From NCBI GenBank assembly GCA_002284895.1, contig CP015605.1, positions 62,001-126,000 of the forward strand: 64,000 nt of DNA, written 5' to 3'. The notes beneath the pieces are model-generated. The model ran no database searches and was not told the DNA's origin. It worked only from the letters and a program-made list of their open reading frames with translations. This DNA comes from Actinobacteria bacterium IMCC19121. Its GTDB lineage: Bacteria; Actinomycetota; Actinomycetes; Nanopelagicales; Nanopelagicaceae. The first letter of the stretch is position 1, and the number at the start of each line of letters is the position of its first letter. Below, piece by piece: positions 1 through 64,000 of the stretch. The translations under genes were made by a program, and so were the position numbers.

Positions 1-106
1 GCATTCCACGGACCAAGTCGACAACGCGACGAGCCTTCTGTGGTGTGTGGCGAATGTCGCGCAAAATTGCGCGAGCAATCAAAGGATTATTAGTTGTATT
101 AGGCAC
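1..106 (-). CDS. rplV: 50S ribosomal protein L22, N-terminal part (cut by window start)
   Basis: Reverse-strand reading from a GTG at 106 gives [20 protein letters not shown] and continues with [14 protein letters not shown] to the window edge. This is the N-terminus of L22, which lines the peptide exit tunnel of the large subunit. The GTG start overlaps the rpsS stop by 8 bases (GTGCCTAA), so the two genes are translationally coupled. Position directly after rpsS is the standard S10-operon order. Only 35 codons are visible. Confidence 0.9.
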
Positions 107-383
107 GTGTTGCTCTCCGATCGTCGCCCTTAACGTGACCGCGGAATGTACGAGTTGGTGAGAACTCACCAAGCTTGTGTCCGACCATCGCGTCAGTAAT
201 GAAAACAGGAATGTGCTTGCGTCCGTCATGGACTGCAATGGTGTGACCGATCATTGAAGGAACGATCATTGAGCGACGTGACCAGGTCTTGATCACGTTC
301 TTTGTGTTGGCATCGTTTTGTGCATCTACCTTCTTTTGTAGATGTCCATCAACGAATGGACCCTTCTTGAGACTTCTTGGCAT
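99..383 (-). CDS. rpsS: 30S ribosomal protein S19
   Basis: The 94-residue product starts [15 protein letters not shown] and carries the S19 core [17 protein letters not shown] and [16 protein letters not shown]19 pairs with S13 in the head of the small subunit. Length is normal for the family (about 92-94). It lies between rplB and rplV in the S10 operon, 12 bases after the rplB stop. Confidence 0.98.
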
Positions 384-395
384 GAGGGCTCCTAC

Positions 396-1229
396 CTACC
401 GCTTCTTATTCGACTTGCGACGACGGACGATCATTGAATCTGATGCTTTCTTCTTACGAGTGCGGCCTTCAGGCTTACCCCATGGAGTCACTGGGTGACG
501 TCCACCAGAAGTCTTACCTTCACCACCACCGTGTGGGTGATCTACTGGGTTCATAACAACACCGCGAACTGATGGGCGCTTGCCCTTCCAGCGCATACGG
601 CCTGCTTTTCCGTAGTTAATGTTTCCTTGTTCTGCGTTTCCAACTTCACCAACAGTTGCGCGGCAACGAACATCAACGTTACGAATTTCTCCAGATGGCA
701 TACGAAGTTGGGCAGTTGCACCTTCTTTAGCAACAAGCTGAACTGATGCACCAGCTGAACGAGCAATCTTTGCTCCTCCACCTGGACGAAGTTCAATTGC
801 GTGAACTGTTGTACCTACTGGAATATTGCGAAGTGGCAGGTTATTTCCTGGCTTGATATCTGCCTTTGGACCGTTTTCAACTGTTGCACCCTGCTCTAAT
901 TTATTAGGAGCGATGATGTAACGCTTTTCTCCATCTGCATAGTGCAGTAGAGCGATACGTGCTGTGCGGTTTGGGTCGTACTCAATGTGAGCGACCTTTG
1001 CTGGCACACCATCTTTATCGTTACGGACAAAGTCAATCAAACGATACGCACGCTTGTGACCGCCACCTTGGTGACGAACAGTGATGCGACCTGCATTGTT
1101 ACGACCACCCTTTGAGTGGATTGGACGTACCAAAGATTTTTCTGGAGTAGAGCGTGTGATTTCAGCGAAATCTGGAACGCTTGCGCCGCGTTGACCCGGG
1201 GTCGTTGGCTTTAATTTACGAAGTGCCAT
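396..1229 (-). CDS. rplB: 50S ribosomal protein L2
   Basis: The 277-residue product has the usual L2 length. The C-terminal peptidyl-transferase motif [16 protein letters not shown] is intact near residues 218-233 and includes the conserved His of the HPHGGG loop. The basic tail ends [10 protein letters not shown]2 is a primary 23S rRNA-binding protein needed for subunit association. It follows rplW by 33 bases. Confidence 0.98.
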
Positions 1230-1262
1230 GATGATCCTTTTCTCTTAGAAGTCCGCTTTCCC

Positions 1263-1556
1263 TTAGGAAACCGGTCCCCCGAAGATGTCGATACGGTCGC
1301 CAGCTGCTACCTGCACAATTGCGCGCTTTGTGTCTTTACGCTTTCCATCACCGAAACGGGTCTTCTTGTTCTTACCCTGACGGTTCATGGTGTTAACGCT
1401 TAGCACCTTTACACCAAATACTTTTTCAACAGCAATCTTGATCTCTGTCTTATTAGCATCTGGTGAAACAATAAATGTGTACTTGTTTTCATCAAGCAGT
1501 CCGTAGCTCTTTTCAGAGACAACAGGTGCTACTAGTACATCGCGGTAATCTTTCAT
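1263..1556 (-). CDS. rplW: 50S ribosomal protein L23
   Basis: The 97-residue product contains the L23 signatures [14 protein letters not shown] at the N-terminus and [20 protein letters not shown] in the middle. L23 sits at the exit tunnel and is the docking site for trigger factor and SRP. The start ATG overlaps the rplD stop as ATGA. Confidence 0.98.
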
Positions 1557-2218
1557 GCGTTGACCTCGCTCTCACGTGCAACAGCCTTTGCCACCTTACG
1601 TGGGCCAGCTAGGAAATCCTTGATCGCACTTTCAGAGAAGACAATGTCATCACTTTTTAGGATGTCATAGGCGTTCAACTGATCTGGAACAAGAAGATGT
1701 AGGTCATCTGCGTTACGAAGTGAACGCCATGCAAGATCTTCAGTTCGAGAGACAACTACAAGAAGATTCTTGCGCTCTGAGAACTGACGAACTGCTGCAA
1801 TAGCTGCCTTTGTTGAAGGAGCTGATGAGATTGAATCCAGCACGTGAATACGATCATTGCGTTGGCGATCAGAGAGAACTCCGCGCAAAGCTGCAGCAAT
1901 CATTTTCTTTGGTGTGCGTTGGAAATATGTACGTGGGCGAACAGCGTGTGCTGCACCACCACCGCGTTGCAACGGTGCACGAATTGAACCCTGACGCGCG
2001 CGTCCGGTTCCCTTCTGCTTGAAAGGCTTCTTACCTGAACCAGATGTTTCACCACGGTTCTTAGCCTTTTGAGTACCTTGACGTGCAGCAGCTAATTGCG
2101 CTGTTACGACTTGGTGAATCAGAGGAACGTTTGTCTGTGCATCGAAGATCTCAGCTGGTAGATCTACAGATCCAACCTTCTTGCCTTCGGTGTTTTTTAC
2201 TTCAAGAGTAAGCGCCAT
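1553..2218 (-). CDS. rplD: 50S ribosomal protein L4
   Basis: The 221-residue product has the internal-loop motif [19 protein letters not shown] at about residues 65-83, which reaches into the exit tunnel. In E. coli L4 also represses the S10 operon. Whether that happens here cannot be seen, because the leader before rpsJ is very short. The start lies 2 bases after the rplC stop. Confidence 0.98.
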
Positions 2219-2220
2219 GA

Positions 2221-2913
2221 TTATGCACCAGCCTTTGCAGTTTCAAAGATCGCATGCTTTGCAGCAGAGCGAATGAAAACTAGTTGTCCGTCAGGACCAG
2301 GAACTGATCCTTTAATAAGAAGTAGGTTGCGGTCTGCATCAACAGAGTGCACAACAAGGTTTTGAGTTGTAACGCGAACGCCACCCATAACTCCTGCCAT
2401 ACGCATTCCCTTGAAAACGCGACCTGGTGTTGAACATGCACCGATTGAACCTGGCATACGGTGCTTACGATCAACACCGTGAGATGAACCAAGACCACCG
2501 AAACCGTGGCGCTTCATAACACCAGCAGTTCCCTTACCTGTGCTTGTTCCAGTTGCATCAACTAATTCACCAGCTGCAAATACTGTGGCACCTAGTTCTT
2601 GTCCAACTGAATAAGAAGTTGTATCAAGTGTGCGAAGTTCTGCAACAGAGCGACGTGGTGTCACGCCAGCTTTAGCGAAGTGGCCAGCAAGTGGCTTTGT
2701 AATCTTCTTTGGGTCGATTGCGCCGAAAGCGATTTGAACAGCTGAGTAACCATCTTTCTCGGGTGTACGAATCTGTGTAACTACGCATGGACCAGCTTCA
2801 ACAACGGTTACAGGAACCATCTTGTTGTTAGCATCAAAAACCTGTGTCATTCCAAGTTTCTTACCGAGGACGCCCTTGATGGACGAGCCAGCGCCTTGAG
2901 TTGTATATGTCAT
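2221..2913 (-). CDS. rplC: 50S ribosomal protein L3
   Basis: The 230-residue product begins [24 protein letters not shown] and contains the glutamine-loop region [19 protein letters not shown] followed by [17 protein letters not shown]3 is an early assembly protein close to the peptidyl-transferase centre. The short N-terminal extension before [11 protein letters not shown] resembles other actinobacterial L3 proteins. It lies 17 bases after rpsJ. Confidence 0.98.
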
Positions 2914-2930
2914 TTACTGTCGTCCTTTCC

Positions 2931-3239
2931 TTAGAGCTTAATCTCGATGTCGACGCCTGCAGGCAAATCAAGACGCATCAATGAATCAACAGTCTTAGGT
3001 GTTGGGTCGATGATGTCGATTAAGCGCTTGTGTGTGCGCATCTCGAAGTGTTCGCGGCTGTCCTTATATTTGTGAGGAGAGCGAATAACACAGTAAGTGT
3101 TCTTCTCTGTTGGTAGCGGCACTGGACCCGCGACCGTTGCACCAGTGCGCTCAACTGTTTCAACGATTTTCTTCGCTGAAGAGTCAATCACCTCATGGTC
3201 ATAGGCCTTGAGTCGAATGCGGATCTTTTGTCCCGCCAT
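2931..3239 (-). CDS. rpsJ: 30S ribosomal protein S10 (NusE)
   Basis: Reading from ATG at 3239 gives 102 residues, [17 protein letters not shown]..., the exact usual length of S10. An upstream in-frame start would add 20 residues unlike any S10. The chosen start has a good AGGAG Shine-Dalgarno (3246-3250). S10 binds 16S rRNA and acts as NusE in antitermination and transcription-translation coupling. It is the first gene of the S10 operon. Confidence 0.97.
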
Positions 3240-3255
3240 GTCGTTCTCCTTCGTA

Positions 3256-3284
3256 TTAATACTTCGTTTAAATGTAGTTATCAA
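3256..3284 (-). promoter_or_regulatory. Probable promoter of the S10 operon
   Basis: On the minus strand TTGATA (3279-3284) is followed after exactly 17 bases by TATTAA (3256-3261). The expected start is near 3249, leaving only about 10 untranslated bases with the rpsJ Shine-Dalgarno at the very 5' end. No room remains for an E. coli-type L4-regulated leader. Confidence 0.55.
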
Positions 3285-3298
3285 GCTTTTGTTTTTCA

Positions 3299-3322
3299 CC
3301 CGGCGGCTTTTACACCGCCGGG
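3299..3322 (-). other. Hairpin between tuf and rpsJ
   Basis: A perfect 8-bp GC stem (CCCGGCGG / CCGCCGGG, loop of 8) lies 27 bases after the tuf stop. In the tuf direction it is followed by TGAAAAACAAAAGC, so there is no U-tract. It may be a Rho-assisted stop, an mRNA 3'-end stabiliser or a processing site that separates str and S10 transcripts. Confidence 0.6.
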
Positions 3323-3349
3323 CTCAAACATTTAATTCTTTGGTGCTAT

Positions 3350-4543
3350 TTACTTCTTAATCTTTGTAACGCGACCAGCACCTACTGTGCGGCCACCTTC
3401 ACGGATTGCGAAGCGAAGTCCTTCTTCCATAGCGATTGGCTGAATCAGTGTTACTGACATTTCAGTGTTATCGCCAGGCATAACCATTTCGGTTCCTGCT
3501 GGAAGAGTTACAACACCAGTCACGTCAGTTGTACGGAAGTAGAACTGTGGACGGTAGTTGTTGAAGAATGGTGTGTGACGTCCGCCTTCATCCTTTGAAA
3601 GGATGTATGCAGAAGCATCAAACTCTGTGTGAGGTGTGATTGATCCTGGCTTGCAAACAACCTGTCCACGCTCAACGTCTTCACGCTTTAGACCACGAAG
3701 AAGTAGTCCAACGTTCTCGCCTGCTTGACCTTCGTCGAGCAACTTACGGAACATTTCAACGCCTGTAACTGTTGTCTTTTGTGCAAGCTCGCGGATACCA
3801 ACGATTTCAACTTCTTCGTTGACCTTCACGATGCCGCGCTCAATACGTCCAGTGATAACTGTTCCACGACCTGTGATTGTGAAAACATCTTCAACTGGCA
3901 TAAGGAATGGCTTATCAACTTCACGTGCTGGCTGTGGAATAAATGAATCCACTGCATCCATAAGTTCGATGATCTTCTCGCCCCATGCAGCGTCTCCTTC
4001 GAGAGCCTTAAGTGCTGAGATGCGAACGATTGGAGTGTCATCGCCTGGGAACTCGTACTTAGATAGAAGTTCGCGAACTTCCATTTCAACGAGTTCAAGA
4101 ATTTCTTCGTCATCAACCATGTCTGACTTATTAAGTGCAACAACGATTGATGGAACGCCTACCTGACGAGCAAGGAGAACGTGCTCCTTTGTCTGTGGCA
4201 TTGGACCATCTGTAGCAGCTACGACGAGGATTGCTCCGTCCATCTGTGCAGCTCCAGTGATCATGTTCTTGATGTAGTCAGCGTGGCCTGGGCAGTCAAC
4301 GTGTGCGTAGTGACGCTTCTCTGTCTGGTACTCAATGTGAGCGATAGAGATTGTAATTCCGCGTTGACGCTCTTCTGGTGCCTTATCGATATCAGAGAAA
4401 GCTGTTGCTGCGTTAAGAGTTGGGTACTTGTCATGCAACACCTTGGAAATTGCCGCAGTAAGAGTTGTCTTACCGTGGTCAATGTGACCGATGGTGCCGA
4501 TGTTTACGTGCGGCTTTGTGCGCTCAAACTTGGCTTTTGCCAT
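3350..4543 (-). CDS. tuf: Elongation factor Tu
   Basis: The 397-residue product starts [29 protein letters not shown] and has GHIDHGKT (P-loop), DCPGH (G3), NKSD (G4) and SALKALEG (G5), then the beta-barrel domains ending [14 protein letters not shown]-Tu delivers aminoacyl-tRNA to the ribosome. It is the last gene of the str operon, 59 bases after fusA, with a GAGGAA ribosome-binding site. Confidence 0.99.
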
Positions 4544-4602
4544 TTCGTTTCCTCTTTCGTTTTCTAGTGCTTAGTTATTAGGGGTTGTGCTTTTTATTAG
4601 GG

Positions 4603-6708
4603 TTATTCGCCACGAACTTTTGCAATAATTTCCTTCGCTACGTTGCCAGGTACTTCGGCATACGAATCGAATTCCATTGAATAGCTCGCGCGACCTTGAG
4701 TTCTAGAGCGAAGATCTCCGACATAGCCGAACATCTCTGACAATGGAACTAGCGCCCTAACAACGCGGGCACCTGACCGCTCATCCATGGCCTGGATTTG
4801 GCCACGACGACTGTTGAGATCGCCGATGACATCACCCATGAAGTCTTCAGGGGTAACAACTTCGACTCTCATCACTGGTTCTAGAATCGCAGGATCAGCA
4901 AGTTTTGCTGCTTCCTTAAACGCTGCTAGACCAGCAATCTTGAAAGCGAGCTCCGATGAGTCAACATCGTGATACGCGCCATCAAGAAGAGTTACTCGTA
5001 CATCTGTAATTGGGTAGCCAGCTAGTGGACCAGCAGCCATACCTTCCTTACAACCTGCATCAACTGAAGGGATGTACTCGCGTGGAACGCGGCCTCCAGT
5101 GACTTTATTTACGAATTCATATCCGCCTTCAACTTCACCAGTTGGAAGTGGCTCAACAGCAATTTGAATCTTTGCAAACTGTCCAGAACCACCAGTCTGT
5201 TTCTTGTGTGTGTAATCGTGACGAGCAACGGCTTTGCGCAATGTTTCGCGGTATGCAACTTGTGGCTTACCAACATTTGCTTCAACCTTGAACTCACGGC
5301 GCATACGGTCAACAAGGATTTCAAGGTGAAGTTCACCCATACCCGCGATGATTGTCTGGCCTGTTTCTTCGTCAGTATTAACGTGGAAAGTTGGATCTTC
5401 TTCAGAAAGACGCTGAATAGCAACGCCAAGTTTTTCTTGGTCACCCTTTGTCTTTGGCTCAATAGCAACAGAGATAACTGGAGCTGGGAAATCCATTGAT
5501 TCAAGGATTACTGGCTTAGCTGGATCACAGAGAGTTTCACCTGTTGTTGTGTCCTTAAGACCCATAACAGCAACGATCATTCCGGCGCCAACGTTGTCAC
5601 GCTCTTCGCGCTTGTTGGCGTGCATCTGGTAGATCTTTCCGATGCGCTCCTTGCGATCCTTATTTGAGTTAAGGATTGTTGAGCCAGTTTGTAGAACACC
5701 TGAATAAACGCGGATAAATGTGAGCTTTCCTAGGTGTGGGTCAGTCATGATCTTGAAAGCAAGGGCAGCAAATGGCTCCTTGTTCTCAGGGTGACGGATA
5801 ACCTCAACCTCAGAGTTGTTCATATCTGTACCGACGATTGATTCAACATCTAGTGGGCTTGGCAGGTAGCGAACTACTGCATCAAGCATTGGCTGAACAC
5901 CCTTGTTCTTGAAAGCTGAACCAGTTAGTACTGGTGTGAGCTTTGCAGCAAGAGTTGCACGGCGGATACCAGCAATAATTTCAACATCTGAGAGTTCAGC
6001 ACCTTCTAGGTACTTCTCCATAACAATGTCATCATTTTCAGCAAGTGTTTCGATCATGTCGTGACGAGCTTGCTTGCACTTATCAGCCATGTCAGCTGGA
6101 ATCTCTTCGATTGCGTAATCTTCGCCCTTTTGTGTTTCTCCGCGCCATGTCAGCGCCTTCATTGCAATGAGGTCAACTACTCCAAGGAAATCTGATTCGT
6201 TACCGATTGGAAGTTGTAGAACTAATGCAACTGCATTCAGGCGATCCTTGATCATGCCTACGCACTTATCAAATGAAGCACCTGTGCGGTCTAGCTTGTT
6301 AATAAAACAAATACGAGGAACTGAATAACGATCTGCTTGACGCCATACTGTTTCTGATTGTGGCTCAACACCTGCAACGCCATCGAATACTGCAACTGCA
6401 CCATCTAGAACACGGAGGGAACGTTCTACTTCAACTGTGAAGTCCACGTGACCTGGTGTATCAATAATGTTGATCAGATGCTTATCCCACATACAAGTAG
6501 TTGCAGCAGAAGTAATAGTGATACCGCGCTCTTGCTCCTGCTCCATCCAGTCCATCGTTGCAGCACCTTCGTGCACTTCACCGATCTTGTAGTTAATTCC
6601 TGTGTAGAAAAGGATGCGCTCAGTAGTAGTGGTTTTGCCCGCGTCGATGTGAGCCATGATTCCGATATTGCGAACCGTAGCTAGATCGATGTTCTCTACT
6701 GCTGACAC
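4603..6708 (-). CDS. fusA: Elongation factor G
   Basis: The 701-residue product has the G-domain motifs [12 protein letters not shown] near residue 19, DTPGHVDFT and NKLDRTGA, followed by domains II-V; length fits bacterial EF-G. It drives translocation and, with RRF, recycling. The start is GTG at 6708. It lies between rpsG and tuf, the usual str order. Confidence 0.99.
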
Positions 6709-6756
6709 TTATATTCCTCTTCTCGTCGTTTCTAAATTCTTCGGGTTAGTTAGTGA

Positions 6757-7227
6757 TTACCAGCGATAGTGAGCAAAAGCCTTGTTAGCTTCAGCCATTT
6801 TGTGAGTGTCTTCGCGACGCTTTACAGCAGCACCGAGGCCATTGCTTGCATCGATTAATTCATTAGTTAGGCGCTCTGCCATAGACTTTTCACGACGTGA
6901 ACGTGAGTAGTCGATTAACCAGCGAAGTGCCAAAGTTGTTGAACGGCCTGCTTTAACTTCAACTGGCACCTGGTATGTAGCTCCACCAACGCGGCGTGAA
7001 CGTACTTCAACGGCTGGCTTGATGTTATCTAGTGCGCGCTTCAAAGTAATAAGTGGATCTACTTCAGTCTTCTTGCGGCAACCTTCAAGTGCATCATAAA
7101 CAATTGATTCAGCTGTTGAACGCTTGCCGTGAAGTAATACACGGTTAATGAGCGCAGTAACAATTGGTGAGTTGTAAACAGGATCTGAAACAACTGGAGA
7201 CTTAACTACCGGACCTTTACGTGGCAT
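6757..7227 (-). CDS. rpsG: 30S ribosomal protein S7
   Basis: The 156-residue product begins [20 protein letters not shown] and has the S7 core [17 protein letters not shown] and [19 protein letters not shown]7 nucleates assembly of the 30S head. The start overlaps the rpsL stop by one base (TAATG). Confidence 0.98.
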
Positions 7228-7607
7228 TAGCTAGCCTTCTTCTCTCTCTTAGTACCGTAACGAGAACGTGATTGCTTACGGTTCTTAACACCTTGTGTAT
7301 CTAGTGATCCGCGAATGATCTTGTAACGAACACCTGGTAGATCTTTTACACGACCACCACGAACAAGAACAATGGAGTGCTCTTGTAAGTTATGACCTTC
7401 ACCAGGAATGTATGCAGTGACTTCCATGCCACTAGTAAGGCGAACACGTGCAACTTTGCGAAGTGCAGAGTTTGGTTTCTTAGGGGTTGTTGTATAAACG
7501 CGTGTACAAACACCGCGTCGTTGTGGTGAACCCTTAAGTGCAGGTGTGCTTGTCTTCGTGATCTTTTCTGCACGACCACGACGAACTAGCTGTTGAATTG
7601 TTGGCAC
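7227..7607 (-). CDS. rpsL: 30S ribosomal protein S12
   Basis: The 126-residue product from a GTG start begins [15 protein letters not shown]. It holds the decoding-centre segments [18 protein letters not shown] and [18 protein letters not shown]. The Lys residues at these two loops, sites of streptomycin-resistance changes in other bacteria, are the ordinary sensitive type. A GGAG Shine-Dalgarno precedes the start. First gene of the str operon. Confidence 0.98.
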
Positions 7608-7656
7608 TTCATCTCCATTCGTAACTTCGTTACTGATCTTTATTCACGCTCAATTG

Positions 7657-7686
7657 CCGACCCACGCGGTCGGGTGTGTTGCACCC
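7657..7686 (-). promoter_or_regulatory. Two overlapping hairpins in the rpsL leader
   Basis: CCGACC (7657-7662) pairs with GGTCGG (7668-7673), and GGGTG (7672-7676) pairs with CACCC (7682-7686). The two stems share bases 7672-7673, so they compete. They lie 50-80 bases upstream of rpsL in its leader. The arrangement could be a regulatory switch; no known motif is recognised. The rest of 7608-7891 holds no gene, and no convincing -35/-10 pair was found for rpsL. Confidence 0.35.
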
Positions 7687-7878
7687 GCTTCGCAGAGATG
7701 ATGTAAAAAGTTTTTCAACTTATTCACAGCACAAGCAATAAAGCTCTAAAAAAGAGCAGACGCGAAGGGTAACCCAGCGGGCTCATGCGAGGCAAATCGC
7801 CCTTTTACTCCTTTAAACCCCTAGATTTTGGGCAAAGGCCTACTTTTTCACATCCGGGCGTGTCGGGCCAAAATCCCC

Positions 7879-7884
7879 CATAAT
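7879..7884 (+). promoter_or_regulatory. -10 box just before the M48 protease start
   Basis: CATAAT ends 7 bases before the ATG at 7892, and no Shine-Dalgarno precedes that ATG. The spacing fits a leaderless transcript that begins at the start codon, a common arrangement in Actinobacteria. No clear -35 element is seen. Confidence 0.5.
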
Positions 7885-7891
7885 CACGCCC

Positions 7892-9133
7892 ATGAGCACA
7901 TCAGATCTACTCCTCCTGGGAATTGTCCTATTTGTCCTAATTGATTTCAGCGCCGGGATGGTCATCAACTACCTCAATGAGCGCTCAAAGAACCAGCCAA
8001 TGAGCGCCCAAGGCGCTGAGATCTTCAACCCCGAGGAATACGCCAAATCCATGGCCTATGGAACGGCCAAATACCGCTTTGACATGCTCACCACCCTGAT
8101 CAGCACCGTGACAATCCTGGCCGCCATCATTTTGGGCTGGTTTTCTGCCCTCGATGCCCAGCTGCGCGATCGTTTCGGCAACAACCTGCTCATCACCGTG
8201 GTTTTTATAGGGATTTTGATCCTTATTTCAACAATTGCGAATCTGCCTGCGGGTTATTACTCCACCTTTGTTATTGAAGAAAAATTTGGTTTCAATAAAT
8301 CAACCAAGAAGCTGTTTTTCCAAGATGCAATAAAGCAACTGGTTATTTCATTAGCACTTGGACTAGTCCTTCTCTATGCAGTTGCCTGGATTTATCAAGA
8401 ACTACAAAGTCAGTTCTGGATTATCGCATGGGCGCTCTTTGCTGCCTTCTCTCTTTTCATGTTTATCTTTGGTACTCGCATCTTCCTTCCAATGTTTAAC
8501 AAATTAAAGCCATTGCCTGAAGGTGAGCTGCGCACTGCAGTTGAAGATTATTGCCAGAAGCAGGGCTTTCCTCTTTCCAAGCTCTATGAGATGGATGCAT
8601 CAAAGCGATCAACAAAGCTCAACGCATTCTTTTCCGGAATGGGCAAAGTTAAAATCATTGGTCTCTATGACACTTTGATCGAAAAACTCTCAACTGAGGA
8701 AACAGTTGCTGTGCTTGCTCACGAAGTCGGTCACTACAAGCGCAAGCATGTTTACACCATGTTTGCTTTTAGTAATCTGCAAACCCTTATCATCTTCTCT
8801 CTTATGGGTTGGCTGCTCGGAAATCCAAATCTTTCTAAGGCCCTTGGCTCAGATACGCCAAGTTTTCATCTATCCATGCTCGCTTTCTTCTTACTCTTTA
8901 GCCCTGTTTCAACGCTGCTGGGCTTGATTAATAACTCATTCTCACGTCGCAATGAATACCAGGCAGATCAGTATTCAATCGACACATATCCAGGTGCTCG
9001 AGAGCATATGTATAACGCGCTTAAGAAGCTCTCCCGTGAATCTCTCTCTAACTTAAACCCACACCCGGTTTATGTTGCGGTGCATTATTCACACCCACCA
9101 ATCCTTGATCGATTGGCTAACCTGCATAAATAA
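7892..9133 (+). CDS. M48 family membrane metalloprotease (Ste24/CAAX-protease-like)
   Basis: The 413-residue protein has several hydrophobic segments: about residues 4-24, 65-85, 95-120, 155-175, 180-200, and two near 300-345. The zinc motif HEVGH is at 277-281, and the third ligand Glu lies in RRNEYQADQYS (E355). This is the layout of the Ste24-type M48A proteases, integral membrane enzymes that cleave membrane-associated or prenylated proteins and can act in envelope quality control. Its bacterial substrate is unknown. The gene stands alone, divergent from the str operon, and its stop directly abuts the stop of the next, convergent gene. Confidence 0.9.
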   Translation: MSTSDLLLLGIVLFVLIDFSAGMVINYLNERSKNQPMSAQGAEIFNPEEYAKSMAYGTAKYRFDMLTTLISTVTILAAIILGWFSALDAQLRDRFGNNLLITVVFIGILILISTIANLPAGYYSTFVIEEKFGFNKSTKKLFFQDAIKQLVISLALGLVLLYAVAWIYQELQSQFWIIAWALFAAFSLFMFIFGTRIFLPMFNKLKPLPEGELRTAVEDYCQKQGFPLSKLYEMDASKRSTKLNAFFSGMGKVKIIGLYDTLIEKLSTEETVAVLAHEVGHYKRKHVYTMFAFSNLQTLIIFSLMGWLLGNPNLSKALGSDTPSFHLSMLAFFLLFSPVSTLLGLINNSFSRRNEYQADQYSIDTYPGAREHMYNALKKLSRESLSNLNPHPVYVAVHYSHPPILDRLANLHK

Positions 9134-9763
9134 CTACTTAATATGCGGCGGAACGGGGATCCCAGCCGCATTTTTCGCAGTAATTGCACTCTCTTGAACA
9201 GTTTTTAGCGGAATGATTCCTGCCCACAGGGGAAGATTTAAATCCTCTTCATCGTCCGATGGATCACCACTGCGCGCCTTAGCCGAAATCTTCTCCAAGC
9301 CAAGTTCCACAATCATTGTTGCTGCAGATTCTTTCTTAGTTAGCCCGCGGCCATATTCCCATAGCCCTGGAACGAGCTTTGTTGTGATGCGCTCAAGTGC
9401 AACATCTTTTTCATCTTCTTTTAGCACACGTGCTTTTCCAAAGATCATCACTGATTCATAGTTCATTGACGAGTTAAATGCAGAGCGGGCAACAACGATG
9501 GCATTGAGTTGAGTGACAGTGACACAAAGATCTATTCCCTTAGCAATTGCCATCATAATGCGTGAGCCAGTAGAACCATGAATCAGAATCCGGTTTTCAT
9601 CTCTTGCAAAACCCATCGGCACAACAAAAGGTGCGTTGATATCTGGATCGATAAAGCCAACGTGTGCAACGTATTGGGAATCAAGGAGTGCATTGATATT
9701 TAAGCGATCGTGAACTTCTCGATCAGAGTGTCTTTGCACATGGAATTTCTCATCGTTGCTCAT
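9134..9763 (-). CDS. Pyridoxamine 5'-phosphate oxidase-like flavin-binding protein
   Basis: The 209-residue protein has the split-barrel FMN-binding fold pattern: HVGFIDPDINAPFVVPMGFARDE, then ILIHGSTGSRIMMAI, then LCVTVTQLNAIVVARSAFNSSMNYESVMIFGKA. This matches the NimA/COG3467 group of PPOX-like proteins, which bind FMN or F420-type cofactors. The physiological substrate is unknown. The ATG lies only 14 bases beyond the rpoC terminator T-tract and has no Shine-Dalgarno, so it may be leaderless or reached by read-through. Confidence 0.8.
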   Translation of the reverse strand: MSNDEKFHVQRHSDREVHDRLNINALLDSQYVAHVGFIDPDINAPFVVPMGFARDENRILIHGSTGSRIMMAIAKGIDLCVTVTQLNAIVVARSAFNSSMNYESVMIFGKARVLKEDEKDVALERITTKLVPGLWEYGRGLTKKESAATMIVELGLEKISAKARSGDPSDDEEDLNLPLWAGIIPLKTVQESAITAKNAAGIPVPPHIK

Positions 9764-9777
9764 TGTAAAAGTGTAAT

Positions 9778-9802
9778 AAAAAAGGCTCCCCGAAGGGAGC
9801 CC
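9778..9802 (-). terminator. Rho-independent terminator of rpoBC
   Basis: On the minus strand GGCTCCC-TTCG-GGGAGCC forms a 7-bp stem with a TTCG loop, followed by TTTTTT (9778-9783). It lies 17 bases after the rpoC stop. Confidence 0.93.
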
Positions 9803-9819
9803 TTTTCATTAATTATTCT

Positions 9820-12800
9820 TTAACGAGGAATTTCTACCTCATCAAGACGTACTGCTTCACCTGAACCCTGTTGGTCAAATGGTGTGAAGTCATATTCATC
9901 ATAAGCTGCATAAACAGCGGCTTTAGCTTCCTCTGTTGGCTCAACACGAATGTTGCGGTAACGAGCAAGACCAGTACCTGCTGGAATCAACTTACCGATG
10001 ATGACGTTCTCCTTCAGACCGAGCAATGGATCACTCTTCTCTGAAAGGGCAGCATCGGTTAGAACACGAGTTGTTTCCTGGAATGAAGCAGCTGATAACC
10101 ATGATTCAGTTGCAAGTGATGCCTTAGTGATACCCATAAGTTCTGGGCGACCTGAGGCTGCCTTTCCACCAGTAGTAACTACGCGACGGTTTTCAGTCTC
10201 AAAGCGACCGCGCTCAACGAGCTCACCTGGAAGTAGATCGGCATCTCCTGCTTCAAGCACAGTGATGCGCTTTAGCATTTGGCGAACGATTACTTCGATG
10301 TGCTTATCGTGAATGCCTACGCCCTGTGAGCGATAAACAGATTGAATTTCATTTACCAAGTGAACCTGAGTTGCACGTGGTCCAAGAATACGAAGTACCT
10401 GCTTTGGATCAATTGCGCCGACGACCATCTTCTGGCCAACTTCAACGCGCGAACCTTCTTCTACAAGTAGCTTCTGACGACGAGTAATTGGGTAAGCAAC
10501 TTCTTCGCCACCATCATCTGGAGTTACGACGATCTTCTTGCCCTTTACATCCTCACGGAATGAAACAACACCTGCTGTTTCAGCGATTGGTGCAACACCC
10601 TTAGGTGTACGCGCTTCGAAGAGCTCGACGATACGTGGAAGACCGTGAGTGATGTCATCACCGGCAACACCACCAGTGTGGAAGGTACGCATTGTTAGCT
10701 GTGTACCAGGCTCACCGATTGACTGTGCTGCAATGATTCCAACTGCTTCACCAACTGCAACACGTTGTCCTGCTGCAAGTGAGCGACCGTAGCAAGCTGC
10801 GCACTGTCCGACCTTGCTATCGCAAGTAAGAACTGAGCGAATCTTTACTTCATCTACTCCAGCTGCAACGAGTTCATCAATGTTGCGATCTCCAAGATCT
10901 GTGCCAGCAGGCAGGATGACCTTGCCATCAACTTCAACATCATCGGCCAATGTGCGACCAAATACTGAAGTTTCAACGTGATCAAACTTAACTAGGCCGC
11001 CAGATTCTTGACGAACACCAATCTGTAGAACAAGACCGCGATCAGTACCGCAATCTTCTTCACGGATGATGACATCCTGAGCAACGTCGCAAAGACGACG
11101 AGTTAGGTAACCAGAGTCAGCGGTACGAAGCGCTGTATCTGCAAGACCCTTACGTGCACCGTGAGTAGAAATGAAGTACTCAAGTACAGAAAGACCTTCA
11201 CGGAAGTTAGATTTAATTGGGCGAGGGATAATTTCACCCTTTGGATTTGCTACGAGTCCGCGCATACCTGCAATCTGACGGATCTGCATCATATTTCCAC
11301 GAGCACCAGAGAAGACCATCATCCAAACTGGGTTAACGCGAGGGAAGTTTTCTTCCATCTCTTTACCCACTTCAGCTGTTGCCTTTGTCCAGATCTCGAT
11401 CAATTCCTGACGACGCTCGTCATCAGTGATGAGTCCCTTTTCATATTGAGATTGAACCTTGTCAGCCTGTGTTTCATAGCTCTCAAGGATTTCCTTCTTG
11501 CGTGGAGGTGTAACAACATCTTCAATACCAATAGTTGCTCCTGCGCGAGTTGCCCAGTGGAAGCCAAGTGCCTTCAACGCATCAAGGGTTTGTGCAACAA
11601 CAACCTTTGGATAGAACTCAGCAAGACGATCAACAATGCCACCAAGTTGCTTCTTGGTTACATCGATGTCTACATATGGGAAATCAGCTGGAAGCGCTTC
11701 GTTGAACAATGCGCGACCAATTGTTGTTTCAATAGTTTCAGTTGAGTTATCAAGACGAATCTTGATCTTTGCCTGCAATGAAACTGAATGTTGATCATGA
11801 GCCATGATTGCTTCAGCAATCGAGCTAAATGCACGACCTTCTCCTAGTTCACCATCACGAACCATGGTCAAGTAATAAAGACCAAGAACCATGTCCTGTG
11901 TTGGTGAAGTAATTGGGCGACCGTTAGCAGGTGAGAGGATGTTGTTTGAAGACAACATCAAGATACGAGCTTCAGCCTGTGCTTCAGCAGATAGCGGCAA
12001 GTGAACTGCCATCTGGTCACCGTCGAAGTCAGCGTTGAAAGCTGTACAAACGAGTGGGTGAATCTGAATTGCTTTACCTTCTACCAACTGTGGTTCGAAA
12101 GCTTGGATACCCAAACGGTGAAGGGTAGGTGCGCGGTTGAGAAGTACTGGATGCTCTGCAATAACTTCTTCAAGAACATCCCACACAACTGGACGAGCAC
12201 GTTCAACCATGCGCTTTGCAGATTTAATGTTCTGCGCGTGGTTAAGGTCAACTAGTCGCTTCATTACAAATGGCTTGAAGAGTTCAAGTGCCATCTGCTT
12301 TGGAAGACCGCACTGGTGCAGCTTCAACTGTGGACCAACAACAATTACTGAACGACCTGAGTAGTCAACGCGCTTTCCGAGCAAGTTCTGACGGAAACGT
12401 CCCTGCTTACCCTTGAGCATGTCTGAAAGTGACTTGAGTGCACGGTTACCTGGACCTGTAACCGGACGACCACGACGACCGTTATCAAACAAGGCATCTA
12501 CAGCTTCCTGCAACATACGCTTTTCGTTGTTAACGATAATCTCTGGTGCACCAAGATCAGCTAGACGCTTCAAACGGTTGTTACGGTTGATAACGCGACG
12601 GTATAGATCGTTGAGATCTGAAGTCGCAAAGCGACCACCATCGAGTTGAACCATTGGACGTAGGTCAGGTGGAATAACTGGAACACAATCAAGAACCATT
12701 GATGCTGGCTTATTGCTTGTTGTAAGGAATGCGTTAACAACCTTCAAGCGCTTGATTGCACGAGTCTTCTTTGCGCCCTTGCCGTTTTCAGAAAGGTCAG

Positions 12801-13632
12801 TAAGCATCTTGTGCTCAGTCTCAAGATCAAAAGTCTCTAGGCGATGCTTAATTGCAGCAGCACCCATATCTCCCTTGAAATACATTCCATAACGATCGCG
12901 CATTTCGCGGTAAAGGTTTTCATCACCCTCAAGATCTTGAACCTTCAAGTTCTTAAAGCGAGTCCACACACTTTCAAGGCGATCAAGCTCGCGCTCTGAA
13001 CGATCACGGATTGACTTAAGTTCACGCTCTGCAGATTCACGGACCTTACGCTTCACATCTGATTTAGCATCTTCAGCTTCAAGCTCTGCTAGATCTGATT
13101 CAAGCTTCTTGGTGCGAACATCGAGATCGTTATCGCGACGAGTTTCAATCTTCTTGCGATCATTAGCCAACTTCTTTTCAAGTTGTGGCATATCTTCTTC
13201 ACGCGCTTCAGCATCAACTTCTGTGATCATGTAAGCAGCGAAGTAAATAACCTTTTCTAGATCCTTTGGAGCAAGATCGAGTAGGTAACCAAGGCGTGAT
13301 GGAACACCCTTGAAGTACCAGATATGTGTAACAGGAGCTGCTAGCTCGATGTGACCCATACGTTCGCGACGAACCTTTGCACGTGTTACTTCAACACCGC
13401 ATCGCTCGCAGATGATTCCCTTAAATCGAACGCGCTTGTACTTACCGCAATAACATTCCCAGTCACGAGTTGGTCCGAAGATCTTCTCGTCGAATAGGCC
13501 GTCCTTTTCAGGCTTGAGTGTGCGGTAGTTAATTGTCTCTGGCTTTTTTACTTCGCCAAAAGACCATTCGCGAATATTTTCAGCCGATGCAAGGCCGATA
13601 CGTAGTTCATCAAAGAAGTTAACGTCTAACAT
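9820..13632 (-). CDS. rpoC: RNA polymerase beta' subunit
   Basis: The 1270-residue product begins [20 protein letters not shown]. It has the N-terminal zinc site CYCGKYK...CERCGVEV near residues 60-78, the catalytic [12 protein letters not shown] near residues 532-543, the actinobacterial charged insertion at about 150-220, and the second Cys cluster (CDSK...[10 protein letters not shown]). It forms the active site and clamp of RNA polymerase. It starts 13 bases after rpoB and ends at a strong terminator. Confidence 0.99.
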
Positions 13633-13645
13633 GGTTTTATCCCTC

Positions 13646-16600
13646 TCACACTTCTTCTACGCTGCTTGGCTCAACTCGTGACAAGTTGATACCTAGCTCT
13701 TCGGCGGCACGGAATACTTCTTCATCTGTATCGCGCATTTCAATTGCGACACCTTCTGAAGAAAGTACTTCAACATTTAGACATAGGGACTGCATTTCCT
13801 TAATAAGCACCTTGAATGATTCAGGGATGCCTGGTTCAGGAATGTTTTCGCCCTTAACAATTGCTTCGTAAACCTTTACGCGTCCTAGAACGTCGTCAGA
13901 TTTAATTGTGAGAAGTTCTTGAAGTGTGTAAGCAGCACCATAAGCTTCAAGTGCCCACACTTCCATCTCACCAAATCGCTGACCACCGAACTGAGCTTTT
14001 CCACCCAGTGGCTGTTGCGTGATCATTGAGTATGGACCAGTTGAACGCGCGTGAATCTTGTCGTCAACCAAGTGGTGCAGCTTCAAGATGTACATGTATC
14101 CAACTGAAATTGGTGTTGGGTATGGCTCGCCAGAACGGCCGTCAAATAAACGGGCCTTTCCTGAACGGCCAATTAATTGATTGCCATCGCGGTTAGGCAA
14201 TGTTGCTGAAAGAAGACCAGAGATTTCATCTTCTAGTGCACCATCAAATACCGGTGTTGCAAACTTAGTTCCTGGCTCTCCCTTTTCAGCACCGATTGCG
14301 CGCATGTGCTTCTGCCACGCTTCATCGACACCAGATAGATCCCAACCAGTTTTTGCAACCCAACCTAAGTGCATTTCAAGAACCTGACCTACGTTCATAC
14401 GACCAGGTACACCAAGTGGGTTAAGAACAACATCTACTGGAGTTCCATCTTCAAGGAATGGCATATCTTCAACTGGAAGAATCTTAGAAATAACACCCTT
14501 GTTACCGTGGCGACCAGCAAGCTTGTCACCATCTTGAATCTTGCGCTTTTGTGCAACATAAACGCGAACCAATTGGTTAACGCCAGCTGCTAACTCAAAG
14601 CCTTCTTCAGATTCGAAGATCTTTACGCCAATAACTTTTCCTGATTCACCGTGTGGAACCTTAAGAGATGTATCGCGAACTTCACGAGCCTTCTCACCAA
14701 AGATTGCACGGAGCAAACGCTCTTCAGGAGTTAGTTCAGTTTCTCCCTTAGGAGTTACCTTTCCAACCAAGATGTCGCCTGGTACTACATCGGCGCCAAC
14801 ACGGATGATTCCGCGCTCATCTAGATCAGCTAGAACTTCCTCTGAAACGTTAGGGATATCGCGAGTGATTTCTTCGGCACCAAGCTTGGTGTCGCGTGCA
14901 TCTACTTCGTATTCCTCAATGTGAATTGATGTCAAAACATCGTCTTGAACCAAACGCTGCGACAAGATAATCGCATCTTCGTAGTTGTGGCCTTCCCATG
15001 ACATAAATGCCACGAGCAAGTTCTTACCAAGAGCCATTTCTCCAAGTTCGGTACATGGACCATCGGCAATTACTGAGCCAACTTCAACGCGCGCACCTTC
15101 AGAAACAATAACCTTCTGGTTATATGAAGTTCCTTGGTTAGAACGTGTGAACTTGTGAAGTGAATATGTTTGGTATGTGGAGTCATCTGCCATGACCTTT
15201 ACTTCTTCAGCAGATACTTCAGTAACAACGCCAGCCTTAGTTGCAGTTACAACATCACCAGCATCAACGGCTGCACGGAACTCCATGCCTGTACCGATAA
15301 GTGGTGCCTCAGCGCGCATCAGCGGAACTGACTGGCGCATCATGTTAGAACCCATCAACGCACGGTTAGCATCATCGTGCTCAAGGAATGGAATCATTGC
15401 TGTTGCAACAGACACCATCTGACGTGGAGAAACATCCATGTAATCAACTTCATCAGCTGGGATGTATTCAACTTCGCCACCACGACGACGTACAAGTACG
15501 CGTGCTTCAGCAAAGTGGTTGTCATCAGTTAATGGTGCATTTGCCTGAGCAATGATGTGCTCATCTTCTTCATCAGCAGTTAAGTAATCAACTTGATCGG
15601 TTACGCGACCCTTTGAAACTTTGCGATAAGGAGTTTCGATGAATCCAAATGCAGTTACGCGACCATATGTTGCAAGTGAACCAATAAGACCGATGTTTGG
15701 TCCTTCAGGAGTTTCAATTGGGCACATACGTCCGTAGTGAGATGGGTGAACGTCACGAACTTCAAAGCCTGCGCGATCTCGTGAAAGACCACCAGGTCCA
15801 AGTGCTGAAAGACGGCGCTTGTGTGTAAGTCCTGACAATGGATTTGTTTGGTCCATGAACTGTGACAACTGAGAAGTTCCGAAGAACTCCTTAATTGATG
15901 CAACTACTGGACGAATGTTGATCAATGTCTGTGGCGTAATCGCTTCAACATCTTGTGTAGTCATACGTTCACGAACAACACGTTCCATACGTGAAAGCCC
16001 GATGCGAACTTGGTTTTGAATAAGTTCACCAACAGTACGTAGGCGACGGTTACCGAAGTGATCGATATCGTCCTTTTCAACGCGAACTTCGCGGCCGTAC
16101 TCCATCAATACATCTCCGCGGTGCAGGGCTACTAGGTAGCGCAGCGTTGCAACGATGTCAGAGATAGTAAGTAGTGATGCCTTCAGTTCTAGATCAAGAC
16201 CTAGCTTCTTATTAACCTTAAAGCGGCCGACCTTGGCCAAGTCGTAGCGCTTTGGGTTGAAGTAAAGGTTTTCAATTAAGTTCTGTGCAGCTTCTTTAGT
16301 TGGTGGTTCACCTGGACGTAGCTTGCGGTAGATATCTAGCAGCGCCTCATCCTGAGTTTTAACAGTATCTTTTTCAAGAGTTGCACGCATTGATTCGAAA
16401 TCACCGAACTCTTCAAGAATCTGTTCTTCAGTCCAACCAAGTGCCTTCAAGAAGACTGTTACAGACTGCTTACGCTTGCGGTCGATGCGAACACCAACCA
16501 AATCTTTCTTATCAACTTCAAATTCAAGCCATGCACCACGGCTAGGAATTACCTTAGCTGTGAAAACATCCTTGTCAGATGCTTTTTCAATTGTGCGCTC

Positions 16601-17101
16601 GAAGTAAACACCAGGTGAACGAACTAGCTGAGAAACAACAACGCGCTCTGTTCCGTTAATAACGAAAGTTCCGCGTGGAGTCATAACTGGGAAGTCGCCC
16701 ATGAAAACTGTCTGTGACTTAATTTCACCAGTGATATTGTTTGTAAATTCTGCTGTTACGAACAATGGTTGTGAATATGTCATGTCGCGTTCTTTGCACT
16801 CATCGATTGAGTACTTAGGTGGCTCGAATCGGTGATCGCGGAATGAGAGAGACATTGATCCCTGGAAATCTTCGATTGGTGAAATCTCTTCAAAGATTTC
16901 TTCCAAACCAGAAGTTGTTGGGATTTCTCCACGATTCATTGAATCGGCTGCAGCGATACGTGAGCGCCATGCATCGTTGCCCAATAACCAGTCAACACTT
17001 TCAACTTGCAACGCTAATAGGTTTGGAACTTCGAGAGGTTCGCGGATCTTTGCGAAAGAAATTCGGCGTGGTGCTACTGATGACTTTTTAATCGCGGCCA
17101 A
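13646..17101 (-). CDS. rpoB: RNA polymerase beta subunit
   Basis: The 1151-residue product has the rifampicin-binding cluster [18 protein letters not shown] near residue 406-424 followed by [13 protein letters not shown], and the C-terminal switch region. The start is TTG at 17101 with AAGGA about 8 bases upstream; no better ATG exists nearby, and [19 protein letters not shown] fits actinobacterial RpoB N-termini. rpoB has its own promoter (17232-17260) behind the rplL terminator. Confidence 0.98.
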
Positions 17102-17231
17102 GAGATGTCCTTCCAGACAATAAAGCGGGGACGCACAACTATTAGGTCTCAGCCGCTATATGCCCTGACCATTTGAATTTTGTGCGAAGGTGAAGGGTAT
17201 CGCGCGGGCCCGCACCCTGTCCAACCGGGCC

Positions 17232-17260
17232 CTTATACCCCCACGCGCGCAATTTGTCAG
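17232..17260 (-). promoter_or_regulatory. rpoBC promoter
   Basis: CTGACA (17255-17260), a 17-base spacer and TATAAG (17232-17237) on the minus strand form a near-consensus housekeeping promoter. The inverted repeat GGGCCCG / CGGGCCC (17206-17212 and 17226-17232) overlaps the expected start near 17225. The leader to the rpoB TTG is about 125 bases. Confidence 0.75.
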
Positions 17261-17299
17261 TCAATTGCCAAAAAATGTGAATAAGGGGGCTGGGAATAG

Positions 17300-17332
17300 A
17301 AAAAGCCCCGCCTGGCCAAAGCCAAACGGGGC
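17300..17332 (-). terminator. Rho-independent terminator after rplL
   Basis: On the minus strand GCCCCG...CGGGGC with an inner TTTGGC/GCCAGG pairing (two G-U pairs) forms a 12-bp stem followed by TTTTT. It lies 13 bases after the rplL stop and separates rplJL from rpoBC, with rpoBC using its own promoter just downstream. Confidence 0.9.
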
Positions 17333-17345
17333 AATCTCTGACGAA

Positions 17346-17732
17346 TTACTTGATTGTGACTGTTGCGCCAGCTGCCTCTAGGGCTGCCTTTGCCTTGTCT
17401 GCTGTCTCCTTGTTGACCTTCTCTAGGAGAGTCGCTGGAGTTGCATCTACAAGATCCTTCGCTTCCTTCAAGCCAAGGCTTGAATTTAATCCGCGAACTT
17501 CCTTGATCACTGCAATCTTTGCTGAACCAGCATTTTCCAAGATAACTGTGAAGTCATCTTGTGCTGCTGCTGCATCGCCGCCGCCTGCTGCTGCGCCGCC
17601 GCCTGCTGCTGCTACTGGAGCTGCTGCTGTTACATCGAATTCAGTTTCAAATGACTTAACGAACTCAGAGAGCTCGACCAATGTCATTTCCTTGAATTGT
17701 GCCAATAGGTCTTGTGTATTGAGCTTTGCCAT
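17346..17732 (-). CDS. rplL: 50S ribosomal protein L7/L12
   Basis: The 128-residue product has the N-terminal dimerisation part ([20 protein letters not shown]), an Ala/Gly hinge with two AAAGGG-type repeats at about residues 38-55, and the factor-binding C-terminal domain (EKTKFTVIL-type region, [11 protein letters not shown]-type helix seen as [15 protein letters not shown]). It forms the stalk that recruits translation GTPases. It lies 5 bases after rplJ. Confidence 0.98.
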
Positions 17733-17737
17733 ATTCG

Positions 17738-18382
17738 TTATTCCTTCTCTTCTGTTTCTGTGGATGCTTCAGTTGCTTCTGCTGCTGGAACTTCAGCAAC
17801 TTCAGCCACAACTTCTGGTGCAACAGCCTCTGCAGCTGGTGCTTCTACTACTGCCTCAGCTGCTGGTGCAGCTGCTGCTACTGGTGCAGGTGCACCTTGT
17901 TCTGCTTCAAGCTTGATACGCAATGCATCGAAAATACGAGCTGCCTTAGCAAGCGATCCCTTCATCGCACCAGCAAGCTTTGCCAATAGAACTTCACGAG
18001 ACTCGAGGTTAGCGAGCTGCATGATCTCTTCTTTGGTTACTGCTTTGCCTTCGTAGATTCCACCCTTGATAACAAGGAATGGATTCTCTTTTGCGAAATC
18101 GCGCAGGCTCTTAGCCGCATCGATTGGGTCTCCCTTAATGAAGGCAACAGCTGAAGGACCAACGAGAAGATCTGGTGAAAGATCAACTCCGGCATCCTTT
18201 GCTGCAATCTTTGTAAGAGTGTTCTTGACTACTGAGTACTTGGTCTTTTCACCAAGTGCACGGCGAAGTTCCTTCATTGAAGTCACAGATAGTCCGCGAT
18301 ATTCAGTAAGGACAGTGGCTGTGGCTGTGCGGAAGTCTTCCGTCAGTTCTGCAACTGCTGATGTTTTATCTGGGCGAGCCAT
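17738..18382 (-). CDS. rplJ: 50S ribosomal protein L10 with long Ala/Glu tail
   Basis: Reading from ATG at 18382 gives 214 residues, [13 protein letters not shown].... A GTG nine bases upstream would place the GGAAAGG Shine-Dalgarno against the start codon, so ATG is preferred. Residues 1-165 are ordinary L10. The last 45 or so are Ala/Glu/Val-rich and low in complexity ([20 protein letters not shown]), making the protein longer than the usual 165-190. L10 anchors the L12 stalk and normally binds its own leader, which is visible upstream. Confidence 0.97.
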
Positions 18383-18421
18383 TCGGTTCACCTTTCCTGG
18401 TACTTAGTGATCACAGGAAAT

Positions 18422-18454
18422 AAAAAAATCCGTAACGCGTAAGCGCCACGGATT
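18422..18454 (-). terminator. Attenuator hairpin in the L10 leader
   Basis: On the minus strand AATCCGT...ACGGATT (7-bp stem, inner GCG/CGC pairing) is followed by TTTTTTT (18422-18428), 40 bases before rplJ. A terminator placed between the L10 leader and the gene fits attenuation of rplJL. Confidence 0.8.
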
Positions 18455-18457
18455 AAC

Positions 18458-18536
18458 ATGAACACCTACGCGGGCTGAGATTTCCTCATTTATTTAGATC
18501 TTCCTTGCGGTTGATCTAGACCTGCGGTCTTTGGTT
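18458..18536 (-). ncRNA. Ribosomal protein L10 leader
   Basis: The minus-strand leader contains AGACCGCAGGTCT, AACCGCAAGG and GCCCGCGTAGGTG in order, with GATCT/AGATC pairing between the first elements. This is the actinobacterial form of the L10 leader, the autoregulatory binding site for the L10-L12 complex. It ends at the attenuator at 18422-18454. Recognition is by eye; a covariance-model search with the L10_leader family would confirm it. Confidence 0.8.
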
Positions 18537-18545
18537 ATGGGTAGA

Positions 18546-18567
18546 GGGTAGGCCGGCTGGCCTACCC
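18546..18567 (-). other. Hairpin after rplA
   Basis: A perfect 9-bp stem (GGGTAGGCC / GGCCTACCC, 4-base loop) lies 11 bases after the rplA stop, without a following U-tract. It marks the rplA-rplJ boundary and may be a Rho-dependent stop or a processing site ahead of the L10 leader. Confidence 0.6.
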
Positions 18568-18578
18568 CCGTCAAATTC

Positions 18579-19283
18579 TTAGTTGGCTACTGGCTCACGA
18601 ACTAGGTTTGGATCAACTGCGATTCCAGGTCCCATAGTTGTTGAAACTACTGCCTTTTGCACATAGCGACCCTTTGAAGAGTTTGGCTTAGCACGCATAA
18701 CTTCTTCCATCGCTGCTGCGTAGTTCTCAGCTAGCTGTTCGGCAGTAAATGAAACCTTGCCGATAAGGAAGTGAAGGTTTGAGTTCTTATCAACGCGGAA
18801 CTCAATCTTTCCGCCCTTGATATCTTCAACAGCTTTAGCAACATCTGTTGTCACTGTGCCTGTCTTTGGGTTTGGCATTAAGCCGCGTGGTCCAAGAACT
18901 TTTCCAAGGCGACCGACCTTACCCATCAAATCTGGTGTTGAAACAACGGCGTCGTAATCAAGACGACCCTTTGAAACTTCTTCGATTAATTCATCGCCAC
19001 CGACGATATCTGCGCCAGCTGCGCGAGCTGCATCTGCTTTTTCTCCGTTAGCAAAAACCAAAACGCGAGCAGTCTTACCTGTTCCGTGTGGCAAGTTAAC
19101 AGTTGAGCGGATCGCTTGATCGGCCTTCTTTGGGTCAACGCCAAGTACTAAAGCAACTTCTACAGAAGCGTTGTACTTCACTGTTGATGTTTCTTTGGCA
19201 AGTGTTACTGCCTCGAGTGGTGTGTAAAGGTGATCCTTGATTACCTTTGCTGCAGCCTCGTTATATTTCTTTGAGCGCTTCAT
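18579..19283 (-). CDS. rplA: 50S ribosomal protein L1
   Basis: From ATG at 19283 the product is 234 residues, [14 protein letters not shown]..., with a GAGGAT Shine-Dalgarno just upstream. A longer upstream start would add 18 non-L1 residues. The L1 signature [15 protein letters not shown] and the end GIAVDPNLV are intact. L1 forms the mobile stalk by the E-site and often represses rplKA. Confidence 0.97.
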
Positions 19284-19339
19284 TTCATCCTCATTCTTTC
19301 TTAGGTTGTGGTTAGCGAACCAGCGCGGTTCTCCCACAT

Positions 19340-19362
19340 CTTCTTCTCACTCTGAGAAGAAG
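19340..19362. other. Perfect 10-bp hairpin between rplK and rplA
   Basis: CTTCTTCTCA-CTC-TGAGAAGAAG is a perfect 10-bp inverted repeat with a 3-base loop in the 89-base rplK-rplA gap. No U-tract follows it on the coding strand; on the plus strand a T-run follows at 19367-19374, but no plus-strand gene is there to terminate. It may be an RNase III-type processing site. Confidence 0.6.
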
Positions 19363-19372
19363 AATTCTTTTT

Positions 19373-19804
19373 TTATCCGTTAGTTGTGATTCCCATTGAT
19401 CTCGCTGTTCCAGCAATAATCTTTGAAGCTGCATCGATGTCGTTTGCGTTTAAATCTGACATCTTAAGCTTTGCGATTTCAGCAACTTGAGCCATGGTGA
19501 TGTTTGCAACCTTGGTCTTGTGTGGAACTGCAGATCCCTTTTCAACGCCAGCAGCCTTCAAAATCAAACGAGATGCTGGAGGTGTCTTGGTGATGAAAGT
19601 GAATGAGCGATCCTCGTAGACAGTGATCTCTACAGGAATGATCTGGCCCTTTTGAGCTTCAGTCGCAGCGTTGTATGCCTTGACGAACTCCATGATGTTG
19701 ACACCATGCTGACCGAGTGCAGGACCTACTGGTGGAGCAGGTGTTGCTGCGCCAGCCTGGATCTGCAACTTAATGAATCCGGTTACCTTCTTCTTTGGTG
19801 CCAT
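19373..19804 (-). CDS. rplK: 50S ribosomal protein L11
   Basis: The 143-residue product begins [18 protein letters not shown] and has the L11 motifs [17 protein letters not shown] and [21 protein letters not shown]-type C-terminal domain. L11 binds the GTPase-associated region of 23S rRNA. It lies 37 bases after nusG with an AGGAA Shine-Dalgarno. Confidence 0.98.
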
Positions 19805-19841
19805 TTCTTTTCCTCTTTTTGTTTTCTAGTAGTTCTTGAAA

Positions 19842-20591
19842 TTAAATCTTTTGTACTTGGGCAAATGAAAGCTCAACTGGGGTTTCACGTCCGAAGATAG
19901 AGACAAGAACCTTGAGTTTTGCCTGCTCTGGCATGATCTCTGAGATCGATGCTGGAAGGGTTGCAAAAGGACCGTCCATAACTGTGACTGATTCGCCAAC
20001 TTCAAAGTCGATAAGGCGAATATCTACCTTGTCAGACTTCTTAACTGGACGTGGTGCAAGAATCTTCTCAACTTCATCCATGCTCAATGGGCTTGGGTGA
20101 TGTGCATTGCCAACGAAGCCTGTAACACCAGGTGTGTTACGAACTGCTGACCATGACTCGTCAGTGAGATCCATGCGAACTAAAACATAGCCAGGGTAGA
20201 TGTTGCGCTTAACCATCTTGAACTGACCGTTCTTTAGTTCCTTCACTTCTTCTTCAGGAACTTCAATCTGGAAAATATAATCTTCCATATTAAGTGACTG
20301 AATACGGGTTTGAAGGTTGCCCTTTACTTTCTTCTCATAGCCCGCATAAGAGTGGACTACATACCAATCGCCCAACGCTGTGCGAAGTGTGCGACGGAAT
20401 TCTGCATTTGGGTCATTCTCATCTGACTCAATATCGCCATCTTCATCAGATGCCAATGCCAATTCAGGCTCAGTTGATGAAACTACTTCAGCAACGATTT
20501 CTTCAACTACCTCAACGACAGGCGTTGCAATCTCGCTAGCTGATGCTGCCAGCGCGGCCTCGAAGGCGTCTGCTTTGATCTCTTCGCTCAT
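19842..20591 (-). CDS. nusG: Transcription termination/antitermination factor NusG
   Basis: The 249-residue protein has an acidic, low-complexity N-terminal extension of about 70 residues, typical of actinobacterial NusG. The NGN domain follows ([18 protein letters not shown]), then [11 protein letters not shown] and the KOW domain ([19 protein letters not shown]). NusG binds RNA polymerase beta' and links it to Rho or to the ribosome. It lies 9 bases after secE. Confidence 0.97.
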
Positions 20592-20600
20592 GTTCTCCCT

Positions 20601-20825
20601 TTACCCAAACACCCAGAAGACGATCTTTGTAAGTACAAGATCGAGCAATGAAACGACAGCAATAATGAACGTTACGAAAACCATGACTACGGCTGTGTAG
20701 GTGGTTAACTGATTACGTGTTGGCCAAACAACTTTGGTGAGTTCGTTAACAACTTGGCGGTAGAAAAGACCGACGCGCGCAAATAGACCGAGTTTCTCGG
20801 CAACTTGATCGTGTGACTCTGTCAT
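20601..20825 (-). CDS. secE: Preprotein translocase subunit SecE
   Basis: The 74-residue protein has an amphipathic region with FYRQVVNELTKVVWPTRNQL at about 21-40 and one membrane segment (about 45-70). This single-span form is usual outside enterobacteria. SecE clamps SecY in the Sec translocon. Position between tRNA-Trp and nusG is standard. Confidence 0.96.
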   Translation of the reverse strand: MTESHDQVAEKLGLFARVGLFYRQVVNELTKVVWPTRNQLTTYTAVVMVFVTFIIAVVSLLDLVLTKIVFWVFG

Positions 20826-20866
20826 CGTCGTTCCTTTCGTTTAGTACAACTTTGTAAAACACCGTG

Positions 20867-20940
20867 CAGGGCAGGAGGGACTCGAACCCCCAACCGGCCG
20901 CTTTGGAGACGGCAACTCTAGCCAATTGAGCTACTGCCCT
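20867..20940 (-). tRNA. tRNA-Trp (CCA)
   Basis: The minus strand folds as a 74-nt cloverleaf with acceptor AGGGCAG / CTGCCCT, discriminator G, anticodon loop CTCCAAA (anticodon CCA) and T-loop TTCGAGT. No CCA tail is encoded. It precedes secE, as usual in Actinobacteria. Confidence 0.96.
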
Positions 20941-21055
20941 TCGCGAGAGCATGGCAAAACCATAGGGAAAAGCAAACCCTCGTGAGCGTCGAAGTGTAGG
21001 GGCAAGAGGGCTCCTAGGTCTAACTCGCGCCTGAAGATACGGCAGACTTAGGGGC

Positions 21056-22255
21056 ATGTCACCGCGCATCTCATCCCGAATCGCTGCCATCGCTGAATCT
21101 GCCACTTTGGCCGTTGATGCCAAGGCGAAAGCGCTCAAAGCTGCCGGGCGACCAGTAATTGGTTTTGGTGCAGGCGAACCAGATTTTCCAACACCGACTT
21201 ATGTTGTTGAAGCAGCTGCTGCAGCAGCCAAAGTTATTGCTAACCATCGCTACTCACCAACACCAGGTTTACCTGAACTTCGCGATGCGATTGTTGCAAA
21301 GACAAAGCGTGATTCCAACTATGTAATTACTGCAGATCAAGTATTAGTTACTAACGGTGGCAAGCAAGCGGTGTATCAAGCATTTGCATCAATTATTGAT
21401 CCAGGTGATGAAGTTCTTCTTCCGTCTCCTTTCTGGACAACATATCCAGAGTGCATCAAATTAGCTGGTGGAAAAGCTGTTGAAATATTTGCTGATGAAA
21501 CACAAAACTATTTAGTTTCAGTTGAACAGCTAGAAGCTGCTCGCACACCAAAGACAAAAGCATTACTTTTCTGTTCTCCATCTAACCCAACTGGTTCTGT
21601 GTATTCAGTTGAGCAAGTTAAAGCAATTGGTGAATGGGCGCTTAAGAACAACATCTGGATTATCAGCGATGAAATTTATGAGCACTTGCTCTATGACGGT
21701 GCTTCTGCGCCATCTCTTCCAGTTGTAGTTCCAGGTCTTGCTGATACCTGCATTATTATTAATGGTGTTGCAAAGACATATGCAATGACTGGTTGGCGTG
21801 TGGGCTGGATGATTGGTCCAAAAGATGTCATTAAGGCTGCCACTAACCTTCAATCACATTTGACTTCCAATGTTTCAAACGTTTCACAGCGTGCAGCAAT
21901 TGCAGCGCTAACTGGCAACTTAGATGCAGTTCATGAAATGGGTGTGGCATTTAATCGTCGCCGTAAGTTAATTGTTGATTTAATCAATGAAATCCCAGGC
22001 TTTGTCTGTCCAACACCACAAGGTGCTTTCTATGTATATCCATCAGTAAAGGGTGTGCTTGGCACAACCATTCGTGGCAAAACTCCTACAACTTCAGCTG
22101 AATTAGCCACGCTCATTCTGGAAGAAGTAGAAGTAGCAGCTGTGCCTGGTGAGGCTTTTGGACCTTCTGGATACCTACGTTTTTCTTATGCAACAAGTGA
22201 CGCCGACATTGTTGAAGGTATTGGGCGAATCAAGAAGCTAATAACTGAAGGTTAA
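21056..22255 (+). CDS. aspC: Class I pyridoxal-phosphate aminotransferase (aspartate aminotransferase type)
   Basis: The 399-residue protein has the fold-type I landmarks [14 protein letters not shown] near 36-49, [25 protein letters not shown] and the PLP-lysine motif [15 protein letters not shown]. This is the aspartate/prephenate aminotransferase subgroup Ib, transferring amino groups between aspartate or glutamate and 2-oxo acids. Exact substrate range is not readable. No Shine-Dalgarno precedes the ATG, and CAGACT sits 7 bases upstream, so a leaderless transcript is possible. Its 3' end overlaps murB by 4 bases (convergent). Confidence 0.9.
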
Positions 22256-23268
22256 ATCTCAATTCCAATCAGATTTACTTCAGCTTCTAAGGTAATTCCA
22301 AAAGTATTCTGCACTTGATCGCGTGCTTTGCGAGCTAACGTTGCAATATCTGAAGCTGTTGCGTTTCCTGCATTCGTTAAAGCAAGTACGTGTTTTGTAG
22401 AAATCCTTGCACCGCCCACTTCATCACCTTTGTGAATTCCAGAGTTTTCAATCAGCCATGCTGCTGAAATCTTCACGCGACCATCTGTTAGTGGCCACTT
22501 AGGTGCAGCGTTTGGAAGTCCATCGGCTGCTTGCTGAGAAATAATTGGGTTAGTAAAGAAAGAGCCGGCTGACCAAGAGTCTTTATCGCTCTCAGTTATG
22601 AGCATGCCTTTAGCTCCGCGAAGTTCTAATACTGCCTTTCTCACATCAACTACGGATGCCTTATCCCCCATATCAACACCGAGTTTTTTAGAAAGTTCGG
22701 CATAAGTAATGGGATCACTCATCTCACCACGTCGAATTTGGAATTGAACTTCCAAAACAACATAGCGACCTGGGTGTGATTTAAAGTGAGAACTGCGATA
22801 AGAGAATTCACATTCGCTATTTGTAAAGGTGCGAATCTCTTTCTTTTCGCGATCATATGTGCGCACGCGTGTAATGAACTCACTGACTTCATGGCCATAG
22901 GCACCAATGTTTTGAATAGGTGCAGCGCCAACAGTTCCTGGAATTCCACTTAAAGTCTCTAGCCCAGCAAAACCTCTATCAATCGTGGTTGCAACTAACT
23001 CATCCCAGTCCTCACCAGCACCAATGGTTAATGTTGCTCCGCTGCATGCATCCACCTCTGCTTGCACAGAGTTATTTGAAATTCGAATTACTGTGCCTTC
23101 AAAGCCTGAGTCTGAAACTAAAACATTTGTTCCTCCACCTAAAATCAAAATTGGTGAATCCCCTGCTTCTTCAATTGCAGCAATGATTTCTTCCTGCGTT
23201 GAAACTTGAAGGATTTTTTGCGCCGGGCCACCCACGTGAAAGCTCGTGTATTTGGATAGATCGGTCAT
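22252..23268 (-). CDS. murB: UDP-N-acetylenolpyruvoylglucosamine reductase
   Basis: The 338-residue protein has the FAD-binding [12 protein letters not shown] near 44-55, then [25 protein letters not shown] with the substrate-binding region, YRSSHFK, and [11 protein letters not shown]. It reduces UDP-GlcNAc-enolpyruvate to UDP-MurNAc in peptidoglycan synthesis. The Ser of SAGSFF is the family proton donor. It is the last gene of the rpmG-hadAB-GT-murB run. Confidence 0.96.
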
Positions 23269-23277
23269 GGGTTAAGG

Positions 23278-24165
23278 CTACCGACGCGGAGACAAAATGG
23301 CTTCTTTGCCTCTGTACTTCTCCAGGATGCGGTCAAAGGTCTTCTTTGATTGCACATCACGATAATCAGGATCTACATCGTGATAACCATGATGACGGCC
23401 CTGAGTCAGAGGTAGATTCATTTGTAATAGCTTGCCGCCGGCTTGTCTGATTTTGAGTGAGAATTCAATATCGGCATTTCTGTAATAAACAGCACGTGGA
23501 TTAAATCCACCCACTTGAGTCATCGCTTCGCGATTAAATGCCATGAAGTATGAAAAGAGAACATCCACTTCTCCGACACCCTTATCGTCAATGCTGCGCC
23601 ATTGATCTTCTAAGTTAACTAATCCCCCATGCCAACCCACAGCAACGTATTGCCCTTTTGCTAACTCATCAACTACTGGAGTAATTGCATCACCAGTAAA
23701 TTGTGTAGAGGGATCCATAACAACGACATATTTGCTTGCTATTTTTTCTAGAAATACATTCGCACAATCTGCCCAGCTAGCACCTGGTGCAACAGAGATT
23801 AAGTATGTGCGCTTATCCATCTCTTCAAATAAAGCCCCAGCATCACCAATTGCGATAATCGCAACTGCACAATCGCTGTTGGCTTTTATAGTTCTCACAG
23901 TTTCAAGAGCGTCATCTGTAAAGCCATCAACAATGATCCCAACTGTGACATCATTTTCAAGATCGATGGGGCGAATATCTCGTGGATAAGCCAGAGTGAT
24001 ATATGGCTTCTTTGGTTTTAATTCATAGCCACCAGCAACATCTACAACTTCATAGCCTGCATGCAAAAGATCTTCGCGGTATTTATCAGCCAATTTGAAA
24101 TCTTTAGCAGCACGCGCATCCATTCGCGCTTGCGCTAACTGGGTTACTGAATCTGGAATGCTCAT
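23278..24165 (-). CDS. Glycosyltransferase-like protein with CysRS-like N-terminal segment
   Basis: This 295-residue protein seems to be a two-part fusion. Residues 10-50 (ARAAKDFKLADKYREDLL, then GYEVVDVAGGYEL) resemble the C-terminal end of cysteinyl-tRNA synthetase. Residues 70-295 resemble a GT2-type GT-A domain: VVVMDPSTQFTGD in the DXD region, ending NADIEFSLKIRQAGG. The usual Asp-X-Asp is not exact, so catalysis is uncertain. The start overlaps the hadB stop as ATGA, and murB follows at 9 bases, which hints at an envelope role. Substrate unknown. Confidence 0.6.
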   Translation of the reverse strand: MSIPDSVTQLAQARMDARAAKDFKLADKYREDLLHAGYEVVDVAGGYELKPKKPYITLAYPRDIRPIDLENDVTVGIIVDGFTDDALETVRTIKANSDCAVAIIAIGDAGALFEEMDKRTYLISVAPGASWADCANVFLEKIASKYVVVMDPSTQFTGDAITPVVDELAKGQYVAVGWHGGLVNLEDQWRSIDDKGVGEVDVLFSYFMAFNREAMTQVGGFNPRAVYYRNADIEFSLKIRQAGGKLLQMNLPLTQGRHHGYHDVDPDYRDVQSKKTFDRILEKYRGKEAILSPRR

Positions 24166-24557
24166 TTAACGACGACTGCTTTTGCCATTCCCAGGACTTT
24201 CACCCCGGCAGAAGTTGCGGTGATATCTAACTTAACTGTGCTGCCATCAACTTCACTCACTGTTGCGACAACTGTTAAATCTACTTTTTCACCTGCTGGA
24301 ACTACGACCGGCTTAATAAAGCGAGCTGAGAACTCACGCACATTGGCGCTTCCACCTGCCCACTCTGTTACATATTTTCCAGCAAGGGCCATGGTGAGCA
24401 TGCCGTGAGAAATAACATTTGGAAGGCCAACAGAGAGAGCAAACTCTTCATTTTGGTGGATTGGGTTTTGATCTCCGCTTGCATCGGCATAGGCCTTAAG
24501 CAAAGCGCGATCAATATAGAAAACCTTTTCTGGCAAAGTCATTCCAACTTCAATCAT
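24162..24557 (-). CDS. hadB: MaoC-type dehydratase, HadB-like subunit
   Basis: From ATG at 24557, which forms an ATGA overlap with the hadA stop, the product is 131 residues starting MIEVGMTLPEKVFYIDR. It has the hydratase-2 motif YADASGDQNPIH with the catalytic Asp and His, followed by GLPNVISHGMLTMAL. Such proteins dehydrate 3-hydroxyacyl thioesters. In mycobacteria HadB is the catalytic subunit of HadAB. Tight coupling to hadA supports a heterodimer. Confidence 0.85.
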   Translation of the reverse strand: MIEVGMTLPEKVFYIDRALLKAYADASGDQNPIHQNEEFALSVGLPNVISHGMLTMALAGKYVTEWAGGSANVREFSARFIKPVVVPAGEKVDLTVVATVSEVDGSTVKLDITATSAGVKVLGMAKAVVVK

Positions 24558-24943
24558 CGGCGCACCACCAACGTTGACCATGATGTGACAACTAATTCAG
24601 CACCATTATGTAGATCAGATCTCACAGAAACAATTTCATTTCCAGCTGCAACTCTGAGCGTTTCAATTGTTGCTGAACATGTGAAGACATCGCCTGCAAC
24701 TATTGGGCGAAAGATTTCAAACTTTTGATCTCCATGAACTAGCCGCGTCCAGTCAACGCCGATTTCAGGTTGAGTCAGGATTGATTCATATTGGGAGAGA
24801 GAAATGCGGATAGAAAAAGTAGGGGGAGCAACGCTTGTGTCAGTTTCGCCAATGACAGTAGCAAAGGCATCAATTTGTGATTGTGTGACAGTAACTTCTT
24901 CCACACCCTTGAAGGTGCGCCCGACCGAATCGGGATTGATCAT
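24554..24943 (-). CDS. hadA: MaoC-like dehydratase, HadA-like subunit
   Basis: From ATG at 24943 (TAATG, one-base overlap with the rpmG stop) the product is 129 residues, [13 protein letters not shown].... It has a hot-dog fold pattern (SVAPPTFSIRIS; LVHGDQKFEIFRPIVAGDVF) but lacks the DxNxxH catalytic motif, as expected for the non-catalytic HadA subunit. The rpmG-hadA-hadB order is conserved in Actinobacteria. Confidence 0.85.
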   Translation of the reverse strand: MINPDSVGRTFKGVEEVTVTQSQIDAFATVIGETDTSVAPPTFSIRISLSQYESILTQPEIGVDWTRLVHGDQKFEIFRPIVAGDVFTCSATIETLRVAAGNEIVSVRSDLHNGAELVVTSWSTLVVRR

Positions 24944-25113
24944 TAGCGAGTTTCGCGGTGAAGAGTTGAAGACTTGCAACGTGGACAGAACTTCTTAAGT
25001 TCCATGCGGTCTGGATCGTTGCGGCGGTTCTTCTTTGTAATGTAGTTGCGCTCTTTGCAATCAACGCATGCCATGGTGATCTTTGGACGTACGTCCGCGC
25101 TCTTGCTTGCCAT
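24943..25113 (-). CDS. rpmG: 50S ribosomal protein L33 (zinc-binding type)
   Basis: A short gene of 56 codons reads [20 protein letters not shown], then [11 protein letters not shown], and ends [17 protein letters not shown]. The two Cys pairs (CVDC and CPRC) are the zinc-binding C+ form of L33. It lies between tRNA-Met and hadA and has AAGGAG upstream of the ATG. Confidence 0.96.
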
Positions 25114-25134
25114 GGTCTTACTCCTTCATTGGTT

Positions 25135-25168
25135 ATCGAGGGGCTCAGGTTACCCGAGCCTTCTCGAT
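25135..25168 (-). other. Hairpin between tRNA-Met and rpmG
   Basis: ATCGAG / CTCGAT (25135-25140, 25163-25168) encloses GGCTC / GAGCC (25142-25146, 25156-25160), with a small internal bulge. It stands between the tRNA 3' end and the rpmG ribosome-binding site. No U-tract follows. It may aid tRNA release or stabilise the rpmG message. Confidence 0.5.
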
Positions 25169-25195
25169 GCGCGAAATTCACGCGTGTGGAACTAG

Positions 25196-25269
25196 TAGCG
25201 GAGGCGGGATTTGAACCCACGACACAGCGATTATGAGCCGCTTGCTCTACCAAGCTGAGCTACCCCGCC
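25196..25269 (-). tRNA. tRNA-Met (CAT), elongator type
   Basis: The 74-nt cloverleaf has acceptor GGCGGGG / CTCCGCT (with G-U pairs at positions 1-72 and 6-67), anticodon loop CTCATAA, T-loop TTCAAAT and discriminator A. The initiator hallmark of three G-C pairs in the anticodon stem is absent. A tRNA-Ile2 read-out of CAT cannot be ruled out completely, but the rpmG-adjacent tRNA in Actinobacteria is Met. No CCA is encoded. Confidence 0.9.
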
Positions 25270-25318
25270 AAGGGTTGTGCGTTTAAAACAGATCTTCATC
25301 TAGTGAAGAACTCTTTCG

Positions 25319-25391
25319 AGCCCCCCACCGGAATCGGACCGGTGACCTTTTCCTTACCATGGAAACGCTCTACCAACTGAGCTAGGGGGGC
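25319..25391 (-). tRNA. tRNA-Thr (GGT)
   Basis: The 73-nt cloverleaf has acceptor GCCCCCC / GGGGGGC, anticodon loop ATGGTAA (anticodon GGT), T-stem ACCGG / CCGGT with loop TTCGATT and discriminator T. No CCA is encoded. It marks the left edge of the accessory region. Confidence 0.95.
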
Positions 25392-25443
25392 AGATCGAAT
25401 GCTGAGCGTACAGGCAATTAACTACTTTGGAAAAATGACCTAC

Positions 25444-26391
25444 TTATAGGGCTGGATTTAGCGTGATTTTGCCAGTTGTTTCGCGGGCCAACATTGCTTG
25501 GTGAGCAGCAGTGGCCTGACTTAAGCCAAATGTTGCACCGATTACTGGCTTTAATTTTCCTTCAATTACTAATGAAAATAGTTCTGTAATTACATCGTTA
25601 AGAAGTTCTTTCTTACCAAAGCAATGTGCCAACCAAAATCCTGTAATTGTCTTTGATCCACCCATTAACACACCTGGATGTATTGGAGTTGGAGCAGTTC
25701 TAGATGCCATTCCAAAAGTAACTAAGCGACCAAATGGTGCCAACACATCAAGGCTGACATCAAAAGTTTTACCGCCAACCATTTCAAGAACTAAGTTAAC
25801 TGGCTTTGCGCCATTGGCCTCAAGAATCGCATCTTTAAGTTTGTCTTGATCAGCATCAATAACAACGTCGGCACCAAGTGATTTAGCAAGTGCTCGTTTG
25901 CTCTCACTTGAGGCAACTGCAATTACTTTTGCTCCCCACATCTTTGCCAATTGAATTGCAATAGTTCCAACGCCACCAGCTGCAGCATGGATTACTACGC
26001 TCTCACCTTTTTGTAGGTGACCAACAGTTTTTAAAATGTGCCAAGCAGTTGAACCTTGCACCAACATACATAGTGCCTGCTCGTCGCTAACTCCATTTGG
26101 AATCTCAATCATTGCAGCTGAGTGGGCTAATGCTTTTTGTGCATATCCCCCGCCATCAACAGGTGCAAGTACGCGGCGACCGTTAGCTATTCCAACAACT
26201 TCAATACCAGGTACCAGTGGAAGTTTTTGTGGAGAAAGATAAGAGTTTTCTGTTTGGTGAGTATCGGCATAGTTAATTCCGATTGACGTTACTTCTATTA
26301 CCTCTTGTCCGGGACCAGGAACTGGTTCAGCTAGATCAACTAAGTGCATGGATTCTGGACCGCCAAATGCGGTGATTTGTATTGCCTTCAT
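25444..26391 (-). CDS. Quinone oxidoreductase-like medium-chain dehydrogenase
   Basis: The 315-residue protein belongs to the zeta-crystallin / Qor group: MKAIQITAFGGPESM, then SIGINYADTHQTEN, GIEVVGIANGRRV and the NADPH-binding AAAGGVGTIAIQLAKMWGA near 136-154. The zinc ligands of alcohol dehydrogenases are missing, as usual in this group. It reduces quinones or enoyl-type carbonyls with NADPH. It follows the permease by 4 bases as the last gene of the ABC operon, so it may act on the imported compound or just ride along. Confidence 0.85.
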   Translation of the reverse strand: MKAIQITAFGGPESMHLVDLAEPVPGPGQEVIEVTSIGINYADTHQTENSYLSPQKLPLVPGIEVVGIANGRRVLAPVDGGGYAQKALAHSAAMIEIPNGVSDEQALCMLVQGSTAWHILKTVGHLQKGESVVIHAAAGGVGTIAIQLAKMWGAKVIAVASSESKRALAKSLGADVVIDADQDKLKDAILEANGAKPVNLVLEMVGGKTFDVSLDVLAPFGRLVTFGMASRTAPTPIHPGVLMGGSKTITGFWLAHCFGKKELLNDVITELFSLVIEGKLKPVIGATFGLSQATAAHQAMLARETTGKITLNPAL

Positions 26392-26395
26392 TTTT

Positions 26396-27283
26396 TTATC
26401 CCTTAGTTGCGCCTAGAGTTAAGCCTGAAACAAACTGCTTACGTAAAACAAGGAACAAAATGATGGTTGGCGCGGCAACAATGCTGGCACCTGCAGCCAG
26501 TAAATTAAAGTCAGTTACATACTGTCCCTGCAGCTGTCGCAGAGCAGAAGTCACTGGGCGCTTGGAATCTTCAGACATCAAAATCAACGCCCAGAAGAAG
26601 TCGTTATAAATCCAGCAACTCATTAACACACCTAGGGCTGCTAGTGGTGGGCGAAGCAACGGCAACATTACGTTCCAATAATGCCTAAAGACTGAACAGC
26701 CATCGAGAATTGCTGACTCTGAAATTTCCTTTGGAACAGTCTTCATGTATGAAGAAAGAACGAAAGTGGCAAATCCAACTTGGAATGCAACGTGGATAAG
26801 GATGATTCCAAAATAGTTGTTATAGAGCAACGAACGGTTACCGAAAAGATCACCAATTTTGATGTATAGCCAGAAGACTGGAATGTAAGTTGCAATTGTT
26901 GGCAACATATTTCCAGCAGTAAAGAAAAGTAGAAGAGTGAGATTAAATCTAAATGAGTAGCGTGATACTACGAAGGCTATGAGTGAACCCAAGAATAAGA
27001 TCAAAATAACGCTAGGTACCATCACATAGAGAGTATTCAAGAAGTATTTCGTTAGACCCATAACTCGAAAAGCTTGGAAATAGTTATCCAGGTTTAAATG
27101 GCGTGGCCATGAAAAAACACCATAGGAAATAATGTCGTTATAGGGGCGAAGTGAAGTCCAAATTGTCCAAAGAATTGGAAAAATCCAAACAAAAGCGAAG
27201 AACCCAATAATTGCAGAGATAAAGTTATCTTTTGTCTTTTGCTTATTCTTATACTCTTTATTTTGGACGATCGTCGCACTCAC
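26396..27283 (-). CDS. Sugar ABC transporter permease (MalG/UgpE type)
   Basis: The 295-residue protein has six predicted membrane segments and the EAA-loop region KEISESAILDGCSVFRHYW at about residues 182-200, then MLPLLRPPLAAL. It belongs to the CUT1 family inner-membrane permeases. It overlaps the partner permease by 4 bases. No ATPase gene lies in this operon, so a shared MsmK/UgpC-like ATPase elsewhere is expected. Confidence 0.92.
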   Translation of the reverse strand: MSATIVQNKEYKNKQKTKDNFISAIIGFFAFVWIFPILWTIWTSLRPYNDIISYGVFSWPRHLNLDNYFQAFRVMGLTKYFLNTLYVMVPSVILILFLGSLIAFVVSRYSFRFNLTLLLFFTAGNMLPTIATYIPVFWLYIKIGDLFGNRSLLYNNYFGIILIHVAFQVGFATFVLSSYMKTVPKEISESAILDGCSVFRHYWNVMLPLLRPPLAALGVLMSCWIYNDFFWALILMSEDSKRPVTSALRQLQGQYVTDFNLLAAGASIVAAPTIILFLVLRKQFVSGLTLGATKG

Positions 27284-28191
27284 TCGAGATCCTCCTTAAA
27301 GACATTGCGCAGATAAACAAGGATAGGAACGACACAGAGCACAAGGGCAATCACTGAATAAGCCGCACCCTTCATTGAAATTCCCTGGCCCGCAAAGTTC
27401 TGGAATGCCAAAATATTGAGCAAAGGCCAGGCTGTAGAGGTGCCATAAATAATGTAAACAAGGTCAAAAGCACGCAGAGAATCAATAATTGTTATCACCA
27501 AAATGATGACGTTTACCGGGCGCATCGTAGGGAAAATAATTTTTCTAAAGGTCTGCCACTCTGTAGCGCCATCAATTGCAGATGCCTCACGAAGTGATGA
27601 ATCAAAGGCCTTTAAGCCAGCTAAATAAAGCAACATGATGTAACCGATATGGCGCCAAGAGGCAACAGCCATAATCACATAGCTATTGATGCTGTAGTTA
27701 CCCCAAATAGAAACTGCGTTTCCAATATCTCTACCCATCACGCCTTGCACAAATCCACCAGGTTGGAGCATGAAGTTCCAAATAATTCCAATAATGGCTA
27801 ATGATAAAACAACAGGCATATAGAAAATAGTTTCATAAATCTGGTGACCTTTAATTTTGCGATCAAATTGATAAGCCAACAGAATTCCAAGTGGTGTTGC
27901 AATGAATGTAAACCACAGTAACCAGACGACGTTATTCTTTAGAGCATCGTAGAAAACTGGTGAACCGAAAAATATATTCTTGTAGTTTGCAAGACCGGCC
28001 CATTTAATATCACTTACATTAATGCCATTCCAATAAGTAAAGGAAAGAACGACAGTAACGAGTGTAGGAAACCATAAGAAAACTATCTGCAATAAAGTCG
28101 GAATACCTACGAATGCGCTGAGCGTAAACCGATCGTTGCGGGAAAGGGAACGGCGGCTGCGAACATTTCTGTTCACAGCCGCCGTTTTCAT
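27280..28191 (-). CDS. Sugar ABC transporter permease (MalF/UgpA type)
   Basis: The 303-residue protein has six membrane segments and the EAA loop SLREASAIDGATEWQTFRKI at about 217-236. It is the first permease of the CUT1 importer, 36 bases after the binding-protein gene. Codons 2-14 form a 17-bp hairpin with a GAAA loop (see 28149-28186), which should hinder translation or protect the binding-protein mRNA. Confidence 0.92.
   Translation of the reverse strand: MKTAAVNRNVRSRRSLSRNDRFTLSAFVGIPTLLQIVFLWFPTLVTVVLSFTYWNGINVSDIKWAGLANYKNIFFGSPVFYDALKNNVVWLLWFTFIATPLGILLAYQFDRKIKGHQIYETIFYMPVVLSLAIIGIIWNFMLQPGGFVQGVMGRDIGNAVSIWGNYSINSYVIMAVASWRHIGYIMLLYLAGLKAFDSSLREASAIDGATEWQTFRKIIFPTMRPVNVIILVITIIDSLRAFDLVYIIYGTSTAWPLLNILAFQNFAGQGISMKGAAYSVIALVLCVVPILVYLRNVFKEDLE
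28149..28186 (-). promoter_or_regulatory. 17-bp hairpin in the first codons of the permease
   Basis: On the transcript a 17-base arm beginning AACGGCGG pairs with one ending CCGCCGUU, with a single U-G pair and a GAAA (GNRA) loop. It starts 3 bases after the permease ATG (28191). No U-tract follows, so it is not a normal terminator. Placement suggests protection of the upstream binding-protein message and reduced permease synthesis. Confidence 0.75.
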
Positions 28192-28227
28192 TTCTTAACC
28201 CTAGTCTAATTCGTTAATTTAAACGAA

Positions 28228-29532
28228 TTAAAGTGCAGGAAGTGCATCCCATTGTGCTTGAGTGCTTTCAAGAATCTTTGTGAGATCTTTTGGATTCTTA
28301 AGGAAGCTCTGAATTGCTGGACCAACAACTGGGCCAGCAAAGTCACCGCGAGTATCGCGGTCAAGGAAGAAGCCGATGTTCTTAGCTGCGCCTAGAACTG
28401 CAAGCTTCTGCTTGTTGAATGCATCGTATGAAGATGTGTCGAAGTCGCTTGAGATGTAGATGTTTGTATCTCCAGCGGCAACTGCTGCATCAATACCTTC
28501 CTTGGATCCCAAGAATCCAGCTAGGTCTGCTCCACCTTCTGGGTTCTTACCATTTGCGGCAACTGAAATACCGTCAAGTGGTGCATCGATTGAGTCAATA
28601 CCGTGCTCTGGATTGATTTCTGGGAATGGAACGATCCATAGATCGTCGTAGTCTTCTTGTGACTTAGCCTTAAAGTCATTAGCAAACCATGAACCCATCA
28701 TCATGGCGCCGCACTTCTTCTGTAGTAGAAGATCGCGCATACCATCCCATGAGATATCAAGAACGTTCTTGTTCATGTAAGGAATCAATTGACCCATGTG
28801 TGTAAACACATCTACAACCTTGGCATCAGTCCACTTCTCTTTGCCGTTAAGCAAGTCAATGTGGAATTGGTATCCATTAAGACGCATGTTGAGAATATCG
28901 AATGTTCCCATTGCTTCCCAGCCGCCCTTGTCGCCAAGTGCGTAACCAACTAGACCCTTCTTCTGTGTAGCTTCACACAACTTGATGAGGTCATCCCATG
29001 TTGCAATGCTCTCTGGATTTAGACCCAATTCCTGCATTGTTGACTTACGGTAGTGAAGTCCCCATGGGTAATAAGTAGTAGGAATGATGTACTGCTTGCC
29101 GTCTGAAGGATTTGTAGCACCTTGGATTGCAGCAGCTGAAAGTGAACTACCGAGAGCCTTTACCTGATCAGAAACATCAGCTAGTAGGCCAGCATCAGCA
29201 CGTGCATTGGTGCGCCATCCGGCCATCCAACCAAATGCATCATCTGGAGTTCCTTGCATAATCTGAACGAAGTTATTCTGGAAGTCATCTGAGTTAACAG
29301 CTTGTGAAATAACTTTGTTGCCTGTCTTCTTTGTGTAAGCATCATTTGCTGCGATTGCAATCTTTGCTCCAGCATCACTTAGATTTCCACGAATTGTGAA
29401 GTGAACATCTCCGGTGACTTGCTTCTTTCCGCAACCTGCAAGAAGTGATCCACCAGCAACTAGTCCAGCTCCACCGATTGCAGCACCCTTAAGTACTGAA
29501 CGACGGGAAATGCCATTGTTTACATCTGACAT
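28228..29532 (-). CDS. Sugar ABC transporter substrate-binding lipoprotein
   Basis: From ATG at 29532 (AAGGA upstream) the product is 434 residues. The N-terminus ISRRSVLKGAAIGG is a Tat-type twin-Arg signal (R10-R11) that runs into the lipobox LLAGC (C34). The rest is a CUT1 (extracellular solute-binding family 1) protein with AFGWMAGWRTNARAD and KKCGAMMMGSWFAND. Substrate is not readable. A GntR-type operator lies upstream (29617-29627), which links it to the sulfosugar operons. Confidence 0.9.
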   Translation of the reverse strand: MSDVNNGISRRSVLKGAAIGGAGLVAGGSLLAGCGKKQVTGDVHFTIRGNLSDAGAKIAIAANDAYTKKTGNKVISQAVNSDDFQNNFVQIMQGTPDDAFGWMAGWRTNARADAGLLADVSDQVKALGSSLSAAAIQGATNPSDGKQYIIPTTYYPWGLHYRKSTMQELGLNPESIATWDDLIKLCEATQKKGLVGYALGDKGGWEAMGTFDILNMRLNGYQFHIDLLNGKEKWTDAKVVDVFTHMGQLIPYMNKNVLDISWDGMRDLLLQKKCGAMMMGSWFANDFKAKSQEDYDDLWIVPFPEINPEHGIDSIDAPLDGISVAANGKNPEGGADLAGFLGSKEGIDAAVAAGDTNIYISSDFDTSSYDAFNKQKLAVLGAAKNIGFFLDRDTRGDFAGPVVGPAIQSFLKNPKDLTKILESTQAQWDALPAL

Positions 29533-29616
29533 TGTTTTCCTTTTCTCTAGAGTTGAGCCTTTCGAAAGGTCATCAGGTATTGAAGGGGTCAAGGCCTGGT
29601 AACACGCTCAACCTAG

Positions 29617-29627
29617 AGGTCATACCA
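29617..29627 (-). promoter_or_regulatory. Predicted GntR/FCD operator upstream of ABC importer
   Basis: TGGTATGACCT on the minus strand, 85 bases upstream of the binding-protein start. It matches the FadR/PdhR-type half-site pattern TGGTNNGACC found also at 34290-34300 and 43488-43498. The surrounding 29593-29691 holds no gene. Confidence 0.55.
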
Positions 29628-29691
29628 GTGAACAGATAGGTCTAATAGGTAACGAATTGGTTACATTTACGCGTAAAATGCCGTTTTTTGG

Positions 29692-29862
29692 CTACTTTTT
29701 GCCACCAAAGAGCCGTGAGAGTAAACCCGGCTCTTTTGGGTCATTTTCATGGCCCTGACAGCGATCTTTTAAGGCCACACCCACCAAGGCCTGCTCAATA
29801 TGTTGGCCACAACCTGACCAGGTTGGCTTTGAACATTGATTGCATGTAACTCTTGAACACAT
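29692..29862 (-). CDS. 56-residue Cys-rich protein
   Basis: Reverse-strand reading from ATG at 29862 gives MCSRVTCNQCSKPTWSGCGQ, continues HIEQALVGVALKDRCQGHEN and ends LLSRLFGGKK. Cys at 2, 7, 10, 18 and 35 and His at 21 and 38 suggest a small metal site. I recall similar short proteins (CxxC with PTWxGCGxHIEQ) as conserved hypotheticals in many bacteria, but know no function. It starts 9 bases after the suyZ stop, so it is the last gene of the sulfolactate operon. A 9-bp inverted repeat lies inside its 3' codons (29707-29715 / 29728-29736). Confidence 0.8.
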   Translation of the reverse strand: MCSRVTCNQCSKPTWSGCGQHIEQALVGVALKDRCQGHENDPKEPGLLSRLFGGKK

Positions 29863-29871
29863 ATTTAGAGC

Positions 29872-30861
29872 CTATATCCCAGTGATGCGAACAGCAAGCA
29901 GCGCAACTCCAGCAACAATCACCCAAGCAATTAAGCCCATAACCATTGGACGTGCACCAATTGCTCGAATTGCTTTCCAACGCACGCCAGATCCAAGTGC
30001 AACTAAGCCAGCACCCAGTAATAGCTTGCTCGTGAGCACTACATCATCATGAACTCGTGTAGGAATTTCAAAAACATTTTGAATTATGGCAACTGCAATA
30101 AAGCCAAGAACGAAAAATGGGATAAGTGGAACCTTGGCAGAGTTTTCAGCACTTTGGCCTTGGGCCTTCAAATACTTGCGATGGCGCAGTGAGAGAATCA
30201 AAACAATTGGTGCTAGCAAACACACACGAGAGAGCTTGATAACAACTGCAGACTTAACTGCATCATCACTCCAAACAGATGCTGTTGCAATAACTTGGCC
30301 AACATCGTGTACTGCAGCACCTGCCCAAGCACCAAATGTTTGATCACTCAAACCCATTAAGTGGCCAAGGAAAGGCAATACAAAAATAGAGAGAGTTCCA
30401 CACAAAGAGATCAACCCAATTGCATACGAAGTCTCTTCCTCGGTCGCACGAGTTTGAGGACGAATTGCGGCCACTGCCGTTGCACCACAAACACCGAATC
30501 CAACACCAATAAGCAGACCTAATTCTCCACTCATCTTAAATAGTTTTGAAAGACCTAAGATTCCAAAAATTGTGAAGCTAACTACCAAAATCACTGTGAT
30601 TACGCCTTTAACTCCAATGGCTTTGAGTGAAACAACACTTACCTGAGCCCCTAGCAATGCAACGCCTATGCGCATTAACTTCTTACTCGAAAATGAAGTT
30701 CCAGCGGCGGCAAAAGCCGGCCATGAAGCAAAGTTTGCAATGATGAAGCCAAAGGCAACACATAGAGCTAGTGGGCTAATCGCCGGTTGAAAGTTGTGAA
30801 TTTGAAATGCCACTGCAACAACTACTGCGATTAGACCAAGGCCTGGAAGAGTTTTAGTCAT
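29872..30861 (-). CDS. suyZ: YeiH-family anion exporter, likely sulfite/sulfate exporter SuyZ
   Basis: The 329-residue membrane protein has about ten hydrophobic segments and the YeiH/YadS family patterns MRIGVALLGAQVSVVSLKAI, GVGFGVCGATAVAAIRPQTR and AWAGAAVHDVGQVIATA. In Paracoccus and other sulfolactate degraders a member of this family (SuyZ) is encoded beside suyAB and is thought to export the released sulfite or sulfate. The gene starts directly after the comC stop. Confidence 0.85.
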   Translation of the reverse strand: MTKTLPGLGLIAVVVAVAFQIHNFQPAISPLALCVAFGFIIANFASWPAFAAAGTSFSSKKLMRIGVALLGAQVSVVSLKAIGVKGVITVILVVSFTIFGILGLSKLFKMSGELGLLIGVGFGVCGATAVAAIRPQTRATEEETSYAIGLISLCGTLSIFVLPFLGHLMGLSDQTFGAWAGAAVHDVGQVIATASVWSDDAVKSAVVIKLSRVCLLAPIVLILSLRHRKYLKAQGQSAENSAKVPLIPFFVLGFIAVAIIQNVFEIPTRVHDDVVLTSKLLLGAGLVALGSGVRWKAIRAIGARPMVMGLIAWVIVAGVALLAVRITGI

Positions 30862-31869
30862 TTAGATACCGAGCTTTGTTGACCAGGTTTTCAGCTGCTC
30901 TGCCACTTGATCGGTGATTGTTATTTCATCACCATCATTGAGTTTCTCTGGATTCACACGGTTAGCACCCGGGAGGCGACCTCCAGCGCTATTAACACCT
31001 TGGGCGAACTCATTAGTTCTGTTGTTGCTTCCATTTACAGATAACTTGGATGCATCGATTGCAATGACAAAATGTGAAATCTGTTGCGGCAGCGCATCCT
31101 GGCTAGCTGCAAACATGTCAGGAATATTCTTTGCAAGAGTTGGACCAATCAACATTCCTGTCAGTGACTCAACTAGAACTGCAATTGCATAACCTTTGAC
31201 CCCACCTAATGGTGCAAGCATTCCAGCTAAAGCTTCCTTGGCATCTGTTGTTGGCGCGCCATCTTTTGTAAAAGCCCACCCAGGTTCAAGTTCGGCACCT
31301 GCTTGAGCTTTTGCTTGAATCTTTCCACGGGCAACCGCACTCGTTGCTAAATCAACTACTGTAGGTGGGTTGGTTGGAATACCTGCAGCAATGGGAGAAG
31401 TTGAAAGCAATGGTTGATTACCACCCCACGGTGGCATAACTGCAGGACCTGTACTAAATGCAATACCAACTAATCCGCGATTAATCATTGGCCAGACATA
31501 AATACCTAAAGCACCGCAGTGGTTAGAGCGCCCAACACCAACGGCGGCTATTCCATTGACCATCGCGCGCTCAGATGCAATTTCAGATGCTTTTTGTAAT
31601 TGCCAATGGCCCAATCCATCATCCCCATCAAAGACAACCAAACTTGGTAGATCTGTAACAGTCTTTAACTCTGCTTTTGGATTGATTCCACCTGCTTGCA
31701 GACGAGCCAGATAAAAAGGAAGGCGCATCAATCCATGGCTTCCAATTCCCCATCGATCACTTGCAACAATGCAACGAGCAGTTGTTGCTGCTTCTTGTGC
31801 AGGAACTCCGGCTGCTTCTAATAAAGATGTAGCCGTAGCGATTGCAGAACCAACGTTTAACTTAGGCAT
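30862..31869 (-). CDS. comC: (R)-sulfolactate dehydrogenase (ComC type, Ldh family)
   Basis: The 335-residue protein belongs to the malate/L-lactate/sulfolactate dehydrogenase family: SDRWGIGSHGLMRLPFYL, VGVGRSNHCGALGIYV with the family His, and GGVKGYAIAVLVESLTG. Family members oxidise 2-hydroxy acids with NAD(P). Placement between slcC and a YeiH exporter and downstream of suyAB matches ComC of bacterial sulfolactate pathways, which reduces sulfopyruvate to (R)-sulfolactate. The start shares one base with the slcC stop. Confidence 0.8.
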   Translation of the reverse strand: MPKLNVGSAIATATSLLEAAGVPAQEAATTARCIVASDRWGIGSHGLMRLPFYLARLQAGGINPKAELKTVTDLPSLVVFDGDDGLGHWQLQKASEIASERAMVNGIAAVGVGRSNHCGALGIYVWPMINRGLVGIAFSTGPAVMPPWGGNQPLLSTSPIAAGIPTNPPTVVDLATSAVARGKIQAKAQAGAELEPGWAFTKDGAPTTDAKEALAGMLAPLGGVKGYAIAVLVESLTGMLIGPTLAKNIPDMFAASQDALPQQISHFVIAIDASKLSVNGSNNRTNEFAQGVNSAGGRLPGANRVNPEKLNDGDEITITDQVAEQLKTWSTKLGI

Positions 31870-32807
31870 TAGTTACTACTTTCCTTTAATGCACCAACAG
31901 CATGAGTGGCTGGCTTGGAACTAAGAACCAACTCGATATTTGATGTAAGAATTTCATTTATCCGCAGTTGGCTTTGGCTAGTTATGCCAGCAACGTGGGG
32001 CGTAAGGATGAGGTTAGAAATAACTTCCATTTCACCTTTACTAGGTGGCTCTTGAGCGCGAACATCAAGTGCTGCCCCAGCAATAGTTTTTGCCTTTAAG
32101 GCAGAAATCAGATCTGCTTCATTAATAACTTCCCCACGACCAACATTGATGAGAATTGCCTCGGGCTTCATTAATGCAAGAGTTGCTGCATTAATGGTGC
32201 CGTTGGTTTCTGGCGTAGATGGCATATGAATGCTCACTACGTCGCTGCGCTTCAAAACATCTTCAAAAGTAGTTAATTCAATTCCTGAGAGATTTTTTGC
32301 ATATGGGTCATACCCAAGAACGTTGCAGTTAAAGCCTTGAATGAGTTTTGCTGTTGCAACTCCTGTGGCACCACAACCCAATAAGCCCCACGTCAGGCCA
32401 GAGAGTTCACGGCCAGGTGATCGCACCCAACCACCATCACGTGTTGCAACATTATGGCCTGGAATATTTCGAAGTAATGCAAGTGATAAACCTAGAGTTA
32501 ATTCACCAACGCTTACCGCATTTGCTCCAAGTCCAGCAACAACCACTACACCAGCTGCATCGGCTGCTTTGATATCAATATTATCTAGTCCAACTCCAGC
32601 ACGTGCTATGACTCGAAGCTTTGGAGCTGAAGCAATGACATCAGCTGTAACTTTGGTTCGATTTCTAACAACAAGTGCAGTTACATCTTTAAGAGACGCT
32701 TTGAGTTTTTCAGGATCACTCCACAGGTCATCATTTCGGATAATGGGAAAACTCCCTTCCAGCTCTTGGAAGGGAGTTCCCCATACATCTTCAGAAATGA
32801 GAATCAT
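31869..32807 (-). CDS. slcC: (S)-sulfolactate dehydrogenase (SlcC type, D-2-hydroxyacid dehydrogenase fold)
   Basis: The 312-residue protein is a phosphoglycerate-dehydrogenase-like enzyme with ARAGVGLDNIDIKAAD, the NAD site GLLGCGATGVATA, the catalytic Arg in NVGRGEVIN, Glu in DVRAQEPP and His in TPHVAGIT. It lacks the ACT domain of SerA and is short, as SlcC is. Known SlcC enzymes oxidise (S)-sulfolactate to sulfopyruvate with NAD. With ComC it would convert the S form into the R form used by SuyAB. Confidence 0.8.
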   Translation of the reverse strand: MILISEDVWGTPFQELEGSFPIIRNDDLWSDPEKLKASLKDVTALVVRNRTKVTADVIASAPKLRVIARAGVGLDNIDIKAADAAGVVVVAGLGANAVSVGELTLGLSLALLRNIPGHNVATRDGGWVRSPGRELSGLTWGLLGCGATGVATAKLIQGFNCNVLGYDPYAKNLSGIELTTFEDVLKRSDVVSIHMPSTPETNGTINAATLALMKPEAILINVGRGEVINEADLISALKAKTIAGAALDVRAQEPPSKGEMEVISNLILTPHVAGITSQSQLRINEILTSNIELVLSSKPATHAVGALKESSN

Positions 32808-33973
32808 TATGCAGAGATATACAACTTCGTGAATGTGAACTCGCGGTGACCCATAACTTCAGCCTTACATAGGCGACCATTAACAGTGTCATAAATGACA
32901 TCCATCATCATGTCGCCAGCCTTAGTTAGATCGTATTCGTAACGAAGTAATCCAGAAACATCTAGATCGATGTGCTCAGTCATTGACTTCGCAGTCTTGA
33001 TGTTTGCAGTCAACTTCAAAACCGGAACGATTGGGTTACCGATTACGTTTCCTTGTCCTGTTGGGAACAAGTGAATAACCGCGCCGCCAGCAGCCATCAG
33101 AGTTACGCACTCTGCTGCAGCCGATGATGAGTCCATGAAATACAAGCCAGGCTTTGATGCACTTGGCATTTCGGCGGGCTTGAGAACACCCACAACTGGC
33201 ACAGAGCCAGTTTTTGCGATGTTTCCAAGTGCCTTCTCTTCAATAGTTGTTAAGCCACCAGCAATATTGCCCTGTGTTGGCTGTGAGCCAAGAAGGTTTG
33301 CACCAGTTGCTTCAATAACTTTGATGTAGTTGTCGTATGTCAATTGGAACAAATCACGTGTAGCGGCATCAATGCAACGCTCTGCAATGAGGTGCTCGCC
33401 ACCAGTTAACTCTGAAGTTTCACCAAAGAAAACAGTTCCGCCTGCATCAACCCATCGGTCTACGGCTTGTGAAGTAGTTGGGCAAGAACCAAGACCAGAC
33501 GTTGTGTCTGACTCTCCGCACTTGATTGACATAATCATGTCGCCCATTTCAGCTTCTGTGCGAACAAGACCTGATGCATCTTGTAAGAACATTGCTGCAA
33601 CACGGCTAGCTTCTTGAATAACTTGTAGGTCGCCCTTGCCTTCAATTGAAAATGCTGCAACTGGCTTTCCAGTCTTTGCAATTCCATCAGCAACTCTTTG
33701 AGTCCACTTTGGTTCGATACCTATGACAACTACTGCTGCAACGTTTGCATTAACGCCAGTACCGATAAGTGTGTCGAAAGTAAGTTGTAAATCTTCACCA
33801 AACTGCAAGCGCCCGAAAGCGTGAGGTAGAGCTAATGTGCCAGGAATAACTTTTGCGACAGCTTCAGCAGCTGCATTTGAAAGGTCATCGAGAGGCAAAA
33901 TAATGACGTGATTGCGGATACCCATAGTGCCGTTTTCACGGCGGTATCCCATTAAGCGCGGCTTGCTTCCCAT
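32807..33973 (-). CDS. suyB: (R)-sulfolactate sulfo-lyase, large subunit
   Basis: The 388-residue protein is the altronate-dehydratase (UxaA C-terminal) fold: GYRRENGTMGIRNHVIILPL at the N-terminus, SIKCGESDTTSGLGSCP at 149-165 with two Cys for a metal/Fe-S site, and FPTGQGNVIGNPIVPVLK. SuyB with SuyA splits (R)-sulfolactate into pyruvate and sulfite. Hexuronate use is the alternative, but the flanking slcC, comC and YeiH exporter argue for sulfolactate. It overlaps suyA by 22 bases and slcC by 1. Confidence 0.85.
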   Translation of the reverse strand: MGSKPRLMGYRRENGTMGIRNHVIILPLDDLSNAAAEAVAKVIPGTLALPHAFGRLQFGEDLQLTFDTLIGTGVNANVAAVVVIGIEPKWTQRVADGIAKTGKPVAAFSIEGKGDLQVIQEASRVAAMFLQDASGLVRTEAEMGDMIMSIKCGESDTTSGLGSCPTTSQAVDRWVDAGGTVFFGETSELTGGEHLIAERCIDAATRDLFQLTYDNYIKVIEATGANLLGSQPTQGNIAGGLTTIEEKALGNIAKTGSVPVVGVLKPAEMPSASKPGLYFMDSSSAAAECVTLMAAGGAVIHLFPTGQGNVIGNPIVPVLKLTANIKTAKSMTEHIDLDVSGLLRYEYDLTKAGDMMMDVIYDTVNGRLCKAEVMGHREFTFTKLYISA

Positions 33974-34254
33974 CGATAACTCCTCATGTTGTGTGTGTGA
34001 ATGTAATCGCCCTTTTTAATGGCAGCTGATGCAAGTCCGACCTTGATGCCGTACTTAATAATTGAGTCACCCTCAGCAAGATCTGTGAGTGCAAATTTGT
34101 GTCCTAGAGGAATCGCGTGGTTTAAAACCGCGGTGCTCTCTGTTCCTTCTTTTACCGAACGCCCTTGCAGGGTTCCAGGTTGCAGATCTGTCATCGCAAC
34201 GGCAACGTTGTCGCCATCATGATGGAGCAGGAACTGCGGTGGTGTTATTGCCAT
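33952..34254 (-). CDS. suyA: (R)-sulfolactate sulfo-lyase, small subunit
   Basis: The 100-residue protein is a stand-alone SAF domain (UxaA N-terminal type): FLLHHDGDNVAVAMTDLQPG, HAIPLGHKFALTDLAEGD and IIKYGIKVGLASAAIKKGDY, ending near YIHTHNMRS. In SuyA this domain partners SuyB in C-S bond cleavage. First gene of the suyA-suyB-slcC-comC-suyZ operon, divergent from the Gfo/Idh gene, with operator-like palindromes between them. Confidence 0.85.
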   Translation of the reverse strand: MAITPPQFLLHHDGDNVAVAMTDLQPGTLQGRSVKEGTESTAVLNHAIPLGHKFALTDLAEGDSIIKYGIKVGLASAAIKKGDYIHTHNMRSYRWEASRA

Positions 34255-34289
34255 ATCTACACACGCCTCTCATCGCTTTATTTGGGTAG

Positions 34290-34300
34290 TGGTCTGACCT
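34290..34300 (-). promoter_or_regulatory. Predicted GntR/FCD operator before suyA
   Basis: TGGTCTGACCT contains the perfect palindrome GGTC-T-GACC and lies 36 bases upstream of the suyA ATG in the 125-base divergent intergenic region. Same pattern as at 29617, 34363 and 43488. Confidence 0.6.
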
Positions 34301-34362
34301 CTTGCGGGAGTCTAGGACAGTTGAGCGTGTTCCGTCTAGCCCCCTGCCCAAAATTCTTGAAG

Positions 34363-34373
34363 TGGTCTAACCT
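34363..34373 (+). promoter_or_regulatory. Predicted operator over the -10 of the Gfo/Idh gene
   Basis: TGGTCTAACCT contains TAACCT (34368-34373), a TANNNT-type -10 that ends 6 bases before the ATG at 34380. No Shine-Dalgarno is present, so the message is probably leaderless. A bound GntR protein would cover this -10. Confidence 0.55.
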
Positions 34374-34379
34374 GTTGCC

Positions 34380-35483
34380 ATGAAAAGCGAGCTTCGGTAC
34401 GGAATTATCGGTGCAGGCAGCATGGGCCGCGAGCATATTGAGAACATCAAGGTCATGGGTGGGGCCACCGTGAGTGCACTCAGTGATCCCCATAAGCCCT
34501 CTCAAGATGCAGCCCTTGCTATGGCTCCTGGCGCCAAAGTCTTTAGCGATCACCGAGCTCTCCTAGATTCTGGACTTATCGATGCAGTTATCGTGGCAAC
34601 GCCCAATGACACACATGCAGCAGTTCTTAAAGATTGCCTTGCCACAGATTTAGCGGTTTTTGTTGAAAAGCCGCTTGCAACAACTGTAGAAGATTTGAAA
34701 TCAATTCTTAGTTGGGATGAGAAACGAAGTGCAATGACATGGATGGGTCTTGAATACCGTTTCATGCCACCAGTTGCTGAAGCAATTACTCGAGCAAAAG
34801 AGGGCGAAGCAGGAAAAATTCACCAAGTATCTATTCGTGAGCACCGCGAACCTTTCTATCCAAAAGTGGATAACTGGAATCGTTTTGCCGAGCGCACTGG
34901 TGGCACTTTGGTAGAAAAATGTTGTCACTATTTCAATTTGATGGACATCGTTGTTGGTGAACAACCTGTTCGAGTTTTTGCTTCAGGTGGCCAGAGCGTT
35001 AACCACTTGGATGAAAAGTATGATGGTAAGCAAGCAGATATGTTAGATAACGCCTACGTAGTTCTTGAGTATGCAAATGGCGCTCGTGGGATGTTAGATC
35101 TTTGCATGTTTGGCGAAGGCACATTTGATAAAGAGATTCTGACAATCGTAGGAGATGAAGGAAAGATTGAATCTTTCTTACCTTCACAGGTAGTCCGTGC
35201 TTCACGCCGTGAAACTATTGGAAAGCTCTCTGGCTGGAAGCAAGGCGCTAGTCGTGGAAGTGGAAGTGAGCAGAAGATTGTTCATAATTACGATGTGAAA
35301 TACATGGGTCATCACTATGGTGCTTCTTATATTGAACACACTAAGTTCCGTGATGCTATTTTGAATTCAACTCCTGCTGAAGTAACCCTTAAAGATGGCA
35401 TTACAAGCGTGGTTACAGGCCTTGCTGCACATAAGAGTATTAATGAAGGCCGGGTAGTTGAAATTAAAGAGTTGTGGGGTTAA
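34380..35483 (+). CDS. Gfo/Idh/MocA-family protein, candidate NAD-dependent sulfoquinovosidase
   Basis: The 367-residue protein has the NAD site GIIGAGSMGREH at residues 8-19, the EKP motif FVEKPLATT (E96-K97) and GGTLVEKCCHYFNLMD at 174-189 with His183. Family members are sugar dehydrogenases or NAD-dependent glycosidases. I recall that the gateway enzymes of several sulfoquinovose operons (GH188) are Gfo/Idh-like NAD-dependent sulfoquinovosidases. No other glycosidase lies in this island, and the gene is divergent from suyA with a shared operator type, so this is a reasonable guess. A plain sugar dehydrogenase is the alternative. It is coupled to the nucleoside hydrolase gene by TAATG. Confidence 0.6.
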   Translation: MKSELRYGIIGAGSMGREHIENIKVMGGATVSALSDPHKPSQDAALAMAPGAKVFSDHRALLDSGLIDAVIVATPNDTHAAVLKDCLATDLAVFVEKPLATTVEDLKSILSWDEKRSAMTWMGLEYRFMPPVAEAITRAKEGEAGKIHQVSIREHREPFYPKVDNWNRFAERTGGTLVEKCCHYFNLMDIVVGEQPVRVFASGGQSVNHLDEKYDGKQADMLDNAYVVLEYANGARGMLDLCMFGEGTFDKEILTIVGDEGKIESFLPSQVVRASRRETIGKLSGWKQGASRGSGSEQKIVHNYDVKYMGHHYGASYIEHTKFRDAILNSTPAEVTLKDGITSVVTGLAAHKSINEGRVVEIKELWG

Positions 35484-36343
35484 TGCACACAATCATTCTC
35501 GATACTGATATCGGTAGCGATGTAGATGATGCTCTAGCTCTGGCTACGTTATTGGGCTCTGACTCAGTTAATTTGCTCGGCATAACAACTGTTTATGGTG
35601 ACACCCAACTCAGGGCACGGATAGCCCACCATTTGTGCCACACCGCCAATAAATCAATTCCAGTCTTCGCCGGAGTCGAGACTCCTTTATCTTCTCGCGA
35701 GGTCTGGAGTACAGGATCTGAAGGAAACTCCTTTTCAAATTTGAATCAATATGCGCTAGCAGATAAATCAGCAGTTGAATTTCTCATTGAAACGGTAAAT
35801 CAAAACCCAGGAGAAATTGAAGTTATAGCAATTGGCCCGTTATCAAATATTGCCTCTGCAATCATGCAGGGTCCAAAGTTTGCAAAAAATGTTAAGCACC
35901 TTTGGATAATGGGTGGTGACTTCACCAAGGAGAAGATTGAGCACAACTTCAAATGCGATGTCACTGCAGCAAAGATTGTTCTTGAGTCAGATATTTCAAT
36001 AAATATTTTGGATTTACCGTCTTCACAGAAAACCATAATTAAGAAGGATGAAATAGAACAGATCAAGAGTTCTGGCAAACTTGGTCCAATTTTGTACACT
36101 GAAATCCTTAATTGGATCCAGCCACGTAATCAAGATTGGACCACACCTCATGATCCGATTGCAGTGTTAGCGATGCTCTTACCGGAATTATTTAGTTTTT
36201 CTGAAAAGGGATCTGTTCAAATTAGTGAAGATGGGAAAAGCGATTGGCGCCTCAATCAAGAAGGAAATGTAAAGAGAATCACCCCATCAAAGCCATTAGA
36301 GGCTGTAAGCGCCATGATTTCCCTAATTGCGAAAGTAAATTAG
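35483..36343 (+). CDS. Inosine-uridine-type nucleoside hydrolase
   Basis: From ATG at 35483 the product is 286 residues beginning MHTIILDTDIGSDVDDALAL, the Asp cluster that binds calcium in this family. It continues with GITTVYGDTQLRARIAHHL, IEVIAIGPLSNIA and HDPIAVLAML with the family His-Asp. A GTG nine bases upstream was not chosen because ATG gives a one-base stop/start overlap (TAATG). The family cleaves N-ribosides. Its role in a sulfosugar island is unclear; it may accept another glycoside. It ends against the aldolase stop (convergent, no gap). Confidence 0.88.
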   Translation: MHTIILDTDIGSDVDDALALATLLGSDSVNLLGITTVYGDTQLRARIAHHLCHTANKSIPVFAGVETPLSSREVWSTGSEGNSFSNLNQYALADKSAVEFLIETVNQNPGEIEVIAIGPLSNIASAIMQGPKFAKNVKHLWIMGGDFTKEKIEHNFKCDVTAAKIVLESDISINILDLPSSQKTIIKKDEIEQIKSSGKLGPILYTEILNWIQPRNQDWTTPHDPIAVLAMLLPELFSFSEKGSVQISEDGKSDWRLNQEGNVKRITPSKPLEAVSAMISLIAKVN

Positions 36344-37225
36344 TTACCAGCTAGTCCATGGTTTTGCATGGGTATCCACGATTTCAGCTAATTGCTCGAG
36401 GCGAGGAATTGAAACTTCCCGTAACGCTTTAGGAATATCTGCAGCCCCAACAATGTCGGCCCAAACCGCTCTGCCTGCAAGGAATCCGCTTGCTCCACCC
36501 ATGGCACAAGCCTTCACAGCATCATTAAAGAAGGGTTGTTTTACTCCATTGGAGAGCACTACCCATGGCGAACCAATTGCTTCAGAGATTCTTTCAGCGT
36601 TCTTAGTCACTAAATTTAAATCACCCTCGCCGTGGAATGGAACTTCGGCCTTATAAAGATCTGGTTTCCAACTCGATGCCTCTCTTGCCGCAATAATCAA
36701 TTCTTCTTCACGATTAAAAGATCTTGAGGTGTCAGTTGGTGGTTTCACAATAATTTCAATAATTGAGGGCAATCCAGAGATCTGACAAAGCTTATTAAAG
36801 TCTTCAACAAGTTTTGCGCGTGAATCTGGTGATTCGTCATTGCGCCATAAAATTAGAAACTTTAATCCCACGCTCCCAATATCGCGCATACGAATTGGAT
36901 CTACCTCTGTATCAATTGCGGTATCTGTAGCTGCGCCACCTGCTGGTCCAACTAATAGATCTGCTGCAGCGATTAGTCCACAACTGCCTTTAAGGGCTTT
37001 TTGTTTAATAATCTCATCAATACCAAATTCTTGATCTACCAATAAGGCCGATGCATAAGGTGAAAGCTCGCGTGCCACATCTACTTTAAATTGCGTAAGT
37101 TGAGAATCCGGCACTGGAGTGGACTGGTGGGCTGCAAACATTCCACGCAGGGCCTCACGTTGATCAACTGCCACCATAGCAAGTGCCCCAGATGGTCTTG
37201 CCAGATTAGTTAGTGGTGCTCTCAT
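36344..37225 (-). CDS. yihT: Sulfofructose-1-phosphate aldolase (YihT-like)
   Basis: The 293-residue protein resembles E. coli YihT throughout: GALAMVAVDQREALRGMF at 13-30, LTQFKVDVARELSPYASA, LLVDQEFG, then LYKAEVPFHGEG with the Schiff-base lysine K192 (YihT K193), and GASGFLAGRAVW with R252, where YihT has an Arg that I recall as a sulfonate contact. YihT splits 6-deoxy-6-sulfofructose-1-phosphate into DHAP and 3-sulfolactaldehyde. Tagatose-bisphosphate aldolase (LacD) is the nearest alternative. It follows the kinase with a 4-base overlap, which supports the sulfo-EMP reading. Confidence 0.82.
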   Translation of the reverse strand: MRAPLTNLARPSGALAMVAVDQREALRGMFAAHQSTPVPDSQLTQFKVDVARELSPYASALLVDQEFGIDEIIKQKALKGSCGLIAAADLLVGPAGGAATDTAIDTEVDPIRMRDIGSVGLKFLILWRNDESPDSRAKLVEDFNKLCQISGLPSIIEIIVKPPTDTSRSFNREEELIIAAREASSWKPDLYKAEVPFHGEGDLNLVTKNAERISEAIGSPWVVLSNGVKQPFFNDAVKACAMGGASGFLAGRAVWADIVGAADIPKALREVSIPRLEQLAEIVDTHAKPWTSW

Positions 37226-38115
37226 TTGTTCGCCTCCAGAAATGCATTGAGTTCAGCTGTTGTTGGAATCATTGATTGGCCATCTAGCCCGCGGCAAGAA
37301 AGCGCAGCTACTGCATTTGCTCGATGCAGTGCTTCTTGAAGAGAAAAACCATGGATGATTTGAGCGACTAAGGCGCCATGAAATACATCTCCTGCACCTA
37401 ACGTGCTTTTTACATCAATCTTGAATCCAGATGCAGTGACCAATCCAGATTCAGGTGAAAAACCTGAACTACCTGCTGATCCCTGTGTTGCAACAACGGT
37501 ATTCCCACCCTTTAAAGAATCATTTTCTAAGGCAACTGCTAAATCAACACCTGGGTATCGAAGCGCCATTTGCCGATCAGTGGGAACAAAAAGGTCCACG
37601 GTTGTTGGATCAAAATCTTCAACGCCGTATCCAGCATCAAATGAAATGAGCGGACCATTCCCGCGGGAAATACCAAGCTCTGACAAGCGATTTATTCCAA
37701 CGTGGTCGACGTGTAACCATTGCGCCGTTGATGCCAAAGTTTTTGCAGCAGAATTTGATGGTGCTTGATTGACGGGTTGACGTGTATTTATTGCGCGAGC
37801 ACTTCTTTCTAATGAAGAAACAATGACACTTCCTGCAGTTGGTGACGAACCAATAGAAATGCCTGATGTATCGACGCCTTCCTTTTCAAAAATACGAAGA
37901 ACTTCTTTACCATCAGCATCATCTCCAATTGTTCCGATGATTGCGGTTTTAATCCCTTGACGACTTAGCGCAACTGCAGCAACTGCTGCCGGGCCACCTC
38001 CGCCACGTGTGATTTCAAGTGCTACGACTCTTTCATCTTCACTTGGGTATTTATCTACTAATGCAACGGTGTCTATTGTTATTACACCAACACAAACGGC
38101 TTGAACAGTGCTCAA
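37222..38115 (-). CDS. yihV: PfkB-family kinase, likely sulfofructose kinase (YihV-like)
   Basis: The 297-residue protein has the PfkB patterns of YihV: CVGVITIDTVALVDKYP at the N-terminus, GGGGPAAVAAVALSRQG at 38-54, GTIGDDADGKEV, VATQGSAGSSGF and GAGDVFHGALVAQI at 240-253 with catalytic D243. YihV phosphorylates 6-deoxy-6-sulfofructose with ATP. Other ketohexokinases of this family look similar, so the assignment leans on adjacency to the YihT-like aldolase (4-base overlap) and on the island. Confidence 0.72.
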   Translation of the reverse strand: MSTVQAVCVGVITIDTVALVDKYPSEDERVVALEITRGGGGPAAVAAVALSRQGIKTAIIGTIGDDADGKEVLRIFEKEGVDTSGISIGSSPTAGSVIVSSLERSARAINTRQPVNQAPSNSAAKTLASTAQWLHVDHVGINRLSELGISRGNGPLISFDAGYGVEDFDPTTVDLFVPTDRQMALRYPGVDLAVALENDSLKGGNTVVATQGSAGSSGFSPESGLVTASGFKIDVKSTLGAGDVFHGALVAQIIHGFSLQEALHRANAVAALSCRGLDGQSMIPTTAELNAFLEANK

Positions 38116-38825
38116 TTATTTTCTTTCTCTTTAGCATCTGCAACAGCCGTCTTACGGGCTCCAGTAATGTGCTTTAAAGTCAATTTGGATGCAAGTTCTC
38201 CATCCCCATTTTCAATTGCAGTCAAAATTTCATTGTGCTCGCTGCGAGATATTTCGGAACGGCCAGGTAAGCGAAGAGTGGTCTCCATGGACATTCTCAT
38301 TACATCTTGCAATACATTGAGAGTTTGATTAATGAATCTATTCCCTGCAATTCCAACAATAGTTAAATGGAACTTGGCATCAAGAAGCTGTAGCTGATCA
38401 AAATCAATTGGATGGGATGCAGTTACTGTATCAATTTGGTTTAATGTGGTGCGAAGCAAGCGAATATCTTCCTTTGATGCTTTTTCTGCAGCCCACTTAG
38501 ATGCTGGAACTTCAAGAACTTCACGTGCATCAAATAGCTCATTGAGTCCATGTGTTTTAGTCATCATTGATGCACGAAGCTCTTGGGCAACAATTGGCTC
38601 CTGAACAAAAGTGCCTTGACCATGCTTTATCTGCACTAGCCCTTGCGCCTGCAAAATATGAAGAGCTTCACGCAAACTTGGTCGGCTCACTTCAAGCAAA
38701 TCTGCTAATTGGCGCTCAGGCGGTAGACGATCACCTGGAAGCAATTTTTGAAGTTCAATTAGCTCCATTAATTGAGTTGCTATGCGCGCCGCTCGCTGAG
38801 GAGCTAGCGGTGTCACTGCACTCAT
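38112..38825 (-). CDS. GntR-family regulator with FCD domain
   Basis: The 237-residue protein has an N-terminal winged helix (PGDRLPPERQLADLLEVSRP, SLREALHILQAQGLVQIKHG) at about 25-75 and an all-helical FCD ligand domain at 90-225 with the metal-site His residues expected around FHLTIVGIAGN and EHNEIL. FadR-subfamily proteins bind TGGTNNNACCA palindromes, and such sites occur before this operon and two others in the island. The inducer is likely a sulfosugar intermediate. It sits inside the operon it presumably controls. Confidence 0.9.
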   Translation of the reverse strand: MSAVTPLAPQRAARIATQLMELIELQKLLPGDRLPPERQLADLLEVSRPSLREALHILQAQGLVQIKHGQGTFVQEPIVAQELRASMMTKTHGLNELFDAREVLEVPASKWAAEKASKEDIRLLRTTLNQIDTVTASHPIDFDQLQLLDAKFHLTIVGIAGNRFINQTLNVLQDVMRMSMETTLRLPGRSEISRSEHNEILTAIENGDGELASKLTLKHITGARKTAVADAKEKENN

Positions 38826-38827
38826 GA

Positions 38828-39640
38828 TTAACCCTTAACCGCTCCGGCAGTCAAGCCAGCTTGAAATGTTCGTTGCATAAATAGATACATTACAACCATA
38901 GGTAAGGATGCAACCAAAATTGCAGCAAATTGCATGCTATAACTTGCAAAATACTCGCCTTTATAATCAATTAGAACTAATGGCAAAGTTTTCTTGCCTG
39001 TTTCTGTAATCAACATCAGTGGATAAAGAAGGTCATTCCAACAAATTACAAAAAGGAAAATTGCTGTTGCGCCAAGTGCTGGCTTTGATAATGGCAATGC
39101 TATAGATCGATAAATTCTAAATTGACCAGCACCATCCATTCCTGCACATTCAAACATTTCTTTTGGTAGATCTCTAAAAAAGGCTGAAAGAATGAAAATC
39201 GAAATAGGAAGAGTTAGAGCGATATTTACTAAAACAAGCCCAACAAGAGAATTGTTGAGATGCAAATTAACAAACAAATGAAATATAGGAATAATGTTTA
39301 CTTGACCGGGTATTGCTAGACCGAGTGAAAAGAGTAGAAACAGTATTCTTCCAGTTATAGTAAAAAGTCTAGAAATTGAATAAGCAGCTAGGCTTGCAAA
39401 AAGTAGTGTGAAAAACACTGAAAAAGCCGAAACAATAACGCTATTCATGAATGGAGTTGCGATATTACTTTCAACAAACAATTTACGGAAGTTACCGAAA
39501 CTCCAGACAGCAGGAAGTGATAGTGGCTTGGTATAGATCTCAAAGTCAGTCTTAAAGGCACCCGTGATAACAATCATGCAAGGTAGCAAAATAATTGTGG
39601 CGTAGACCGTAAGTAAGCTAGCTCTTAATGCTTTGTACAT
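38828..39640 (-). CDS. Sugar ABC transporter permease (MalG type)
   Basis: The 270-residue protein has six membrane segments and the EAA loop KEMFECAGMDGAGQFRIYRS at about 160-180. CUT1-family inner-membrane component. It shares one base with the upstream permease stop and lies 2 bases before the regulator gene. No ATPase gene is in the operon. Confidence 0.92.
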   Translation of the reverse strand: MYKALRASLLTVYATIILLPCMIVITGAFKTDFEIYTKPLSLPAVWSFGNFRKLFVESNIATPFMNSVIVSAFSVFFTLLFASLAAYSISRLFTITGRILFLLFSLGLAIPGQVNIIPIFHLFVNLHLNNSLVGLVLVNIALTLPISIFILSAFFRDLPKEMFECAGMDGAGQFRIYRSIALPLSKPALGATAIFLFVICWNDLLYPLMLITETGKKTLPLVLIDYKGEYFASYSMQFAAILVASLPMVVMYLFMQRTFQAGLTAGAVKG

Positions 39641-40596
39641 TACTTTGCCCCATCATTCACGCGCAGAGTTTTGCGCTGTAGCCAAGTAATAAATAGGACT
39701 AGTACAACTAGGACGATTGACTGAGCCGAGGCATAACCAAATTTTTGACTTATAAAAGCCGTGTTATAAATCTGCGTAACAAGAATCTCCGAGGCATAAC
39801 TAGGACCTCCACCGGTCATAGCAAAAATTAGGTCGAAGGCTCTGAAAGTTTGAATAGTTGTATAGGCAACTACAACTGCGGTTGTAGGTAGCGCCATCGG
39901 CCAAGTGATTCCCTTAAATTGCTGCCATCTACTTGCCCCATCAACTTCTGCAGCTTCATACAGCTCTTTTGGAATTTGTTGCAGGCCCGCTACGTAAATA
40001 ACGATCATCTGTCCTGTGTGAAACCAGACTTGAGTAAGAGCAATTGAATAGAGGGTAATACTTTCATTGCCCAACCAGAGCGGGGCATGAGAACCAAGTC
40101 CGATAGCTTTCAAAAAGGCCGTGATAGATCCATAACTTGGGTCATACAAAAATGTCCAAATAATTCCAACAGAAACTGAAGACAAAATAGTTGGGAAGAA
40201 AAATACAATTCTCAAAAATATATTAGTCTTTGAGTTCTTTAGTAAGAATGTTGCAAATAACAATGCAAATGCAGTTTGGAAAATCACTACAACTAACATA
40301 AATCTTAAATTATTTCCAAGTGCTTTTCTAAATAAATCATCTTGGGTCAGCAAGTAAGTGATATTCCGGAGCCCTGTGAATTCTGGCTTTGTTATTCCGT
40401 CCCATTTTTGAGTTGCATAAAGCAGATTAGACAGAGCTGGGTATAAATACAGTGAAGCATAGACAGCAAATGCAGGGAGTGCCATCCACAGGAGAATTCT
40501 TTTTTCTTTCTTATTGCGAGAATTTCTTGCAGGTGAAGTCACACCGGCACCTCCTATTGAGGTGCCGGTGTGACTTTTAATCACCTTAGAGATCAA
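39640..40596 (-). CDS. Sugar ABC transporter permease (MalF type)
   Basis: The 318-residue protein has a cytoplasmic N-terminal tail of about 35 residues, six membrane segments and the EAA loop KELYEAAEVDGASRWQQFKG at about 214-233. It starts within the 4-base overlap with the binding-protein stop. Codons 8-20 form an 18-bp perfect hairpin (40536-40576). Confidence 0.92.
   Translation of the reverse strand: MISKVIKSHTGTSIGGAGVTSPARNSRNKKEKRILLWMALPAFAVYASLYLYPALSNLLYATQKWDGITKPEFTGLRNITYLLTQDDLFRKALGNNLRFMLVVVIFQTAFALLFATFLLKNSKTNIFLRIVFFFPTILSSVSVGIIWTFLYDPSYGSITAFLKAIGLGSHAPLWLGNESITLYSIALTQVWFHTGQMIVIYVAGLQQIPKELYEAAEVDGASRWQQFKGITWPMALPTTAVVVAYTTIQTFRAFDLIFAMTGGGPSYASEILVTQIYNTAFISQKFGYASAQSIVLVVLVLFITWLQRKTLRVNDGAK
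40536..40576 (-). promoter_or_regulatory. 18-bp perfect hairpin in the first codons of the permease
   Basis: An 18-base arm beginning AAGTCACACCGG pairs perfectly with its complement across a 5-base loop. Outer GGTGA / TCACC bases (40532-40536, 40581-40585) could extend it past a bulge. It starts about 20 bases inside the permease gene and 17 bases past the binding-protein stop. No U-tract follows. Confidence 0.8.
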
Positions 40597-42041
40597 ACGC
40601 CAAGTGCCGTCTTGATCTGTTTTGCAGTATCTGCAAGCACTGTTGCGACATCCTTGCCTGAACCAATAGCCATAAGAGCTAGTTCGACAGGAGTTGCAAC
40701 CGCACCATTAGTGAACAAGAAGCGTGGTGCAAGCACCAACTTCTTACCCATAATTACAGATGTATTCAATAGGTCAACGTTTTCTGCATAGTCAACGTTA
40801 ATTACTGAAACATGCTGAGAAGTACCAACTGCGTACTTTTGAGCAACCTGTGATGTCAAAAGATATGACATGAATGAACGTGCAAGCTTTTGATCTGTGC
40901 TGCTAGCTTTTGGATTGATTGAGAACATGAAAGTGTTGTTCGTGATTCCTTCAAAGACTGGCTTTGAATCAACAACGATCATTCCAAAGATGCCCATCTT
41001 TCCGGCCATTGCTGGATTAAGTGCCTTGATAGGACCCATTCCGAATGTTCCAGTTGGATAGATAGCAGCCTTACCAGCTGCAAAATCTGCTTGCGCAGCA
41101 ACATCTGAATAAGCAACAACATTGTCAGGGAAGCAGCCAGCGGTGTTCATCTGAGCGTACTTTGTAGCAATTCCCTTGAACCAAGCATCAGTTACAAGTT
41201 CCTTACCAGCTTGAATGTCATTCACATGCTGTGTGATTGCTGCAATAGATGAATCTGAGTTCATCATCATTGCGTTCATGATTTGTCCAGCATTTCCCTT
41301 TGTTGCTGCTGGCCATGCAAATGGGATTATTCCCTTTGCCTTTGCTGTCTTACAGAATCCAAGAAGTTCAGTCCAGTTACTTGGTGTCTTCCAACCGTTC
41401 TTTGCAAACATTTCTGTGTTGTAAATAGGGTTGTTAAATAGTGACTGGTAAGGAACTGCATACACCTTGCCATTTAGGATTCCTGGTGTAAGAGCAGATT
41501 GAATAACGTTTTGCTTTACAAAACGCTCATTAGACAGATCAACCATCATATTCGCCTTTGAGAAATCAGTGAACTGCTGACCACGGAAAATTGTGACCAA
41601 TGCAGCCTTTGGATTTACGCTGACTTTTGAAAGTTCTAGATTCTGATAGTTAGTTGAATCTGTAATTACCTGCGTGATCTTTGTTCCAGGGTACTTAGCT
41701 TGGAAGTCATCGATAATTCCTTGTAGAACTACCTTGTCTTCTGAACGCCAGTGGTGGAATTCAATGCTTCCCTTTGGTGGAGTTAAGTTTGCAACAGGTT
41801 GAGCGTTGGTTGAACCCAAACGCACGCGCTGCCAAGTTAGTTTTCCATTTGCACCTGTTTGACAGATGAGTGATGTTGTTTTTTGACCAGTGCTTACACC
41901 TTCTGTTGTACATGCCTTGCCGAAAGTTGGAGCATCAGCAGCGTGTGCAACCGCAAGTGGAGTAATTACAAGTGCCGTAGCAACTAATGCAACTACACCA
42001 GCACGGAGTGAAGCAAAGGTACTTAGTCCTTTAGTTTTCAT
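40593..42041 (-). CDS. Sugar ABC transporter substrate-binding protein with Cys-pair module
   Basis: The 482-residue protein has a Sec signal (residues 1-35, cleavage near AHAAD), then a short module (GKACTTEGVST, LICQTGANGKLTWQRV) with two Cys, and then a family 1 solute-binding domain from about residue 88 (SIEFHHWRSEDKVVLQ). The Cys-pair module resembles one attached to many actinobacterial secreted proteins. AAGGAT precedes the ATG. It follows the isomerase by 34 bases and is probably the sulfosugar-binding component. Confidence 0.85.
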   Translation of the reverse strand: MKTKGLSTFASLRAGVVALVATALVITPLAVAHAADAPTFGKACTTEGVSTGQKTTSLICQTGANGKLTWQRVRLGSTNAQPVANLTPPKGSIEFHHWRSEDKVVLQGIIDDFQAKYPGTKITQVITDSTNYQNLELSKVSVNPKAALVTIFRGQQFTDFSKANMMVDLSNERFVKQNVIQSALTPGILNGKVYAVPYQSLFNNPIYNTEMFAKNGWKTPSNWTELLGFCKTAKAKGIIPFAWPAATKGNAGQIMNAMMMNSDSSIAAITQHVNDIQAGKELVTDAWFKGIATKYAQMNTAGCFPDNVVAYSDVAAQADFAAGKAAIYPTGTFGMGPIKALNPAMAGKMGIFGMIVVDSKPVFEGITNNTFMFSINPKASSTDQKLARSFMSYLLTSQVAQKYAVGTSQHVSVINVDYAENVDLLNTSVIMGKKLVLAPRFLFTNGAVATPVELALMAIGSGKDVATVLADTAKQIKTALGV

Positions 42042-42075
42042 TTTTATCCTTGCTTTCCGAGGGTTTGATTGTTGT

Positions 42076-43476
42076 TTACCATTCTGTGAGGGGTATCCCT
42101 AGTTTTTTTGCCAGTTGACGAATACCTGGTCGCACATCGATCCATGAAATGACCAAGTGGTGCGGATATCCGCCAGTGACGATTCCATTCACTAAAGCAG
42201 CTGCATCAGGTTCAGTGATAACAGTTGCCGTATTGCCTTGGAAGTGATTGGGAGCAGGGATTGATTCCCCTCGGCTCACAACCATGCGAAGACCCGTGCG
42301 GTTGCTCGGATCCACATCCCGATCAATACGAAACAGTGTTACTGGTCCGGTCTTGAGCGGAAAATTACCTGCAACGCCTAATTTGCGATTGCAGTGGGTT
42401 GATTGAGTGGCATTAGTTGGGTCTGCCGCAAGCTTTGTTGCAGCTGAACCGCAGTGCCATAGACGAACTAAACCTTGTGAAGCATCAAGATCAACGATGT
42501 CTACCAAGTAGTTTTCATCTGAACCTAGTGATTCACAGACCATCATTGTTACTGCGCCTAATACATCGCGCTCACATGTTGTGACAGTGCCACGATCTGA
42601 AAGACGACCCAGGGATGAACAAATGCACGCACCTAAATCTGTTGGAAACTCTGGCCAGCAGCGAATTGCAATTGCATCCAAAACTTCTTCTTTGCGCCAT
42701 TCATCCAAGGCAACTTCAACGCCATAAACTTTCTTTGCTTCTTCCACATTAACTGCAGCCAATGATGGCTGAGCAGCAACTGCGTTGGCATAGGCGAGTT
42801 CGCGAGCCTCTTGCTTAACCTCTGAAATTCTTCCAAAAGCATCATCAATGGTGATTTGGCGAATATCTAAACCGAAAGTTGAAAATATCTGTTTTGCATC
42901 ATAAACACATGGTGTGAAACCAATGGGTGCATCCCCCACTGCGCCAATCTTTTTACCACGCAGCCAATCCAAAGCTTTTTGTGCGTCAGCCTCAGTTCCA
43001 AACTCGCCAGTGACAGTTCTTGGTGAAGATGCCTCAGGCAGTTTTCCTGCGAGCGCATCTTTAATTGCAGCGCGCACTTGTGGTTCATCTGCGTTGCCAT
43101 GAATGTGGCGTATAGATTGTCCGGCGTTCATTAATGCATGTGCTGCAAGGTTCACACCACACATTGAATTCAATTTAAGGCGATCCCCTACTGCGCCAGG
43201 TTCGCGCATAGACCAACCCAGAACTGGGCCTTTTACTTTTCCAAGAAGTTCTACAGCAGGAGATGCATCTGAGAATGAAGCCATGAACAAGATATGTAGG
43301 TCAGCGTGTGGAAGTTGAACTGCTGCAACATCATCGACTGTCATTACTAACTCAGATGGTCCGACCACCGTGGCACCGAGCTCGGTGAGTAATGCTCGTG
43401 CGCTATCGAAATTTGCTTGAGCACATGCGAGGTCAAAGGTTGGGCGCGCGAGTGCGACGAGAGCAACAGTGCTCAT
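42076..43476 (-). CDS. Fucose/arabinose-isomerase-fold sugar isomerase, candidate sulfoquinovose isomerase
   Basis: The 466-residue protein shows the L-fucose isomerase-like architecture: an N-terminal Rossmann-type part (HADLHILFMASFSDASP), a middle part with AIRCWPEFPTDLGACICSSL at about 273-292, and a C-terminal part with RLWHCGSAATKL and the carbohydrate-facing LFRIDRDVDPSN. It interconverts aldose and ketose. I recall that isomerases of this fold replace YihS in transaldolase and sulfo-EMP2 sulfoglycolysis. It is the first gene of the operon that ends with the kinase and aldolase. A strong GGAGG site precedes the ATG. Confidence 0.68.
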   Translation of the reverse strand: MSTVALVALARPTFDLACAQANFDSARALLTELGATVVGPSELVMTVDDVAAVQLPHADLHILFMASFSDASPAVELLGKVKGPVLGWSMREPGAVGDRLKLNSMCGVNLAAHALMNAGQSIRHIHGNADEPQVRAAIKDALAGKLPEASSPRTVTGEFGTEADAQKALDWLRGKKIGAVGDAPIGFTPCVYDAKQIFSTFGLDIRQITIDDAFGRISEVKQEARELAYANAVAAQPSLAAVNVEEAKKVYGVEVALDEWRKEEVLDAIAIRCWPEFPTDLGACICSSLGRLSDRGTVTTCERDVLGAVTMMVCESLGSDENYLVDIVDLDASQGLVRLWHCGSAATKLAADPTNATQSTHCNRKLGVAGNFPLKTGPVTLFRIDRDVDPSNRTGLRMVVSRGESIPAPNHFQGNTATVITEPDAAALVNGIVTGGYPHHLVISWIDVRPGIRQLAKKLGIPLTEW

Positions 43477-43487
43477 TAAACCTCCAG

Positions 43488-43498
43488 TGGTAAGACCT
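43488..43498 (-). promoter_or_regulatory. Predicted GntR/FCD operator before the sulfosugar operon
   Basis: TGGTAAGACCT reads on the plus strand between the promoter (43507-43535) and the isomerase start. It lies at about +2 to +12 relative to the expected transcription start, a repressor position, and touches the GGAGG ribosome-binding site. Confidence 0.6.
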
Positions 43499-43506
43499 CT
43501 TGGCAG

Positions 43507-43535
43507 AGCGTGCCACTGGAGAGGGTGCGAGTCAA
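43507..43535 (-). promoter_or_regulatory. Probable promoter of the sulfosugar operon
   Basis: Minus-strand TTGACT (43530-43535), 17-base spacer, CACGCT (43507-43512). The -35 is good and the -10 weak, as is common for regulated promoters. The operator at 43488-43498 lies just downstream. Confidence 0.5.
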
Positions 43536-43581
43536 TGCCAGAATCGCGGTTTTGCGCCTTATTATAGGACTGTGATGATCT

Positions 43582-44646
43582 TTAGGGGGTGAGTAAAAAT
43601 GGTCTGGTCCGACCATTGACCTCAAAAGAGGGCCAATCTGGGTCCATCGAGAGGATTTTCACGCCTGAGTTAGTGGCAATGATCGTGTCTTCTGCTTTAA
43701 AGCCTTTACCCGTTGGGTTCCAAGCGATCGGCTGGTTATTAGCAATCAAACGCGCACTGCCCGTATTAGCTGGCCAATCACGAGGCAAGAATCCAGTTGG
43801 ACCGCCTTGGTGATGCTTAGTCCATTCATCGCCATCAAATCCATTGGTCGGATAAGCAGCAATTGCTGCATTAATGGGATCTGAAAAGGCCTTACCCACA
43901 ACTGTGGCATCTAACATCGCGGCTTCTACTTTAAAGATTGCTTCATAATCTTTTGCCATCACATCTGAGATTGGTTCAAAACTCACAATACGCGTAACGG
44001 AGGCAATTAAACCTTTGCGCTTTGCGCATATGGATGCAGATACTCGATTTCCAACCACAGCTGATGTGGGAAGTGGATGTCTAAATTTATGGACGCGATC
44101 TTGACCCGCAACTCCTAAAAATGCAATCTCAAGATCTGATTGCCATAGTGCGTGAGAGATCAAACCAGCAACATCTATTTCACGATCACTGCTCACAACT
44201 TGCTTTATTGCATTTCCTAAAGCAATAGCTGCATCTGTGCAAATCTCTTTATAGCGTGCCACATCTGATTCAATCAACGAGGCTCGAATAATCTCAATCT
44301 CTGTTCCCAAATCAATGCGATCTGCGCCAGGTTGATCACTTCCAACTTTTGCACCAGTGGGCAGTTGTGGGTCACGACCTTCTGACCACTTAATGGCCTT
44401 TACTGTTATTTCACTTGGAAGCTCTTCTGCAATCAAGCGCGGTGCTTCAACAACATTTGTTATTGCTGTTGCACCCTCTTGAGTAATGATGAGATCAAAA
44501 CACGCTGCATCAATTGTTGTGGGCACATGTGCCCGTCCAGCAATTGCCCAAGCCAGATTGGGATTGCGGCGCAGAACTATGGCCTCAAGACCTTTCGCTT
44601 TCATAAGATCGCGAATTGGCTGAATTCGTTGATTAAATGCGCTCAT
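43582..44646 (-). CDS. M24 (creatinase/aminopeptidase P fold) protein without recognisable metal ligands
   Basis: From ATG at 44646 (ATGA overlap with the kinase stop) the product is 354 residues. Residues 1-130 match a creatinase N-terminal domain (PIRDLMKAKGLEAIVLRRN) and 140-354 a pita-bread fold. The two Asp ligands expected in the first strands are replaced (SASICAKRKGLIASVTRIV) and the later Glu ligand region reads QPIAWNPTGKG. HHQGGPTGF keeps a His. It may be a metal-free hydrolase such as creatinase, or a degenerate enzyme. Last gene of the amino-acid ABC operon. Confidence 0.7.
   Translation of the reverse strand: MSAFNQRIQPIRDLMKAKGLEAIVLRRNPNLAWAIAGRAHVPTTIDAACFDLIITQEGATAITNVVEAPRLIAEELPSEITVKAIKWSEGRDPQLPTGAKVGSDQPGADRIDLGTEIEIIRASLIESDVARYKEICTDAAIALGNAIKQVVSSDREIDVAGLISHALWQSDLEIAFLGVAGQDRVHKFRHPLPTSAVVGNRVSASICAKRKGLIASVTRIVSFEPISDVMAKDYEAIFKVEAAMLDATVVGKAFSDPINAAIAAYPTNGFDGDEWTKHHQGGPTGFLPRDWPANTGSARLIANNQPIAWNPTGKGFKAEDTIIATNSGVKILSMDPDWPSFEVNGRTRPFLLTP
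43605..43615. promoter_or_regulatory. Perfect TGGTCCGACCA palindrome in the M24 gene end
   Basis: TGGTCCGACCA is a perfect match to the FadR-type palindrome, located in the last codons of the M24 gene and about 105 bases upstream of the expected start of the sulfosugar operon. It could be a second GntR site for looping or roadblock. Confidence 0.45.
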
Positions 44647-45497
44647 GGAATCAAGTCTATTCCCCATTGTTCTTTAACTACTTCAAATGCTGGAGGCACA
44701 GAAGACTCAGATTGGACAGCGCTTGCCGCCCACTTCGCTGCAATCTCAAGTGATTGAGTGGTAGTTAGATCATGGGCAATTCCGGCTAAATAACCTGCAA
44801 TGAATGCATCACCGGCACCGGTTGTGTCCTTAACTTCAACTTTAAAAGCTGGCTGTCGGATTTCATTCCCACCACTGTACAAAACTGCGCCTTGCATGCC
44901 TTCGGTTAACACGATTGAAGCAAATCGATCTAGATGATCTAGTGGATTTATCTCAACTGGGAAATCATTGCGTGATCCAATTGCTAAATCTGCGTGTGTC
45001 ACAGAGGAGTCGGCTAATGCACCAGCACCTACAACTGTGAAACATCCGGCAGTTTGAGCTCGCTGGAGATCTGCTAGAAACTCTTCACGCCACAAAACAA
45101 AAGCAACAATCTCGCCGGCTTTAAATGGAACTTTATCCATTCGAAGCTCTCGCAGATGGGGAGTTGTCATAGAAATAATTGTGCGCTCTGATTTTTCATC
45201 TACTAAAACTAATGTGTGGTTGGTTTTATCGTCGAAGTGAGTGATTATCAAATCTTTAATTTGGCTTTGTTCTAAGACTTTTAGGAGCTGCTTGCCAATT
45301 TCATCATTACCGAGATAACTCACAAACCCAGTTTCAACAGATGCAGTACAAAGTCCAAGAGCAACATTTGCTGAAGTGCCGCCAGTTCGTTCTTCAGTTC
45401 GAACTGAGTTCATAAACGATCCTGGTATAGGAAACTTAGAAAGATAGACAACGGTATCTAGAGCAATCGGACCCTGCACCCAAACTTTCTTAGCCAT
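44643..45497 (-). CDS. PfkB-family sugar kinase
   Basis: From ATG at 45497 (8-base overlap with the upstream stop) the product is 284 residues, MAKKVWVQGPIALDTVVYL. It has RTGGTSANVALGLCT and the ATP-site DTTGAGDAFIAGYLAGI with the catalytic Asp. Ribokinase-type enzymes phosphorylate pentoses, hexoses or nucleosides. In this operon, after an ADP-ribosylglycohydrolase, ribose or another released sugar is a plausible substrate. Confidence 0.85.
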   Translation of the reverse strand: MAKKVWVQGPIALDTVVYLSKFPIPGSFMNSVRTEERTGGTSANVALGLCTASVETGFVSYLGNDEIGKQLLKVLEQSQIKDLIITHFDDKTNHTLVLVDEKSERTIISMTTPHLRELRMDKVPFKAGEIVAFVLWREEFLADLQRAQTAGCFTVVGAGALADSSVTHADLAIGSRNDFPVEINPLDHLDRFASIVLTEGMQGAVLYSGGNEIRQPAFKVEVKDTTGAGDAFIAGYLAGIAHDLTTTQSLEIAAKWAASAVQSESSVPPAFEVVKEQWGIDLIP

Positions 45498-46278
45498 GAA
45501 CCTGCTCCAGCATCTGTGTGCATTCCCGAAGATCTTCTTCAATCTCTGACCACTGAACATCATTTAACCAAGGAATGGAATAGAAGTCCGCCTTTTCGGG
45601 CCAGCGTGCAGCAAACAGAGCACCAGACAATGCTGCAACTGTGTCTGTATCTCCGCCTAAAGAGCAAGCTAAGGCAAATGCATCAGCGCAGTTATTAGCC
45701 TTTTTTACAACCCATACCACTGCCTGCAAAGTTTCAAGGGGATCAAGTGAAACTCCACCAGTTGGCGGAGTCCAATCTGAATAATCTGGAAACTTTTCGC
45801 CAGCAAATAGTCCTGCCGCGATTTGTGCACACTCAATTGCTTTCTGGGATTTATGTGTCACCTCCACTAAAGCCTTAATCCATTCATCCCGATTATCTTT
45901 AATAAATAACCCACATAATGCAGTGCGCATAATCGCACCGTTAGTTTCTCCAATTACGCCACGCTCTCCAACTTTTACCTCAAGGCCAAGTGCAGAGCGA
46001 GTTGTTGGTCCCAAGCCACGTAATCGCGGAATTGCAGCTCGTAATTCTTCTAGAAATAACACGGCAGCATCGGCAGGAGTTTTTTGACTTAAGGATTTAA
46101 TTGTCAGAATAGAAAGCAATGTGTCATCACTTACTCCACCAAATGGCCAACCTTCTTTGGATAACAAAACCTGTGGGATCTCTTTTGGGGTTTCATCGAG
46201 AAATTCGTAATACACGCCAAATGCATCTCCTGCGGCATAAGCAAGTAGTGGCACCGCGGCTTTCGGTAGTGAATTCAC
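45490..46278 (-). CDS. ADP-ribosylglycohydrolase-family protein (DraG-like)
   Basis: The 262-residue protein has the family start LLAYAAGDAFGVYYEF, the metal site GGVSDDTLLSILTI (usual SDDT motif), and GGDTDTVAALSGALFA near the C-terminus with the second Asp cluster. DraG-type enzymes cleave N-glycosidic bonds to ADP-ribosyl groups, and some act on other ribosylated small molecules. Its place between an amino-acid ABC transporter and a sugar kinase suggests a catabolic role, not protein de-modification. Confidence 0.85.
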   Translation of the reverse strand: MNSLPKAAVPLLAYAAGDAFGVYYEFLDETPKEIPQVLLSKEGWPFGGVSDDTLLSILTIKSLSQKTPADAAVLFLEELRAAIPRLRGLGPTTRSALGLEVKVGERGVIGETNGAIMRTALCGLFIKDNRDEWIKALVEVTHKSQKAIECAQIAAGLFAGEKFPDYSDWTPPTGGVSLDPLETLQAVVWVVKKANNCADAFALACSLGGDTDTVAALSGALFAARWPEKADFYSIPWLNDVQWSEIEEDLRECTQMLEQVHG

Positions 46279-47024
46279 TACAGCCTTCCAGCTTGGTGTA
46301 CGCGCTTTAAGAACTCTTGAGTCTTTGGATTCTTAGGTGCATGCAAAACATCTTCGGCAGAGCCTCTTTCTAGGATATTTCCAGATTCCAAGAAACAGAC
46401 TTCATCTGCCACTTGTGTTGCAAAGCCCATTTCATGGGTTGCAAGGACCATAGTCATTCCATCGGACTTTAAATCACGCACAATGCTCAACACCTCATTA
46501 ACCAAAACTGGATCTAGAGCTGATGTAATTTCATCAAGTAGTAGCAAGCGCGGATTAAGTGCAAGAGAGCGAATGATTGCAACTCTTTGTTGCTGTCCTC
46601 CACTTAAACGATCTGGATATTGATCAGCTTTGTCTGCTAAATCAAAGCGCTTAAGGAGAGCAAGGGCTGCAGCAGTTGCTTCATCTTTGTTCTTTCCTTG
46701 CACCTTGATGGGAGCAAGAGTGATGTTTTCAAGAACTGTTTTATGTGGAAAGAGATTAAAGGATTGGAAAACCATACCCAGCTTGCGGCGTACTTCATCA
46801 ACGTTGATGAGTGGATCTGAAATCTCTTCACCATCAAGAAATATCTGCCCATCATCAATGGATTCAAGCAAATTAATGCAGCGAAGCAATGTTGATTTGC
46901 CTGAACCTGAAGCGCCGATTAAGACTGTGGCAGTGTGTTCTGGAACCGAAAGTGAAAGATCATTTAGTACAAGCTCTGCACCGAAGGATTTACGGATCTT
47001 GCTCAGTTCTAGGACGTTAGCCAT
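46278..47024 (-). CDS. Polar amino-acid ABC transporter ATP-binding protein
   Basis: The 248-residue ATPase has Walker A GASGSGKSTLL, the signature LSGGQQQRVAII, Walker B LLLLDEITSALDP and the switch ATHEMGFA. It is the GlnQ/HisP type. It overlaps the permease and the DraG-like gene by one base each. Confidence 0.95.
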   Translation of the reverse strand: MANVLELSKIRKSFGAELVLNDLSLSVPEHTATVLIGASGSGKSTLLRCINLLESIDDGQIFLDGEEISDPLINVDEVRRKLGMVFQSFNLFPHKTVLENITLAPIKVQGKNKDEATAAALALLKRFDLADKADQYPDRLSGGQQQRVAIIRSLALNPRLLLLDEITSALDPVLVNEVLSIVRDLKSDGMTMVLATHEMGFATQVADEVCFLESGNILERGSAEDVLHAPKNPKTQEFLKRVHQAGRL

Positions 47025-47890
47025 TAGATAGCACCTTCTGCACTTTGGGCATTGGTGCGCTGCCTAATGGCGCGATCTGTGTAGCGGGTCATTGGAATTG
47101 TAATGAGCAAGAACAAGATGGCTGCAACAACATAAGGGGTGTAATTAAAGGTTCGAGAGGCATTAATCTGTGCTGCACGAACGGCATCTGTCACACCCAG
47201 AATTGAAACTAAACCTGTGTCTTTAAGTAGTGAAACAAAGTCATTGAGAAGTGGTGGCACAACGCGCCTAATTGCTTGTGGCAAAACCACATAACGCATG
47301 GTCTGTCCTGAAGTTAAGCCTAATGAGCGCGCAGCAGCTCTCTGGCTTGGGTGGATTGAAAGAATTCCACTTCGGATAACTTCGGCAACATAGGCAGAAT
47401 ATGTAAGAACAACTGCAACTGTGCCCAAGAAAATAACATTGCTAGAAATTCCTTTTAGCTGAAGTGCTGGAACACCAAAACCCACCAACAAGATAATCAA
47501 GATAAGCGGAGCACCACGGAAAATATCCACGTATGCCGTTGCTAGAAATCTAAAGGGAGTCAGAGCTGGAGATTTAGTTGTGCGCAGAAGTGCAAGGCCA
47601 AGGGCAATAACGCCAATGGCTGCTCCCCCGATGAAGGTGAGCTGTAAATTGATCCATAACCCTGCGATAACTGTTGGGAAAACTTCGCGGCCGTAATTAA
47701 TATCAAAGAAGGTTTTCTTAACAACTGCCCAGCCTGGGGATGTAACAAGAATGATAAGTAATGTGCCAAGAACAACCGTGGTTGAGACTGCCGCAATAGC
47801 TGCTTGCCGTCTACTTATTCGTGCTCGTTCACCACGTCTTTGAATCTCACGTGAGCTTGGCGACCAAGCAGAGTTCATTCGCTCTGACAT
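47024..47890 (-). CDS. Polar amino-acid ABC transporter permease
   Basis: The 288-residue reading from ATG at 47890 (MSERMNSAWSPSS) was chosen over a TTG at 47899; no clear Shine-Dalgarno supports either. A polar tail of about 30 residues is followed by a membrane segment and the HisM/GlnP domain with SQRAAARSLGLTSGQTMRYV as EAA loop. The start region is folded in a hairpin (47857-47899). Confidence 0.9.
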   Translation of the reverse strand: MSERMNSAWSPSSREIQRRGERARISRRQAAIAAVSTTVVLGTLLIILVTSPGWAVVKKTFFDINYGREVFPTVIAGLWINLQLTFIGGAAIGVIALGLALLRTTKSPALTPFRFLATAYVDIFRGAPLILIILLVGFGVPALQLKGISSNVIFLGTVAVVLTYSAYVAEVIRSGILSIHPSQRAAARSLGLTSGQTMRYVVLPQAIRRVVPPLLNDFVSLLKDTGLVSILGVTDAVRAAQINASRTFNYTPYVVAAILFLLITIPMTRYTDRAIRQRTNAQSAEGAI

Positions 47891-47899
47891 GGTCGCCAA
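47857..47899 (-). promoter_or_regulatory. Hairpin over the start region of the permease
   Basis: TTGGCGACCA (47857-47866) pairs with TGGTCGCCAA (47890-47899), and inside it CAGAG (47869-47873) pairs with CTCTG (47882-47886). The 10 + 5 bp stem covers possible start codons of the permease and begins 27 bases after the binding-protein stop. No U-tract follows. Confidence 0.7.
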
Positions 47900-47926
47900 A
47901 CTACCGTGTTTACTTCTTTATTACGC

Positions 47927-48775
47927 TTATGGCTTCAATACTGGCGCGCCAGCATCTGTTGCAAGCCACTTATCTGTAATGGCTGCCAATGTGCCATCAG
48001 CTGAGATTGCATCAACTGCGCCACTCACACATGAAGTCAACTTGCTGCCCTTTGATAGCAAGAGTCCAAATTGATCTCCTGAACCAGTTGAAGGCAACTG
48101 ACCAACGATGATTCCGTTTGGAACTTCAACACCTGATAGATAGAAAGCTGTTGGTAGATCTACTACTAAACCATCAATCTGCTTGTTCTTGAGTGCTGAA
48201 ACACCTGCAGCGTTATCGTTAAATACCTGTGGCTTAGCACCGATTTGGCTTTCGATTGCATCAAGTGATGTTGTGCCAACTGCTGCACCGAGCTTTGCAC
48301 CCTTGAGGTCTGCAAGAGATGTCTTTCCATCAATCTTGCTTCCCTTGAAGGAAACGATTGCTTGAGGTGCTGTGTAGTAAGGAGATGAGAAATCAACAGC
48401 AGTCTTGCGCTCATCTGTAATTGAGAATTGCTGCAAGTTAAAGTCAAAGTTCTTATCACCTGGTGTCACAGCTGAATCAAATGTTGTGCGAACCCATGTG
48501 ACATCTGCTGCATCAAATCCGAGCTGCTTAGCAACTGCGTATGCCACTGCACCTTCAAAACCGTTTCCAGTCTCTGGCTTATCATCAATAATCCATGGGT
48601 AGTAAGCAGGCTCACCAGTTGCAATTGTTAGCTTGCCTGCAGTAACTGTTGCTAGATCTGCCTTTGCACATGATGCAGCAGAATCAGATGTGGCTGAATC
48701 ACTCTTAGCGCAGCCAGTTAATGTAAGTGCGGCTGCAATTACTACAGCTGCGAAAATTCCAAAACGTCTCTTCAC
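47927..48775 (-). CDS. Amino-acid ABC transporter substrate-binding lipoprotein (family 3)
   Basis: The 282-residue product starts at GTG 48775 with GAGGAG 6 bases upstream. The signal ends in the lipobox LTLTGC (C22). The family 3 binding fold follows: AKADLATVTAGKLTIATGEP, then QFSITDERKTAVDFSSPYYT. The residues around the amino-acid pocket cannot fix the ligand. First gene of the operon with permease, ATPase, DraG-like, PfkB and M24-like genes. Confidence 0.92.
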   Translation of the reverse strand: MKRRFGIFAAVVIAAALTLTGCAKSDSATSDSAASCAKADLATVTAGKLTIATGEPAYYPWIIDDKPETGNGFEGAVAYAVAKQLGFDAADVTWVRTTFDSAVTPGDKNFDFNLQQFSITDERKTAVDFSSPYYTAPQAIVSFKGSKIDGKTSLADLKGAKLGAAVGTTSLDAIESQIGAKPQVFNDNAAGVSALKNKQIDGLVVDLPTAFYLSGVEVPNGIIVGQLPSTGSGDQFGLLLSKGSKLTSCVSGAVDAISADGTLAAITDKWLATDAGAPVLKP

Positions 48776-48852
48776 GATTACTCCTCAAAGTGGATGGATA
48801 TAAGCGAAGGCTATTGAGGCTATTAATAGATGTCTACACGCGAGTTATATGC

Positions 48853-48879
48853 AAAAAGCCGCCCTTATAAAGGCGGCTT
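48853..48879 (-). terminator. Terminator after tRNA-Tyr
   Basis: On the minus strand AAGCCGCC-TTTATAAG-GGCGGCTT is an 8-bp stem followed by TTT. It lies 2 bases after the tRNA-Tyr CCA end. The 77 bases between it and the GTG at 48775 hold the leader of the amino-acid ABC operon; no clear promoter pair is seen. Confidence 0.8.
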
Positions 48880-48881
48880 AA

Positions 48882-48966
48882 TGGTGGCGGGTGAAGGATT
48901 TGAACCTTCGAAGGCAGAGCCGGGGGATTTACAGTCCCCTCCCATTGGCCGCTCGGGCAACCCGCC
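48882..48966 (-). tRNA. tRNA-Tyr (GTA), CCA encoded
   Basis: A class II tRNA with acceptor GGCGGGT / ACCCGCC, discriminator A followed by an encoded CCA (48882-48884), anticodon stem GGGGA around CTGTAAA (anticodon GTA), a long variable arm and T-loop TTCAAAT. It marks the right edge of the accessory island. The other three tRNAs in the window have no encoded CCA. Confidence 0.95.
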
Positions 48967-49072
48967 AAGGTCGAACAAGTACTGCGGCAATTATGGATAG
49001 TGCGAAGGGAAAGGATACCTTAGCCTCGTAGGCGCACAAACCGCGCTTTTAGGCAGTGAAGGAGCCCTCACC

Positions 49073-49564
49073 ATGGCAGCAGATGCAAGCTTTGACGTAA
49101 CCTCCAAGATCGACCGTATGGAGCTCGATAACGCTATTAATCAGGCCATCCGCGAGATTGATACTCGCTTTGATTTCAAAAACACTGGTTCAAAAATTGA
49201 ACTAGAGGGTGAAAAGATTTTAATTGAAGCCGATACCGAAGAGCGCGCTAAAGCAGCACTCGATGTAGTAAAAGACAAGATGATTAAGCGTGGAGTTTCA
49301 CTCAAGCACCTAGATGCAGGAGCCCCGCAGCTCAGCGGGAAAATCTACAAAATTGCAGCACCTTTAAAAGAAGGCATCTCAACTGAGAATGCAAAGAAAA
49401 TTGCAAAGCTTGTTCGCGATGAAGGTCCAAAGTCAGTAAAGACTCAGATTCAAGGTGATGAACTACGTGTGACGTCAAAGAGCCGTGATGATCTACAAGA
49501 GACTATGGCCATGATCAAAGATGGTGGCTGGGATTTCGCAGTTCAGTTTACGAACTTTAGATAA
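49073..49564 (+). CDS. yajQ: YajQ-family nucleotide-binding protein
   Basis: The 163-residue protein has the start [20 protein letters not shown] and [15 protein letters not shown], and the duplicated ferredoxin-like fold ending [13 protein letters not shown]. YajQ homologues bind tRNA/GTP or cyclic-di-GMP in different bacteria. A GGAG ribosome-binding site lies 8 bases before the ATG. The stop directly abuts the TTG of rarD. Confidence 0.95.
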
Positions 49565-50452
49565 TTGAGTAAATACAAGCTCGGCCTCGTTTATGGCGTA
49601 AGTGCATATTTCGTTTGGGGTTTTCTACCAATTTATTGGAAGCACATTGAAAAAGCCTCTTCCTTTGAAATTCTTGCTAACCGAGGCATTTGGTCATTAG
49701 TGGTATGCACTCTCTTACTAGCACTGAGAAAACAATTGAAAAATACATTCTTGATAATAAAATCTAAACGTATGTTTTCTATCTTGGTAATTTCCTCTGG
49801 GCTCCTAACAATAAATTGGGCAGTATTCATCTGGGCCGTAGGCGCTGGCCGAGTTGTTGAGAGTGCTTTGGGTTACTACATAACTCCATTACTAAATGTT
49901 TTGTTCGGGATTTTAATTTTTAGAGAGTCACTTCGGGTTTTACAGTGGCTGGCCGTAGCATTTGGAGCTGCATCTGTGCTAATCCTGACCCTTGAGTATC
50001 ATCATTTTCCCTGGATCTCACTTTCGCTTGCTTTTTCATGGGGAACTTATAGCTTAGTAAAGAAGTTGATTGACCTAGGCGCTCTCGAATCCCTCACGAT
50101 TGAAACACTGATTGCCTTTCTCCCAAGTTTGGCTTTTCTTTTCTATATTGAAGGAAATGGGACGGCGCAATTCGGACAAGGATTAATGGTGACAGCACTT
50201 CTTTGCTTAGCCGGTGCTGCAACAGTAATTCCACTATTACTTTTCAATGGTGCGATAGTGCGATTACCGCTCTCCACGTTAGGATTACTTCAATACATAA
50301 CTCCAACTATTTTTTTCTTACTAGGTGTATTTCTATTTAATGAGGATATGTCATCTGGAAAAGTTGTAGGGTTCGGCTTTATCTGGGCAGCATTGCTCTT
50401 TCTTGGAATCGATCTAGTTAAATCAAACCGGACTTCCACTAGCAAGATTTAA
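49565..50452 (+). CDS. rarD: RarD-type EamA-family transporter
   Basis: The 295-residue membrane protein starts with TTG and reads MSKYKLGLVYGVSAYFVWGF with the RarD-type FLPIYWKHIEKASSFEILAN. Ten hydrophobic segments in two EamA halves are expected. RarD is linked to drug/metabolite export, substrate unknown. Its 3' end overlaps the convergent ppdK by 30 bases. Confidence 0.88.
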   Translation: MSKYKLGLVYGVSAYFVWGFLPIYWKHIEKASSFEILANRGIWSLVVCTLLLALRKQLKNTFLIIKSKRMFSILVISSGLLTINWAVFIWAVGAGRVVESALGYYITPLLNVLFGILIFRESLRVLQWLAVAFGAASVLILTLEYHHFPWISLSLAFSWGTYSLVKKLIDLGALESLTIETLIAFLPSLAFLFYIEGNGTAQFGQGLMVTALLCLAGAATVIPLLLFNGAIVRLPLSTLGLLQYITPTIFFLLGVFLFNEDMSSGKVVGFGFIWAALLFLGIDLVKSNRTSTSKI

Positions 50453-53125
50453 GACCAATGCTCGTCCTGCTTCGAGGCGTGCCACAGGAACTCGAAATGG
50501 TGAACAAGAGACATAATCAAGGCCTAGTTCATGGAAGAAGTGAATACTTCGTGGATCTCCACCATGTTCACCACATACACCAAGTTTAAAGTTTGGCCTC
50601 AATTCACGAGCTTGTTCCACGGTAGTGCGTATGAGAATCCCTACGCCGGCTTGGTCCAGAGATTCAAATGGGTTAAACGGCAAAAGTTCTAGATCTAAAT
50701 AGCGCGGCAAAAATGTTGACTCGACATCGTCCCGACTAAATGCCCAAGTCAATTGAGTTAAATCGTTAGTTCCAAAAGAGAAAAAATCTGCATAGTGGCC
50801 CAATCGTCCTGCGGTTAAAGCAGCACGAGGGGTTTCAATCATTGTGCCAATTGGAATTTCTACGCTTTGTCCTGTTGAATCAAAGGTTCGCTTAATTTCT
50901 GCTTCTAAAGTTTCGCGTAAATACAGCAATTCTCGCTGTGTCGATACAAGCGGAATCATTACCTCTGGTTTTGGATCGTGGCCAAGTTTGCGGACTTCAA
51001 GATATGCGTGAACAATTGCACGTACCTGCATTTTATATAACTCGGGAATCAAGATTCCAAGGCGAACTCCACGAAGACCTAACATTGGATTTGCTTCATG
51101 CAAGCGATTTACCGCTGCAAATATGGCCGTATCACGCGCAGGAATTTCTTCACCGAGTGCTTCAGCTCTTGCCATTTCTGCACTGAGCTTGGTAAGTGGT
51201 GGTAAAAACTCATGCAGGGGAGGATCTAGAAGGCGAATTGTCACTGGTAAACCTGACATTGCCATCATGATGCCAACGAAATCCGCACGCTGTAGTGGTT
51301 CCATCTCTGCAATAACACCACGCTGTACATCTTCATTTTCAGCCAATACAAGGCGTTCAACAAATACTCGCCGTGGCCCGAGGAACATATGCTCTGTGCG
51401 ACAAAGCCCGACTCCTTCAGCACCAAGAATTCGTGCCCTCACCGCATCTTCCGGAGTATCGGCATTTGTGTGGACCTTGAGAGTTCGTATTTCGTCTGCG
51501 TAACAAAGGATGCGATCTACCGCTTTTACAACTGGTGATGCACCTGTACTGGAAGCAGCCAAGCGCCCTTCAAGATATGAAGTAACAGGAGATGCAATCA
51601 CAGGAATTGAGCCTGTATAAATATTTCCAGTTGTACCATCGATCGAAATTGTCTCTCCCTCATAAACAGTCAAACTCCCTACTGTGAAAAGGGATGCACG
51701 TTCATCAACAGAAATTGCGTCCGTTCCGCACACTGCCGTCTTTCCCATTCCTCGTGCAACAACTGCTGCATGAGAGGTTTTCCCGCCGCGGCTTGTCAAT
51801 ATACCTTCAGATGCAACCATGCCAACTAAATCATCTGGGCTTGTTTCTCGACGCACAAGAATTACTTTCTTTCCACTGCGAGCCAAATCAAATGCTCTCC
51901 GAGAGTCGAAAACTACTTCACCTACAGCTGCGCCAGGTGATGCTGGTATGCCAGTTGCGATTGGTGCTGTTGAGCCTGACAAATCAAATTGAGGAAACAT
52001 TAGCTGAGCTAGTTGGTCACCGGAAGTGCGCACGAGTGCTTCATCCATTGAGATTTTGCCTTCGTCGACTAATTGAATTGCGATGCGAAAAGCAGCCTCT
52101 GCAGTGCGTTTCCCCACACGAGTTTGAAGAATCCAGAGTTTACCTTCCTCGACCGTAAACTCGATATCACAAAGATCGCGATAATGATCTTCAAGTAAAG
52201 TCATAACTTGATCTAGTTCGCCATAAACCTTAGGACTTAACTCGCTGAACTCAGCCAAAGACATTGTGTTACGTATACCCGCCACAACGTCTTCACCTTG
52301 CGCGCGCTGTAGATAGTCTCCGTAGCTTCCTTGTTCACCAGTTGCAGGATTTCGGGTAAATGCAACACCAGTACCTGAGTCATCACTTAGATTTCCAAAA
52401 ACCATTGATTGAATATTCACCGCAGTACCTAAATCAGAAGGAATTCGCTCACGACGACGATAAAGCTGGGCACGTTCTGAGTTCCATGAATGGAAAACTG
52501 CTTCGACCGATTTCATCAAATGTTCCCGTGGGTCTACTGGGAATATTTCACCGGTCAGCGCTTCGCAGACTTTTTTATATCCATCAGCTAAGGATTTAAG
52601 TCCTTCTGCCTCTAATTCTTGAATGGTTGCCGCACCAAAAGTTGCAAGAACTCGGTTTTCAATTTTATGAAATTCTGCTTGTGGTACATCGCAAACAATT
52701 CGAGCATACATATCCACAAATCGGCGATAAGAATCCCATGCAAACCTTGGATCTCCTGTTCGGATTGCCATTTGCTCGGTAACTTCTGGCGTCATTCCGA
52801 CATTAAGAACTGTCTCCATCATTCCAGGCATAGAGAATTTGGCCCCTGATCTGACCGAAACCAAGAGTGGCTTATTGGGATTTCCAAATTCCTTATCTAA
52901 ACTTTTTTCTAGTGCTTTAAGAGAACCGTCAATTTCACTTGCCAATCCTTTGGGCACTTCGCCAGTTGCAAGAAACTGTTGACAAGCTTCAGTAGTAATC
53001 GTGAAACCCGGAGGTACAGGTAGTCCGATTCGCACCATCTCAGCTAAATTCGCACCTTTGCCCCCAAGGAGGTCAGATTGCCCACGATCCCCAAAAGAAA
53101 ATGGATAAATCAATTGGTTCGACAC
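50423..53125 (-). CDS. ppdK: Pyruvate, phosphate dikinase
   Basis: The 900-residue protein has the ATP-grasp domain (GGKGANLAEMVRIGLPVPPG at 21-40), the phosphohistidine site GGKTSHAAVVARGMG with H452, and the C-terminal PEP/pyruvate barrel with GLCRTEHMF and GVCGEHGGDPRS. It interconverts ATP + phosphate + pyruvate with AMP + PPi + PEP. It follows the SMP-30 genes by 38 bases with AAGGAG, so it appears to be the last gene of the sugar-acid operon, where it could turn pyruvate into PEP for gluconeogenesis. Confidence 0.95.
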   Translation of the reverse strand: MSNQLIYPFSFGDRGQSDLLGGKGANLAEMVRIGLPVPPGFTITTEACQQFLATGEVPKGLASEIDGSLKALEKSLDKEFGNPNKPLLVSVRSGAKFSMPGMMETVLNVGMTPEVTEQMAIRTGDPRFAWDSYRRFVDMYARIVCDVPQAEFHKIENRVLATFGAATIQELEAEGLKSLADGYKKVCEALTGEIFPVDPREHLMKSVEAVFHSWNSERAQLYRRRERIPSDLGTAVNIQSMVFGNLSDDSGTGVAFTRNPATGEQGSYGDYLQRAQGEDVVAGIRNTMSLAEFSELSPKVYGELDQVMTLLEDHYRDLCDIEFTVEEGKLWILQTRVGKRTAEAAFRIAIQLVDEGKISMDEALVRTSGDQLAQLMFPQFDLSGSTAPIATGIPASPGAAVGEVVFDSRRAFDLARSGKKVILVRRETSPDDLVGMVASEGILTSRGGKTSHAAVVARGMGKTAVCGTDAISVDERASLFTVGSLTVYEGETISIDGTTGNIYTGSIPVIASPVTSYLEGRLAASSTGASPVVKAVDRILCYADEIRTLKVHTNADTPEDAVRARILGAEGVGLCRTEHMFLGPRRVFVERLVLAENEDVQRGVIAEMEPLQRADFVGIMMAMSGLPVTIRLLDPPLHEFLPPLTKLSAEMARAEALGEEIPARDTAIFAAVNRLHEANPMLGLRGVRLGILIPELYKMQVRAIVHAYLEVRKLGHDPKPEVMIPLVSTQRELLYLRETLEAEIKRTFDSTGQSVEIPIGTMIETPRAALTAGRLGHYADFFSFGTNDLTQLTWAFSRDDVESTFLPRYLDLELLPFNPFESLDQAGVGILIRTTVEQARELRPNFKLGVCGEHGGDPRSIHFFHELGLDYVSCSPFRVPVARLEAGRALVLNLASGSPV

Positions 53126-53163
53126 ATGAATCTCCTTCCTTGGTTGACTTTGAAAGTAAAAAT

Positions 53164-54054
53164 CTAGTTATCGATTGACCCGTGCAAAGCAGGAAGACCC
53201 GCTGTCACATTGTTCAAGCGCAACAACTGGCCTAGCATCTTTGGTTCAGCGGAGTTTGCAAACACTCCCGCATCGGTGACATAAAGATCACTCCCAGAAA
53301 ATACGCAGTTTGTGGGAATTTTTCCAACGGTGATGAATTGATCATAACTTCCATCAGAGTTAATTACATCTATTCCACCTCCATTCACGGTGGTAACGAA
53401 CAATCTTCCATCTTGAGCTACAGCTAATCCATCTGCAATCGGATTATCACCGGGCAATCTGCAAATGTCCTCGATAACAAGCGAAGAAATGTTTAGTCTT
53501 CTCACCATTCCTGAATATGACTCAGCCCAAACGAGGGATCCATCTGCTTCTACGGCAATTCCATTGGGGAAAGTTGAAGGCTTTAGTTCAGCAAGAAGCC
53601 TTCCATTCCCATTTGGTGCCAATTCAAAAATATATGACGGGTCTGGATTTGTTGTGTCGTAAGTTCCAGGATCGGTGAAGTAGAGATTTCCATTATTTCC
53701 AAAAACCAAATCATTTGGGCCATTAAAACTTATACCTTCAATTTGCGTCACAAGAGTTTCTGCTTTAGCGCCTTGGGAAGCTATAACTTGAATAGAAGGT
53801 TGAACCATTTGCTTGGCGCGCCATGGCCCAGTGGTTCCACCATTTTGACATACATAAAGCTCTCCAGATTTACCAAGTACACAACTATTTGGGCCGCCTG
53901 CTGTAAATGCGTATTGTGAAACTCCTTTGCCTTTTTCCCAAACGCTCACTTGGCTTCTATATGTTTCTACAAAGCAAACTCGACCATCAGAGAGAATTGC
54001 AGGGCCCTCAGCCCATCCCAAGCCATCGGCAAGTTGCTCGGACATATATTTCAT
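53164..54054 (-). CDS. SMP-30/gluconolactonase-like protein
   Basis: The 296-residue protein is a six-bladed propeller type with EGPAILSDGRVCFVET, GPNDLVFGNNGNLYFTDPG and FPNGIAVEADGSLVW, including the Glu, Asn and Asp that bind the metal in this family. It hydrolyses aldonolactones. A second paralogue lies directly upstream, and both belong to the sugar-acid cluster. Confidence 0.88.
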   Translation of the reverse strand: MKYMSEQLADGLGWAEGPAILSDGRVCFVETYRSQVSVWEKGKGVSQYAFTAGGPNSCVLGKSGELYVCQNGGTTGPWRAKQMVQPSIQVIASQGAKAETLVTQIEGISFNGPNDLVFGNNGNLYFTDPGTYDTTNPDPSYIFELAPNGNGRLLAELKPSTFPNGIAVEADGSLVWAESYSGMVRRLNISSLVIEDICRLPGDNPIADGLAVAQDGRLFVTTVNGGGIDVINSDGSYDQFITVGKIPTNCVFSGSDLYVTDAGVFANSAEPKMLGQLLRLNNVTAGLPALHGSIDN

Positions 54055-54078
54055 ATTGTTATTGCCGAATCCACATTC

Positions 54079-54921
54079 TCAGAACGAGAGTATGGGAATC
54101 CCTTCATATGAAGTCTCTAACTTAGCAATATTCCACCTGGCAAAGTTTGGCCAAATAAGATCTCGGTTTCCATGGCCCGAAAAAATCGTGTTAGTTGGAG
54201 CAGCGACTACAGTCCCTTCAGGATCTTCAATTAGCACTTCTAAACCCTCGTCTTTACTCCAAACATAAATTGTATCTGGCCGATAACAACTGATAATTAA
54301 GTGACCATTCTTTGCGACAGTTACACCATCAGGAACTCCAGGAATCTCACATATAATCTGTTTGATGCCAGATGAACCATCACTCAAGATGGGAAGGTAG
54401 GATAGTAATCCAGGGGTACTTTCAAGAACATAAATTCCTGAACCATCTTCAGAAAGTGCAAGACCATTAGGAAAATCAGGGCACGCCCCACTCCACTTTT
54501 TAACTTCTCCATTAGGTAACACGCGTACCAAGAATCCATCAGCACTTTTCCAATTTCCAGAATCAGAGAATACATAACTTCCATCTGGTAAAAATGCGCC
54601 CCAATTTGGTGTAATTAACTCAAGGCTTTTGCTACTTTTCACAAACACTTCCCACGTATTGTGCTCTACATCAACTTTCCAAAGACACTTATTCACTGGG
54701 TCGCAAACTATGAACCGCCCATCTAAACAAGCAGTTAATCCCAATAGAATTCCGCCACCTTCCAAATGTGCCACTTGGCTCAGATTGCCTTCCAGAGTTA
54801 GGCGATAAATCTGGCCGGCCTCTCCTCCCAAATACACATTCCCATCTATTCCCTTACATATACCTTCGGAGTGATCTATACCTGATGCAAGGTTGATTAC
54901 ATCATCGTGTTGATATTTCAT
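54079..54921 (-). CDS. SMP-30/gluconolactonase-like protein
   Basis: The 280-residue protein has HSEGICKGIDGNVYLGGEAG, LITPNWGAFLPDGSYVFSDS and CPDFPNGLALSEDGSGIYV, again a propeller lactonase pattern. It is clearly different in sequence from its neighbour at 53164-54054, so the pair may act on different lactones. It follows the lyxose-isomerase-like gene by 36 bases. Confidence 0.85.
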   Translation of the reverse strand: MKYQHDDVINLASGIDHSEGICKGIDGNVYLGGEAGQIYRLTLEGNLSQVAHLEGGGILLGLTACLDGRFIVCDPVNKCLWKVDVEHNTWEVFVKSSKSLELITPNWGAFLPDGSYVFSDSGNWKSADGFLVRVLPNGEVKKWSGACPDFPNGLALSEDGSGIYVLESTPGLLSYLPILSDGSSGIKQIICEIPGVPDGVTVAKNGHLIISCYRPDTIYVWSKDEGLEVLIEDPEGTVVAAPTNTIFSGHGNRDLIWPNFARWNIAKLETSYEGIPILSF

Positions 54922-54957
54922 AAGTTAACCCTTCTGACCATTAGGGATTCATAACAA

Positions 54958-55506
54958 TTAGCTTGTCGGAATTTTGGGAGCACGAATTATGGCTTTATCG
55001 GTGAAAACATCGGACCCGTCAGTGCTTCTAGTTGAAAATTCCGTCACAATACATCCCTCATTGCCCGCCTGAAACCAATGCAAATTGTTTGGCATAATCG
55101 TGTATTGATCTCCGGGTTTCAAAACAATTTCATGAAAAACGCTAACTCGACCTTCATCCTCCGGACGCAATCTATGTGAAGGCGATTGTGTTGGGCTGCC
55201 TTGGACATACAAGTAGACCAAGCCCTTCCTGCAGCGAAAAGTCTCTTCTTTGCCTAATTCGGCACCCTCATTTGGGTGCAAATGTTCAGGGCATATTTGC
55301 CAAGGTTTCATCACAATATCTTTTGAGCAAACCCTTTCAGTATTTACATATGTAATCAATTGGATTCCAAAGTGATCAATCTCCCCAAGCCCAAAATCAG
55401 CCACTTCGATTCGCGCAGCTTCTTCGTCAGTAAGAGGATAACCTGCCTCCCTTATTTGGTTGGCAGTCCACTTCTGTCTTTCCTCAAATTCTTGTCGTGT
55501 TTTCAC
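54958..55506 (-). CDS. D-lyxose isomerase-like cupin
   Basis: The 182-residue cupin from a GTG start has CPEHLHPNEGAELGKEETFRC at 91-111, with His, His and Glu for a divalent metal, and the last His in NNLHWFQAGNEG. It matches the D-lyxose/D-mannose ketol-isomerase family (E. coli z5688 / YdaE type). GGGAG precedes the start. In this cluster it could isomerise the imported sugar or an intermediate. Confidence 0.82.
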   Translation of the reverse strand: MKTRQEFEERQKWTANQIREAGYPLTDEEAARIEVADFGLGEIDHFGIQLITYVNTERVCSKDIVMKPWQICPEHLHPNEGAELGKEETFRCRKGLVYLYVQGSPTQSPSHRLRPEDEGRVSVFHEIVLKPGDQYTIMPNNLHWFQAGNEGCIVTEFSTRSTDGSDVFTDKAIIRAPKIPTS

Positions 55507-55526
55507 TTAATCTCCCACTTTCTACT

Positions 55527-56309
55527 CTAAATATTCTTTAATGCCGCAAAACCAGCATCAACTCTTAAGTCGATTCCAGTTACATATGATGCCTTTGGAG
55601 AAGATAGGTACATCACTGCATCTGCAATTTCAGAAGGTTTTCCAATTCGACCAAGAACATTAGCTGCTTTAACTTTCTCTAAGAATTTTGCTGCTTCCTC
55701 GCGGTTCATACTTGCTAAATCTCTATCAAGCATGGGTGTATCAATTGTTCCGGGGGAAATTGTGTTGACACGAACTCCCATTTTCCCCGTCTCAAGCGCT
55801 AATGTCCGAGCAGCTGCAATAAGGCCAGATTTAGTGGCTGCATATACAACACATCCAAATAAACTCATTACAGCCTGTACTGATGAAATAAAAATTATGC
55901 TGCCCTTGCCAGCTTTTTCCATTTGCCGCAATGACTCTTGTGCGCAAAGAAGAGGCCCTTTTAAATTAACTGCAATCGTGCGATCCATGTCCTTTTCGCC
56001 CATAGATAGATAATCTGTATACAAAGCAATTCCAGCGGCTGCAACCATTATTGTGCAGTGGCCAAATTCCTTCTCTGAAAATTCAAAGGCTGACTTAACA
56101 CTCTCACTATCCGCAACATCGCATTGAAGCACCTTTAAATCTCCACCTCTTTCGGTGGATAGCAACTTAGTTTCCTCTAGTCCCGCACCATCTACGTCGA
56201 GAGCAAGTACTTTTGCTCCGGATGAAGCCAACGCAAGGCAAATTTCACGTCCAAGTCCTGCGGCACCACCCGTAACTACCGCTACTTCTCCTACAAATTC
56301 ATTATTCAT
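55527..56309 (-). CDS. SDR-family oxidoreductase
   Basis: From ATG at 56309 (AGAGG upstream) the product is 260 residues, MNNEFVGEVAVVTGGAAGLG. It has the cofactor site TGGAAGLGREI, the Ser in SSVQAVMS, the catalytic YAATKSG and the C-terminal SYVTGIDLRVDAG. The Asp in ALDVDG suggests NAD. It may oxidise a sugar or a 2-keto-3-deoxy acid. Confidence 0.88.
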   Translation of the reverse strand: MNNEFVGEVAVVTGGAAGLGREICLALASSGAKVLALDVDGAGLEETKLLSTERGGDLKVLQCDVADSESVKSAFEFSEKEFGHCTIMVAAAGIALYTDYLSMGEKDMDRTIAVNLKGPLLCAQESLRQMEKAGKGSIIFISSVQAVMSLFGCVVYAATKSGLIAAARTLALETGKMGVRVNTISPGTIDTPMLDRDLASMNREEAAKFLEKVKAANVLGRIGKPSEIADAVMYLSSPKASYVTGIDLRVDAGFAALKNI

Positions 56310-56314
56310 GGCAA

Positions 56315-57490
56315 TCAACCTCTCTTGCGATACTTAGACCTTAGGACTGAATCTACGCTTACAGCCGCTAGTAAAACTAGTCCGGTGACGATTAGTTTGG
56401 TCTCTGATCCGAAATTCATCAGATCCATCCCATTGGAAATAAAACCAATCACAAGAGTTCCCAAAACAGCCGCCCAGACGGAGCCACGCCCACCAAACAA
56501 ACTCGTGCCACCGATAACTGCGGCAGCAATCGCGTTGAGCAATAGGTCACTACCACCGCTCTGCGTGCTGACTGCTAAAAGACGTGAGGAAGCAAATATT
56601 CCACCTGTTGCAGCCAAAATTGCACCCATGATGAATACAGCTACTTTGACTCGCTTAACATTGATTCCAACACGACTTGCAGCCTCTAAATTTCCTCCGA
56701 TTGCAAAAAGATTTCTTCCAAAGCGTGTTCGTCTAGTGATGTAGTCAATAATAGATACAACTATGAGAAGGAAGACCAAGGCTCCAGAGACTCCTCTATT
56801 TGAATTAAGGAGTCTGACCAGACCAAGGGCAATAAATGCAAGCAAAAGGATCTTGATTATGCTGCCTCTTACAGATTTGAGTTTTAATCCCGCTTTTTTA
56901 CGTTTTCTAAAGTTGTTGAAAATACTCAATGAATAAATAAAAATCGCAATTAGAGCACAGTAGTAGCCCAGGCTTGGTGATAGATATGTTGACATTAGAG
57001 AACTAATGAAGCCGTCCGGAATATTGATGGTTCCACTGGAACGAAGAACTGTGAATTGGACACCTTGCCAGGTAAGTAATCCTGCAAGGGTTACTACGAA
57101 GCTCGGTAAACCAAATTTTGTAACAAAAAAACCATTTGATAAACCAATTGCCGCAGCTACCGCTACTCCAATTGCAATCGAGCTTGCCGGTGACCAACCG
57201 TTAGATACATTCAAACTAATAATGATTGAAGCAGCTAGTCCACTTACAACTCCCACTGATAAATCAATTTCACCGATTAGCAACATCAAAACTGAGCCTG
57301 TAGCAATCAATGCGAGAGGCACATTCTGAGAAATTAAGTTTGCTAAATTTTCACCTGATAGGAAGCGACTATTTAAAGTTTGGAAAATAATCGAAAGCAA
57401 TAGAAGTGAGATTCCGACTGGCAAAACAGAAAAGTCAGCCGTTAATTGACTTCTAAACCACAATTTGACTACTTGCCCTTGTTTTTGCAT
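56315..57490 (-). CDS. Sugar ABC transporter permease (XylH/RbsC type)
   Basis: The 391-residue membrane protein has the CUT2 permease pattern LMLLIGEIDLSVGVVSGLAA, TKFGLPSFVVTLAGLLTWQG and GGTSLFGGRGSVWAAVLGTL. The long middle insert of about 60 residues around NNFRKRKKAGLKL is the XylH type. It transports pentoses or similar sugars with the ATPase and binding protein upstream. Confidence 0.9.
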   Translation of the reverse strand: MQKQGQVVKLWFRSQLTADFSVLPVGISLLLLSIIFQTLNSRFLSGENLANLISQNVPLALIATGSVLMLLIGEIDLSVGVVSGLAASIIISLNVSNGWSPASSIAIGVAVAAAIGLSNGFFVTKFGLPSFVVTLAGLLTWQGVQFTVLRSSGTINIPDGFISSLMSTYLSPSLGYYCALIAIFIYSLSIFNNFRKRKKAGLKLKSVRGSIIKILLLAFIALGLVRLLNSNRGVSGALVFLLIVVSIIDYITRRTRFGRNLFAIGGNLEAASRVGINVKRVKVAVFIMGAILAATGGIFASSRLLAVSTQSGGSDLLLNAIAAAVIGGTSLFGGRGSVWAAVLGTLVIGFISNGMDLMNFGSETKLIVTGLVLLAAVSVDSVLRSKYRKRG

Positions 57491-57531
57491 TGTATTTTAC
57501 TCCTAAATTCTACAAGTGTTTGTGGGTGGCA

Positions 57532-58287
57532 CTAGTTGAAACTCTTGCTACCAGTGATTGCAGCAACGACATCATCTGAAGTTATCTTTTTTGTCTCGAA
57601 ATTTGCTACGACCTTGCCAAGTCTTAAGACCACGACGCGGTCAGAGACCTCCAAAACTTCGGAAATATTATGACTTATCACTAAAACTCCGATTCCTCGA
57701 TCAGCCAATCGTCGAATAAGTTTTAGAACTTCAACTTTTTGCGCAACACCTAAGGCCGCAGTCGGTTCATCAAGAAGCACGACTTTTGGTTCTCCAATTA
57801 ATGATCTAGCGATTGCGATTGTTTGTCTTTGTCCACCTGAAAGATTGCCAACCTTTATGTCAATCTCTCGTATCTGACCTACATTGAGTTCTTTTAACAG
57901 TTCTAGGACTTTAGACTCCATTGCTTCCTCGTTTAGTGGAGAAAGCGGAATACCATTTTGAATTTCTCTACCAAGAAAGAGGTTTGAGACAACACTTAAA
58001 TTGTCACAAAGGGCGAGATCTTGATAGATGACAGCAATGCCAGCTCTTGTTGCTTCCATTGGACCGCGAAAAACCACCGGCTCGCCATCAAAGAGGATAT
58101 TGCCTTGATCCGGCGGAATCACTCCCGCTGCAATTTTTACTAAAGTTGATTTTCCGGCCCCGTTATCGCCAACCAGAGCGATAACTTCGCCGGCCAGAAC
58201 TGAAAGTTGAATACCTGAGAGCGCATTAACTGCACCAAAGGTTTTATCAATATTATTTAGTTCAAGTACTTTCTTACCGACTGTCAT
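57532..58287 (-). CDS. Sugar ABC transporter ATP-binding protein (single domain)
   Basis: The 251-residue ATPase has GDNGAGKSTLVKIAAG, the signature NLSGGQRQTIAIA and LLDEPTAALG. It is half the length of RbsA/XylG, which carry two ATPase domains, so it must dimerise. This form is common beside XylH-type permeases in Actinobacteria. Confidence 0.93.
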   Translation of the reverse strand: MTVGKKVLELNNIDKTFGAVNALSGIQLSVLAGEVIALVGDNGAGKSTLVKIAAGVIPPDQGNILFDGEPVVFRGPMEATRAGIAVIYQDLALCDNLSVVSNLFLGREIQNGIPLSPLNEEAMESKVLELLKELNVGQIREIDIKVGNLSGGQRQTIAIARSLIGEPKVVLLDEPTAALGVAQKVEVLKLIRRLADRGIGVLVISHNISEVLEVSDRVVVLRLGKVVANFETKKITSDDVVAAITGSKSFN

Positions 58288-58306
58288 ATTGAGCCCCTAA
58301 ATTCAT

Positions 58307-58350
58307 AGTAGGGCTAATGGGCACCATTATTGGCGCACATTAGCCCTACT
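58307..58350 (-). promoter_or_regulatory. 13-bp hairpin after the binding-protein gene
   Basis: AGTAGGGCTAATG (58307-58319) pairs perfectly with CATTAGCCCTACT (58338-58350) across an 18-base loop, in the 86-base gap between the binding protein and the ATPase. No U-tract follows. It has the same position relative to the binding-protein gene as the hairpins in the other three importers. Confidence 0.75.
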
Positions 58351-58373
58351 CCCCCTGGAATTTGCTTAGTTCT

Positions 58374-59492
58374 TTACTTCTTTATACCTGCTGCAGTACA
58401 AGCAGCTTCGTACGCAGGCGTACAAATATCTGCAGCAGTTGTGTATCCACCATCAATCATCACTTTCTTTAGATTTGCCTTAGTGATTGAAATAGCTGGA
58501 TCAACAAGAGTTGGTACCTTCCACGCACCGTTATTACTTGTTGTTTTATAGACCTTTGCTGACAAAGGCTTCTTGTTCAGCACATCCCATGCAGCTGTAG
58601 CAGCAAATGCTGCAGCTTGCTTGAGTGGACGGAATATGGTCATGTATTGCTCGCCAGCCAAAATGCGTTGTGCTTCAGCTGTATCAGCATCTTGTCCCGA
58701 AACTGGATGCTTTGAAGGATCAATTCCCGCTGCCTTCATTGATGCAATGATGCCACCGGCAGTTCCGCCGTTGGCAGCATAAACAGCACCAAAGCCATCC
58801 TTACCATATTGTGTAATCCACTGATCCATTTGAGCTTGTGCTTTTGCAGGGTCCCATCCTGGCGTATCAAACTCTGCCAAAATCTTTACTCCTGCTGCTT
58901 TGAATGCATCTTGTGCACCCTTCTTGAAAAGTGCTGCATCGCTAGTTGTAATTGAACCGTGAACCATCAATACAGGCTTGTCAGATATACCAAGTGCTTT
59001 TGTCCCTGCCATTAGTGATAGGGCCTGCATTTTTCCGATTTCAACTCCATCATGCGTTACATATGCTTTTACATTTTTTGATCCCATAACTAGTCGCTCG
59101 TAAGCAACCACAGGTACACCCTTTTTGGCCGCTAAGTCTGCAATAACTTTAGCTGCCTTACCATCTACTGGGCATAGAACTAGAATCTTTGCACCAGCAG
59201 CAAGTGCCGCTTCAGCTTGTTGTTGCTGCTTTGCAGCATCTTCATTCTGTGCGTTGTAATGAAGAACTGTACATGTTGGACATAACTTCTTAATCTGCTT
59301 TTCAAAATAAGGCTTATCCAACTGCTCAAAACGTGGAACGCCGTTCTGTGGCAATAAGAAAGCAATCTTGACATTCTTCATGTCGGCAGAGCTTGCAACC
59401 GTTGGTATTGCAGCGCTTCCCAATAGTGAAGTTAGTCCTAGAGATACAACTACAAGCAGTGCTTTTACTCTTTTCTTCTTTTGCGTGACCAT
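58374..59492 (-). CDS. Sugar ABC transporter substrate-binding protein (periplasmic type 1)
   Basis: From ATG at 59492 (GGGGG five bases upstream) the product is 372 residues, MVTQKKKRVKALLVVVSLGL, a Sec signal. Longer in-frame starts lack a Shine-Dalgarno. The mature part is an XylF/RbsB-like protein: FLLPQNGVPRFEQLDKPYF, NAQNEDAAKQQQQAEAALA, AVYAANGGTAGGI and SGQDADTAEAQRILAG. Sugar identity unknown; xylose or another pentose is plausible. Confidence 0.9.
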   Translation of the reverse strand: MVTQKKKRVKALLVVVSLGLTSLLGSAAIPTVASSADMKNVKIAFLLPQNGVPRFEQLDKPYFEKQIKKLCPTCTVLHYNAQNEDAAKQQQQAEAALAAGAKILVLCPVDGKAAKVIADLAAKKGVPVVAYERLVMGSKNVKAYVTHDGVEIGKMQALSLMAGTKALGISDKPVLMVHGSITTSDAALFKKGAQDAFKAAGVKILAEFDTPGWDPAKAQAQMDQWITQYGKDGFGAVYAANGGTAGGIIASMKAAGIDPSKHPVSGQDADTAEAQRILAGEQYMTIFRPLKQAAAFAATAAWDVLNKKPLSAKVYKTTSNNGAWKVPTLVDPAISITKANLKKVMIDGGYTTAADICTPAYEAACTAAGIKK

Positions 59493-59519
59493 TTTTCCCC
59501 CTGAATGGTGCTTCATTGT

Positions 59520-59586
59520 GACCCTGTCTGAGTCATTTGCCACACAGTAAGGTTATTGAGACCCTGTAGTCAAGCGTTTGACTCAG
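59520..59586 (-). promoter_or_regulatory. Repeats in the promoter region of the sugar ABC operon
   Basis: GACCCTGT occurs twice, 40 bases apart (59520-59527 and 59560-59567), and CTGAGTCA (59528-59535) is the inverted copy of TGACTCAG (59579-59586). They lie in the 128-base gap between the enolase-family gene and the binding protein. A weak minus-strand promoter, TTGACT with 17 bases to TTACTG, spans them. They are probably operators of an unknown regulator. A run of seven G (59605-59611) lies beside them. Confidence 0.45.
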
Positions 59587-59620
59587 GAAGTTCCCCTATT
59601 TTTTGGGGGGGAGGAGCTTG

Positions 59621-60760
59621 CTACTTGAGGCAGGAGGCGGGTATATCCTTTAAGGCTCCAAATTCATCAGAAACCTGTTGTTTCGTTATCCAATCGTAAT
59701 CAACGATCTTTCCTAATCCAATCGAAGTCGTAAGGGGCTTCATTAGTCCGTCAAAAATAACTGGCTGTTCTAATCCATCATCCATTGGATGAACTCCGGT
59801 GCCAGGTATGCCCCATTCAATCGGCACATCTTTGAAACCAAAAATAGGAAGCAATCTGGAGTGCAGGTGCGGGAACATATGAGGTGAAACTTTCACTCCA
59901 GCAACTTTTGCTCTCTCAAGTGAACTTTGTAGTCCAGTTACTCCCCCATTAGTTGTGGCATCGACACGAATTATGTCAACTGCTTTAGCAGTGAGTAATG
60001 CTTCTGGATGATACGAACCCCCTTGTTCATCACCCATTGCAATTGGAGTCTTTGACCCTTGTCGAACCCTTGCAACCATAGCTGCATCACCCGGTGGGAC
60101 AACATCTTCTATCCATCCCAAATTTAAATCACGAATGCGGTTTTCAAACTCGAGTACAGCTTCACTTGTCCGCAAAACCATATTGATATCAAAGCCAACC
60201 CAATCATTCTGCGCAGCTTCACGAGCGGCACGTAGCCTTGCTTCAGACAGATCTAAATCTGGAGAAATTGGAATCTTAAATCTGTTCCAACCTTTCTTCT
60301 TTAAATCAACAATCTGATTTGCAAGCTCCTCTGGCGACATGGTGGGTGGATATCCAACAATTGCGGTAGCAGGAAGTTCGGAAAGCTCTCCCCCAAGTAC
60401 TTCTTGGAAAGACTGCTTGCGATGTCTTGCTAATGCATCCCAACAAGCTATATCTACTAAAGACAATGCACGCATCCCAATTCCTGCAGCGTGCACTGCG
60501 TGATTTGTCCATAAAGCCCCGTAATACAGCTGTTTTGGGTCATCAATTTCACGTCCCACGTAGCATGGTGCAATAGAGCGATGCACAATCGCCGATACTG
60601 GACCGTCTCTTGTTAATCCATATGCAAAACCAGCAGTTCCATCTTCTAAATCCACCCTAACCAAAGCAAACTCACGGTGATCCATGATCCAATTACCATA
60701 AATTATTGGTACTGGAAGAATATGGTTAATGGTTGCAACACGGACTTTGGTTATCTTCAT
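59621..60760 (-). CDS. Enolase-superfamily sugar-acid dehydratase (mandelate racemase type)
   Basis: The 379-residue protein has the superfamily order: catalytic K162 in NRFKIPI, metal ligands D191 (GFDINMV), E218 (GWIEDVV) and D244/E245 (MGDEQGG), then the D267-H294 dyad (IIRVDATTNGG and VSPHMFPH). This is the mandelate racemase subgroup, most of whose members dehydrate aldonic acids to 2-keto-3-deoxy acids. The exact substrate is not readable. Confidence 0.88.
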   Translation of the reverse strand: MKITKVRVATINHILPVPIIYGNWIMDHREFALVRVDLEDGTAGFAYGLTRDGPVSAIVHRSIAPCYVGREIDDPKQLYYGALWTNHAVHAAGIGMRALSLVDIACWDALARHRKQSFQEVLGGELSELPATAIVGYPPTMSPEELANQIVDLKKKGWNRFKIPISPDLDLSEARLRAAREAAQNDWVGFDINMVLRTSEAVLEFENRIRDLNLGWIEDVVPPGDAAMVARVRQGSKTPIAMGDEQGGSYHPEALLTAKAVDIIRVDATTNGGVTGLQSSLERAKVAGVKVSPHMFPHLHSRLLPIFGFKDVPIEWGIPGTGVHPMDDGLEQPVIFDGLMKPLTTSIGLGKIVDYDWITKQQVSDEFGALKDIPASCLK

Positions 60761-60763
60761 TAT

Positions 60764-61567
60764 TTATGCAATCAGATATCCGTCGTCACACATTATTGTG
60801 TGACCATTTACTAATTCTGAGGCATCACTTGCTAGGAAGATTGCGGCACCGATGAGTTCGCGTGGAAGGCCAAGTCGGTCTCGAAGCATTCTTGACTTTA
60901 TAAAGTCTGCAGTAACTGAGGATGTTGCAGCACCCTTCTTTGTCAGAGGTGAATCCATCAAGGTAGGACCAATGCCATTTACTCTTACGCCTCTTGTTCC
61001 CCACTCAAGAGCAAAAGACCTAGTTAACTGTACGACTCCACCTTTTGAAGCGTTGTATGCACTTGCAAGGGGGTAAGCATTGAATCCACCAATAGATGCA
61101 ATATTTATAATGTTACCTTTCCCTTGCTTAAGCATTATGTTTCCAAAAACTTGACCGGCCAAATAGGTGCCTTTGAGGTTGAGATTGAGGATGAAATCTA
61201 ATTTATCTTCTGGGAAATCCTCAGCCGGGCACCTAAATGCAGCACCAGCACTATTAACCAAAATATCGACGCTAGAGAATTTCTTGAGAATCTTTTCTGA
61301 GGTCTGCTCGAGTGCACTTTTTGAAGTCACATCACATTCAAAGATCTCTGCAACTCCCCCTTGGGAGGAAATAGAAGATTGAGTCGCCTTCATCCCTTCA
61401 ACATTGACATCAAGTAAGGCAACTTTAACTCCGACTTGGGCGTAGCCAATTGCTATGGCTGCACCTAATCCACTGCCACCGCCTGTGACAACTGCAGTTC
61501 GGCCCGTTAAATCAAATAAGTTGCTCGCATAGCCATCTGGCACGACATTATCTTCGGAATCAGGCAT
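60764..61567 (-). CDS. SDR-family oxidoreductase
   Basis: The 267-residue protein has TGGGSGLGAAIAIGY, the Asp of ALLDVNVEG favouring NAD, NSAGAAF, IASIGGFNAYPLASAYNASK with the catalytic Tyr-Lys, and VNGHTIMCDDGY. It may be the sugar dehydrogenase or the 2-keto-3-deoxy-acid dehydrogenase of this cluster. AGAAGGAA precedes its ATG. Confidence 0.88.
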   Translation of the reverse strand: MPDSEDNVVPDGYASNLFDLTGRTAVVTGGGSGLGAAIAIGYAQVGVKVALLDVNVEGMKATQSSISSQGGVAEIFECDVTSKSALEQTSEKILKKFSSVDILVNSAGAAFRCPAEDFPEDKLDFILNLNLKGTYLAGQVFGNIMLKQGKGNIINIASIGGFNAYPLASAYNASKGGVVQLTRSFALEWGTRGVRVNGIGPTLMDSPLTKKGAATSSVTADFIKSRMLRDRLGLPRELIGAAIFLASDASELVNGHTIMCDDGYLIA

Positions 61568-61573
61568 TTCCTT

Positions 61574-62560
61574 CTACTTTCTACTCGCACTTACATGTTG
61601 TAAAAGCGAATCTAAAGAGGGGCCTTCACTGGCAAGTACCACTTCAATTGCTTTTGCAACCCGTACGCCGATAGTCGATTTCAACTCCTCTAAATCTTTT
61701 TCCGTGAGATCTCCTTGTTTAATGAGTTTTGCTGCAGCGATATCTAGTGGATCGCGTTTCTTCCACTCATCTAGTTCGCCAGGTGTGCGGTACGTTGCAG
61801 GATCAGCACGTGAATGTCCACTAAATCTATATGTCTTAGCTTCGATGAGTGAAGGCCCATTGCCCGCTCGTGCAAAATCTACCGCTGCCGATATTGACTT
61901 TATTACTGCATCAATATCCTGCCCGTCGACAATCTCTTTTCGCATGGCATATGAATCTGCCCGATCTGCTAAGTCGCTAATGGGAGTACTCAAATTAATT
62001 CTTGTGTACTCCCCATATAAATTGTTTTCAATCACAAAGATGATAGGAAGCTTGAAAATGCTCGCCATATTTAATGTTTCATGGAATGCACCAATATTTG
62101 TAGAGCCATCTCCGAAAATAGTTAGCGCTACTGAATCATTTTTCTTAAGCTTTGCAGCAAGGGCTACTCCTGCAGCTACAGGCAAACCTGCTCCAACAAT
62201 TGCAAATGTTGGCATTAGTCCGACAGAAGCATCCATTAGGTGCATTGATCCACCCATGCCACCAGAACAACCAATTACTCGTCCACAAATCTCCCCAAGT
62301 ACGCCCTCGGGCGAAACTCCTAAGGCTAAAGCGGCAGCATGTCCACGATATGTGCAGGTAACCACATCAGTTGGTCTTAAGACGCTTGCGATTCCAACTG
62401 AGACTGCTTCCTGTCCATTAGCTAAGTGTGTGCTTCCGCGAACATGACCGTCGTTATAAAGTGTTTGAATACTCTCTTCAACTGCTCGAATCTCAAGCAT
62501 TCTTTCAAGACGTCCTAGCTCGGTATTGAGTGCTTGGCGCCTTACAAGTGATGTTGTCAT
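61574..62560 (-). CDS. 2-oxo-acid / acetoin dehydrogenase E1, alpha subunit
   Basis: The 328-residue protein has HLANGQEAVSVGIASVL, the YRGHAAALALGV active-site region, and the thiamine-diphosphate motif GDGSTNIGAFHETLN with NN at its end (IENNLYGEY). It pairs with the beta subunit encoded just before it. No E2 or E3 gene is seen, so either a distant E2 is shared or the enzyme works as a stand-alone ThDP dehydrogenase/lyase on a cluster intermediate. Confidence 0.88.
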   Translation of the reverse strand: MTTSLVRRQALNTELGRLERMLEIRAVEESIQTLYNDGHVRGSTHLANGQEAVSVGIASVLRPTDVVTCTYRGHAAALALGVSPEGVLGEICGRVIGCSGGMGGSMHLMDASVGLMPTFAIVGAGLPVAAGVALAAKLKKNDSVALTIFGDGSTNIGAFHETLNMASIFKLPIIFVIENNLYGEYTRINLSTPISDLADRADSYAMRKEIVDGQDIDAVIKSISAAVDFARAGNGPSLIEAKTYRFSGHSRADPATYRTPGELDEWKKRDPLDIAAAKLIKQGDLTEKDLEELKSTIGVRVAKAIEVVLASEGPSLDSLLQHVSASRK

Positions 62561-63567
62561 GACTTAAATCCTTCCCACCATGGTGCTGGACATTTACCAG
62601 TTTTTAAGAGAGCTGTAATTTGAGATACAACGTATTCAGGGCTAGGTAAATAACGCTTTTCTAGCTCTTGAGCGTAAGGAATGGGTGCATCCGGGGAAGT
62701 TATCCGATGGGGCGGCGCTTTCAATTGTCCCCAAAGCTGAGAAACTACTTCAGAAGATATTTCAGTTCCCCACCCACCAGAATAAGAACTTTCTTCAACA
62801 ACTACCAAGCGCCCAGTCTTTGCAACACTCTTCATTACCGTTTCCTTATCCCACGGAATCAAGGTTTGTAGATCAATTATCTCTGCTGACCATTCACTTT
62901 GTGATTCCATAGCAGCCCTTGCAGTATGCACAGTGCTACCGATTGCAACAATTGTTACATCTGTACCTTGAGAGACAACATTTGCCTTGCCAATTGGAAT
63001 GATTCCTGCTTCACCAGTTACAACTTCACCGCGCTCACCGTAGAGAGCCTTATGTTCCAAGACAACAACTGGATCATTACTCCTAATGGCACTTCTTAAA
63101 AGTCCATACATTGACTGGGGACTTGAAGGAATCACCAGGCTGATGCCAGCATTTCCCCTAAACCATTGGTCCAATATTTGTGAATGTTGGCACCCAAAAC
63201 CTAAGCCAGCACCTGCAGCAGCACGAATGGTTAACGGAACCTCATATGCCCCTCTTGATAAGTAGCGATAGAAGGCACCTTGTGTTGTTAACTGGTCGAG
63301 GGCAACACCAATGAATTCGATAAACATCATTTCTACTACAGGGCGCATGCCCATAGCTGCCGCTCCAACCCCTGCTCCAAGAAAGGCCATCTCTGATATC
63401 GGGGTATCAATAACTCGCTCTTCGCCAAATTTTTCAATCAATCCTTCTGTTGCTTTAAATGGTCCACCAGAACCAATATCTTCTCCCATTAAGAAAACAG
63501 TTGGATCGCTCTCGAGTTCATCTGAAAGTGCTTGAATCACTGCTTGGCGAGTTCGCATTACTGTCAT
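62557..63567 (-). CDS. 2-oxo-acid / acetoin dehydrogenase E1, beta subunit
   Basis: The 336-residue protein has LMGEDIGSGGPFKATEGLIE, DTPISEMAFLGAGVGAA with the ThDP Glu, and the C-terminal VVVEESSYSGGWGTEI. It overlaps the alpha gene by 4 bases and the small upstream gene by 4 bases, so all three are cotranslated. Confidence 0.88.
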   Translation of the reverse strand: MTVMRTRQAVIQALSDELESDPTVFLMGEDIGSGGPFKATEGLIEKFGEERVIDTPISEMAFLGAGVGAAAMGMRPVVEMMFIEFIGVALDQLTTQGAFYRYLSRGAYEVPLTIRAAAGAGLGFGCQHSQILDQWFRGNAGISLVIPSSPQSMYGLLRSAIRSNDPVVVLEHKALYGERGEVVTGEAGIIPIGKANVVSQGTDVTIVAIGSTVHTARAAMESQSEWSAEIIDLQTLIPWDKETVMKSVAKTGRLVVVEESSYSGGWGTEISSEVVSQLWGQLKAPPHRITSPDAPIPYAQELEKRYLPSPEYVVSQITALLKTGKCPAPWWEGFKS

Positions 63568-63860
63568 TTCAGGTCTCCGTATTTCTTTGGGTCATTTGGG
63601 TGATCGGCAAGGGGCCAAATCTCAACCTCTAACCAGGGGAAAAAAGGTAAACTCGAAATTGCTGAATGTAGCTCTGTTGCATTGGGTGCAACCCAAATTC
63701 CAACATTAGATTTTTGGCCTGTCCTGCGCCATATCTTCTTTATTACGCCAGTTGCTGCTAATTCTGCAGCTCGTGCACTTTCTTCCTTAACTAATTGAGT
63801 TAGTAAGTCCTTATCTCCATCGGGTGGAAACTTATTTGTTATGTGCACCATAAATTCCAT
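63564..63860 (-). CDS. Muconolactone isomerase-like small protein
   Basis: The 98-residue protein starts MEFMVHITNKFPPD and has VKEESARAAELAATGVIKKI, RRTGQKSNVGIWVAPNATEL and SSLPFFPWLEVEIWPLADHP. This is the muconolactone delta-isomerase fold and length. In aromatic catabolism the enzyme moves a double bond in a lactone, but no aromatic genes are here. It may act on an unsaturated lactone or acid from the sugar-acid route. Confidence 0.8.
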   Translation of the reverse strand: MEFMVHITNKFPPDGDKDLLTQLVKEESARAAELAATGVIKKIWRRTGQKSNVGIWVAPNATELHSAISSLPFFPWLEVEIWPLADHPNDPKKYGDLK

Positions 63861-63862
63861 TT

Positions 63863-64000
63863 TTATTCGCCCCTATAATCGCTAAATGATTTCGAGCTTT
63901 GAATTAATTCCACTCTGACGCCATCTGGGTCAATCATATAAATTGCCCGCCCGCCTTTATTAGGCCCCATTGTGGGTGTTACCGGTTTTGAAACACTCTT
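63863..64000 (-). CDS. VOC/glyoxalase-superfamily protein, C-terminal part (cut by window end)
   Basis: The last 45 codons are visible and contain VTPTMGPNKGGRAIYMIDP followed by DGVRVELIQSS before the TAA at 63863-63865. The DPDGVRVELIQ segment with its metal-binding Glu is a strong vicinal-oxygen-chelate signature. It is probably cotranscribed with the muconolactone-isomerase-like gene 2 bases downstream. Confidence 0.82.
   Translation of the reverse strand, partial: KSVSKPVTPTMGPNKGGRAIYMIDPDGVRVELIQSSKSFSDYRGE

Follow-up and report, generated by a model that had tools for sequence, protein, structure and literature searches.

The window analysed here, a stretch of 64,000 nucleotides from Actinobacteria bacterium IMCC19121, carries on its minus strand a run of sulfolactate genes followed by a very short open reading frame. 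The run comprises genes for a SuyA-like small part (SAF domain, 33952-34254) and a SuyB-like large part (GD_AH family, 32807-33973) of a sulfolactate sulfo-lyase, an SlcC-like 2-hydroxyacid dehydrogenase (31869-32807), a ComC-like sulfolactate dehydrogenase of the Ldh_2 family (30862-31869) and a putative anion/sulfite exporter of the YeiH family (29872-30861). The names SuyAB, SlcC and ComC rest on domains, on the gene set and on the pathway as given in the accessible part of PMC12421959; the ComC-like protein reaches 200 bits against NF040650, below the cut-off of 500, and the exporter lies above the cut-off of PF03601 and, with 181 bits, below that of TIGR00698 (232.6). The short frame (29692-29862, minus strand) starts with ATG, encodes 56 amino acids and is separated from the stop codon of the exporter gene by nine bases (29863-29871), just as the original prediction had placed it. 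This spacing suggests that the small gene is co-transcribed with the sulfolactate and YeiH genes. Downstream lies the gene for a sugar-ABC substrate-binding protein (28228-29592, minus strand), the right edge of the site at which relatives carry a persulfide operon.

An inverted repeat (29707-29736, arms AAAGAGCCG/CGGCTCTTT) lies within the last codons of the small gene and had been proposed as the end structure of the operon. The repeat is present in the window, but its stem is not conserved in the syntenic copies, since locus L159 has lost the inner pairs and L169 does not form it. On the coding strand no T run follows it, and the two terminator-like sites returned by a scan of this region both belong to the plus strand, the minus strand having none, so that the proposal found no support. 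A separate palindrome, GTAACCAATTCGTTAC (minus strand, 29649-29664), is located in the gap that separates the small gene from the gene for the sugar-ABC binding protein. It recurs in the same or nearly the same form in L159, L169, L157 and L054, was not found in L047 and L052, and is possibly an operator of the sugar operon.

The 56-residue protein holds C2, C7, C10, C18 and C35 together with H21 and H38, that is, the five cysteines and two histidines within 38 residues that had been noticed at the outset. A high cysteine count is in itself weak evidence for a gene, because 5 of 93 ATG-started frames of 45-70 amino acids in the window also have at least five cysteines in their first 38 residues. 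Conservation is far more telling. Relatives of the gene occur in 123 of the 151 sampled genomes of the host family and in 78 of the 84 high-quality ones; among the 28 genomes without it, 20 are named and the other eight are those missing among the positives. Comparison of the window gene with the syntenic copies in L159 and L169 gives dN/dS values of 0.13-0.23 over few sites. On conservation grounds the frame is a genuine gene, and it is under purifying selection, having apparently kept a function.

The relatives share the pattern MC-x4-C-x2-C-x-K-x2-W-x-GCG-x-H, followed by C35 and by either C37 or H38. In an alignment of 55 members, the window protein included, twelve columns are invariant (M1, C2, C7, C10, K12, W15, G17, C18, G19, H21, R34 and C35). 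A larger set of 189 distinct members was taken from the fetched loci with a pattern requiring C2, C7, C10, W or F at 15, G17, C18, G19 and H21; C35, which lies outside that search pattern, is kept in all 189. C37 is found in 81 of these members and H38 in 108, one or the other being present in every one. Such an exchange of cysteine and histidine is typical of metal ligands and points to a metal-site-like protein, so that the small protein probably binds metal. The suggestion of a general conserved small zinc protein is thus favoured as far as the invariant cysteines and histidines and the exchange at 37/38 go (189/189), zinc itself being predicted only.

Members of the family measure about 37-60 residues, and several loci carry more than one copy, in forms that we call A, B and C. 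Form A has about 56 residues and a tail of the LLSRLF type, form C has 37-40 residues with a CxC close to the end, and form B is located behind form A. Some A forms with SKI or SKM tails bore the script label 'SMALL_B' and were counted as A by tail and place. The window protein belongs to the long form A, although its first codons resemble those of the short form C. An AlphaFold model (mean pLDDT 81.6, pTM 0.54) consists of a hairpin and a short helix, the tail helix LLSRLF being of lower confidence. Foldseek returned no match with an E-value below 6.8 for this model, and VIA-align no Z-score of 2 or more among 17 aligned chains.

Comparison with Pfam, NCBIfam, PHROGs and PDB gave no convincing match for the small protein. 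Curated cut-offs were applied to the family libraries, with the E-value used for PHROGs, which has none, and all matches listed for the window protein fall under the cut-off. The best E-values over the 55 members are 0.038 (Pfam), 0.0036 (NCBIfam) and 0.046 (PHROGs), each from one member; the NCBIfam value would name cytochrome cL, an identity rejected as it concerns 1 of 55 members and lies far below the cut-off. The Pfam zinc fingers C5HCH and zf-C5HC2 are likewise Cys/His-rich domains of about 50 residues, but their matches (E 0.05-0.06, in 3 of 55 members) are far below cut-off and the small proteins are not members. Searches of the open-access literature with motif peptides and a PANTHER number gave no match. 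The family is not described in the open-access literature searched or in the tested family libraries. Similar short proteins may also occur in eukaryotes.

Within the phylum sample the family is patchy, with members in 37 of 296 genomes. No annotated feature lies under the small gene in the 20 plasmid matches listed, for which the gene table is incomplete. The sole phage match is a relative of 49% identity at MT835623.1 19139-19297 (L043), in an unannotated 'Bacteriophage sp.' record from faeces that may be a misassigned bacterial contig.

The genomic surroundings of the relatives were examined in two sets of loci. The named loci represent the top 80 among 575 confirmed ones; near relatives of the window are over-represented among them, and many have flanks below 6 kb. 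The 20 phylum loci, from 19 genomes (G188 is represented twice), were hand-picked from 40 matches in the phylum sample on the requirement that their contig extend far enough to place a control region at a distance of 60 kb in the same genome; the match of the window itself and another (third) copy in G188 also qualified and were left out, and one locus is limited to 8.5 kb by its contig end. Profiles for 11 classes of neighbour were built from genes of the named loci and scanned. Seven of them (CsoR, rhodanese, the CoA-disulfide/persulfide-reductase-like enzyme CoADR, TauE, the persulfide dioxygenase PDO, SQR-like and YeiH) were treated as core classes. The label SQR-like was given by eye, Pfam yielding Pyr_redox_2 only, and the PDO profile represents the metallo-beta-lactamase part (19 matches), an earlier profile with 152 matches having been set aside as probably contaminated by rhodanese domains.

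The commonest neighbours in the named loci are a flavin disulfide reductase of the CoADR type, of which the member scanned with Pfam has Pyr_redox_2, dimerisation and Rhodanese domains, and a CsoR-family repressor. At least one core class, as chosen after the first counts had been seen, has a member close to the small gene in 13/20 phylum loci against 0/20 controls (p = 1.3e-5); among the named loci this holds for 65/80. If YeiH and the SQR-like class are set aside, these figures become 13/20, 0/20 and 63/80; with all 11 classes they are 13/20, 1/20 and 65/80, the single control match being a DUF302 gene, a class found near 3 of 20 phylum loci. By class, the phylum loci and controls (20 each) differ most in CsoR (12 against 0), rhodanese (10 against 0) and CoADR (6 against 0), followed by TauE (5 against 0) and persulfide dioxygenase (4 against 0). 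Thioredoxin is a neighbour of the small gene in 21/80 named loci but in only one of the 20 phylum loci. Plasmid copies from Clavibacter and Rhodococcus have a rhodanese in the same stretch, together with either TauE or both a CsoR-type repressor and a flavoprotein. Against a regulon reading, none of these sulfur genes lies nearby in 7/20 phylum loci and 15/80 named loci. Altogether, the small Cys/His proteins appear to form a previously undescribed family that in actinobacteria is often encoded near genes of reactive-sulfur detoxification.

YeiH itself is a rare neighbour, present in 4 of 80 named loci and in none of the 20 phylum loci or their controls. Across the 151 genomes of the host family, the small gene is found in 45 of 50 YeiH-positive and 78 of 101 YeiH-negative genomes, a difference that is not significant (p = 0.07). 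The expectation that homologues travel with the exporter was therefore not borne out, and a partner role specific to YeiH was rejected on this rarity and on the keeping of the gene in YeiH-less genomes. Of the suggested tie to sulfite handling, what stands is a link to persulfides (sulfane sulfur), with sulfite export by TauE as a possible last step, and what falls is YeiH as such. The original prediction would have regarded the gene as a chance neighbour if its homologues had no link to anion exporters; YeiH is indeed a local neighbour, yet relatives carry the persulfide operon at the same spot.

The repressors linked to the small gene can be classed by their residues. A C-x28-C pair is present in 70 of the 71 distinct CsoR proteins from the fetched loci, and none of the 71 has a histidine four positions before the second cysteine. 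Such a histidine marks copper-sensing CsoR. The Cys31/Cys60 pair of CstR, as given in the accessible part of PMC9774590, has the spacing found here, and by sequence the linked proteins class with the persulfide-sensing repressors. PMC7533328 gives ATACCN6GGTAT as the operator of the CsoR that responds to sulfane sulfur in S. coelicolor. Of the 80 named loci 52 contain this operator, as do 14 of the 20 phylum loci, and it is missing from all 20 controls; shortened by one base per side, it is found in 58/80, 15/20 and 1/20, respectively. In the window, the strict form is absent from the spacer before the small gene and everywhere else.

Among the 100 loci, 13 have the operator 28-57 nt ahead of the matched small gene, and in three further loci (L180, L183 and L185) it runs into the start codon (GGT|ATG), an overlap that would suit a leaderless mRNA. 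Nine of these 16 operator-bearing genes are solitary (L101, L112, L113, L116, L121, L180, L183, L185 and L188), their fetched flanks containing no sulfur gene. In a test of 30 genomes, a CsoR-family gene is encoded elsewhere in 9 of 9 genomes with such a solitary operator-bearing copy, against 4 of 18 with a copy lacking the strict operator (p = 1.5e-4, uncorrected for kinship; G188, which has a linked CsoR, and the operon-bearing L052 and L054 stand outside the comparison). One of those four CsoR-positive genomes, that of L120, has a shortened operator site. An operator before solitary copies, with CsoR elsewhere in the genome, argues for the small gene as a regulon member and not a mere neighbour. 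The family thus very probably recurs as part of the CstR-type sulfane-sulfur regulon in Actinomycetota. In L054 the small C gene (3553-3663) overlaps the start of the CsoR gene, which suggests translational coupling of small protein and repressor.

Within the host family the small gene extends beyond the sensor and the enzymes. It is present in every one of the 57 CsoR-positive and the 54 CoADR-positive genomes, as well as in 66 of 94 genomes lacking CsoR and 69 of 97 lacking CoADR, so that its product must be useful without those proteins. It is directly downstream of CoADR at no fewer than 42 of 57 CoADR places, a lower bound as part of the weaker short small-gene matches was omitted from the count; no neighbour is listed at 13 places, some being cut by a contig end and others having the small gene on a separate contig. 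The window genome (G000) belongs to the keepers. A search of it for CsoR found none, and it has no CoADR orthologue, the best E-value being 9.5e-10; among the 54 CoADR-positive genomes, 53 score at 1e-176 or lower and the remaining one has a fragment at 5e-75. Its small gene has no CsoR-type operator, and the one match elsewhere in the genome is an unlikely one. With regulator and operator both absent, the window copy is best read as only a former member of a CstR-type regulon. The window genome has just two rhodanese-domain matches (G000:C1:666937-667215 and 772316-772603; L235 and L236), in a MoeB/ThiF-like fusion and a TrhO-like protein, both named by eye; these proteins are candidate sulfur donors for the orphaned small protein.

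How the gene came to stand behind an exporter can be followed from locus to locus. In L054 the order is SuyB-SlcC-ComC-YeiH, small C, CsoR, a rhodanese lipoprotein, CoADR, small A, ICMT, thioredoxin, a methyltransferase and the sugar-ABC genes. G103 has this order without a matched methyltransferase, G127 has it as far as CoADR, where the contig ends, and G051 has only small C, CsoR, CoADR and small A. The window, L159 and L169 have YeiH, then the small gene and the sugar-ABC genes, and in L103 too the small gene is directly behind YeiH. A midpoint-rooted tree for 11 loci, built on the sugar-ABC proteins and the adjoining gene, pairs the operon-less L047 with the operon-bearing L054 (support 100) and the window clade with the operon-bearing L052 (99). 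Two separate losses at the same place are therefore the simplest history, and loss of the operon in the window lineage is quite probable, a gain being less parsimonious. The small gene of L047 combines a C-type body with an A-type tail and keeps before it an operator that is two bases shorter, and CsoR was not found in that genome. The window copy matches C of L054 at 27 of its first 30 bases, against 17 of 30 for A of L054, and has an A tail with a middle that is ambiguous between the two. A fusion of C head and A tail is accordingly clear in L047 and ambiguous in the window copy, where it would rest on those first 30 bases. A second site shows a comparable pair of arrangements, with the operon between FUSC and QOR in L064, L068, L072 and L075, and only small C between the same genes in L154, L155, L156, L158, L160 and L162, where the persulfide operon is absent.

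These observations can be combined into one explanation. The family itself, its regulon linkage and operator, the missing regulator and reductase and the purifying selection are computed results; the direction of loss, the metal, the persulfide and the partner are inferred. Close relatives show the order SuyAB-SlcC-ComC-YeiH, small C, CsoR/CstR, rhodanese, CoA-disulfide/persulfide reductase, small A, (ICMT, thioredoxin, methyltransferase) and sugar ABC. The window lineage would have lost the middle part, regulator and operator included, so that a single small gene remained behind YeiH and hence inside the sulfite-producing operon. The Cys/His set of the protein would bind a metal ion, and one or more of the cysteines may take up sulfane sulfur, so that the protein would buffer or relay persulfide. 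Thioredoxin might reset it, although its rarity near the phylum loci (1 of 20) counts against this partner, or alternatively sulfite might drain the sulfane sulfur to thiosulfate, and such a buffering job could still be useful once the operon enzymes were gone. We give an even chance to this explanation as a whole, in which a member of a CstR-type regulon was left behind YeiH by operon loss and works as a metal- or persulfide-binding buffer or relay. That the small protein carries sulfane sulfur is possible but somewhat doubtful.

Other readings of the same gene have to be weighed against this one. The strongest of them takes the protein for a zinc-binding adaptor or small regulator, one whose fold is held by metal and which would dock on a rhodanese, the reductase or a housekeeping partner, carrying no sulfur itself. 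The conservation of K12, W15, G17 and G19 beside seven possible ligands would suit it, as would the predicted hairpin and helix with a separate, low-confidence tail helix and the keeping of the gene once the enzymes are lost; but the supposed partners are missing in many keepers, the 69 CoADR-less genomes among them, and the cysteines are more than one zinc site needs, which leaves this reading rather unlikely. A quite different role, that of a cysteine-sensing leader peptide (attenuator), draws on the 37-residue C form of L054, which stands first in its operon and overlaps the start of CsoR. Form A is located behind the reductase, however, conservation extends to K12, W15, G17, G19 and H21, which are not cysteines, and the nine solitary operator-bearing copies precede no sulfur gene in their fetched flanks, so that this role was rejected as scarcely credible. 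For the window copy in particular, the loss of operon, regulator and operator could mean a dying relic without function. Its dN/dS values, its fully intact ligands and the presence of the family in nearly all high-quality genomes (78/84) speak against decay and make it very improbable.

Two further possibilities start from the surroundings of the gene. Since sulfite reacts with sulfane sulfur to give thiosulfate, the window copy might have been captured by the sulfolactate operon for the sulfite or thiosulfate produced there, in line with the nine-base gap shared by the window, L159 and L169 and with the adjacency in L103. The family-wide link to YeiH is not significant, though, and the YeiH-less G016, G040, G061, G079, G109 and G145 keep the gene behind FUSC or glnQ, so that capture is improbable. 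The same small chance is left for a soft-metal sponge or chaperone, in this case for copper, within a CsoR copper regulon, and we count this reading as rejected. It appeals to the CsoR family and a C-rich operator, both common to copper repressors in the accessible parts of PMC10318464 and PMC7533328, to the cysteine-rich small protein and to the annotation 'metal-sensitive' of the Clavibacter plasmid repressor adjoining the small gene. Against it, the histidine of copper sensors is lacking from all 71 linked repressors, the recurrent neighbours are sulfurtransferases and persulfide enzymes, and the P-type ATPase signature DKTGT occurs in none of the 80 named and 20 phylum loci.

Among known systems, the loci resemble the CstR/ScCsoR regulons, represented by the cst operon of S. 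aureus and the CsoR-PDO-TauE cluster of S. coelicolor. Both sides have a CsoR-family repressor with a cysteine pair, persulfide dioxygenase, TauE, rhodanese and the ATACCN6GGTAT operator (accessible parts of PMC7533328, PMC9774590 and PMC10318464). Unlike the regulons as these portions describe them, the loci here have a recurrent small Cys/His protein that often survives the loss of the rest. A functional analogy, with no sequence relation claimed, is offered by GIF/metallothionein-3 of mouse, a small cysteine-rich zinc protein in which, according to PMC12618007, zinc and persulfide share cysteines and thioredoxin resets the protein. The mycobacterial cysteine-rich uORFs, proposed as cysteine-sensing attenuators in PMC4633059, are likewise tiny cysteine-containing frames ahead of sulfur genes, but the family described here is conserved over the whole protein and is often not first in its operon.

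Persulfide regulons have so far been described as consisting of sensor, sulfurtransferase, dioxygenase or reductase and exporter, to which a small and easily missed component is now added, one that in the host family is more widespread than the sensor and the reductase. The link of the window gene to the YeiH exporter is local history. The family offers a test case for whether bacteria buffer reactive sulfur by means of a small protein; that it represents a dedicated sulfane-sulfur buffer or carrier, kept by streamlined freshwater actinobacteria after losing sensor and reductase, is at present a tentative and rather doubtful proposal. The four acI freshwater strains covered in the accessible part of PMC5301498 have no assimilatory sulfate reduction, and the small gene is a clue to how this group of freshwater actinobacteria handles its sulfur.
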